A stretch of DNA of 64,000 nucleotides. Origin: Branchiostoma floridae. Lineage: Eukaryota > Chordata > Leptocardii > Amphioxiformes > Branchiostomatidae. Shown in pieces: positions 1 to 64,000 of this stretch; the stretch's first letter is position 1, and each line of letters starts with the position of its first letter. The stretch lies in NCBI RefSeq assembly GCF_000003815.2, contig NC_049985.1:9538247-9602246 (forward strand), written 5' to 3'. The notes below the pieces were generated by a model, which was not told where the DNA came from, ran no database searches, and saw only the letters and a program-made list of their open reading frames with translations. The translations under genes and the position numbers were made by a program.

Positions 1-328
1 ATCACAACTTACTATGGTCAAACTGATTTAATGGAGAAGTGACATAACAAATCCCATAACTTAGATAAAATAAGTCTAACAGCTCTATAATATACATGCA
101 TCTGTTCCCACTGTTGGTATCAGGCTTATACAAACAAAGGATGATGAAACTTGAGAAGTAGTGGGCGTTCTGACATAGAAACTGGCAACATTAAATCTTG
201 CTAGACTGCATTTCTGAGGGTTGACATAATACGATTCTTACTTAGCATCACCATGATACATAAACACCAAAACAGATCCAGCCTTGAGTGGGCCTTGGTT
301 GTCAAGTACTAGCTACAGTGTTTCAACA

Positions 329-426
329 TAGCCTGGATACCAGACCCCAGCCCGATCTCAAAAATATCTAACATGTGGAGACGATAGATATTTTTGATAT
401 CAGGCTGGGGCCTGGTATTCAGGCTA
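329..426. mobile_element. 98-bp palindromic MITE with 9-bp target-site duplication
   Basis: The ends are inverted repeats: TAGCCTGGATACCAG at the left and the complement of TAGCCTGAATACCAG at the right, each followed inward by a CCCCAGCC block. The element is flanked by the direct repeat GTTTCAACA at 320-328 and 427-435. It has no coding capacity. Perfect TAG...CTA termini and a 9-bp duplication (8 bp if the first G is chance) suggest a MULE-like or hAT-like non-autonomous DNA transposon. Confidence 0.85.
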
Positions 427-3400
427 GTTTCAACATTCTGTCATGGACCAATTAGGGAAAGGAGGACATCTGAGAGGCACCTCCTTAGTACAATCACTGT
501 AGCATTATCTAGATATCGCTACAGAAACATGCAGCATGGCAAAACAAACAGGTCAACAGGACTACAACCTTGGCAAACTGGGACAACACAGTTAAGGTAA
601 ACCCTGCATAGAGAAGCGTACTAAAGCCCCCTTTTCACTACATCACAATCTGAGTGAGTTTGAGGTTGTCTTAACAGTCAACTTCAACACCACAAAGATC
701 AAAAACCTATTTTCTCATACCATTGCGAAATCAAGTTATCGCAAAAATAAATGCATTTGCAGTAATTGATAGTTGGTTCCAAAGTCTGCCGAGCTGTACC
801 TTGCCCTTACAAAAATGACAGTGTAATAAAGGTTCTCATTTATCTAATCCACAGTACAAACTGCCATAAAAGCAATCAGTAATTGCATTGGCAAAATCAA
901 TGTATATTGATGAGTAAAAAGCACTTTGGAGAAGGCATTTATTTGACGGATAACTAAAATAGAACCCAACTTGAATAGATGTCAAGTTTTACAACCCCTC
1001 CCCCAAACAGTTAATGTAACTAATCCTTTACTACTGATCCCTTTTTGGCAGTTCCAGCACTTAATCCACAGACTTTTCAGCCAAGACAACCAGTCCAACA
1101 TTTGTCACCATAACTGCCAGTTCAATTCCACAGCCATGGGTTGAAGCCCAATGGTGCTGCCCTAGTAGTTCAGCTCCACACAATAGCAGTAACACCTGTT
1201 CCTGTGACTAATCACCAGGATAATAACCAGGACTTGTACAAGGCATTGGTTCTTACAGAATAGAAAGGGCTTGGTCCTGTAAGTAACCCAGGGGGCATTG
1301 ATTCTTTACTGACCAAGAAATGAGTTTGCCATACTGTCAAAAAGGCATCTGTTTTTGAAAGAGCCACACCTTATGCTAACATCTGCTTTGGACACAAGAG
1401 CTAGGAAAAAAATTCAACTCTTTGAAGTGAAACTGTCTATGGTATAGCTAGAGATTATAGTAGAATAACCAATGCTGTACAACTACATGAGCAAGGTCAT
1501 ATAAAATAAAAGTTGTGTACAAAAAAATAAGGTCTTTTCTGCTTTCAGAACCCTTAGTGCTATACTTCAAATACTAGTAAATTATTGCTCTTCAATAGAG
1601 CTCTATTGTTAACATAATGTTTTAGAAACCAACATCAATGGTTTACACATTGTGCTTCCTGTTCTGGCAGAATACAGGCTGTCTCGTGTAATGTGATCTA
1701 CTGTGAAGAAAACTTGGCTTCTGGTAGTGCCAAGTTTGAAAGTTTTAAATCTCCTGGTGATTTGCCAGTCCAGTCCATGGCACAAACCAGGTTCCACAGA
1801 CAAGATCTTCTGACAAGTCTACTAGTAGGAGCCATGCCAACATCACTTAATATTTAAGGGCTGATAAAAAAAGGAGAAAGAGGGGCCGGTTAATGGCAAC
1901 ATTACATTCATATTAGGATAGGGGGTGAAAGAAGGAATTGTTGGGCACCTGACACAAAAATTTAAAATGCAAGTCACACAAAAACAACATCCCTTGAAAA
2001 TGACTCAGTCATAAACTTTCACAAAAGTCATGAGACTTCACTTTTACAGGTAGTTTATTTCCTTTTCATAACGTATAATATCTTTATGGCAGATGATAAA
2101 TTAAGATTACAAACATTTCTGTGTGCATACATAAAGGGTTACGCCAAACCAATGATGTAAATTGGTGTGACCTAATGGCTTTTTGTTTTAAAGAATACAA
2201 AATACTTGTACTTAAGACAAATTATAGAAAATGCCATCCTCTAAAATGATTTTAAGACTTTTCAAACATAGGAAGAGACAATAAGAAATGCATGTCATTT
2301 CCGATTTCACGACAGATATATCTGCAGACTTTTATGTCACATGGGCTTTCAGTTCCACCTACCTGCTGTACAAGGATCGGATAATTGATCAGACAATTGG
2401 CTTAATTGAAAAGGTTTTATTCAAATCAAAAGAGACTCAAAATAGAAAACCCATTGTGATGTACCTGTAACACATGGCAGGAAATGTCACATCTGGAAAA
2501 TGGTTGTAAAAATGTCTCGTATTAAAGCCTAGGCCCAGGGATGAAAAAGTCTGGTTAGAATTGATTCCAAGCCATCAACATCTATAATACTAGCAGCATT
2601 GGCGCTATTATAAAGAAAACCCCAAATGGCCTCGTTTTTAATACCTGAACAATATTCTATTATATATACAGTCAAACCTGTATAAGAGTTTTATTTTCGC
2701 AGTTCCTCAATTGATTATGTAGATCACAATATCATGACAATATGAATATGTATGTCTATTGAAATACTAATACACTGTAAAATTGTTTCAACAGCAAACT
2801 TAACACTACTAGTACAGGGAACCTCATTTTCCCCTCCTACTACAGAATCATGTCTGTGTCAACAAAATGAATTTACAAAGAATTGCCTGAAGCCCTTAAA
2901 AACTTGAGATGGGAAACATCCCTCCTGTACATTACTAGGTCAAGGTTCAACTTCAGGGTCATAACAACTGCAGTCAGCCATAGCCAAGTCTGGTGCATGG
3001 TTGAGTGTCTGTTTGGGTAAGTGTTTGACCAGACATTGGATACGCTATAAGTGTTTTTGGATAGGTTCTTGTCCAGCTGTTGCCTGACTCTTACACAGTT
3101 CCAAGAAGTTGAAACAGTCTCCACAGCAGACTACTACGTCACAGGCAGAAAGCTATTTCAAGAAGTCTGGCTTTAAAATTCCGCTGCCCCTAGGACATCA
3201 GACCTACTTAATATGGCTCAACCTCTGACCTTCCTGTCACTCTGCCCCAGAATTCCTGACCTGCTCCCAGATAGGGCCCAACTTTTGGACAGTAAAAGTA
3301 CCCTGGTGTGTTGTGTTGTACTAACTTGTAGGAATGTGGACCAAATCCAGGGGCCGTCCCTGAGTGACAAGAATCCCAGTGCGATTCTAAGATTACTGCA

Positions 3401-3464
3401 CACAGTGGCAACTTTCTTAGACTACACTGTAGCAGGAATGTCTCATAGAGCAGGAGAAATAACT

Positions 3465-3556
3465 CACAGTCAAACCTGTACAAGTGACCACCTCTTCTTA
3501 AGGACCAAAAGGCCAATGTGACCAATTTTGGTGGTCCTTTAGATACTTTTCCAATG
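3465..3556 (+). repeat. Dispersed repeat beginning CAGTCAAACCTGTACAAG
   Basis: This segment matches, in inverted orientation, 25391-25497 in the transporter gene: both carry the leader CAGTCAAACCTGTACAAG (one mismatch at the start), then a GGACCA...GGCCAA block, then a GGTCC-CTTTTCCA block. A shorter match to the leader occurs at about 2669-2685. The shared layout indicates a dispersed repetitive element. I cannot see its full boundaries or a duplication. Confidence 0.6.
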
Positions 3557-4373
3557 AACAAACCATCAAGGTCCTGTTCCTGCTAAACATTTGTCCTAGA
3601 TAGAGTAATCCAGAGATCCATATCTTATCAGACTATCTGTGTCTGTTCTGATGGCTTGGATCAGCTATAATAGTCTTTACCATGCACATACAATGAATAA
3701 CAGACATCATGCTTCAATGTGATTATACTTTTAGACATGACAAAGCAACCGGTCTCTCAACATCAATGCCAAATCTCAATTTGCCACATACATGGCTTGT
3801 GCAATACCATCCAAAGCAGTACTATTCTCCTGCCAGTCCTGGAACCATGATGACACACCTAAAGGGATATAACACATGCCAAGTCTTAACTGCTCTCCTA
3901 CATTTGTCAGTCTTTTCTGATAGTTAAGAATTGGTCACAGCAGTTTTTATTTTAACATTCAAACATAGAGATATACAAGCTTAAGTTGCGGGTAACAATT
4001 AAGATACAGCTCTAATCTTCAAAGAATTTACTTGCTTTAGTTGAACCTTTTTCTGTTTGGGACAAAGGGTGCATCCATCTCTACAATACGAGTGTCATCT
4101 TCTCCCTTTCTAAAACATTCCCTTTATGCCTGACCCTGTTGCTCCCCCCTGTATATCCCAGGCTAAAAGTCACCTAAGCCTTTACACACACCGCTGGTCC
4201 ATTTGTCTTCCTCCCATTCCTCCATACATAAAGGAAAACTGAAGAACAAGGCAAACAGGGAGATGCCTTCCCTTTTGTTAGAGATGGCTGCAGAATCCAC
4301 ACTGGCAGACTCGGGCCCTGATGAATAAAACCTTATGTAAACTTGGTTGGTCATTATGCAGACTATCCAATAT

Positions 4374-4474
4374 GATCACACATTGTATTATTAGACTATG
4401 ACAGCTTTTTGCTTAAAATTGGAATCCAATTTTAAGCAAAAAGCTGTCACAGTCGAATAATAGAATGTGTGATC
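4374..4474. mobile_element. 101-bp near-perfect palindromic MITE
   Basis: The arms begin GATCACACATT and end AATGTGTGATC, and pair over almost their whole length around a centre near 4422, including an AGCTTTTTGCTTAAAATTGG arm. The flanks ATCCAATAT (4365-4373) and ATCCAAGAT (4475-4483) match at 8 of 9 positions and look like an aged target-site duplication. There is no coding content. Any transcript would fold into one long hairpin. Confidence 0.85.
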
Positions 4475-7400
4475 ATCCAAGATACATGCCTTCCTTTAAA
4501 CTATGTATGTTTGCTGCTTACACCATGTGTGCAGCCGCCCAATTATGATTTAAACAAAGTTTTATCTCAAAGGTCATACTTGTATTTCGTGTTTTTTTTT
4601 ATATTCATGTCTGCTTATACTTATAGCCAACTGTTAGAAAATTTCACACATCTGTGCTATTACAAATAATAAACAGAAACCAACCCTGAAAACACTAACT
4701 CAACAAGAGTGCAAGTTGGCTCTAAGTCCTTGGAAAATACTTCTGCCCTCTTTGCTCCCATTTCATGGGAAATGAGTTTGAAAGCAACCATTCATCAACA
4801 AAATTTCAGAGTTCAAAGTTGACGGTACCATTTCAGAGTTTTTCCTCAAATTCAAGTTTCACTTGTATGTAAACTCCCAGATCACAACAATCATTTTTTA
4901 CTGTTGTCCTCAGCATTACAAATAGAATAACCTTAACATAAAAGTATAATCTTTTTCTAACAAAACAATAACAAGTCAATCTTCAACCTTAATTTTGACC
5001 GGATATGCACCAGTAGATAACAGTATTGTCCTCATGAGCAATGAATTAATTACCAAGACAACTATAGCAACATCATGCAAAACCCTCTGGACAGCTCCAC
5101 CGAAAAATGTGCCCTAATCACATTTACACCTTTAACAAATCAATCCTAACATGATTCATCTGCCAACCTAAGGTTTCCTCAATGCAAAAATGCATCAACT
5201 GGTCCCTGTGGGACTTAGCGGTCTTCACATTGAATGAGTCACTTGTGAGGGAATGGGCTGTGTATGTGACCTATGAAATCCTATGCTCTTATGCAGGAAA
5301 ACCTTCTGTGACATCCAGATGGAAAATCTTTTAACTCATAGTATTTCTAGCAGACCCAAACATTACAGCCCTTCTCTCTACAACCACAACAAAAAACATG
5401 GCTTTATCAATATTGCAATCAGTCTGATGTGTAGAGAATCAACCGCATCCATTAAGATATTCTCCCTGTGGACTATGACATAAAATATCAATGCAACTGG
5501 AACAAGGGCATAAAAATAATTCCAAAACATGGAAATATTTGGTTGTGTGTTGGTATGACCTTTCGTTCCCCATCCTTGTGATTTATGTGAGTGTAAACAC
5601 AGGCTGTCCCTGACTGATGCAGAGCCTGTCTCTAACCTTCCTCTCATGGAGATCTACTTATAGTTGATGCCTTCTCACCAAACAGACAAGAATTTTTTGA
5701 GACCAAACGACCACAAACAGACGTACTGTTGATTGAAGTCTGCGGAGCTGAGCGTTACACTGATAGAAGCAAGTCAAACATCTTATCTTCAATACTTTGA
5801 TGTATTGAACTGAAGATACATGCAATATCCACCCAACCTAACCCTAGTGTCATCAATCATATGCACTTAGACTTATTAATATTTCAACAAAATCTATCAA
5901 CTCAAGTTAATTCGCTTTGGAAAAGGTCATGGAAGTAGGTTATATGCTTTTTTGCATTTCTGGTATTTTGGTATAAATGTCATCATGTGTGTTTTAATAC
6001 AAAAAAAATTGTAAGTGGAATTTAGATATTGGTAAAGCTACCAGTATGTCTTTGGAAATGGTTTAGATACAGTGCAATTGTTTGAAACAAGTCTTGCTCC
6101 CTGGGGTATAGAGTCTACTGGGTATATTCTAATTCTGTATTATACCAGTGGATAATCCTTTTATCTGTGATGGAATTTGACCTTCCCTGGAAATGGGTGA
6201 CCTGGAAATAAGAGTCTTGCACAAGGAACAAACTATGGAATTTCTTTCTGAAGGTTGGTTACTTTGTGTGTTCTTTCATGTAATTTTGTAAATCAAAAAG
6301 ACTTTGCAATTTGTTGATATCACTGTAAAAAATACGAATGATGAAAAAGTTTAAATACTTTTTGAATAAAATCTAGTACAAGGAAAAGACTAAGCTGCCA
6401 AGCAAAGAAATATTGACCGGTTTGTATTTCAGGCCACCTCACTTTGTACGAATATTTTACAAGATAGAAGTAAGAACACTAAGATACATTACTATGAAAA
6501 GTTTCCTCTCTATGCACATGTACATGGGAACAGCAGGCAGGGTGCCAATGAATTGCTGGTGAAATCAACCAGAGAGGAAGAATACATCTCCTCGACCAGC
6601 CCTGACCCTATTCAGATCTGCTGAAATTTGGCATTTGTTAGCGGCGACCACTGGTGCTTTACACATTCCTGGCAGCCATTCTTCAAACAAAGGCATCCAT
6701 GTACACACAACATGACTAATTTGGATAGCCAGTGAGTCAACAGCCACCCTAGTGGGATCCTATGTAGGATAAGAGAATTCCCTGTTCCTCACCTCTCTAC
6801 TGAGCAAGGAAAAAAACAAGCTGCTGTAACAAATAGTACTGAGCCTACTGACCCATCCCACATTGGGACAAGTTCTATCTGATCTTGTTTAATGTCATGT
6901 TCCTTTCTATTCCATTTGTTCAACAGTGATATTACATTTTGTGAAAGACTTGTATATTGTCTACCACTGCTGCTACTTCCTGATAATTTCTGGGAAAATA
7001 CTGAAATTCAAATGTAGTATAGTATACTAATAGCAATTACTTGTGCATGTATCATAGTATGTATCATATCAATATCATAATCAGTGAGAAACCTGGCAAA
7101 AATATTTGTTGTATGATGCATTTTACATGGTAGCCAAAAAGCAAATTGCCACTGTGATAAACGTTTTTGATAACGTTATAATTATTAATTAGCTTATCCA
7201 ACTTTCCTTCAAACCATTAGTCAATTATCACACAATTTACAGAGACTGTGTGGGTGGGGTCATGCCATGAACAGGAAGTAAGCCAAGACATGTTATCTAT
7301 GAATTGTGATTTCAAAAATTTGTTTGGATTGGGCATCCAGCTGAGTCATTTGATCATCAGTTTCCTCTGCAGTTCAAATCATTTCGGGCAAATTCACAAA

Positions 7401-8250
7401 TTCATTTGGTGGGAACGGTCAGTGTAATGGCATTTTCAATAAGAAGGGTCATTCCTTAGTGCACCCTAGGGAATGATTATTTCACTCTCAATAGTTGAAC
7501 CCCCTCAGGGGTTTAAATCCTAACAAAACATACAGGAAACAAATGCCAATGCAATCATCATCAAAACAATCGGTCTATAAAGCCCCACGATATTGTAAGC
7601 AACCGCGCCCCTTTCTTTGCAGCGAAATTCCTTCAGTCCCTAGCCACCTCAGTATTGTATCTTGCCAGAAAAACGGTATGTTTGTGCGTTCTTGCCGATC
7701 AGGATTGTCACGGAATTTTGTTGATATAAATTCTACTTCAAAAGCTCGACATCAACACACAGAGAGCTAATAGACTGTTGGTCATGACCGATTTAAACTC
7801 TTTCAAATACGGTACTTGACAATCGGTCAAGGGGAATTTGATATAATTTGTTCCACCCTCCCCAGTCGGACATCCCAAACTTCGGCACGCCTCCTGAGTT
7901 GGTGATCCTGTACAGCTGATTTCCTGCATTATATCACGACACGGGATTTCTGCAGTCATCGGTCACAAACTGCCGACACTTTTTATGGTCATGACGCGCC
8001 AAGTTTGCGTTAGAAACATATCTGGGGTGATAAGGACAGGATTTTTTACGTGGAGACATTTTTGCGGCAGGGGAATTGAAAGTAGACCGCCTTCGTCCCC
8101 TCATGACAGGAAGCAAAGTTTCCGAAGTCCTGTCACAAGATCGGTGAAGTCCTTGACTCCTTGGTCTGGTGCGGGAGGAAAACAAGTAGACAGTGTCTAG
8201 AAGTACGTAACGTGGCATCTGTGAATGAGAAATATTGTAACAGTACTTAC

Positions 8251-8404
8251 TTCTGGCTGCTTGAAGAAGGGTCTTGGACTCCTTGATGAGCTGCTTGATG
8301 GCCTGAGAGGTCCGCTCCAGTTCGGCCTCGTGTGTGTGGATGTTGTCCCGAAAATACGGGCTGTCTGTGTAACACTCGCTAAATTCCAACGGAAGGAGCC
8401 CCAT
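8251..8404 (-). CDS. ARHGAP10/26/42: GRAF-family RhoGAP (ARHGAP10/26/42-like), first coding exon
   Basis: Partial gene. The exon codes 51 residues plus one base, starting MGLLPLEFSECYTDSPYFRD and continuing with a helical HEAELERT segment and an IKQLIKESKTLL helix. This is the start of the N-terminal BAR domain of GRAF proteins, and as I recall the human paralogues it is closest to ARHGAP10. GRAF proteins bind curved membrane through BAR-PH, inactivate Rho-type GTPases with a RhoGAP domain, and usually end in SH3; none of those later parts is in the window. The exon ends at a consensus donor (AGAA|GTAAGT). The next exon is not in the 8.25 kb to the left, so intron 1 is long. The start codon is the family's conserved start. 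The gene is divergent from ZNF330, with start codons 561 bp apart. Confidence 0.87.
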
Positions 8405-8965
8405 CTTGGGCTAAGTCCTGGATTCCGGCTGTATCAGCGTGAAAACTCGGTGAAAAGCGCGGTTTTCGGCAGGACAAACTTGTGGAACTCGGAAAAAGAC
8501 ACCTCCAAGTTTCACGGCTCGTCACAGACTAACGGTGCGCATGCGCCTATCCCAGCAACCACCGCGATCCATCATGGCCGTCCGAGTCTGATCCGGAATC
8601 CGCGAGTCGCCGGGTTGTCAGTTTTTCAGGTATTTCTCAAGATCTACGTAGCTGTGTCAAGATCTAACAGTGTAGCATTGTAAATAAGACATGTATAGTG
8701 CACTTCTGACCGTCAGCTGAAGCATCTGTACCTCTGAGGCCGCGGCACATGGCGAGTCATTTCATTGATGCCCCATCATATCCCACATGTCACCTAACTT
8801 CCCCCTCCCACCCCACATTCTTAGATTGTGACGTGGGACCAGCTGCTTTAAATCAGCCATATGTCATAAATCGCAAAATTATACATGCATGTCATTTCTA
8901 CTCACCCTAGTTCACTGTTTACGATTTCAGTAATTTAAAAGAACAACAAAGAAACAGTTTTAAAG
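8405..8965. promoter_or_regulatory. Divergent (bidirectional) promoter region of ARHGAP10-like and ZNF330
   Basis: Only 561 bp separate the two opposed start codons, so the 5' UTRs and promoters of both genes must lie here. The left half (about 8405-8620) is CpG-rich; the right half is AT-richer. There is no clear TATA box. The strongest site is the palindrome at 8537-8546. A pyrimidine-rich TTTCAG just before the ZNF330 start could be a 3' splice site for a leader exon. Confidence 0.6.
8537..8546. promoter_or_regulatory. NRF1-type palindrome GCGCATGCGC
   Basis: This perfect palindrome is the core consensus of the NRF1/ewg family, which is common in CpG-rich, TATA-less and bidirectional promoters of housekeeping genes. 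It lies about 130 bp upstream of the ARHGAP10-like start codon and about 420 bp upstream of the ZNF330 start codon. Binding is inferred from the motif only. Confidence 0.6.
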
Positions 8966-12440
<3,475 letters not shown>

Positions 12441-12721
12441 GGGAAAAGCTTTTCCTTTTACTCCTTGTATGAAAGTCAGATTACACACAACTATCTCTGT
12501 GAATTGTTGGAAGTTTACATAGTCAAGAAGTACAAGAGAAAATTCTTGTGGAACGACGTTCCTAAGCTGCTGCAAGTGCCAACGAATGCATGCCTCTAGT
12601 TGAAATTATAGCAAGTTATTTAGATACAATGATCAGGATATTAATATGCCATAGCATAATCTTCCTGCTGAAAGTTAATGTTTTAAATTGAGATAATGTT
12701 ATATGCAATTCTAACATTGAG

Positions 12722-12727
12722 AATAAA
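12722..12727 (+). terminator. Polyadenylation signal of ZNF330
   Basis: AATAAA lies 281 bp after the ZNF330 stop codon. It is the first canonical signal in the 3' flank and implies a short 3' UTR. Confidence 0.7.
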
Positions 12728-12802
12728 AGTATGAATAGAAATCAGGGGTGTGTGCTCTTCATTCAAGATGAAACTAACAACAAAACAGCTGGTTTGAGGT
12801 GT

Positions 12803-12808
12803 TTTATT
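12803..12808 (-). terminator. Candidate polyadenylation signal of the transporter gene
   Basis: The plus strand reads TTTATT, so the minus strand has AATAAA. No canonical signal was seen between here and the transporter stop at 14916, so the 3' UTR would be about 2.1 kb and would end within tens of bases of the opposing ZNF330 end. Confidence 0.45.
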
Positions 12809-14363
12809 ATTCTGCAAGTGTTCCACCAGATGATCCCCATGCATATACATTTGTATAACAGGGTCTTGTTGAGTCTGATACATGGCATGTGCTTTGCTGA
12901 TGTTGAAACATTATGTTACAATGGTCACTAAGAATATATTTCAACTTTTTTTAGTGACATGATGCAGTAGCTACTACAATGGCTTTTGACCATTTAAGTA
13001 GGAATAGCATACATAACCTACAAAAATAAATGCATTCTAAAATTTTACCCCTTCAGCCATATAATCGAAATATTTCAATACACTGATTGCACCAAAAGTA
13101 TACCATATATTTACATGACCTGACGTCTCATTCTGTACTCATCAAAATAATGTTTTCCTGAGAACAGGTATTAATTGATTCCGTTACAAGTCAGTCTTTT
13201 GCCTAAATAGATGCAAGTGACAAGGCACACTTTGGTTAAGTCACAAAGTATTGGTTCCAGTGAAGCTGGTGTGTTTCGCTGAAGGGTGATTATACTTAAT
13301 ACAGCCATTGATAGTCTATCTTTGTGGTACAGGTTAATTGTTTTCACAGAAAACATCTAGTCAAGTTTCTGACAATTGTGTCCAGTCTAGCCAGACGTGT
13401 AGATATGTTCAGCCTGAGGTCTTCATTTGCTGGTCCAGGTTCAGTCACACATTCAGTACACATTCCTCAGTATTTCTTCACCAATGCAACACAAAGTTGA
13501 TTTCATGGATAACATTTACAATGATGTAAGTTGATTGTAGACATTGATTTTTTTAACATGCATTGCTTGCACACCTTCCGGTTGCACACCTGGTAAATGA
13601 AGACATCTCTGTGACCTTAAAGCTACCACAAACTGAAAGGTGTAACAGCTGTCATGACAAGTGAGCAAGTGTAGCAAATCTCAAGAAATGTCTTGCACTC
13701 TGCTCTGACTCTAGGTGACAAGGGCTTGACAACCATGATATCAGGTTCATGTGGCTTAAGTACACATTTTTTAAATGTTAGCTAAGTTATCTACAACCGC
13801 AGTGTCAATCTGTTGTCTTGAAACTGGAATTTCAGTTACATGATAGTTTTAGACAATAGCAACAGCTGCTTTTATAATCTAATTATGTTTAAATAATTCA
13901 ATAATCTTTGCTGCAGTACTGCTGACATACAGTATACATACTAAGGAACATACCCTGCAAATTATACTATTTCCACCAGGCACCTTAGCACGAAATTGCA
14001 CACACAAAAATAACCCATGTGCTCAATATGCAATAAATTGCACATGTAAAAAGGAGGGACAAGTGATATCATCAATGCTCTGCTTGTCATAGCAAAAGCT
14101 CTGCTACACCACAAACAAAACCATTTAAGTAGATTACATTACCAGAAGATTATGACAACATACATCAAAGCATGCGTCAAATATGACCTTAAAACTTCTG
14201 CAAAATATCTGATCTTCCATCTGAGAACAGCTTCAAAATCAATTCGAGTTTGATTTATCTTCCATTAACAAGTTTGCCACAACAGACTCCTGCATGTAGG
14301 TAAGGCACAAACTTTGGTTTACTGGCAAAGTGATTTGTCTCTGATTAAAAGCTGCCACACAGT

Positions 14364-14536
14364 TAGTCTCCAAGCAGACCCAACGGTGCCTTAGAGATAG
14401 TATCAAAGCTGGCAAAGGAGAATAGCCGGCCAAAGGGAGATAGCCGGCTAAGGGAGTCAAACGGGCACCGCTATACTAAGTCCCTGGCCAGCTTTGATAC
14501 TATTTCTAAGGCACCGTAGGGTCTGCTTGGAGACTA
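14364..14536. mobile_element. 173-bp MITE with perfect 9-bp target-site duplication
   Basis: The terminal inverted repeats start TAGTCTCCAAGCAGACCC and extend inward through GGTGCCTTAGA and ATAGTATCAAAGCTGGC with few mismatches. The 9-bp direct repeat CCACACAGT flanks it exactly (355-363 and 537-545 of the 14 kb block). It lies in the presumed 3' UTR of the transporter, so its transcript could form a long hairpin. No coding content. Confidence 0.92.
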
Positions 14537-14915
14537 CCACACAGTGTGCTGTAGTTGAATCTTTTTCCACTTAGACTACAATCTTGAAATTTGAATATTG
14601 AAACACTGTTGGTATGGTATGACTGTCATTAAGAGGGACAAAATATAATCGGAATGTACTAAATTAAGTCTTAAATATGTCCTGTATATATATCTATTGC
14701 ATCAAGAGGTATTTGAGAAAAATATTAAAGAATTGAAACAACAGAACTCTAACTTAAAATTTCAAATTCTAGTTCAGATGAATAGAACTATAAAGAAAAC
14801 CTGCAAATTTACCCACCAGGTAAAACCTAATTGGTATTTATGTAAATACAATATATGTACTGATTATAGAATGGACATTTGTGCAACAACACTACAATAT
14901 TTTGGATACAGTTAA

Positions 14916-17900
14916 TCAAATGGTCCCATTCAGTGTTTGGTTGAGTGAATGGAATGTTCTTGTTGTCACGACATCCATTCCTCCATCTGTTGCTGATGAC
15001 TTGGGCAGCATCCTCTGTAAGGCATCCATGGTACCTACAACTGACCTGTGGGATGGATATGAACATTCTTAGGACTTTAACCCTCAAACCATCGTAGCTT
15101 TTTTGTGACGTAGATTACCGTATGGGGTCAAAACTGACCCCAAAACATTTTGTACAAATACAGTTTTTTGTGTGACTCTTTTTGTGATTTGTATATATGT
15201 TTAGTTTCATTAATCTATGTGGAACAGTCTGACATGAATAGGTGAGAATATTTCTAGCTCATTATCATAATTTATGCAAAAGATCATGAGGACCACATTT
15301 TACACCAATGCTATTCAGACCGGGAAGGAGGTTTTTGATGCCAAATTCAATGCCGTATAGCGCCTGAATGGCTCATGCTAGGGCCACCAAACTTGGTAAC
15401 ATTTTAGAAAATGTTGAAAGCAAACATTTTCAGTGAACAAAGTATGTTCATCATTTTTCATGTTGCCATGGCAACGAAATTCTGACAGACATAGTTATTG
15501 CTAATTATTATTATTATTAAGTTTTCTTATTTTGTATCAAACATTTAAGTTTTAAGGTTTTCTTAGCAGATATCAGTTGTTTATCACATCTTATGAAATT
15601 TATGCTAATTTAATGACGTCATCAGGCAAAATCCAAGATGGCGGCCGAGATTACCTAAATGACGTCATAATGTAGTCATATAACATGATATTGGCACAAA
15701 AGCTGTTACAATAATTTTAGCTTACATGTACATCATTCTCTGAAAGTTTGGTGATCCTACGATAAGTAGTTCAGGTGTGGGTCGCAAAAGTTTGTTTAAA
15801 AAAATGCTGGGGTCAGTTTTGACCCCACTGGACCATACATAAACTTTCTAAGATAACTTAATCAATAATGAGCCAATCTCGTTAAAAATGTATAAGAAGT
15901 TATAGGACATATATACAAACAAACTAATGGGAGGAAATTTGTTTTCGACCAGAAATGCCATGATGGCACACATCGATATACGCCTGGGGTCAGTTTTGAC
16001 CCCATACGGTGGTTTGAGGGTTAAGAAACAGGAGCCCTGAAAATGCATTTTATGGCTCTTAATCACAGTGTATATCATCATGGTATCACACGAATGTCGG
16101 ATGACTCGGACCATTACCAACTCGGCCCAGTCAACTCGGCCCATCTGCCGGGACAACTCGGACCATCGCCAGCGATTTGGGACGTCAAAGTCACAGCTAG
16201 AAGTTGTCTGACAAAAAGCCGCCGTCTCTATAAGTCTATTCAAAATCACGTTGATTGCCTTAGCGCCGGCGGTTTGGGACGTCAAAAACGTTAACAGCTA
16301 GAAGTTGTCGGTCAGAGGCCCAGTGCATGCTGCTGGGAACTTGTCTATGGTAGAAAAATCCACCATTGTTCGTAAGGTAAAAAGCAAATGAGCGGAAACA
16401 AACGTTGTGTTTTATTTTGTCCAGACTACATACACCAGTATATGAACAGTTTGTTGAGGGAAATCATCTCAGTAAGCAGAACATTTCACAAAGACCAGGT
16501 ATATCTAAGTATAAATGTATCTTTAAGCTTATGTACAACTTGTGCCGGACACAGCCGGCCGACGTGACGTGACTAGGCCCGCCGGCGAGTTCGTCGCTTA
16601 ATATATACATGTTGAGTACTTTGCTACATTTTGTTTAAATATTGTCCATGGGGATGGTCCGACTTGTCCATGGGCATGGTCCAAGTTGACCAGATTTCCA
16701 ATGGGCCGACTTGGTAATGGTCCGAGTCGTCCTGATTCCGTATCACACATGTGCACCATCATTACTGACATTGATATTGATCCAGTAGGTTCTCCTGTAG
16801 TTCTCATTACAGATACAAGTTTCAATGTCCTTCTATAGCATCAACTTCTTTCCAAGGACAGCAAAATTATGGAACCCTCTCCTTTCAAGTGTTTTCGTCC
16901 CAAATAGGGCCACAAGCCTTCGATAAACCAACTTTCACAGGGCTTTAGCCAGCTCGAATTTTTTTTCCGTCATCCAATTACAATCGTCGCGAAAACCGCG
17001 AAAATTAATTAGAAGGACTGAACTGAGACCTTGAAAAACGGGTTTTAATGAGATTATCGTATGCGAAAGGGCTCCGACACACATTGTCAACAATCATAAC
17101 AATAGCAAAACAAACAGTGTGTGGCTTTTACGGCTGTGGACGGCGTCCCCAAGCCGCCTGTAACTTTCACCAAGGATTTTTGTCCGTCAAGGTTGACGGA
17201 TTGGTTTTAAAAATTTTCCGTCAGACGCAGCAAATTTCCGTCAATTGACGGAAAAACGGACGCTGGCTAGACCCCTGAACTTTCATCTCCTAGCACAGTT
17301 ACCTGTATCTCTCACTAACCTACTTCAGTGGCTACAAAGGTCTCCTGGCTTTGTACTGAATATGCTCATTGAAAAGGTAGCTTATGAGCATTCTACTGTA
17401 ATAGATTGGGGGTAACAAAGGGGATATTGGGAATAATTTTAGCAAATTGGCAGTTCTACAAAATATGCACTTACCCTACAACTCCTAATACAATGAAGAA
17501 GACATCCAGGGCATAATGGCACTTGCTTATAGACCTGGGGAAAACAAGAACAAAGGTTCATTTTTGTCTCATCACATTGGTGAAGTACTCCTGCATAATA
17601 GGACAGCAAGATGATAGAATGTGTTGTAATATGTTGTAAAAGGGAACCCAAGTCCTTATTATGTATTCTGTTGCAAAACATGGTTTCCATATCCACTCTG
17701 TATTTGGTTTGGGATCAGGAGGGGTCACTATCCATAAATAAAGTCACATTTGGATGAACTGGCTTCAGACTAACTGAATCTCACATCTAGCAACCATCCC
17801 ACTGGTCAGACCTGAACCTTGGACAGTAGGATCTTGTGTAGCACAGACAACCCTTAACACAGGTTTGACTCTCCCAACAATGCCTTGCAATATCAACCTG

Positions 17901-20900
17901 ATTGGCTGACAGTTGGTTAGTGGCCACGTCCCTAATACCATTTTCTGAGTCTGAAAGGGCAGGGTTGATATTGTGAGACATTGCTGTGAGAGTCAGCTCT
18001 GTATGGGAGGGTGAACACAGGCTAGCTTGAGACTTACTCCCTGTGTATTCTCATATGGAAGAGTCCTGGCAGGATGAAAGCCAGTAAGGCACAGCAGGTG
18101 GAGCCCAGGAGGGACATGATGGTGGAGAAACTGGGGATGAGCAGCACCACCATCCCTGTGGTCAGCACCAGGCATGCACGCAGGGTGTTCTGAAACATAC
18201 CCAAAGTTGAAGACACAACAGGAATTTGACATGTCTTCCAAATTTTTCGAATAAGTTTGACAAAGCAGAGATTTTCACGCTATTTCCGTAAACATCTTAG
18301 CAACAAGTTTTCAATCAGTCCTAGCCAATCATACCCCCCCAACTTCACTCTCCCTATGGCCTGTTGCCTTCAGAGATGAACTTTCATTTTGAAGAAAATT
18401 AAAAATAACAGCATTAATTCTCTAGCTACGTATTCATACCACATGCACAGGTTAAATACATACTAAGTGAAAAAGAAGAAGCAGTTATTACCTACCCCAA
18501 GGAAGGTTTGTTTCAGTGGGTCCCTGAACCATTTCTTCTCCAGAATCTGGACCACAGGGAACATCATCACTACAGAAACACCAAAAACACTCATACATCA
18601 AGGAAAAATACAAGTAGAATGTGTTCATAGGCAATGATGGTTATCTCCACTTTTAATTCAGCAAAGTTTCTTTTGCATTTGAATATGTGATGGATAGGTG
18701 CTTGCTTGCTTGTAAATCGTAATATAACTATTTCCTTTGGATCTCAATGTTTTGCTATTGTTACGAGTAAAATCAATGTGCATTAAAACAAAGAGTTGCT
18801 ATTACAAAATGGCTTACCTGGGTATGTGAAGAATAGAGAGAAGCAAAGGCAGCCTTTTACCAACAGAGGGAATACACCTGTGGGAAAAACAAAAATATCT
18901 CCTGTAAGATATATTACAGCAGTGAGTTTTCATTAGGTTATGTGATGTTAAACAGTATTGGGATATGATCTTACATATCATAACATATATAGAACGATTA
19001 ACCATAAAAGTCAAATTGAATGCCACTTTCTCCAACTGAACTACATGTAATTGTATGTAAAATGTTCACCTGGCGGCAGATTCAGTGTGATGATACTGTT
19101 GGTTTCTGGTCCAAAAGACTGAGAATGGAGAAATGGTGAGTTTGTCACACCTTGTTACAGAGTACATAACGAAACATCGGGACATACCAAGTAAATAGAC
19201 ACTTTCCCTACGGCAAATACTACTCAGAGTTATTACTAGCATTAATCATAAGCTCAATCAAATCTTAAAACTAAAACAATGCAACTCTTCAGTGATAGTA
19301 CGTTAAGTACCCATTACACATAACGCATGCAACATAGAGGAGAACAAGTGTCTTACCAGGTATCCACAGACCCCAAACACCAGGTACAGGGTGGTGACAA
19401 CAAACATGGTGAAGATAAATATTCTGGAAAATCAGGGGAAATGGCAGCCATCAGTTATTTCATTGTTCGAGTATATGTGAATGTGTGTTACAAAGAATTT
19501 CAAAATTTGAAGTTATACTTATGCAGTTTCTGTAGGCTCACTTTCTGAATAACGGTTTGCTGTCTTTTGCTGCTGATGCTTCCAGTGCAAGGATCATGCC
19601 TGCCCCCTAGTGACAGAAGGAAGAAAAGCAAGCATTTAAGTTTGAAAAGTTTAGCACAAAAAAGTGACATTTTAGTTTTCCTGAGAAAGTTTAAATACTG
19701 ACTAAAACGTAAAAGCTTTAATGTTACTTCTAATGAAAATGCCTTAAAATTTGCGGATAGAACAGCTACATATATGAGGTTACATTACATATAATTACGT
19801 ACTCACCTCATAACAGTAGATGGCCATGCCAAAGAACATGGGTACACCATCCAAAGTCATCAGCTTCGGATGAAGCCTGAAACCACCACACACCACCGTT
19901 ACCACCACCATCCCTACACTACCCTGCTGCCACTACTGGTCAGTCTGGCATTACCAGACCATGGTAGTCACAGCAAAGCTGCCATCTATGTCTGAAGTGG
20001 TTGGCTATAGTTCAAATTGACTTGGATCACTGGGATGGAGTGAACAGGACACCCTTCACTTTTATCTGGAGTGATCTAAATCCAAGATTTCAACCTGCTA
20101 TGAAGTTGGATGCAAACTTCATTAAAAAAAACCTACAGGTTCAAAATAACTTTAATAGGCCAAGTCAATTCAAGTTGTAGCCAGTCACCAAGACCTTTTC
20201 AGTGTTGACCTTAATTCCCTGTACAAAGATAAAGTGACACAGCACAGGTATATCTATGGTACATGTAGGTCATCTACCTACAATGTACGGTCCAGCTGAA
20301 TTTGGCATTCATAATTAAATTTCATAGATTCATAAATTGTCCAGGAGAAAAACGTGGTAGGGTAGGGTAGGGGTAGGGTTCAAAACAAAACAACAAAATA
20401 ACAAAAGTTCCTTCAGTTTGCAATTAGGACCTTGCAAGAACAACTTGAAGAATGACAAATATTAAATCAAAGTGAACCTTCACTGAACTTTACAAATACC
20501 ATGTTGTTTAAGAACTTGTTGATATGCCTGTGTCATCTCATCTTTAAGCAAGAAAAATAAGGAAGTGCTGTTAGTTCATGAACCACTAGATGTCCCCACA
20601 GACCAAGAGTATCGTTGTCACCTCATAACAGTAGATGCTTATCGCAAACATGAAGCTTAGGCGATTCCAGTCATACATTTTAGGGCTGACACTGAAAAAA
20701 TATCAAGTTACAGAGATGTTTATTTCCATATCATACTGAACAGTATGTTATGGTACATTTCATCTAATTTCATCTCATTGTTAAACAAGTGGGACAGACC
20801 ATTGGTGGAGATGATAGGAGTTGTTGTTGCAGTATCTAGAACCTTATAAATATCACATTCATTTTGTTGTTGAATGGTGCAAAGATTTGGGTTTAAGAAG

Positions 20901-23900
20901 AGTCACTATTGATGATATGCAATACAGTATTACAATAACATGAAATCAACAAACACAATGAGGTGATTTGGCAGATAGCAAATCATGATTGTATGGTTCT
21001 ACTGATTCTAGTCTATTGGTAGACATTGGGCTATTCCATTTCAAAATTGGCGGGTGAAACTGTCCGGAAAGCTTTTCAAAATGAAGGAGAAGGAAACATA
21101 GCAGGATTATAGCCTTTTTGTAATGGAAGGGAATATCCATGCATGTGAACTTGCTGGTTACACATGGCATAAGAAAGATAGTTACTAAGTTAGTTCCAGG
21201 GTTAGTGCTTAAACTTAAGACACAGTGTGAAAACCTTCCAGACACCCATTTCCAATATTCAAAATGTACTAGCCCTTCTATTCTGTCTCAGGTGGCATGC
21301 AAGAGAATTCTGGATTGGCGTTCTGATTCTGTTTTCTGAGAAATGCATCTCTTTGTTGCTGTGTTTTCCCACCTACTTTGGTTCTTGGATGTAATCTCCA
21401 CTATGGATAGTCTCCACCCTACCAAACAATGTGCAGCAGCGTGAATACTAAACAAGCAGCACGGGAGAGAAAAACGTAGGAAGAGACCTGACAAGTTACT
21501 GGGTGCTGCAATTTGACAGTGAGATAATTCTCCATCTTGATAGACTGAACCAATTGAAGTATTTGATTAATTATAACAACTGGTCAATTTAGGAATAAGT
21601 GTAATATGCAGCATCAAATAACTTGACACATGTGCAAATTAAGCGAAGAAAACAAAAAGCAAAACAACATAAAACAAAGCAAAAGGGACAACAAGTGCAC
21701 TACACACTTGGCATTGTCTATTTTCAATTTTCTTTCAATTCCCACTGGCCAGGATTTTTCTAGCACCTTGATATGATGCTTGATTTATATATTTCTTTCA
21801 TTCAAACAGTGAGTTAAACCAATTTATCATTTTTCCTTTCCCAATAATGCTGCTGTATTGGTTACAGGTAAGAAACAAAAGATGGTGCAATTTAGTGATT
21901 CCAGTGTTAGTTGATAGCCCAGGAGTCATGTGCTCAAAGCAACTCTCACACACATAATGTTATGGCAGGGCATTAGCCAGCGTCCGTTTTTCCGTCAATT
22001 GACGGAAATTTGTTGCATGTGACAGAAAATTTTTTAAACCAATCCGTCAACCTTGACGGACAAAAATTCTTGGTGGAAGCTACAGGTGGCTTGGGGACGC
22101 TGTCCACGGCCGTAAAAGCCACATACTGTTTGTCTTGCTATTGTTATGACAATGACAATGTGTGTCGGCGCCCTTTCGCATACGATAATCTCATTAAAAA
22201 CCCGTTTTTCAAGGTTTCATTTCAGTCTTTGTAACTTAGTTTTCGCGGTTTTCGCGACAACTGGAGTTGGCTGACGGAAAAAAATTTCGAGCTGGCTAGA
22301 GCCCTGTGTTTATGGGTTGTTTCCCTCCCATTTATTAGTTTGTGTAGTATAACATACCAGCACATGGAAGACAACCTGATTAGCATGAAAGTTCATCTGA
22401 GTTAGTGAATTACATTACGAACAGTCAGCTGTGTGCCGACTCAAGATTTAATTGCTCAGACCCTGATCTGACCCAAGTCTATTAGATGGAAAGAATTTAT
22501 GCAATGATCTCCAACAAAACGTTCTGTCTAATGTGATTCAGTCAGACAGCCGTACAGGACTGAAAGATTCCGTCATACATTCTGGCGAGTCCAGATCTTT
22601 TAGTTGTCCAATAGTACAATTTCTTCATAACATTATCTGATTAGATCTGCCTGGAGCTAAAAATTCGCTATTTGCCAAATCATTTCACAAAACAACACAT
22701 GACGGGTGCCACAACTGTGACCCCCTACATGTTAAAGAAACACAATTGTGTGATGACAACGGATCACTTGACAGGTGTCAATCACTTACCTGACTTTGCT
22801 GACATGTTCAAAGTCAAACCAGAAGACCACACCGTATGCAAAGACATTGGCAAAGTCAGCAAACAAACTGGAGTGGAAACAAATATGGGGTGTCAGACAG
22901 TCAAAAAAGATAACAACTGAATATCGTCAAAAAGAGGTGGACAAGATAAGTTTGGATGATGTTGAGAAAAAATGACACCAGATATGTAAAGTTGGGCAGT
23001 ATCTCATACATAAGTTTTTACTTGAATCAACTTGCTTTGGTTTTAACTTTTTTCCTGTTTGTTGACTAAATACCTGTTTGTGTGTGTTTGTTTGTTTGTT
23101 TGTTTGTTTACAAAAGGGGTGAGAAATGATACTATTCCACAATATTCTTCCAAAAGAACTTTTCTTCAATGACATTATTTTAAAGAAATCACGAAGCTGT
23201 GTCTTCAGAAGGTCATGCCCCCTACCTGAAGATAGCCAGGTTACTGAGCTGTCTCAGCATGGTCAGTATGGCGAGTGGTGGCAGCAGGATCAGCAACCAT
23301 TGGTACCTACGGAACATAATTGAAAGTTTATTGCAATATTATGCCCGGGGGCTAATTGCAAGTACATGGTGGAAACATAGGGGACATAAATGTGACAATA
23401 AACAGTGATAAACATTATTGTAAAAAGAGGCTACTTGAATCCTACTGTTGACTATTTCTAAACAGGTTGGGTTTGACTCGATTTTTGGAAAATGAAGAGC
23501 CTCACTAGGGCAGGCATTTCTTCAACATGACTGGTGCACTGGCCTGAATGTTCACCTTGTATTTGGTTTTGACTTCGATCCCTGCTCAAGCCATACCAAA
23601 GACTTTAAAAATGGTACACATTGCTTTCTCTGCTTAGCACTCAGTATTTGGGAAAGAGTATAGTAGTTGAACACACTTACTACCAGTAGACTAGCCCCCT
23701 GCTGTAGTGATAGCACTAAGCAGTGTGGCCCAAGGTCAATTGATACAGAGATGGAAGCCACCCTATGTAGCATCTGGTGCAGGAAGCACTTTAACTTAAA
23801 GTTAACATCAACAGAACTCTTTCCACAAGGTGTGAAACTACAGTTCTACACTCGAGATATCATTTCTATTGTAACTCTGAGGGTACATATCCTTTTCACA

Positions 23901-26900
23901 TTATACAATGCCCTCATTCAGTAGTCAAAGCTGTACCCGCATAGCGAATCATGCACACTACTTTCACATGTCAGATATATGTACATACATGAAGCATACT
24001 TACATGTGGGAGTTATCCACATAGTGCATAAGGTTCTGTGAGATGAATATGATATAAGAACAGCAGAAGCCTACAAGGAAAATAAGGAGATCACTTAGTC
24101 TTAGTGGGTTCACTCACCACCTACACTCACTCAGAATACATAAGATAGGTAAGATGCTACCATGATTTCAAAAAGACTGGTTACAGAGGCCAAGGGTTCA
24201 ACTTTTATGGTGTAAATTGACAGTGATAAGTATGAATGAAAGGACCAGCATTACATTCATAGTATCCAATCATAGATCAAATTAAGCCTTCTTTCACCTG
24301 GATCACACCGTACATAGCTGATAACAAATAACACTTTAGTGAGTGAACTGGTCCATAGCAGGAATAGGGGTCAAAACATGTAGACAACTGGCTTTTGGGG
24401 TTTGGATGGGATATCATTGGGAATCAGGCAGATGGAATACAAATGAAGTAAAAGTCTGTTGTTTGATACAAGTAAGAGTGGATTTCCATCATCTGGTATA
24501 ATACTTCACTGCAATGTCAAGGCTTCAGAGTGAATCAGATACAGTATTTCACTGCGGCAGATTGGAGGATGATTTTATCATTAAGTCAAGGTTATGGTAC
24601 AGAAGGTCAGGATGCAGGGCAACAACAGGACAAATAGTTTATCCGTCAACCTTGCCTGAGGGGTGGTACGCTCCGGCTAGTCCATTCAAATAGGGGGGAA
24701 CAGAATGAGATCTTTTGAGTCAAAAGGAGGTAAAAAATGTGCCAGGTGGTTGCTATGGCAAGTCTGACTGTAGTAAAAAAGTGACATACAAGATTAATAG
24801 TATTGCTGAGCAATATCGATGTCCATACGTTTGAGTTACAAACATACATTACTTTGCTCAATACCTATGAATGCTACCAATTTAATATTTCAAGGCAAGG
24901 TCTTGTAACCCCCTCACCTGTTTGTGACACAACAATGGAACATTCCACAAGCTGCCTTCCTACTGGTCCAATAGCATGGTATCCTGAAATTTGATAACAA
25001 CAAACACAATTTTGTACAAAAAATAAACATTGTCATATGCCCACAGGCAAATTCATCATTCATTGTTGATCCGATGTTGTGATAACGTTACACTGTCACA
25101 TGGACATCATTGTGGCCAAGCTACTAGTCAATCCTTGTACATTATTGTCCTGTCACCAACTCAACTCACAATTATACTAAATTATGCATGTACAGATCAG
25201 TGTGTCAAAAGGTTCATCACAATAGTAGAAGAAAAGTACAGTCAGTCAGATTTGACTAGACAAGCAGGGCTATGACAAGTTATCTACAGAGTAAGAGAAA
25301 TCATGTCAGTTGTTTGTCTTTCTATTTCCATCCCTCTTATATGGTCAAAACTGCCTAAGAAGACCTACTTTAATTGTCCGAGCTTATATTAATGGAAAAG
25401 TTATATAAGGGACCATCATATTGATCATTTTGGCCTTGTGGTCCTTAGTACTAGTAGGTAGGGATGGTGACTTGTACAGGTTTGACTTAATTTTTTTCCA
25501 AGACAAAGACACACATCCAGTAATACACACAATAAGAGCATGGTTTATAGCCAGCAACACTTAACATATCCAGCAGCAATCTTCTAAGCTAGAAATATTT
25601 GTAGATCAACATTCAAGAAAGTATTTGACCCCAATGTGAGGAGCACCCTTACCTGATGGCAGACCAGTGTAGTAGTAGTAGTTGAGTGTACTTACCAACA
25701 TCTCCATAGTCCAGCTCTTCTAAATGGTGGTCCTGTCAAAACAAAATTACACTTTGTATAATCTAGCATTATTTAGCATTTGGTTTAGCAAGTTTCTGTT
25801 TTGCAGGACAGCAGTTAAATAAATGTGAGTAAAATTAGATAAACAGAAATAATCCTTACAAAAGCCTGATGACCCTAGCCTTTTTGGGGTAGATCATTGA
25901 CATGGGACATAAGATTTTTGATAATTTTCTATCACTCTAATTTTTTCAGGACCATAAGCTAAAACACAACGTTACTTTCCCTAGGCTTTCCTAACCCTTT
26001 TTCTCAGTCCCTTGAGTTGTTGTTGAAACCATGTGTCATTGTACTTACAAAAGATGACTGTCGTCTGTGCTGTTTTCCACCTGTCTTGAGATCCCCATTG
26101 TTTTCACCGTGTGCTGAATCCCCATCTAACAGGACCTCCATCTCAATGTCTGCTGCAAACTCCTTGTCATCTGTCCTCTTTGGTCTCTTGTCTCTGTTGA
26201 TTTTGTATTTACTGTCTATGATCATCAGCATGGCTTTCACACTGTAAGAGAGGTGTTACCAATCGTCAGTATCTTAACAACATATGTGTAACAATGAAAT
26301 ATGGTAAATGCAATTGAGTCAACAAAAAAATCAAATATTATAGTAGCAGTAAAGATTGATACATTTCAATCGCTCAAAATGTTTTAATTTGGGGGCTTGC
26401 TTTTAGTAATCCGAAATAACTAAGTTGAGAATAAGACTTTCAATGAACTGAAATCAATGTAGCTTAAAACTTTGCATTGGCTTTTATAATGTTAGATGTG
26501 CACATCAAAAGCACATAATGATAAATCAACAAAAAACAAGTTGTACCTGAGGACACCAACTGCAGACATGATGACCATCCCCTCGATTATTCCAGCCTAT
26601 GACAACAACAAAAAACATTATTTCACTTTCACTCTAATTTGCTGTGTATCATTCAATAACGTTAGACTTTCATGTGTTCAGTATTGTTTTGATGCAAAGT
26701 CACTAAGACTTATTTTGGTTATCTGTACCGAAAAGGACATAAAGAGTAGTCAATTGGAGTGACTACAGTCAAGGGAGGCAGATTGTGAATGTGACAGTAT
26801 CTCCAGCGGTACCTATTTGCTGTTCTACTATACTCTTATGCTATATTGCTTGTCTTGTGTATGTACTTTTGTTCCATTGAATAAAGACTGAAAAAAAATG

Positions 26901-27642
26901 CCATTCAGGCCATGGCCTTGGGCTGCAAGCAGTTCTATTCAATGAACAAGTCTAACAGTTATAGTACAGACAACACATGTTGTCTGTTAGTAATGTTACA
27001 CTGATCAATAACATGTTTCATGTTGCACAGCCCAGACTTCTACAGAAAGAAGGTAAATGCAACTAATAATAAATACTATGAGTGACAGCAGAATGTCGGA
27101 GGCACATTTGCAAAACTGTCACCACAACACCTTTTTTCCCCAAAAAATTTCTACTGCACTATAAAAATAGACTGATTTTGGTACCTCATTGTTACTGTTA
27201 GTAGCCAAAACAACTATGGTGGTGTCTGGTGACGTGTTTTGGGAATGGTGACAGGAGTTTGACAGTTAATCATTTGTTTACATTACGGCCTTGTAACAGA
27301 ATTTTGAACCTCCAGACCATTTGTGAAATACTGTTTCACGCAAGACGTCTACGTTTTCTCTGTACTACTACACGGTGTGTGCGTTACGTATGGCACACTT
27401 GTTAAAAGTGTGTCGGTTGTCAACTAAAATATTTCACCACGATCATCTCATGTGACGCGTCATGACGTTATTCCTAACATGTTATAACCTGAAGAGACAT
27501 GGGGAACGTATCAAGTTACCTCCTTGAAGGCATAAGGAACACCAAGTACTCCTGCTCCGATGAAGGAGATGAAGATGTTGGCGAAGATCTTGAGGGGGTG
27601 CCTGGTGCCCTCCCCATCCCCGCCTCCACCGCCGACAGACAT
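14916..27642 (-). CDS. AAAP-family amino acid transporter (SLC36/AVT3-like), complete
   Basis: Coding exons (minus): 27642-27520, 26596-26547, 26241-26049, 25732-25696, 24983-24918, 24070-24004, 23306-23226, 22867-22790, then either 20685-20622 or 19876-19807, 19606-19542, 19423-19357, 19118-19070, 18877-18818, 18569-18496, 18189-18038, 17534-17475, 15045-14916. All borders are GT/AG and all phases agree, giving 471 or 473 residues. The family signature is clear: HPLKIFANIFISFIGAGVLG then VPYAFKE in helix 1 (residues 16-41), SQTGFCCSYIIFISQN in helix 3, and EGAGMILALE in helix 6; I expect about 11 helices. A charged loop (about 67-135) separates helices 2 and 3. The C-terminus has two N-glycosylation sequons (NQT, NGT). 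AAAP proteins carry amino acids across plasma or lysosomal membranes, often with protons; substrate cannot be read from sequence. The start is the only Met in the open frame before the conserved block. Confidence 0.94.
15077..16024. mobile_element. 948-bp non-autonomous element bounded by TTAA (piggyBac- or Kolobok-like)
   Basis: Both ends are TTAA followed by the inverted repeat CCCTCAAACCA. The motif GGGGTCAAAACTGACCCC is near the left end, again near 15810-15830 and at the right end, so the subterminal regions are repetitive. TTAA duplication is typical of piggyBac and Kolobok superfamilies; I see no transposase frame. It lies in the last transporter intron, with its edge only 31 bp from the exon 17 acceptor. 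Confidence 0.85.
15614..15667. promoter_or_regulatory. Two CRE palindromes flanking a YY1-type motif inside the TTAA element
   Basis: TGACGTCA (full CREB/ATF palindrome) occurs at 15614-15621 and 15660-15667, with AAGATGGCGGC (YY1 consensus) at 15635-15645 between them. The cluster lies in the middle of the transposable element. Function is inferred from motifs only. Confidence 0.5.
16092..16739. mobile_element. 648-bp DNA transposon derivative with perfect 9-bp duplication
   Basis: The inverted repeats share GACTCGGACCATTACCAA and a following TCGGCCCA block; several further copies of the ACTCGGACCAT/GGTCCGAGT motif lie just inside both ends. GTATCACAC is duplicated exactly at 16083-16091 and 16740-16748. 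There is no transposase frame, so it depends on a partner elsewhere. Confidence 0.88.
16938..17277 (+). mobile_element. hAT-type MITE, copy 1 (340 bp)
   Basis: Its ends are CAGGGCTTTAGCCAGC and the complement of CAGGGGTCTAGCCAGC; CAGGG termini are typical of hAT elements. The 8-bp duplication AACTTTCA flanks it exactly (16930-16937 and 17278-17285), also as in hAT. Internal repeats of TCCGTCAATTGACGGA are visible. It has no transposase. A second copy lies inverted at 21966-22306. Confidence 0.92.
19807..20685 (-). other. Mutually exclusive exon pair 9a/9b of the transporter
   Basis: Exon 9a (20685-20622, 64 nt) and exon 9b (19876-19807, 70 nt) both accept the two-base phase left by exon 8 and both end in codons for IYCYE at phase 0. 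9a codes SPKMYDWNRLSFMFAIS and 9b codes RLHPKLMTLDGVPMFFGMA before that shared end. Neither length is divisible by three: joining both, or skipping both, shifts the frame, and 9a followed by 9b reaches a TGA at the end of 9b. The pair therefore must be used one at a time. It forms the first half of predicted helix 6, directly before the EGAGM motif. 9b (FFGMAIY) is closer to the family consensus; 9a is divergent. Confidence 0.9.
21966..22306 (-). mobile_element. hAT-type MITE, copy 2 (341 bp), inverted relative to copy 1
   Basis: The ends CAGGGCATTAGCCAGC and GCTGGCTAGAGCCCTG match copy 1 at 16938-17277 in reverse orientation, and the interior aligns through most of its length (TCCGTCAA...TTGACGGA blocks, GGGGACGC, CGCATACGATAATCTCATTA). 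The flanks TGTTATGG and TGTTTATGG look like a duplication with one inserted base. It lies in transporter intron 8. Confidence 0.88.
23084..23109. repeat. (TTTG)n microsatellite
   Basis: About six perfect units of GTTT follow a short GTGTGT run, in transporter intron 7. Confidence 0.8.
25391..25497 (-). repeat. Dispersed repeat, inverted copy of 3465-3556
   Basis: On the minus strand this starts AGTCAAACCTGTACAAGTCA and then follows the same order of GGACCA, GGCCAA, GGTCC and CTTTTCCA blocks as the copy at 3465. It lies in transporter intron 4. Boundaries are approximate. Confidence 0.6.
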
Positions 27643-29854
27643 TTTCTCGATATCCGGCTCTTCTGTGCGTAGCTTTTTTCCATCAACAACGATGTTAAAC
27701 TGTTTCCTGAGTGCACAGTGCCTGCGTGGCAGTATCCGGTGCGTCAGGAAGACAATGTTGAGTCCTTGGGACAGGTAAGAGCTTGGCCGGACTCAGGTAA
27801 CACCCTGGCCACGTCGCGCAGCCACATAATAACTAACCACACAAACAGGTCAAAGGTCATATCTGGACGATACCATTACAGCACGTGGTGGGGAATCTGG
27901 GGATGGTCAATACCCAGTGTGAATGTTTTACGGTGCCTTGTACAATGCTAATGTCACACTGAGAGGAAACCAATGTCTTGAAGTAACTAACGCCTAAAGT
28001 GATCATTCATAGTACATGGGTGCAGTTTTCAAAATGCCGAATGACAAAGTTACAGTTGTATCTCATTGGCCCTTTATATTACATGACAATACTCAATAAA
28101 ACAGTTGGCGTCTTTTGCGCGGCTCTCTGGTCAACATTTCATTCTTCAAAGCAAGGAGCTTTTACCAACAGGAGAGAGCACATATTACTGATTCATTACT
28201 TTCTTTTGTTCCTATGTTCGTAGCGAGTGTGACCAGAAAATCCCCTTGTTCAAAGTTGTACCGATAAAACGTTACCAACATGATTCTCGCTATGTTTTAT
28301 AACTGTTTAATAAAAGCCCACACTGTTTTCAGTACAGGTATTTCCCCAAGAACACACACTAGTCTCCAGGTAGTCTCTAGCCAGCCCCTTTAGCTGGCTC
28401 TACAAGTCGTTTTGTTTTATTGCGGCATAATAGTTCTATAACTATTGCCCTAGCTATATAGGCCGCTGTGGTCAGCCTCCATAGACATCGTTAGAGGCCG
28501 TTGCATATACGTACATGACAGACTGCCAAGAACCTATCCAGGTGAATTGACGTGGCATTGATATTGAGGGGGAGTTTCAGATAAGTGTCACCATGTACAA
28601 AAGAAAAACTGCCCTAAAAATAGAAGTAGCCGACTCCTGCGACATAAAGAAGTCAATCGAAGTTGACGGTAAGGTGCATTACTGCGCATGGCTGATAACG
28701 CACACGATCAATTCTAAGCTCGAGAGGTCAAGCGCCGGAGTCGTGACGAAAATGGCTCTAACAAGCTGATCTCAGATAGGCCCTTGGAAAGAATCGCCTT
28801 CCTAGAAGATGTCTATAAAGGAGAGTGCGTAGGCTTTTATTTCGCATTAGATTATCATTGTGACGTCCCCACCCACGCCATACAGGCTGCGCTACGCGGG
28901 GAATGGCTTAGTAAAATCCATACCGCAACTGCGCACACACAAAACGTCAGCGTACGTCATTGTTACTGTGGTAGCAGACAGGTCTATGTGCGAGATAACG
29001 TGCTCTCACGGCTGTACCTCAAACTGTGGTCTAGACATTACTGAATTCTCAGGATATAAATCAGATTCGAACGTACTGTGCGTCCGTAATTAGCATGGTT
29101 CGATATCTCAAATATATTTGCTTCACCGGGAATGACAAAATGATCGTTTAATTTCCTTTCATTACAAAATTTGGCAAGAAGATCAGTGACGTCATTGGTA
29201 AAAACGAGTTGTTCTAAGTATTTCTGCACTGAATTGGACTTAATTTAAGAAAGCTCTTACCACGTGTAACAAGCTTAAGATCCCACGAGTCCGCCAACGT
29301 CGCAATATATAGATACAGACTAGATATAACCAAGGAGGTGATATAACAATGTTGAGCCACATTTTCCCATGCAGCGTTGAATAGGCACTTTATAGATATC
29401 TAGGGGATTTTTAAAGCCACTAACTTCCCACCGTGACAAGAATGTCTGACAAAGCTTGAGTAGCCGTCCAAGAACTCCCCACAAAACGAGAACAAGTCAA
29501 CATTGGTAAAAACGTCATCTCCACAGAGGAACAATACCAAATATGGGGAAGGTAATAAGGTTTAGGTATTACGGAACTTCTACGAAGGTGCCGACGCAGT
29601 CAATGCGAAAGCGTGTCCGTAAACGACTTCACCTGCGTTTGTTCCATATCGCCAATTCGGAACACGTCCGCGTGTCTGGTTCTGTGAGCATGAATAACGT
29701 CATCTTGTACTCTCCCTAACGGCGCGCCCTTTCACTTCTACTTGCCGGTCCAGCCACATACGATCACCCGCTGCTTCCACAAAATCTGATGTCTTCTTCC
29801 GTTTCAAGTCATAAGTCTTAAAATTAACAATTTCTATTCTTCGTGGAATTGAAT

Positions 29855-29947
29855 AAGTTACATACGACACATATTATCATGATCATAAATGTAACGTCAT
29901 AAAGTTACATACGACACATATTATCATGATCATAAATGTAACGTCAT
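29855..29947. repeat. Two-copy 47-bp tandem duplication
   Basis: Copies start at 29855 and 29902 and are identical through their visible length (AAGTTACATACGACACATAT and onward to AACGTCAT). Each copy includes the palindrome ATCATGATCAT-like core. Perfect identity points to a recent duplication or an assembly artefact. Confidence 0.9.
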
Positions 29948-30622
29948 ATCTGTACATTCAAGGAGCTTTTATATACTAGTATAGCATAGCTAATGCTATA
30001 TCTGTTTTCTATCTATACTTTTGCGTTTAACCATTGTGGGCTTAACTGCCTCGAGAAAATGATAATTCCTTTGTGGTGCGGGTCGTGTTGTATTAGAGTG
30101 GACCATTTCTGTCTGACACACGAGGGAATTGCTTTTCTTCTATCTCCAAACGTGCCAGTTTATTGTACTCCCTGGGGCAAATCCGGCTAACACCACGGTC
30201 GGGCTTGTACGTGATATTGCATTCTGTACGATTTCCACAACATATCTCACGGGCTGAGCAATCCACTAAAAATGCACCTTAAATCTAATAGCCATCCACG
30301 ATAATAGCGGATGGAGCCATATAAAAATATCCATTCAGACAATGCGTTTTAATAATCATTCAGAAACACTAGTAGTCAGGACAGAGATTATATGATGTAC
30401 GGCACGTTTGTAATAAACGTCATTTCTGTTGCCCAAACATGATATCGGGGTTTGTTTTTGAAGTACACATCCATTATCCAAGCTTTAGCCGGCCATATCT
30501 GACGTGTGTCCTTCCACAAAGATCACGTCCTTGCGTTAGCAGTCGTGACTGGGGAGCGAATACTCGACGCGGTAATCGGCCAGCTTTCTTTCCATTCCAG
30601 TGGTGTAAGAAAGCTGTCTAAT

Positions 30623-30685
30623 GTCTTAGTAGATGCTGTGGAGTGTCTTAGTAGATGCCGTGGAGTGTCTAGATGCTGTGGAGTG
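30623..30685. repeat. 22-bp minisatellite, three units
   Basis: The unit GTCTTAGTAGATGCTGTGGAGT occurs twice with one C/T difference, then once with an internal deletion of four bases. Confidence 0.85.
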
Positions 30686-30874
30686 TGCTTTAATTCGCAG
30701 CCAAGTGTTGCTTTGTCCCTTATTTTATAGTCTGTTCAGAGAGCACTGTGATAATAAAAACGCTGTGATCTTATGGTCCGAATTCGCCGTGAAACACGTC
30801 CAGGAACAAAACTGTGTTACGGGTAACAATTGCCTCAAATGACCTGTTTGGAGATTTGTCTCTACGGATGAAAC

Positions 30875-30880
30875 TTTATT
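30875..30880 (-). terminator. Candidate polyadenylation signal of NEIL3
   Basis: AATAAA on the minus strand lies about 570 bp after the NEIL3 stop codon and is a plausible end for its 3' UTR. Confidence 0.55.
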
Positions 30881-31445
30881 GACAAAAGAAAGGCAAGATA
30901 TGAATCATAATACTACATAAAATCAAAGTAGTTTAAAATATATAGACACTGTTTGAGGCATTTTCCAGTGTATACATTAAAAGGGTTGTCACATCTTGAA
31001 AGGCTCTTGGCCACAGTCCCCTGAGCTATTGCCTTAATAAATGTACAAAGACAGGAAACATGAAGACAGTAACTCTGAAGTGTGTGTTAAGCACATGATA
31101 TTTTGAGTATTGCAAGGACATCAAGGACATGCCTGATAGTCCTCTTCCTGTTATTCGGTCCACTCTTAATCTTCAGAACCACTTTGTTTATGGTAATGCT
31201 GATAGTCAAGGCTAGTCTAGATCAGCCTAAACATTTTTGCAGTTCTGATGTAATAAATATCCAGATTGACGATAAATTAGTGATGAAAAGCATTAGAATT
31301 TGTACCTTTGTTTCATGTTCCAAAATGCTCTACATTAAAATCTATACCTTAACAAATACAAATGGTGAGATGTGAGCAAGGACATCTCACATGATATATG
31401 TTCAAGATTTATAGCAATTTGAGATGATCGACAGGTGCAACAAGA

Positions 31446-34400
31446 TCATACCCACTGGAAAAAGGGACATTGTTTTCCCCGTTCCAGACGACAGGTGTAA
31501 AAGTTCTTGCCGTTATTAACACCCTGCTTTAGAACAGTCCTCTTGACACAACGTTTCCCATGGTTACACAGGGGAAAATTGTCATCAGCCCACTGGAAAA
31601 AAAGCAAATATTTTGTCATTACTTTCATGTCAAGTATAAAATGGTCGTAAATTGCTAGCAAATATTTGTTTTCTTCAATTTCTAACCTGCTTGCATGCAT
31701 TGCTCTTGGACATGAAACAAATGGAAAATAAAATTTCCTTTTCCCAAATGGGCCATTGAAACAGTGGATATGGTGCTACCTTTAAACAAAGGACATTATG
31801 TATTTGTGTTAATACCATTAATAGTTACAAAGACTGAACAAGGACGCAACTGAATAACTGACCTGAAAGAATTGGCACTGTTTTCCTCGAGGCATGGAGC
31901 AACAGAAGAATGGGCGACCATAGTTATCTCCCTTCTTCCTGGCAGTCCTTTCTACACACACCTTGTTGTGCTGCTTGCAGCACATGACTGTATTACTTCC
32001 TTCAGTACCCCTGGCCACTTTGGATCCATTACTGTGAAAAGTGATTTCATGTTGTGGTCTTTCCAATCTGTTGCCGGCAGCATCTGAATTAAACCCAATC
32101 GCTGCCGACGGTACACGCGTGCCCGAGGGGCTTGTTAATGGTGCTGACTCTAATCTAGCTAGCTTGCCAGAGGCAGGAATGGTTGGCTTTGTGACTATCA
32201 CACCTGAGCTGCAAGGCAATTCTCTTTTCCGCGATACCTGTCCGTTACATGGAGAAGGCGTCCCATCTGGCACCGATGGCAATGAAGAGTGAACACTATC
32301 GCCATCGCTAGTCGCAATAACTCGTTGCAACTGCTCTCGGCTATTTTCTGGTTCACTTCTAGGCCCTTCACAAACGAGGCATACCTTAGTGTCCCCATCA
32401 TTTACCAGAGTGCACAGTGAACAGGTCCACTCTGTATCGGACAAACGTCCTGTGGAGGACAGAGGTTTGGGTGACCCACATGCTGAACACATTCCTGCTT
32501 TTCCTTTATTGATTAAGGTGCAGACTGAACATGTCCATTCCTGGTCATCAGCTCTTGAATGGCCTCCAGTGGTAACCCAGCCAATAAGGCTGTTCTTTGT
32601 GGGCAAAATCCTGCAAACAAAAATAGTCAAAGTCACATTCAAGTCTTAATATCAATCACTGGGGCTGCAATGTTCCAACTACAACTTCAGTGAAATACCT
32701 GACCTGGAATGTGTTTGGAAATTTCTAAACCTTTGTGCTTGATACAAAATCTTTCAGTGCAGTAGTCACAAAGGATAATGCCTTATTTCCATAGTCTCAG
32801 GAAGGAAAATAGATTGCCCCCTTCAACTTTGAAGACAGATGTATAGTTATCACTACTAAATCTGTTTGAACTCTAGTCCAATCATACTCTTAAGATGCTG
32901 TGTTCTCTATAGCTACTTGCCTCGCAGAAGAGGATTAACTTATTGTGTTCAATAATTGTGACAAAAAAGATGGGTTTTATTCCTCTAGAATCATTTAGGA
33001 AGGCTAAATCAGCTTTAGAGGAGATTGAAGAAAATAATACTCTGGTGTTTGCATGATCATTTCCGTCCCAATGTTAGGAGGAGGATAATCTAAAAGACTG
33101 AAGTCACCCAAATTTAATGTTGGTACAGAGGGGAGGGAAAATAAATGCTATGCCCTCCCCAAAATGGCATGCTTTACCCAAAAAGATAAGTTGCAGGGGT
33201 CACTTAATGTCTATTCATCATGTCCACAAAGTCAAAATACACAGCCATATGACTTTCACTATATATGTTTATCTAAAGTACCAAGCAATGCTTTCGAGCA
33301 TCCATATTTGATTGCTGTCCAAGTTCATCGACTTCTATATGAACTCTACTAAAACTCTCAATGTGGGAGGAGATAAAACGACATGCAGAGGTAACCAGCG
33401 GGCAATAAAGATGACTCATCTGTTCTTTCTACAGTAATAGTGCATTTTCATTCCAATATTTCATAGCAGGTGTTGTGTACAAGTCAAACACACACTTAAT
33501 GAGACTGAGATGTACCCAAAATAAAGTGACCTTTCCAACAGTTGCCAGCCATCTCTGTGAAAAGGTTATGAATGGAGACTTGATTCCTGAAGAGTCATAA
33601 CTACATGTTTGAACCAGTTTGCCATCAATCAATGCAGATTGCCATTTTGAGAAATCTAAGGGTCCCCCTGCTCCATGAACTTGCAGGTTGAACAAGAATA
33701 ACAAAGAGATTGACAGGAGACATCGGTCTTGCAGCAAATCATGCGCAATAAGGATCACTAATGAAGGGACCCAAATCAAAGGGGTTCTCTTACATGTTGA
33801 TGGCAGCTGGTCCTGTAGCCATGTTTTTTGTACCCCAAAATGTCATGTAAGACCTCACCATTAACCCTGAATAGTCAGCACATCACTGCCAGTAGAATGG
33901 CAAACATGTTTTTGTCATAGCCCTGAATGCACTAACAATGAGCAGGATGCCTCTTTGCAGCTTGTGTCATCTGCCTATGTCACACTGTTAGATCAGTGAT
34001 ACATGTCATTAAGTGAAGTCAAATTGGACACACAGCCAGTCTCCATGTGACTAGACGCTTGTGTCAATCTGAAAATAGTGTAGTGGATCTACCAGCCATA
34101 AAAAACATGCATCTAGTGAGTAATACAGGGTGGGGTGGGGTGGGTATAAATTAAGGCTTTCCTTTGAGAGAAGGAATCACTTTGGGGCTGAGAATTTGGG
34201 TATTGGTCAAACAAAAAATTCTCCGCTCTCTGCTTTGTAACCTGTTTCCACTATACATGTCCAAGTGGGACTGCTGGCAACATGCTTCCTCTTAGGAGAC
34301 AGTCATATGTTCTGACAAACCCATGTCCCGAAACCCCTAATAATATGTTCTGATTCCCCCACATTCTGTCATCCCTATATGTTAGGGTTACTTAGGGGTG

Positions 34401-37400
34401 TCTTATGACTCATAATGTAGGGGTGTAACCTACCCCTCCCTACATACATGTATATGTAATTTACAGTGTTTTATCACACCCAGTGCTGTCCCAGTACCTT
34501 CTGTTGTTGATGATAGTCTCAGGGTCTCGTGTTTGACACCCTTCACAGAAGTAGGTCATCCTCCCATTCTCCCCCATCCTGCACACAGTGATCCTCCCCT
34601 GGCACTGGCCACACCACTGTCTCTTGTAGACCTTACAGTGTCTGGACAAGGCTCTGCCCTCCTTCCTACACTGGAGGAAGGGAACGGTTTTAATCAAGCT
34701 GTTCAGCTACAAAATAAAAGAGATTTGATATTCCATTTGAGGTCATTTACATCAGTTAGGTGACTCAGCAGTGATACATCACAATTTTTTGCATCTACAG
34801 CAAATCACATAATTCATCATGCTACATATATATATATATATATATATATAGCTGCTAATGGTATTTATTCATCACTGCTATAAATCCATAAGGATAAACT
34901 GCTTACTACTCATTATCTTTCTATTTTGATACATACACTTGTTTTGACTACTGTCATAAACAAATAAAAGTCTTAAAAAATCATACAACTAAAAAATCCT
35001 TGTCTCCCAAGTAGAGCACACTGTGCTGTCTTGTCACCAAATGATAAACATAGCAACTTCTAGTAAGAACATTATCTACAAACACTATCCAAGGTATTCA
35101 TGTTGTGTTCAGTTCATGCAAGTTAACCCAAGCTCTCGTGTATATAGGAAAGGATATCAAGTCATGTACATTAATTAATTCAAGCAAAGGGGACTCCTGA
35201 AGTTGGGATTAATTTGTATCCATGATACCCCCCAGTTTATTCTACACAGTCCAGACTGTATTCACCACTGACAGTTATCCCAGAATGTCCTTCATGCTTA
35301 TGAATTTGAATGCAGGTCTTTCAGGAACTCATGCACAATCTCTGGCAGACAGCCAAGCCAATCAGTCATACAGGAATGCAGACTGCCAGGCTGAAATCAT
35401 CCAACAATTCATACAGTAAAGACATCTCCCTCAGTCATAGACATGAGGGAACTGTATGTACGACCAACCTTTCCCATATGGACCTTGTTTTAAACCATAT
35501 CATTTTCTTTTCATAACTTCCTTGATCTTACTTATTTCATTTCAATCTTGCTTTCAACATTAAATCAGACCTTTCTCCTCAGTTAGCTTCCAGGTTGGTA
35601 ATAAAGGAAGTGCTGATATTGATTCTCTTTGGTAAAATGCACAAGAAGGTCAGGGACATTGAAAAAGAAGTCCCTCCTACAGTAGCTCAATGCATCAGGA
35701 AATTCAATCAGAGGTGGGGGGATGGGAATGTAATCAATGCAAAGCAGGAGGATCAAAAGGAATTATGCACACAAAAAAGGACAGACAACTAGAAAGATAT
35801 ACTGTAATAGGTGGGAAAAAAGAATCCAAGTCTTAATATCCTTCACAATTATCCATAATACTGTTGTCTCCTTTGAGCATGGGATAGCAAAGATTCATAT
35901 CTTCCTTCAATAAATCTAAGTGCACTACCATCATATCAATACTTAAATCAATCTGAGCAGTAATAGATAAGAAATACATGCTGGAACATCCTGAACCTGA
36001 TCAATGGAATAAAAACAGTCACTGCACATACATTATGAGATATCAAATTCTCCCAGATCTTTACCATTCTTCCAAAACAATTTCCTCCTTTAAAAGTTGT
36101 TACAGAAAGATGGTAAAATTAATAACAAATACAAAATGAGTGGGTTACGTACCTTGTAGAACAACATTGAGAAGTCCCTTGTCATCTTTACCAGGTGCTT
36201 AACATGCTCTTCTTTGAGTTGCAAAACCTGTAGCAAAAGATTTAATAGATACAGAAAAAAAATATCTCTTTCGGGTCACATCTTTGAGAGGCACAGCTGT
36301 CCTCTTATATATGTGCAATGCATTTCTATCTGATTCCTGGTGACATGTAATTGTACATCGACATCTGTACAAGTTTACATCAAACAAGATTGATAAAAAA
36401 AACATAAGATTTTCAACTGGGTGATCAAACAACTGCTGTAATATGCCTACATTTATTTGATAAAATTTATTAATCTTGAGGCAATGGATGCTTGACATTT
36501 AGTTCATGTTCACATACATGTGTATCTACTGCAGACCGCAAAGGATGCCTAAACGACAAGCCGAGCCCAGGAATCATAACCACTCAAATAAATGGGGTGT
36601 GTAAAAATAGCATCAAGAGATAGCCTCTGCGAGCTATGATAAAGATTGAACGACTAAAGGGTGACTGGGTCGTGTAAAAAAAGTACTTGTTTTCAAATGT
36701 GAGGAACAAGTGCTGAGTATGATTAATTTCTACCAAAGTCTTAGGGTACTTCAATTTTCTCTTCCTACTTCTAGATTAATAAACTTCTTTGTTATTTACA
36801 AATCATGGCTACATTCTTCTACGTTTCCTAAAGGCTGTGAGAGGTGTAATTTTTTATAGATAAAATTCTGAACATGCATAGAAGTCTGCTCCGGAAAACA
36901 ATACAAATTTCATGAATACATTGAGTAGAGGGCCCCACTAGCTACATTCATCATGCAACAGCCCACACCCACATCTTTGTATATTGAATGTGAATGAGGA
37001 NNNNNNNNNNNNNNNNNNNNNNNNNNNNNNNNNNNNNNNNNNNNNNNNNNNNNNNNNNNNNNNNNNNNNNNNNNNNNNNNNNNNNNNNNNNNNNNNNNNN
37101 GATCCGGAGTCTGGTAGAGACTAATCAGTAAGGAAGTCTGCCTGTTAGTGTTACACCACCTTTCCACTACAGGCTGCGAGCACTGAGTAATAACCACTGA
37201 CCAACTAAATATTTGACGTGTTTCAGGTTCATGTTTTCTTTGTGTTTTTTTTAATCCTTTGAATTATACTTTTGCATTGTGAATCATATTCCAATCATAC
37301 AATCAATGGTCATACAAATCCAATTTTGGTCATCTAATCATGCTTGCCCAGTTATCACTGTCTCGTGGAAAGGGGGACCTAACTCCCTTTCCTGTACATT

Positions 37401-39532
37401 GATTGTTGTTACAGGCTAATCTCCAACTCAAAGCAGATCTTGCGGTGGTATATGACAGTATCATAAGCTGGGGAAGGAGTTTAGCGGGCAGAGGAGTTTT
37501 AGTCCACCGCGCACCGCAAGATCTGATTGGAGATTAGTTACAGCCACAATGGATTTTCTATGCACAAAACTTCCACATTTCTAAATATCAATACTTCCAT
37601 TAATCAGCATTGATTTCTATAAAAAATGTTAGACTTACACTCAGTGCCAATAGCAACTCAATGCTGTTTGCATATTTAGACCAGCTTTCCCTTCTATATA
37701 TGATATGCAAGCAGAGGATGGTGAAGAATGTTCCCATATTTGTCCTGTCAGCTTTGACCACAGGACAAAAGGTCTAACAAACTTGCAAATGCAAGACTCC
37801 AGCACTTACACACAATTTACTTTTAAATTAATCGATAAAGAAAACACTCATTGTCATCATCTAGCATGCGCCAAGTATCATTCTATAACTATAAGGTTGA
37901 TGATTTGGGGCTGTTCTATTTCAAAATGGCCAGATGGGGAACAATTACTATTCCATTCTGATCTCATCAGTTCCTTCACCCCACCTCATCCCTTTTCCAT
38001 ATTTCAACTGAATGGACTCGTCACTATTCACAGCACACTGCTGAAACCGTCTACACGGTAATTAAGGTACATTTGGCTGAACACTGCAATGAATGCAACT
38101 TTGGGCATTATCCTTCCAAAGGATACTGCTACATGGCTGTACAGTTTTAATTCCATTTTACGATTTCAGCAATTATATATATAGAGTTGTTTATTGATTG
38201 CTGTTCCAACAACCTCGAAATACATCCCAGTGCCCAAGGCGCTGAATTGCGTATTTAGGCATTAAAAACATTTTTTAGCATTAAAAACATTTACACACAC
38301 ATACAATTACCTATAAACTCTAATGTAAGCGCTCATAACATGATGCTGTACAATACAATACCTTCAGAGCTACGTTACATCTACTTATGAAAACTGGATC
38401 ACTATATATGCGCTGTATGTGTGGAATGCCCTAGAGTTGTGTCTGATACCTCCGCCCCAGGGGTCCAAGGATTCAAAATTGTCTCCAAAATTGTCTAGAC
38501 AGACGATAGGCCAACCAGATAGCCCATGGCCTGTACCTGGGGACAGGAACAGGTGTCATTATGCAATATGATGCTGGGTATGTAATAAAAAGATCCTTCT
38601 GTTATTCTCAGTAGACGGATGTATTACATCTTGTGATGTCTCTAGCCTTACCGAGCACATTAATCTAGATTGAAAAGTGGCTTCTCAGTTTCAGTAAAAA
38701 CAACAAATGTCACAGGAAATAAAGGATATGTTCACCATTCTGCCTGAAGGATCTATACAGAAAATATGTATCTGTTTCAGAATGCATCATCATGACAGTG
38801 TTGACTGGAAAATTACGTTTTCTGCCATAGGCCATATTAAAGTATTCATAGAGCCATTTGGTATATGACACATATTGTTTTCCCCTCCAAGTCGACTATC
38901 AATTGCATGCAATTTAAGTCTTCATTGCAATACCTGAGCAATGGCCATTTCAAACTAGCCTATCAAATCTAATTACACTAACATGTAATAAGCAATAATT
39001 TTGATTCAGTATGTGAAACAGTGTCAGCCCATAATTCAGACCTTGCAATATCTCAAAAATTCCAAAATGATCTGACCTATGACCTTTGGCTACAAACAAG
39101 GTCACTTATAAGTTATATTCTCTGCCAGCTGGGCTGGGGTGATGAAGAACTGCAAAACATAGGCCTAAGGTATTATTTCCTGGTTATAACACCTCAAGCT
39201 CTAATACCTCATGATAAAAGAAATATCATAACTTGTCATTGATTGATGCTTTGCCTTCTCTCTATGGGGCCCTGTCACGGAGAACCGAAACTGGGCGAAA
39301 ACAACAACGTGCAAATATGGTCCCACGAAGTGCCTCCTGTAATAAACGCCAGACATCGGCCATTTGTGAGGTTGACCGTCCGTCAGGTCGCCACACGTCG
39401 CTGTCCGACCCTGGAGAAAATACACACCTCAGGCCGCGTACGGTTCCTCCCCCACTGCGTCTGCACCACACGCTGGCCCTTCAACCGGACCAGTCGTTCT
39501 CCCTTCAGCTTACAGCCCGGTCCCTCCACCAT
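31446..39532 (-). CDS. NEIL3: Endonuclease VIII-like 3 DNA glycosylase (incomplete in this assembly)
   Basis: Recognised exons (minus): 39532-39428, 36227-36153, 34670-34498, 32610-31863, 31592-31446. Exon 1 starts MVEGPGCKLKGE; Val2 is the family's N-terminal nucleophile after Met removal. The exon at 36227 matches the helical end of the H2TH region (KEEHVKHLVKMTRDFSMLFY). The next exon holds the FPG-type zinc finger (CGQC...FCEGC). The 748-nt exon has two NZF fingers (C-x2-C-x10-C-x2-C) and the first GRF finger; the last exon completes the second GRF finger and ends PFFQWV. Human NEIL3 has a single NZF. The protein removes oxidised bases, acts on single-stranded DNA and unhooks interstrand crosslinks at replication forks. 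The coding part for roughly human residues 40-205, including most of the glycosylase core, was not found between 36228 and 39427, where a 100-N gap occurs. Confidence 0.93.
34824..34850. repeat. (TA)n microsatellite
   Basis: About twelve AT units in a NEIL3 intron. Confidence 0.85.
37001..37100. other. Assembly gap of 100 N
   Basis: A round-number gap usually means unknown true length. It lies in the interval where the missing NEIL3 core exons should be. Confidence 0.95.
37417..37536. mobile_element. 120-bp MITE with near-perfect 9-bp duplication
   Basis: The ends TAATCTCCAA and its complement form inverted repeats that extend through CAGATCTTGCGGTG. The flanks GTTACAGGC (37408-37416) and GTTACAGCC (37537-37545) match at 8 of 9 bases. 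It is in a NEIL3 intron and has no coding content. Confidence 0.85.
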
Positions 39533-40771
39533 ATCGTGTTTGGCTGCCGCTCTGCGACCTTTCGCACCTTCAGATAACAGCAGTGACCTGTCGACTAGCG
39601 GACGTTGCCCGCGCCGTAAACACGCCGAGACGGACACTTTATGAAGACAATCGCGCTCTGTTGAAAAGCCCCGCCGAACATTTCGTAATATTGAAATGGT
39701 GCCATTCTAGCATCCGCCATCCCTCCCCAACTGATACGTGTGCATTGAAACCACGTGTAAGGTGTCAAAGTAGTTTCACTTGAACGTTTCCAGTTCAGAG
39801 CCTTCAATGTAACACATCCTTTTTTCCTAACTGTTCACTGTATCCCATACGACAAGAAGATTTCTTCCACATAAAACATTCAGTGATGGTTGGCCGTTTT
39901 GCTGGCAAGATTTTGCTGACGTTGAATGCCTTCCTTTTTAGACGTCGTGCATGGCTGTCTGCATTGGGCGCCCTTTGGAATGTCCCTGTGTGACGTCAAT
40001 ATATTAGAGGCTACTCAATGAATTGTTAACTTATTGTATCATTCGCGCTTCCATATTACTTTCAAAATCAGATGGTGTTTTCTTTGTATGTGCCATTTTG
40101 GCCGTAAAACCTACGATATGTGGTCTTGACGTTTCAGACCGCTAATTTCTTGCATGAAACGTGCAGAATAGTTCAGCTATCTGAGGGAGTGGAACAAATA
40201 AACGGAACAGCGCAAACGTTGTTGGTTATGGTAGTTGGTCACGTTCCGCTTCAGGGAAAGTGTCAATAATTCAGCTCAAACTGAAGAAATCGCTCCACTT
40301 GTAACGCCATATGCCGAAGGATTCTTCATCGCTCTTTAACGATGCGAAAGTTTATGGGGAAAACTTTAGATGGAGGCTGTGAGCGTGACGCAAAGCTCCC
40401 GCCCGCCGGTCACATGGTCACAACACGTGTTTTGTTTGGCGGGGAGTTGGCTACCCACAGTTCCATGCGGGAGATGGCGACGTGACCGGTTAGGAAGGGT
40501 TGTTTGGTGTTTGGCTGAGGAGTCGGCGTTAACGTTGTTTTTCCCGAGTTCCTCCCGACCAAATTCCGCTTTCGTGGACACGGCTTTTCCTTGGAAGACA
40601 TCCTCTTGAAGAATCTTCAAGAGATCTGGACATTGGATCAATATTTGGCGAGTTTGAGATCAGATTCGGACTTGTTAGTCGACACGACCGCACGACACCG
40701 AGGACTCACAACACCACCATCCAGGAAACTCGCGTGAAGTGCTCTAAAGCGACTATTTGAGAATCGGCAAG
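39533..40771. promoter_or_regulatory. CpG-rich divergent start region of NEIL3 and a plus-strand gene
   Basis: The stretch beside the NEIL3 start codon is rich in CpG and must include its promoter and 5' UTR. About 40360-40771 looks like a non-coding first exon and promoter of a plus-strand gene: GC boxes, an E-box CACGTG (40424-40429), an E2F-type TTTGGCGGG (40435-40443), and a possible donor CAAG|GTTTGT at 40771. The target is probably the large gene at 58624, but the link is inferred. Confidence 0.45.
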
Positions 40772-43700
40772 GTTTGTGAAATATTCCCCTTGTTTAAACA
40801 TTACGCCCTGAATGACACAGTACATGCTTTATTACAGTTTAGTCGTCAAGTTTCAATAAGACATCACGATCCAATTTTGTCCCAGTCTGGAAACCAGGAC
40901 CGATGACTGCGAAATCTTGTCTATCTAAGAAATCTGACTCGATGACGAAAGCCATCTTCAAAGTTCCCACGTGCTGCTTCCTCTTTCTGTCCCTTTCTTT
41001 GCCCCAGCCCAAGGTTGACTTTTCCCGAGCTCGAAAGGTGTTTGTTCTTTAACGGGATGACGACATAATTCATGAGTTGTGTACAGGTAGACATCACGTG
41101 AATGTCTTGAAGTGAGCTTGTGTGTGGTGGATGGTGTCCCACTGCCAGTGGTGTGGGACCGCAGCTCGGCTTGGCGTCCCTTTTGAAATTAATTCCGTAG
41201 ATAATTCAGTGGTCACATGATCCCGTTGTTCGAGCCCCGCCTAGACCAGAAACGTGTCTGCGTTTGTCGTGTCTCCGAGCGCCAGGCCGGTAGGTCGGAT
41301 TTTCACAACTCTTTACCACAAATACGATTCGGCGATTCTCTTTCGCCCAAGGTAGAATTTAGCGGCTTTCTTTGTTTTAGTATCTAGGGAAAAAGCTGCG
41401 TGTCCACGGTGACCTCGCTGTCTTGCATGAGTTTTTCACGCAGTTGAACAGTAACAGACACGGCTCGGTCTTTGGCCACTTCAGACGTCATCAGAATATG
41501 GAAGGTTAGACCAGTGCAGACGTCAATCGTTTCTGCCAAGCCACGCTCCCACTCTAACGTTAAGTCGAACCTTAAATTTCCTCTCCACGTTCTTGTTGCC
41601 AATGTTGGGCATTGATGAATGAGCCTATAATACTTTTCTTGAGCACATTTGTAAATTTATAGCCTTACGGTAAGAAGCTATTCTGCATTTTATTTTCAAT
41701 TCCTCGATTATGCTACTGCATGTAGTAGTATTTTTGAGCTATGTTCCCTACTCTACTTCTTTGCTGACCATTTCAGTTGTGTTGTTGCAGCACAGTATAA
41801 TTTTGTATCTTACTCAAGTTACTGTACAGTTTATGTGATCAAGCATTCCTTTGAAATAGAAATTCATCTTTAGATTTAGTTTTTTTTTAAATTTCTTTTA
41901 GTGTCATGTACCCTCTACCATAAGCACTTCAAGCAATGGCTGCTTCTGAAGTCTTTTTGTATCTAATGTTACTGTATGGTCCATTGAGGCATTTTGATAT
42001 AAGGTGAGAAAGGCATGAAGATCCCCTAGGTAATTTGTGTTTGAGGTCAGTGCTAGGACACTGCTGATTGTAACAACTTGATGAAGCATGTCAATGACAA
42101 AAAATGACATAAGGCTTGCTGGTTTCACAATCATCCAGACATTCATTCTGTCCAGTTTTCCATCGGCTTTGCAGACATGACTCAAAATAATTTTTTTGAA
42201 AACCCGCAACACTTCTTGATCATGACATTACTCCCAGTTGCCTAGCCCTCATCTCAAACCCTTAATTTTTGTTACAATACTTACCTACAGTTTCCATATT
42301 GCAACAATGCTTGTTTCAGAGTGATGTGAAAGCAGGATTCATAAACAGTCTTTAATATGCCTTGCCAAATCATATGGCCTAGTGTTTTACATTTTGAGAC
42401 ATGTAGCATACAATTAGCATGCTGTTCACCAAGGGAGGATTCGGTCCATGTGACTCCATATCCCATATATTACCCAGCAAATATGGTGACACAAGGGGTA
42501 AAAATAACATTATACAGTACTGAATACTTCATTTTTTTCCACATATGGGTTTAGGTGACTGTATTTGAAAAGAAATATGCAAATGAGACGTGTCTTATGT
42601 AAGAGCAGGTATGATGAGTACGCACCACTTCAAGCAGAGGTAAAATGCTAAAGCCTTGCCGAAAGGGGTTTCAAAGGTCACGCCAGCCAATGGCTTGCAT
42701 GCTATCATGTGTCAACAAGCATGGAAGACAACACAGCAGACTTGTACAGTCAAGACATGCTCATTACTGATATAAGAGAAGTGCAGCTATTTTCAGTAAC
42801 ATTGGGCAGCAAGAAAAAAAAGAGAGTTGTATGTGTTCTATTAGCGCTGCGATGAAGAACGTCACTCTTCCAGCAATAATGGCCAGACAGCTCAGTCATT
42901 TGGCATCAAAAGGTAGCCCTTAGGCCCACTGCTACCATCTCTTTTGTCCACACGTAATTTGGCAGTCTTTCAAGTTTTACCTAATTAGCATAGAATTGAC
43001 AGCTTTCTTCTCCAAGGGTTGTGGTTATTTGTCACTGACAGAATGTCAGCTACTACAGTCATTGCACTGGAAGGGGAAGCTAACGCACTTTCAGACACAT
43101 AGGTAACCATCAACACATGTTCAGTTTCCTTTGAATTTTGTTGTTTTTGTGGATCAGCAAATTGCAAGAAGACATAGCACATCCTCCCGTTTGATTGTGA
43201 TAGCTGGTTAAAATACCTAAAGTGATACCGGTATGTCTTTTAGATATTTCTCTTAGGCACGTTCCACTCGATGTTTAGTGGAATCGATTGATTGATGACC
43301 CTGTGTTTCTTTGCATTCTCAGTCTGGGTAAAGGCTATAGTGTAGACACAAAAGCTTGTCCATTGGTGGGATCTTTGGGCAAAGGAAAAAGTGTGGTAAA
43401 TCAGGTCAGGGCCAGTACAGGACTGCTGGGGAAGCCTGGTTCATAGAACAGCACAGCTGGAAAGAAAATGTGGTTTTTGTCTCTTCTCCCTGCATGTATT
43501 GCTATATTCTGATTTCTTAAATCTCTGGCATAAATGCCATAATTGAATCTTGACACTTCAAGTGTTGCCCAAATATGAGCAATTGCTGGAACCATGTAAG
43601 AACCTTTTTGCTGAAATTGAAATTGAAGGTGATTCTATGTGAATGACAGGGTTATGATTCACTTCCTTCCATTTATCACGCACTGTGGCCAAACCTTGGA

Positions 43701-46700
43701 AATGACACACGAAAAACAAAGGCGTAAATGAACTCTTTTGCTTTAAATGCCTTTCTATCCCTTGATATATTGCTTTGAATATTTCATGAAGGTCCAGTAC
43801 CAAGTCTTAACGTAGAAGTACAGATTGTTGCATGATTTCACCTATTGGCTATAGCCATAGGAACATGCTTTGTTGCATGCACACAGTGTTGAACTTCTGT
43901 GTCCATGAGGTAGCTATTGATCCATTGATTTCCCCAAAGTAAGGGCACAGGAAATGATATAGCCAAGCAGTGAGCTTTTTATGCCTGAAAAAAGTCGCCT
44001 GGAAGGGGATACATGTGCAATGCGCCATAACATTGTTGTGGCCAAATGGATCAGGGTATGTTATATATAGCTCTGTTTGTAAAGTCTGGCCAGTGGTATA
44101 TTCTTGGCAGTCATACCATTTGTCATCCTCAAATATTCTGTTTGGAATAATTTTCATCCCTCATTTATCTGCCTTGGCTTACACTACTGGACAGTAATGG
44201 TGGGTTACCTATTGACTACACATTTTGGGGAAGACTCCAGTATGCTGGCTTTCACTATTTCAGAAATACTTGTTCTCGATCATTTGTCTATTATGATACG
44301 GATTGATATAAGGAACCACTCATGGTTAGTTCCTGGTGCTTACAGTGCTCTCATGTCCCAGTGATAAAGATGCCTTGCCATTTCTTCAGCCTTTATGGAG
44401 AGGACAAGGGTGTGTGTCAAAAGGTCTTTTAGTTTAATGGAACATAGTGTGCATTAAGGCTTTCTAACCGTAAAATCGGGTAATGACAATTACATGTATT
44501 TCCATTGCACTCATATAAATGGTTTGAGGAATTAGCCCTTATAGTTATACCTATGGAACATTTCTTCGATATGGGATCAGTATGTTGGTTAATGTTGTCT
44601 ACTTGGGGAGGGATTTTGGAATTGTTGATATGGTACATATTATAGATGCACAGACAATGTCTACGAAGCAATATTGATCTGTCTAAGGTCTTCCATTGTC
44701 AGTCCTTAATTAAGCTCTCAAAGTGATCTTTCGTTCCATCATGTTTTTAAGCTATATGAGCAAAAAAGCTTCTAAACCACTATTTAGATATATACACCAA
44801 ATGAATCACAAGTGGGACAATTTGCAAGAAACAGCGTGGTGTCTGAAGCTGTTTGCTTGGCATGAAATCTACAAAGGTGAGAGGGAAGAGCATCCTGTGT
44901 CGTACGAAAATGTTGAGTCACACAAGGTTTTAGGATAATAGACGATTGCAGGAAGCATGCCTTGGTTGTTGAGTGCTAACACGATCGGTTCAAAAGTATT
45001 TCTCCTGGAGGCGTAAGCCCCTGTGGGATACCCTTAGCATTTGACAAGTGTATATGTCATGGTAGCAGTTACATGTATTCAGCATTTATAACTGGTTTCC
45101 CAAACCCAACAGGGTAGTGGAAAGACCGCCTGATGCTCCAAGGGTTTGTCCAGCTGTGTCTTTTCTGCCTGTTTCAGATATGGTGGTAGGATCCATGGAG
45201 ACCTCAGCCTTGAGAGTTCGCAGCAGTTGCTGTTTATGTTACTAACATCATTGTTGACCAGCAAATGTTCTGTATGAGAAAATCATACTGTTAATGTTAT
45301 TAGAAATTGGAATTTTGCTGTCTTTTGACTGGATACACAATACCTGGGTTTGTTGAATCAGTAATATAGGCAATCCTCCTCTGTACCATAAATTTAAGTG
45401 TGGGTAGAAAAGACTGGTCATTGAGATTGAGTACTTGTTTGGTTCATACCCTAAGGTTATGGCCCAGCTATCAAGGTCAGTCATGATCTAGCCTTTTGCT
45501 GAGCTGTGGTCTGGCTGCCATCTCCGTCACCCTTACTCATGGCAGATTGACAAGAACAAAATACTCTCCACGCTTCCTCATCACAAAGCATTATTAACCA
45601 CGACCCAATCAGGCTAAACCCAATATTGCCTCATGTTCCTCATACCTATATCTCTCCTCAAAGCCAAACCCGGTTGCTCAAAGTTCACCTTCCCATTTTA
45701 TGGCTATCCCTTTGTAAAACCCTTTGAATGGTTATCTGTTCTAGATCCCTATTCAGGCTATTGGGAATGTTAAAGGCCTATCGATCAAAGATGAATTAAA
45801 AAGACAGTGAAGGAAGTATACCAAAATTTTCTTCAAATAACACTGTTTCACATAACTATATCAACTACCGGTATTAACACACAAGCATATAGTTTATAGT
45901 TGGTTTAAAGCATTGTATAATGGTGTGGAATAGTGTAGAGGCATAGCTTATTTTGTGGTAAGCCAAAGAGAAGAGGACACAAAGACTGAAAAGACAAGGC
46001 AGGTCCACTTAGGTTGCTGCGTGTTTACTCAGTATATCTATGGTGTTTGTCCAACAGTCATGTGACCAGGTAGAATTACTGAGCCAGCAGTAGACATTGA
46101 TTGTCACATGATATGTCTGACCAGAAGGGAGAAAATGGAGGGAACCAGAGAAATGTTCATGCCTAAAAGAATGTGTTGTAAGAGACATGAATTTCAGACA
46201 AAAAGCTATTGGCCTTTCAAACTGCACCTGTATGGTGCTATTCCAAACAGCCATGTTGCTTCACTTGTCTTGACTGACATGAGTCCTAACCATTTTGAAA
46301 TGTCTTCAAAATTCTCTTAGAATTATTCACATTCATCAGGGTTCTACAACCGTTAATTTTAGCAGATATTGTAGTTGTACAACTTTTTCCACATAAAATC
46401 TTAAAGGACTGAAGGCAACGAAAAGAAATAACTCATTTTCCTTAAAAACAAAGCGTCTTTGAAAAATACAGAAGGATCTGACTGTCCTTCCATGGCTCAT
46501 TATTAAACTATGAAAATGGAGGTTGTTTAGACAATGGTGGTGTGCTGATATGGTCGGACCAGTTGTTCCTGATTCGTTCCCTAAGGCCACCTACCAACAG
46601 GGGACCTTTCAGGGTTTTTAACCACTTAGCAGACATTAAAGAACAGACATGGTCAGGTCTCCTTGGTGAAACCATTTTGATCAAGAAAAAATGTGGTTTT

Positions 46701-48689
46701 CATGGCCTTTGTTAAAAATCAGGCATTGTCAAGAATGTATGGAACCAACTGTCTGTAAGGTAGTTATTTACAAAGGTAGAAGCCAAACCCCTCCTAATTT
46801 GTGTTATATAGAATTGAAGACAGATTGATATCCTCAGCCATGTGTTAAAACATCAGCTACATTAGCTCCTTCTCCATTATATAAACTTCATGACTGCAAC
46901 ATCACACATGTACAAAACTGTAAACACACAAAGGCCAGATCCTGTTCAGCAACAAGATATTGTTTTTTCTGTTGGGAATAGATCAATACACTCTTCCCAG
47001 GGAATTGTAACTGCAGCCTATGAAGGGCCACATAAGAGCCATGTAGCTGTAAGTATCCTAGAAAAATCGGGCACCACTTTTTTTATTAGATGTATACAAA
47101 ATCTTAACAAATAGCAGCGTCATCAAACCCTTATCAGGTTTAGTGATAAACTAAACACCCATGGTTTGGCAACCTGCCAGAACTCTGCCTAAAATGGTTC
47201 TAAGGGCAAAGCTCACATGGATGGCAAGCCTTCAGTCATTGTGTGCAATAACATCTGAGGAAAGATTCTAATCTAAATCTGGTAGGGAATGGTAAAAGTG
47301 TTCTTTCCGAGAAAGGCACAAAAGGGACATGTTCACTGATAATTTTCTTTTGCTTGCTTGGTCTTGCCATATGTTACTCATTTTGATACCTAGGAGTTTC
47401 CCCATGTGGGCCTTGCTTGAGAAAGATATGTTTCTAGATTTCTAAGCCATGTCATGGTTTTCTGCCTGTCAAATGCAATCCTCAGAATGTATTCCTTTTT
47501 CCATATCACTGCCAATAGTGCTTCTTGTCTTTCATGTCTTTTGACATTCACACTGGCTGACCTTGCCAGCGCTAAAATGCCTTCCCCATCTGAGTCACAT
47601 GACCTACCCTGGCATTTTACATATGCATGGCCTGATTGGAGTGTTTGCAAAGGGAGGATACTCACATGTACATAAAAGGGATCAGGCCTAGTTATTGCAG
47701 TAAGATCTCTTGCTGATGCCTTGGGCTCATTCATGTAGCTTGGTGCTAAAATTCCAGGTGTGTCCAGCCCTGAAGTTAACAGCCACGTAATTGTAATTGT
47801 AACTGGCAAGGTGATGAAGTAGACATTTATCGAAATGACTCAGATGGTGTTTATACAGTCGCAGAAGGTTAAAGACAGCATTTGTACACAATTAATCTGT
47901 ATTCCCCAAATACTGATATGCTATAAGATAGATATCAATGGCTTTTAACGGGAGAGATTTTAAAAACTCAGTGCCTTAGCACTCTTATTTTTGCTCGCTT
48001 AAAGCCGTATAGATTAGAGATGCAGTCTGTAGTTTTTTGCTTCAAGGTAAATGGAAATCTTGCATAGCACTATTTCATGGAACAATCAAGTTTATGTGAT
48101 AAAGACCCATCCTAGTACTGTGTGCCAAATATTCAAATGAAACGTTACTTATTATCAACATGACATGGTCTTGGAGGGTTTCTCAGTTCTGGATGTAAAG
48201 GATGTTTACCAGACCTGGGCAGGAAAATTCAACACATCTGGATCACATTATTCTGGCAACACTGTCTTTGCTAATTCCATCAAGAGACATGTAAAGAATA
48301 CTAGTAATGTTTTTCAGACCATGTAAAGTATCTACAGTGTGTTTCATTATTTCTTCAGGCCCTTGGGCTTTTATAACAGTCTGAGGTTTGTCACCTGTGT
48401 AAATGACACCATAGGATCAAAATTCCATGAGGTGTATTGGAAGGGCAAAGCCAATATGTCTGTCTTTTCTAAAGCTATGAATTTAATTTGAATAATTGTA
48501 AACTAAGAGCATTGGCAAAGTGCACAGTCAGACTCAAAGCAAGGAGTTTCTACATACTAGTAACCTCCTTGGTCAAAGGATGAGATTCATCCTACATGAA
48601 GAAATCCTATCTTTTTTATATCATAATACATGGTTAGCTAAGAAATGCATATGTTTGACCATGGGCAATAGGCCTCGGAATTGTGTTTT

Positions 48690-49110
48690 TTGTTGAGTGA
48701 CAGGAACCCCGCCGCGCGCTGTCTGCCACGGTAGTCCGCCGTGTACCGCCAATCCGGAAATGCCTCCTCAGATGCTCCCGTCAAAGATTACTATCTTCTT
48801 AGTGCGAGTATTTCCCGTCATCCTTTGCGCCGCCTTTCCCCTAACTTTAAATGTTGGATGGGTAAGCAACCGATCTCCCTGATGTGCGTTACCACTTCCG
48901 GTGTTTTCGATCATCTGTGTTGTGGTGTGGGATCGTACGGCGGGCCCGTTTAGGCGCCTTGTCGGTTTTCGTGGTACTATTTGAGAAGTTTGAGGGTTTC
49001 AACACAATGACAAAAGCTACGCTGCACTGCAGATACGTTTTGACCGTGTTTTTTCCACTGCTTTCGTCTGATTTTCGTGATCGGTAACGTCGCCAACCCG
49101 AAAGTAAGAA
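48690..49110. promoter_or_regulatory. CpG-rich island, possible alternative promoter
   Basis: CpG density rises sharply against the AT-rich surroundings (CCGCCGCGCGC, GTACCGCC, CGGGCCCG). No clear exon follows. It might be an internal promoter of the large plus-strand gene. Confidence 0.35.
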
Positions 49111-49417
49111 CTGAGATAGGAATACCAACTTCCTTAGGAATACAGATCTCGTGAAACAGATGGCATTTTAGCGATTATTTAAGTATGGACCGTTCTACGA
49201 GAATAATGCATCAATGATTATAACGATTACATGTGGTTAGTGCCAGCGTTTTGGTAAATATACTAGCTACCGATGCGTTTTTTTTACGACGACGTGGTGT
49301 GGCCGCCGCCGTACTGCTGGTAACGCAGTGACCCGGAAATCGGCTAAAATTCAATGGCGTTTATTTTAATTTGAAATGACTAATATGTGCTCTTTGTACG
49401 TTAAATGGCCTCCAAAT

Positions 49418-49517
49418 NNNNNNNNNNNNNNNNNNNNNNNNNNNNNNNNNNNNNNNNNNNNNNNNNNNNNNNNNNNNNNNNNNNNNNNNNNNNNNNNNNN
49501 NNNNNNNNNNNNNNNNN
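49418..49517. other. Assembly gap of 100 N
   Basis: The sequence just right of it (49518-49615) is GC-rich with repeated CGACCTTCGGGT and inverted GGTCGGCTTCGCCGAC segments, so a GC-rich hairpin repeat probably caused the break. Confidence 0.95.
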
Positions 49518-51213
49518 GGCTTAGCCGACCTTCGGGTGGAAAAACTCCTGCGCCGATTGGTCGGCTTCGCCGACTTCCCCGACCTTCGGGTAGTCCCCAA
49601 CCCCGGCAATGCTCAGCGATACGGTGTACGGGCGAATCAAAGACAATTCCTTGGCCTACCGCCTATGGTTTGACGTGTCTTTTGCATACACTGAGCTTTG
49701 ATATAGCCTTTCTGCCCTTTGTACATAAAGATATATGAATTACACTCCATTTGACTCATAGTATTAAAGCTCCCTATGAACCTTCCTATCTATCAAGGCA
49801 CTGCAAAAGTTGTCGTGTATTCATGGCTGTGTTTATTTATGGAGTCTAACTGCCCCTTGGCCATGAACCTGTCCTGCTCCTTCTATTTCTTTACTGGTCT
49901 GATTTGAATGCACAAAGTTATGTTGCAACAACACTCTTGATAAAACCTCCTTGGTTGCAAGTAGACTATGTAGATATGCGCTTTTGTCCCGCTCAGTAAA
50001 TGTCCAATTTATGTGGTTCTTTCATGGCACATGCATATGCTACTTGCAACGCCCTGTTTGGTACTGACAGTAACTAGCTCCCTTTATATATGTTCAATCA
50101 AGGAAATGTAGGACAACATGGCCATGGGACTGTGTGATATAGTCATGGTGCATTGCAGTGCTTAAGGAGGGATATGCATGGACGGATACTAATGTACATG
50201 TAAATGGGCATGGACATGCAATCATTTTGTTTCCTGCTTGAAGGCTTATTAATAGTAAGACGTAGACTGCTTGACGTGAGTGTTAAATTGTTAATTTCCA
50301 AAAGACTTGTACTCAAAAGGCTGTGTTTATAGGTTAGATACCATGGTTACATATTGATTTTTTTAAAACTCAGTAACTCCCTCTCTTTTGTATTGATACA
50401 TCGATAATACATATTCCGCCTGCATGTAGGTAGTGTATGAGTAGTACAGCATGAGGGGAGGCAACCAGGGAATGGCTGTTCAATCATTGACAGGTGACAC
50501 AGTGTTGACAGAACCTGAAGGTCTGGCTCTGACAGGCACAGAAAATTTGCTGAGATTTGAACCTTTCAAAAGCTACTAGTACTAGTGATATCACAAGGAG
50601 CTAATTTGGAATCTTCTGTTATTAACAACATGCCTTACAACCTTGGCAATTGCTGAATACTTTCATTATGACTTTCCCTATGTAATATTGCTTTGTTTGT
50701 GCAGACAACACAATTAAGAGCCTACATTATTCAGAGTCTGTTCATTGTGTTCTAATTGGTCATACTTTGGATCCATCGAAATAGAAGCCCTTTTAACAAA
50801 CCATGCATCATTTTCTAAAGGCTAGGAGATGATGCCCTTGGATTCTATATAATTAGGCAGTCCATGACTTTGGCTAATAACCATTAGCATTATTGGCTGG
50901 CACCCACAAGAGGCATGTGAGTAAAGAGAATGTTTAATCCAAATAAAGATGGTGTATGTCTTCTAGATTTTCAGGTCCTTTGGCCTTGTTTGTCTCTTGA
51001 AAGCATGACAGCTACCATCGCAAGAGCTGTTATAACATGTTCAAGTACAGAACAGCTATTTAAAGTCTTTCCATTTTTATTCCAAGTATGAACTAGAGCT
51101 ATCACATTTGGAGTAATCTGTACTTGCCCCCTAGATGCTCATTTTTGTGCTTGTCTATGGAAGAGAATGGCAGTATTTCCAGTTTTGTTGAAGAGATGGC
51201 TTGAGTGATGTTA

Positions 51214-51403
51214 NNNNNNNNNNNNNNNNNNNNNNNNNNNNNNNNNNNNNNNNNNNNNNNNNNNNNNNNNNNNNNNNNNNNNNNNNNNNNNNNNNNNNNN
51301 NNNNNNNNNNNNNNNNNNNNNNNNNNNNNNNNNNNNNNNNNNNNNNNNNNNNNNNNNNNNNNNNNNNNNNNNNNNNNNNNNNNNNNNNNNNNNNNNNNNN
51401 NNN
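51214..51403. other. Assembly gap of 190 N
   Basis: The non-round length suggests an estimated gap size. Nothing coding is visible on either side. Confidence 0.95.
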
Positions 51404-54400
51404 TTACCCATAACTGCTTTCCTTGCAAGAATCATTAGGATGTCTGTGTTCTGTTTCTTGTTCAAATTTCAAAAAAATTATTCCAGGTGACAGAAAAATA
51501 CAGGATTACTGTACATCAGTCCATGAAAGAGGTTTTAAGCCTAAGGGCTTTTCTTGTCTCTTGGCCTTAAGAGAGTCATTGCTTGATACAAGGTCAAGCA
51601 TTGCGAGGTTTTGCAATGCACCAAATGAGGACAGGAAACTAAGGTAGGGTTTGTGACATTTTCCATTTTCAATGCTATAGACATCTTGTCTTCACCAAAG
51701 ATGCCCATTGCATCAGACGCTATTGTGGTTTCTTTGTTGGCATGCAGTGTCTGGTATTTGCATATTGCCTGAGGATGGAAGCAGAGTGATTGAAGGGAAG
51801 TGGACCAATCATAAGCTTGCACATACAAAAGGTATGTAAATAGCTATGATGTCATCTCAACCTGTGGCGGACCCAAACAAAGGGGGCCATGCTTAGTTGG
51901 GAAAATATGCTGGGGGCATAGTCTGATAGGAAGACAAATACTGGCATCGTGCCAAAAGGGGTGAGGCCAGCAAAAATATCTTTGGCTCCAAATGCCTTTA
52001 GAACTGCTTCCCTCCACCAAAGAAAGCCACTTTTCATAAACAGATTCCATCAGCAAAGAGGATATTCAGTTCCTAATGTGTGAGTATGCCATTCACCACA
52101 CAGTATTTATAATTGGGGTGGAAAGAAGAGTTTCCAAGTCTGCCAGGAAGATTTGACTAAGCAGTTGGACGGCAAAGGGGAGAGGCATGCCAGCCAATGG
52201 CTGTGATCATGAAAAAGGCTTGACGCAAGGCCTTATGGCACAGAGACAAAACTGATTTCTGTCCATGATACTAGTTTGGATCGCCATGCTTACGCAAGTC
52301 TGTCTTCTTCCTCTGGCCTTGGAACAAGCCAATGGTTAGGTGCTGTAAAGATTTATTTCCTGGTCAAAGGTTTGGTTAAACCTTCAGCCTTGGACCAATC
52401 TTATTGTAATGAAAGGACTCAAAAGGATTTAGTCTTTGTGTTGCTTGATAGTCCTGGAATAGGTTATGCAGAATACTGTATTGAGTCCCCAAAGATTGTA
52501 AATGTTATGAGCAGGTTATAGTCATGACCACAATGGTAGTACCAATTAGAAAGGAAAGTTGATCACCAAGTGTAAAACTAGACACTTGGTGTGAATGCAA
52601 ACTTAGGTGTGCCCTTGTGCCCAAGCTTGTGTTACTCTGCCAATTTGTGATATTAATTTATGTTAGCTTGAAATGTGAGATAGCTTTTTCTTCCCAGTCA
52701 CATTGCCAGGCAAGTGACGTGCCCATTTTGGGCTCTTTACTACATACCTGATCCTTAAGAGGGAATGAATCGATTGTCTGTTAGAAAACTTCTTCAGCGT
52801 GGTTTGATATTGCCCTTGAAAGAAAGGTTTCTGTTGACATCCTTGAGTTGATCAAGCACCCCTTCAAAAGTGGACTGGTAAATTTTAGCACAGGGAGTAT
52901 TGGAAAATGATCATTTAGGGCCTCTGTTTTGTATTCAAAACAAATCTTCCATATCCGCCTGATTTTGCACCTGTATGATGGAAACGTTCGTTGTGCGTTT
53001 CAGTATTATCCAGTCGTCAGAAAGACGGACATTTGCTTATGTCATTATTGATCTGTTCCGGGCTGGCATTTTAGGCAGCTAAGTATAGCGTATGGTAGAT
53101 TTTTGTAAAGAAGAGAAGGTAAGTATCCTTGTCAAGTGTTTGGTAAATACATATGTGGTATGATGCATGAGCAAGAGAAGAGATACACTGGAACTTGTGC
53201 CACTAATGATCTCTCTCTTGAACAGTTCACCTGCATGAGGAAAAGGGTATTTTTCTCAAGGTGATTTATAATGCTGTTTCTGCTTTGGTTTTATTTGAGA
53301 TTGGGAATATTCTAGAGACTAGTAGGGTATCCAGAAAGGCAAAGGTTTGATATCAAGGAAGATAGACAGCTAGGCTGGTGCACTGAACTTAGGAACACGG
53401 GCCCCATTGTAAACAGCATGTTTACACGTGAGCGAAGGCAGAGTTTAGTCATAAGGGCAGGGCTCGGACACTCCTGCTCACCAAACAGTGTCATTGTTGT
53501 TCCCTTTGTTCTTGAAATGTTGCTTTATACTTCTCTAAATTGTCTTTCCTAGCTGTGTTATGGTCAATGGAGTGTGAAATAATTACAGAAGGTTGAAGGA
53601 TTCTTTCCAGTAGAACAGCCTGCTGGTGGGCCAAAGGCCTTGCTGGTGTGATCATGTGATCAGCTCATGAATGTGTCAATCAACGTGGTTGCTTGGCAAC
53701 GGCTCATGTGACCAAATGAGAATGTGCTATTTGATCCCTGCAGCAGCTCTGCTCTGTTGCATGGTGTTTTATGCTGTAGGAAAGTTAGCAGTGCCTTGGG
53801 AGGAGAAAGGAGCTAGATTATCTATTACAGCCTACAGAGTAAGACAGATTGTCATCATGGAGAAAAGGCTTAATGATTTGCTGTAGCAAGACTGACGGTA
53901 TGATGCTTACATCTGTTCTTGTCATGGGCTTTCATTTTCAAACTTAAAGCTGTAAATTCTAGCAGGAAAGGTAGGTGTATTCATGGCTATCATGGTACTC
54001 TCAGTTCCTTTCTAACTGGAGATATACTTGTACAAATGTATATTGATTTTAGGACTTGAAATAGCCTTTCTTCTAAAGGTTTTCCATTGTCTGGGTTCAA
54101 ATTTGCTGTAATTTTCTATATTTGCTTCTCTTGCACTTATGGTAAGAATGCTTGGCAAAGACCAAAGAAGACCAATGGGGTTATTTTCCTAGGAGGATAA
54201 AAAAGAAGACCAATGAGGTTATTTTCCTGATTGAAGGTCATACAGAATACGTACTCATGGAAGTGAAAGCCAGGTAGCCATATTCACCCGCCATCAGTGG
54301 CATTCTTGTAAATGTCACAAGGTTCAGGAAAAGCTGTGATTCTTTGCCTTGATATTCATTCCTCTTCACCGAGGGGCAGTGATAAACGAGCTCTCTTCAA

Positions 54401-57400
54401 CCTCATTTTACAGCACTTCTTGTCTGGCCCATATTTTAGACTGACCACTGAGAATAGTAGAGCACTGTAGTGTAGGGTTGAATGCATGAACACGAGTATC
54501 TCTGAAGTTCCTATATATATCTGCTTCAGTAACAAAATATAATTGAAGTGATCTGAATACAGGATGGGTGGAGGAAGGCTGATTGCCAAAGCACTGGTCT
54601 GTGTTAGTATTCCTAGTAGCACAGGAAATAAGGTTTGTGGGCTACCTTTTTGTTTAACAATCAACCAGACATAGAGATTTTACCTGTAATTTGGATGGCA
54701 GCTTTGCTCATTATTTCCATTGATTTTGCTAATTTCATTACCAGACAGAAAGCCAGAATATAAATATAAGGAAGGAGGTTGAAAAAAAACCTCCTCGATA
54801 TCAGGAAGAATCATCTTGAAAGGATATCCCAGAAAATAATGAAGTAAACTGTCATGTACATGTATATGAAATTACTTGACTAATGACACTAAATTTTGAT
54901 TCATAAAAACAAGTTTATCAGGCTATCCAATCTATCTGTTTTTTTTGGTGTTTCACACAAGAAGAAAACACCTTGTTAACATAACCATTATCTTGTGAGT
55001 GACTTAAAACATCACCCTTGATATACTGTATTACCAAGTAAATGTTTGGAGGAAAAGTGATTCATATTGAACTTAAGCTGTATCTGGACACAGACTAATA
55101 ACCAGTGTAATGGAGTGGAGCATTCATGATAGATGATGTTGGCAAGATGACTCCCAATCGATCAGACGTGACACAGTTCTTTTAATGGATTGCTCAACGG
55201 ACAGTTTATTTACCATTACAGACAAACCAATCATGTTTGTAGATGAAGCAGCAATGAGATTTCACTATGGTTAGTGTAGCCCTTGCCATCCTGTGAATGT
55301 TTTATGAATAACAGATAAAATTACTTTCAGAAATAGACATTCTTTGTCCTGAGGGCTGTGTTAAGGCAGTGAAAATCTAATCTGAAACACACATCTCTAC
55401 TTGTATCTTCTCCTAGATCAGTCAGTAATGTCTTCATCTGTATGAAACCATCTTCTGTACCTTGATTCTCATCAAAGACAGTCAGTCGTTCCAGGCTCAG
55501 GTTATAATCTACGAGAAAGGAGCCTACATGAGCATCATGCAGAAATATCACACGCAGCAGTGGATGTCGTGACACGTGCCTTTGTAATAGTGATCTAGCC
55601 ATGATACTTGTGTCTGTCCTCAATCATAGCCTGTTGTAGAGGCTAGGCTGAAGATCACTTTAAGTTTAGAAACACAGAAGAGGAAAAGGCTTACTAAAAC
55701 AGGTTTGGATAAGGCCACATCATGAAACAATATTCATGAGTCTATAGGGAACAACGTCAAGAACTGTTTGAATAGTGAACATTAAACAACAGCTTTTTTC
55801 CAAGAAATCAGTATTTTGCATGTCTAGTGCTAACGTCAAGTATGTAACGTTACCCATGTTAGCTTCCGCATGCTGCATGTTGGATTGACTTTAAGTGAAC
55901 GCCTGAGGCGAATATTGACATTGATTTGTTTCCAAATTCCTTTTACCAATGTAAGCATTTCGTGTAGAGCAAAATACCCTTTACTCATGTCAATCTCAGG
56001 ATGGGTATAACACTTCCAAGAAGCCAGACAACATTCAGGGGTGAAACCCTCTTAACCTTCATCTTGCTAAGGTAGCCCTCTAGCTCCAACTTTGTATCAG
56101 TTATGGGGTTAAAGTAATTTGTGTCTTGAACTGCCTCAAAAAATAATTTTTTTTTCCTTTGAAACTGCTAACGCTATGTTCTGCTAAGACTGGACTAAAC
56201 CCTAAAACCTATTGTAAAAAAAGAAATTGTATTGTCATTCCATGATAACAATGGCATGTCCCTTCTTGTGGACTCATAATACATAAGACTCTTGAATTAT
56301 CTGAGCATTAGACTCTTACATGTAATTATGTCCATATTTCACTAGAAAAAGGAGTGAAGCAAAATATTCTTGTTTCACTTCTTTTTCTTTTGAATTTATG
56401 TATCATGTAAAGATTTTATTGGGAAAAGAAGTGAATCAAGAACCTTTTGATTTTCTAGAAATTATTGTTATGTTGACTTTTTTTCCAAAGAACAGTTTTT
56501 GAAGGAAAGGGTAAAGTAGACTATTGTTCACTGTCTTGTAGCTAGGTTATCTGTCTGTTTCAGATACCCAGACTTCGTAATCTCATTGAATGCCTATGGC
56601 CCTTCTATTTACAATAGGATCACAGAATTGTCCTTCAGTTGCTTGAGGTACAGGAAGCTATGCCTTGAAAAAAACAGTTGCCATAGCCCAGAGGTTTGAG
56701 GAAATATTTTGTTTACATGTAAGATGTGATGTTGCTGAGGTTATTTTTATCGGTCAAGTCCAAAATGTCAAGGTTTGACCATGAGACCAGCAGCTGAACT
56801 GGCTGACGTCATTGTTAGATGATAACGCCAATCAAAAGATTTTAAAATTCCCAACAGACATGCTTTACGAGAAACAAAAGAGCAAGTTATACTTGCGTTG
56901 CTTATGTATTTATGGGGAGACTGATGTACAAGCTGTATGTTGTACATTATGTAGTGGTTTAATGTGTTAATGTAAATGTAATAACATACTTCTTTACCAT
57001 TATAAACTGGTTTTGTGATTTGACCGTGCAACATCCAGTAAAATACATGTTTAAAATCTAATTGAACATCCATGGTCTTACTGATAATTCTGACCAGACA
57101 TAAAAGCAAGGGTGTAAGGGTGGGTTATTGTTATTCATGGCCATCCTGTGGCTTCTGGGCGGTTTTCTTTAGAAATCCCTTTGGAGTAAGCTTTGTCATG
57201 CCGAAGGATAGATAGCTCCATAGTATCCGCTTCCTAGCATGATACCAAGCCTTACTCTTTTTATATCGAGTACCAGACAGTGGTTTGGAGGACACTAACA
57301 TCTTCTGAAGATTCATCAAAATTCTAATAGTTGGGCCTTTCTGGATAAGAGGGACCTTGTTGGAATATCCAGTGAATAGAAGCTATTGGTAGTACAAAGG

Positions 57401-58623
57401 AGGCTTTATCCCACATTGTCCTAGATATATGTCAAGGCTCTCATGTAGTTGAGAGCTCTGCAGTTGTGTACATGTATTTATGTGTATCACTGTATGTGTT
57501 TTATATGATAGAAAAGCAGCTAGATTGCCATGTCTTTCTTCATCTTCAAGAGACAGTCATTTGAAAGAATTGTTATTGTCTTCTTGACACATACTTAAAA
57601 CTTAAGATCTATTTTGTTTTTAAGAGGCCATGTCAGGAATTAGGACCTGTTCCAAAGAACCTTAAAGTCTTTGAATCAAAAGTCGGCCTTTTTTACAGAC
57701 ACGTGCATTGTTCAGTGGTTAGCCTCTTACCTTGTGACAAGAAGGTCAAGAGCTGCCTAATCCCAGTCTATAGCTGCTCATTCAGCTAACATGTCACTGG
57801 AAATGGCTGCTGTGAGCTATAGTCCATAAAATGAAAACAGAAAAGAGAAGAAGATTGTCTTGGACCTTTCTCTGCATAAGGGCAAGCCTAGTATATTGAA
57901 GGGTCTGCAAATTCAGAAACATGGACATGATTTGATAACTGGTTTGAAATGACAGCCTTTCTAAATTTTCTGTCAAGCTCTCCTTGTCAGACATCTATCT
58001 TGCAGCTCACGTAGGATGTGGCCAAGATCGTATCACGAAAGCGGGGTTCTCTTGTGGGATGATGTCAGCAGCGATTGGTTCAATAATTCATCCAACAGGA
58101 TATGGGTTATTCCATTGGCTGAATAGAGACAGGGTCCCTAGAACAGAAATGTGCCTCTCTCTGGTATGTAAGGTGGTTGGATGTCATTCATGGGGTGTGT
58201 GACTGTTATAACAGAATATGACCTACATTTGAAGTCTCATTTGTCTTTAAGCGCTTACAGTAAATGTGTCAAACAAATAAAAAGACTTCAAATCAAATGA
58301 TTCCAAGCTATCCAGGAAAGAAAAACCCATGGACCTAAGATTGATTGTTGCATATGTGCAAACCTGCTGTATGGTGATCATAGTTACCCATTTTATGCAT
58401 TGTTAAGTATAGAATATATGTGTGTAGTAGGGAACAGGCAAACCAAATCTTTCCGGGCTGCAGAAATGTTTTCCCTTAAAAGAAAGTTGGAAGTCTCTTG
58501 GGAATGCTTCCCAGATAGACTGTTCATGATACACTCATATTTAGTTTATAACACGTTTGTTATGTCATCATTATTCCAATCTTTCAAATTTATGGTTGTG
58601 CTTCAGATTTTACGTAGCTGAAA

Positions 58624-61600
58624 ATGGATGGAGACCAGCCTCTAGACCTGTCAAAGGGTTCGCCCAGTAAGTCAGGCACCCAGCAGACAACTGCATCAGC
58701 CAGCCAAGCGAGGCCCCCACGCCCTGCAGTGTATACGCAGCCACAGGTAATTATATCTTGGAAGGAATCCCAGAACACCTTGAAGAGTGAGATTGATAAT
58801 GACATCTGCTATATCTCAATGCTTATTTGATTTAGATCTTTTACACCTCTTTGATAATATGATATCATTTGAACATAAAAGGTACAGAGATGCTTTTAAG
58901 ATGACACAATTATAGACTGAAGGATGGCCACTTTTAGAATAGTGATTGTACAAGGTGTGCTACAAACTGAATCAAAGTCTTAACAAATTTGATAAAAAAA
59001 GTTAAGATGAAGTCTAAGTTACAGATAGTGCATTCCACTTTTCTTCAGACTTCAATGGTCAGGATATGAAAACTTAGGACCTTTGAAAACTTTAGATGCT
59101 ATTTGCTTTTAGTTATTTGATGGCTTAAGATCATACCTGTATTATCCTTTGATGCTGTGCATTAAAAGATATACGGTATGTTTATTTTGCCCTTCCATTA
59201 ATTGTTGTTGGAAGTGAAAGTCATATTTGTTTGTGTTTGTATCCCCTCCACAGGTTCCACATCCCCATGATAAACAGTATGGATCCCAGCCCACCAGCCA
59301 CATGTACGGGATGGAGCGGGTCTCACACAGACTTCCTGCTAACACCAGACCCATCGGATCTCACCAGCTTCTACATCATCACGGTCAGCCACAAGGAGGG
59401 ACCCCTGTGGGGTTTGCTGTCCCAGACAGAAGAGCCCTTGGGATGCCAGGAGTGGATACTAAGGCAGGGGGACCCCCCAATACACACCCTCCACTGTACA
59501 GCACCAGTGCAATGGGCCGGCCTGGACAAGCTGTGGAGATACTGGACAGTAGACAGTCCTACCATCCAGCCATGCCCATGAGACCATCCCGCTCTCCCGT
59601 AGCCCCACACACGGGCACAGAACGAGCACACAGTAGTCAAGCCCCTGTAAGAATGCCTGTGGACAGTAGGTTAATGATGGGTGCAGCGGAAACCTCCATC
59701 AGAGCGATGAACCCTGGGAGCCACGGCAGCACAACCCTGATGCCTGTGGACCCCACAGGAGCCAGACAACCCAGGATTGGTGCCATGCCTTCCTCACAGA
59801 GTCCCAACAGACTGGTAGCCTACAGTGCAGATTTACAGCGTCAGGTCCAGTTGTCTGTCTCCGCGCAGCCTGTTCCCGCCAACCCACCAGAGTTTGTCAC
59901 CTTGAGACAGCACCTCGAAAACAGACGATTAGAAGGTAGTTCAGATATTGTAGCTTCGCCGAGAACTTCAAAGGTGGTGTCTGATATGATTGCTCATAGC
60001 CCGAGGGTCGCAGTTTCTGATCAAGGTGACAAACACCAGAGCACTTCAGCCACAACTACAGTGTACTCGGCCCAGCCTACACAGCATTATCCTCCAGACG
60101 TTATCAACAGGTTGACCAGAGGAATGCCACATCCTGCCCTCGTAGCAGTGCAGAGACAACCAAATTTTCATCCTTCTATGGCCATGCAACATGGCCCAAG
60201 GCTGTCTTCACCACCTCCTCTTATCCACGCTCCAAGAAGTGGCTCTTCCAGTGGACAGAAGGATGATGGGGCCAAGTCCTCGTTGTCCAGTGACTCTGAT
60301 CAGAAAAGAAAAGCGAGGGAAATCCCTCCACAAGCCACAGATTATCGCCGGGCGGCTCAGATGGTCCCGGTGGACTACCCCCCACCCCCGCCTTACGTCC
60401 AACACAGACAGGCCCACCACTTCCAGGGCATGCAGGCCTCCAGCGAGGCTTCCTACAAAGACAGAGCACTGCCTCAGTACACGACGGCACGCCAGCAGCA
60501 GGACTATAAGGGGTATGCCATACAAGGTGTAGCCATGCCTCCACGGGTCAGCACTACAGAGGAGGCCTCCATCCCTGTCCAGCAGTACTTCATGCCAGCT
60601 GCCCACCTGTCGCCCAGGGGCAGCATGGCACACAGACAGCCAAACGGTGACATTGACATGAGACGGGTGCAGGGGGATCTCAGACCCACTACTGTGGCAC
60701 ACCCTCCACCTCTCATCAGTGTTGCCGGGAGTGTCACGAACGCCAGCTTCACCCAGAGAGGAGGAACTCTCACAGTATCGGCACAGGGCAGCAGGGGAAT
60801 CCCCGCCACTTCTGTGCAGGCAAACGCCTCGGGTTATATGCCTCAGCAGAGGGATAACGGGGTGACGTTAGTAGCACAGATCGTAGAGAAGCAGTTACTG
60901 GATGACGGGCGGCAGTCGGGACGCGCGGTGCCGCCTGCCTGGAGATTCAAGCACAGACGAGACCCTGTCTACCAGCAGATGAATGGCATTCCGTCAGCTT
61001 CAAAGGCTCCTGAAACTTCCAAGGTCAACATTCCAGATGTAATAGTAATAGAAGATGACTCTCCACCAAGCTCTGTTAAGACTGACAGTGAGCCCCAGCC
61101 CACAAACACTGCCCACAGCAGAGAACAAACCATCAGTGAAGGGTTGGTAGGGAAGAGAAAGTCTGATTCTGCTGTAAACCCTATCTCTAAAGTAATGAAG
61201 GGGACTTCGGGAGAAAAGGCGGTACCTGCCAAGCAAGGACAACCCCCTCCTATTCACAATGTTCCCTCATCCGTCAGTGTTAACACACTATTATTTGATA
61301 GTGCCCTTGCCCTCACCTTACAATCAAAGACTCTTGAGAAGCAAATAGCACAGCACATTGTGACAGAGAATCAGAGCTCGACAGTGTCACACGTGAACAC
61401 TTCAAACCCTCCACGGAACATTTTTAATGTATTTACATCATCTTCTTCTATATCAACTCCGTCTTCTACTCAGACTAAAGCAGAGTACAGTCAGTCCGAG
61501 CAGCCTCTTGCACTTACAGTGAAGCCATCTTCTTCTACTAATACATCAAATTACAAGAAGAAAAGGTGGAACATTGATGCCTTGAAGCAGAAGCCAGAAA

Positions 61601-64000
61601 GTGGTGCAGAAAATCCCAGTCAAGTGGGACCTACAACTACAAGTGAAATCAGTAAAGGTGCAAATGTGCACAACACACCAGGAGGTGACAGTGCTTCACT
61701 GGCAACAAGTTCCCAGTCATCACAAAGACAAGTAACCAAAAGTCCCGAGGTACCTCTGAAACCGATCAAGCCAAAACAGCAGTGGGCACATTCCAGGAAG
61801 CTGAAAGAAGTGGAGGCCTTACAGAAGGATGCTGAGTGGCAGGCTGGCCCAAGTGAAAGGAGCAGCGTCCGTCAATCAAAGTCTCTAGCCACAGCTATTA
61901 TCAAAAGTGTGATAGAAGATGAAGAGATCACATCAGGGAAGTACAAGTCTTCTGATTCTAAGACGCCAAAACTTCCCAAGAAACCAAAACCAAAACTAGA
62001 CTCAGTAGAAAAGAAACCCGCAAAGCCAAAGGAACCACAGCCATCAACTTCTAAAGTCAATGAGGATGAATTTAGTGATTTTGATGATGACGAGGATGAT
62101 GATGATTTGGATGATGATTTGGAGGACTTCAGGAGGGGGAAAATTTCAGAAATTGTACCTGATGTGGATGACATTGAAGGAATGCTGTTTATGTCATTTT
62201 GTTCTAAAGATGCTCTTCATGCCCATGTTGCTGTAGAGGAGAAGACAAGGCAAGAGATGGGCGACAAGGGTCGAGAATTCCTCATGGACATAACTAAGTT
62301 CAAAACCTTGAATCTACCTCCAAAAAATAAGCGGAAGTTGAAAGAGGTTGGCCAGGCAGAGTTGTTTCGACACAAAGGGAAACATGGCATGAGGGGAATA
62401 CACAACAGGATTAGGAAGTATGAAAGAATGCTTAAACTGGAGCTGAAGGCTCTGAAGACAGGCAAACCAGCACAAGATATAGCACCGATAGAAACACTAG
62501 AACAAGATGAGCTCATTCCACCCGAGGAGAAACCTCCTGGAGTGAATAAAGTCAAGACTCCTGGAACTGGCAAGAAGACTAAGAAAGCAACCACTCCTGG
62601 AAGCAAGACAGGCACACCTGGTAAGGTAAAAAAGAAAAAGGTTGTCACCCAGGCAGACGGAAAGGAGAAGACGCCAGGCGCAAAATCAGGCAAGAAAGGA
62701 AAGAAACCTGTCACTACTCCAGAAAAAGACATAGATGGCAGTATAGTGGCTGCAACTGTTATAAAAATAAAGGAGGAAGTATTGGATACTAGCACTGCTG
62801 ATGAGGCAGTTATGACAGAGGAACTGGTACCACAAAACAGCAGTGAGTCAGTTACAGACATACCAAAAGCAGAGAAAACTCCTGAAAAGTTTCTCTCCAA
62901 GAAAGGCAAAACAACAGATCCAACCAAAATCAAGGGCTACAAGAAAAAGAAGAAGCAGAAAGCCCTTACAGGTGAGGACATTGAGCTCCTGGAAAACACT
63001 CCTTTTGAGAAGCTCCATTGGAAGACTCAAGAACGACTCCTGTGCTGCATGACTGAAGACCAGATAAAGGAAAGAGGGTTGCAAGCACAGGTGCTTAGAA
63101 TGAAAGAAAGGAAAACTGAAGGATTCATTCCAAAGAAGCTCAGAACAAAGAAACGGATGAAAGAATTGGAGCAAAGCCGAAATCTTGAAGCTAGTACTAG
63201 TGGGCTGCCCATGGCTGACGAAGATGAGGAGGAAGAGCAAGAGATTCTTGATGATGACAGTACAGACATTTACAACTTTTATGGTGAAGGTGATGATGAT
63301 GATGACCTGGAGAAGCCTGAGGAAATAGAGCAGATGGCAGAAGAGATGCCCCTCTCCCCTGTGGTCGACACTGTCTCCAAGATGGGACCAGAACTGATTG
63401 GTCCAGCAAGAGAAGAGGCAGGATGTAAGAAGTCAGCATTTGTCAGTGATGAGTTGGAGAAGTACCTTGCGACAGAGGGAGAGATATTTAGTAGCAAGTG
63501 CAGCAAAGTTACCTTCACTCACCCCCTGATGCACAACAAGGCAGAAAATGTTGCTTTCCAAACTCCTTCTAAGCAAGGTGGATTTGTCAAGAGTTTGGAC
63601 AGTGTGGTGCAAAAAGCAAATTTCATCAAAGGGACTGGACAGAAAGCTAAGTCCCCCCTCCAGCATGGCACCCAGATCAGGATTGTCAACAGCAAGATGG
63701 TGAATAGGAAGCCAGCTCTCCTCTCTAAATCGTTGAAGCCTGTGCCAAAGAAAACAAGTAACGCAGGGACAAAGTCAGCTCTGTCCAAGTTGAAAGCGTC
63801 CTTGATGAAGTCTCACCCAACAGCCAGAAGGGCCAGCGCTACCACAGCCCCCAGCGGTGATGTGACAGTTGTTAGCCCTACCCAGGCTGCCAGTGCAGCT
63901 TCAGCATTAGACGAGTCATTCGAGATGGGCCAGTCTCCCACCCACTCTAGCCAGTGTGGAGAATCAAGCATGAGGAAGTCTACTAAAGTATTGAAAACTG
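58624..64000 (+). CDS. Large disordered nuclear protein with CtBP (PLDLS) and SUMO motifs, 5' part
   Basis: Exon 1 (coding from 58624, ends 58746) joins at phase 0 to an exon starting 59254 that stays open to the window end: 41 plus at least 1582 residues in one exon. An in-frame TAG nine bases upstream fixes the start; the exon probably begins at 58607 after CTTCAG. Residues 6-10 are PLDLS, the consensus for CtBP corepressor binding. VIVIEDD (637-643) is a SUMO-interacting motif and IKEE (Lys1214) a sumoylation consensus. The first 900 residues are rich in Pro, Ser, Gln and His; an acidic run lies at about 975-1000. Two more ordered, charged helical segments lie at about 1003-1107 (with FRHKGKHGMRGIHNRIRKYE) and 1280-1348. 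I do not recognise the family. A BCOR/BCORL1-type or another CtBP-recruiting corepressor is possible, but not shown. Confidence 0.88.

Follow-up and report, generated by a model that had tools for sequence, protein, structure and literature searches.

Does the SLC36/PAT-like gene at this amphioxus locus hold two usable versions of one exon, and what would change in the transporter if one were exchanged for the other? The window, by which we mean the whole stretch of 64,000 nucleotides that was analysed, is part of contig C7, and the genome searched comprised 513.4 Mb in 431 contigs. The gene was rebuilt on the minus strand of the window, from 27642 to 14916, with 17 exon positions counted from the start codon (Table 1). 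All of its internal exon borders were AG / GT. Position 9 was represented by two versions, labelled 9a and 9b.

Table 1. Exons of the SLC36/PAT-like gene and elements beside the duplicated exon, in positions of the window. Slashes mark exon borders.
Feature	Position	Strand	Remarks
Exon 1	27520..27642	-	Start codon at 27642; TM1 with FIGAGVLGVPYAF
Exon 8 (upstream, common to both isoforms)	22790..22867	-	Donor CAG/GTAAGT, scoring 12.6 in the gene's own matrix
Exon 9a, 70 nt	20622..20691	-	SVSPKMYDWNRLSFMFAISIYCYE, its first codon shared with exon 8; donor GAG/GTGACA (5.5)
Six bases separating the alternative in-frame starts for 9a	20686..20691	-	Start 20685 is the second AG
Exon 9b, 70 nt	19807..19876	-	RLHPKLMTLDGVPMFFGMAIYCYE; donor GAG/GTGAGT (10.4)
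GU-rich tract preceding 9b	19877..19914	-	GGGATGGTGGTGGTAACGGTGGTGTGTGGTGGTTTCAG; 9/18 pyrimidines, the lowest among 18 acceptor rows
Exon 10 (downstream, common to both isoforms)	19542..19606	-	Starts with GAGM at the TM6 break
Exons 11-17	14916..19423	-	The 17th ends with the stop codon at 14916
Exons 11, 12, 13	19423-19357, 19118-19070, 18877-18818	-	
Exons 14, 15, 16	18569-18496, 18189-18038, 17534-17475	-	
Exon 17	15045 to 14916, stop codon at end	-	

Judged by domain and structure matches, the encoded protein is a member of the AAAP / Aa_trans family, with PAT1 as the nearest relative among solved structures. The Pfam domain Aa_trans (PF01490, cut-off 25.6) was matched with 274 bits when the protein was assembled with 9b and with 270.5 bits when assembled with 9a. 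A PDB search returned PAT1 (SLC36A1, PDB 9v3t) as the best solved relative (134 bits, E 6.2e-38 with 9b; 131.7 bits, E 3.4e-37 with 9a). For both isoforms the PAT1 alignment was colinear through TM6 and free of gaps there.

The two versions of exon 9 were equal in length (70 nt), had AG/GT borders, were entered in phase 2 and left in phase 0, and contained no stop codon. Exon 8 leaves in phase 2; the split codon is completed by 9a or 9b alike, and exon 10 then begins with a whole codon. Their peptides aligned without gaps over 24 residues, of which 8 were identical and 14 BLOSUM62-positive, and both ended in IYCYE. The preliminary description had read the two as alternative versions of one position from these same phases and ends, and the reconstruction agrees with it. 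The coordinates that it gave for 9a were right at the end (20622), but the start at 20685 is corrected here to 20691. Two in-frame acceptor AGs lie six bases apart, 20691 using the first and 20685 the second. The first is preferred because it directly follows the T-run and gives an exon of 70 nt, like 9b.

At the nucleotide level 39 of the 70 bases were identical between 9a and 9b, including every one of the last 16. We scored against 9b every open AG-GT candidate of 40-100 nt in the right phase, 1674 and 1567 on the window's two strands. Exon 9b itself scored 134 and 9a scored 48, followed by alternative borders of 9a (36, 28 and 16), while the top unrelated candidate in the window reached 9. 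Relative to the score of 9b, that of 9a was 0.36 in the window scan and 0.38 in a scan of introns, against a threshold of 0.15, which corresponds to the 15% similarity default given by Pillmann et al. (PMC3228551). As a control, each of 15 internal exon positions was checked for duplicates of its own exon in the adjacent introns. This yielded 291 candidates (0 for exon 3), of which three exceeded 15%, all at position 9; they represented borders of 9a, the third being so assigned from the window scan. For the other internal exons that had candidates, no duplicate above 15% was found in the adjoining introns. The first 19 residues of 9a and 9b scored above chance as well, an equal score being reached in 45 of 100,000 permutations, so the similarity was not confined to IYCYE. 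By these measures the homology of 9a and 9b is far above chance.

A 20-base identical run (CATCTACTGTTATGAG/GTGA) spans the 3′ exon border at 20618-20637 in 9a and at 19803-19822 in 9b, with dissimilar neighbouring introns. A splicing signal in common or a short gene conversion are both possible sources of this run. The synonymous bases in IYCYE were also identical, for which the chance was 0.03 by the codon usage of the gene; a splicing signal or short gene conversion could account for this too.

Either exon taken alone, 9a or 9b, gave a complete protein of 473 residues. With neither exon the frame closed after 235 residues. In a human survey, 377 clusters of mutually exclusive exons (60%) had lengths indivisible by three (PMC5740500), and frame-based exclusion is therefore a usual safeguard. 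Because the two exons have equal length and phase, and both or neither shift the frame, position 9 is best read as a choice between mutually exclusive exons. We consider it likely that this is an old tandem exon duplication with 9a and 9b used singly, the swap most likely tuning gating, access or affinity. In each transcript the spliceosome would place either 9a or 9b between exons 8 and 10. Double inclusion or skipping of the 70-nt exons would shift the frame and give a truncated product, presumably cleared by nonsense-mediated decay, and the choice of exon may depend on tissue or stage. In this way a single gene can probably give rise to two carriers, distinguished only by the outer portion of one core helix. 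The frame itself suggests another role. Joint inclusion of 9a and 9b led to a stop after 277 residues, and 9a could act mainly as a poison exon that lowers the level of the transporter by this frameshift. Such a role requires neither homology to 9b nor an in-phase full-length isoform, yet 9a has both, and we regard it as very improbable.

Mutually exclusive use supposes that 9a is alive. An open frame of 23 codons is weak evidence of this if taken alone. No similarity between the introns flanking 9a and those flanking 9b was detected, in register or by gapped alignment. In register there were 17 identities in 50 bases upstream and 15 in 50 downstream. The scores of gapped local alignments were reached by 252 of 300 shuffles for 300 bases upstream and by 219 of 300 for 199 bases downstream; for the nearest 100 flanking bases the counts were 127 and 78 of 300. 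For the exons themselves, none of 300 shuffles reached the score. A dead exon should decay like its introns, but the exons have stayed similar, and 9a is therefore likely to be under selection.

The splice sites were scored with donor and acceptor matrices built from the 15 other donors and acceptors of the gene. The donor of 9a, with a C at +5, scored 5.5 against 10.4 for 9b, and three of the 15 other donors lay below it. The acceptor of 9b was also the stronger one (7.8 against 4.3), with six of the 15 other acceptors scoring below 9a. The strengths are unequal, yet inside the gene's own range. The weaker donor is what might be expected if 9a were a dead or dying duplicate and 9b the sole exon used. 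Two further results point the same way: the first 19 codons showed a strong nonsynonymous difference (24 changes over 46.2 sites, which is high), and segment by segment 9b outscored 9a against all four family members compared (PAT1 and the paralogues L013, L017 and L018). In addition, some of the apparent conservation of 9a could be mimicked by gene conversion, if a short stretch at the 3′ end was recently converted. Nevertheless, we consider the loss of 9a unlikely. Its flanks have no detectable similarity to those of 9b, yet length, frame, both splice borders and the last 16 exon bases have been kept. The isoform with 9a loses just 3.5 Pfam bits, and against a paralogue on contig C2 it scored slightly above the isoform with 9b (77.0 vs 75.9 bits).

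On the segment comparisons 9b is the family-typical form (VPMFFG) and 9a a derived form (LSFMFA). The first 19 residues of 9a fitted PAT1, the PAT-like paralogue on C7 and the paralogue on C13 above chance (25, 37 and 8 of 20,000 permutations, respectively), the latter two being regions L013 and L017. Against the C4 paralogue (L018) they did not stand out (1069 of 20,000). A tryptophan was common to 9a and PAT1 and absent from 9b, though as a single residue it is a lead only. The 9a stretch had one match in the genome, itself, and a repeat origin was rejected on this ground. Peptide searches with 9a and 9b detected this gene only, plus a weak match of 9b to a C7 paralogue (E 0.03). No sister gene with the same exon duplication was found among the eight paralogous regions read: TM6 was recognised once each in four of them (L013, L017, L018 and L020) and was not recognised in the other four. 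In L013 the TM5-TM6 stretch was one open piece.

If 9a and 9b are both alive and used singly, a device beyond the frame could help to keep them apart. Competing RNA pairing among the introns 8-9a, 9a-9b and 9b-10 was no better than shuffles in six of six duplex comparisons (the real pairing was equalled or surpassed by 26, 38, 9, 35, 23 and 26 of 40 shuffles), in a crude test that covered parts of the introns, for intron 8 its first and last 300 bases. Steric blocking was rejected, as the intron between 9a and 9b measures 745 nt and was judged too long. Incompatibility of splice types was rejected too, every border being GT-AG. A search of Rfam returned nothing at gathering score within 14000-28500. 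Splicing regulators recognise GU-rich tracts, and one such tract directly precedes 9b (Table 1).

What the swap would change can be read from the alignment to PAT1. Exon 9 aligned to the pre-TM6 loop and TM6a and ended just before the helix break, with TM6 and TM6a borders that we take to be those of the family. That half of helix 6 is rewritten, as proposed in the preliminary description, fits this ungapped alignment. The isoforms differed in 16 residues, all of them at least five residues before the last residue of the exon, and IYCYE-GAGM at the helix break was identical in both. Assuming that helix 6 contacts the substrate at the positions known from LeuT, its direct contacts are probably unchanged between the isoforms. 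Since the break and the five residues preceding it are constant and the differences lie farther out, the swap is more likely to alter gating, access, affinity or coupling than the chemistry of the pocket. Exchange of the pre-TM6 loop and outer TM6a would then tune outward-facing gating, access or affinity, and perhaps also proton coupling.

In LeuT-fold carriers the pocket is formed by TM1, 3, 6 and 8, and the substrate is held by main-chain hydrogen bonds to the unwound segments of TM1 and TM6 (PMC5809530). As TM6 contributes to the pocket and TM6a side chains change, both exons might be used while the swap remodels the pocket and changes the amino acids carried, which is compatible with the splicing part of our preferred explanation. 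We think this rather unlikely, because the residues adjoining the unwound segment (IYCYE-GAGM) are the same in both isoforms, with contact positions presumed from LeuT. Of the two effects suggested at the outset, different substrate preference or different gating, gating is accordingly the one that we favour, and the constancy of IYCYE-GAGM makes a change of substrate preference the less likely one.

Exon swapping is already known from other transporters. NKCC2 and SLC36-like carriers belong to the same superfamily. NKCC2 (SLC12A1) uses one of three homologous exons, 4B, 4A and 4F, and each version encodes 32 residues that cover TMD2 with a portion of the following loop, and determines the affinity for ions (PMC7818487). 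It differs from the present gene in being an ion cotransporter, in the helix affected and in having three exons. Moreover, an NKCC2 transcript with 4A and 4F keeps the frame, unlike one with 9a and 9b. Closer in substrate are the amino acid transporters CAT-2A/CAT-2B (SLC7A2) and zebrafish slc7a1a with exons 6a/6b; the alternative event in SLC7A2 sets low versus high affinity (PMC7584565). In these, however, the swapped part runs from TM8 to TM9 via a cytoplasmic loop, as against TM6a here, and the family is SLC7 and not AAAP. NKCC2 exon 4 and CAT-2 are precedents for a change of affinity by exon swap, and the SLC36-like gene is a credible new candidate for exon swapping.

In one open-access library, titles and abstract openings on mutually exclusive exons in SLC36, proton-coupled or other transmembrane amino acid transporters and amphioxus described no case of this kind. 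This is in line with the earlier statement that no case had been described in SLC36-type genes. To our knowledge, SLC36A1 (PAT1) has no alternative TM6 exon. It is conceivable, although somewhat short of probable, that this single AAAP gene makes two carriers in which the outer half of TM6a is swapped and the break residues are constant, a natural chimera in which gating and substrate binding are separated, perhaps the first in the SLC32/36/38 group, for which the literature was searched by the name SLC36. Gene models in databases may already include both isoforms. If both exons are used in RNA, the gene provides a matched transporter pair, 16 residues apart around one half-helix, and a ready-made test of the role of TM6a in gating and affinity of PAT-like carriers. 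It would also join NKCC2 and CAT-2 as a case of exon swapping that tunes LeuT-fold carriers.

An inverted pair of a dispersed repeat of about 343 bp was present within the gene, at 21966-22308 in intron 8 and at 16936-17277 in intron 16. Over four pieces that overlap in part, its arms were 85-93% complementary, and the repeat had at least 40 matches in the genome (40 scored among 1618 first-look candidates). In the transcript, exons 9a to 16 lie between the two copies, and the pair could promote a hairpin or circular RNA. Upstream of the transporter, on the minus strand, pieces of another gene were found at 31446-32645. One ORF carried two stretches of RanBP-type zinc fingers together with a GRF zinc finger, and the next ORF carried a GRF zinc finger; we take these pieces to be NEIL3-like. 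Between this zinc-finger gene and the transporter, a 47-base tandem repeat was present in two perfect copies (29855-29948).
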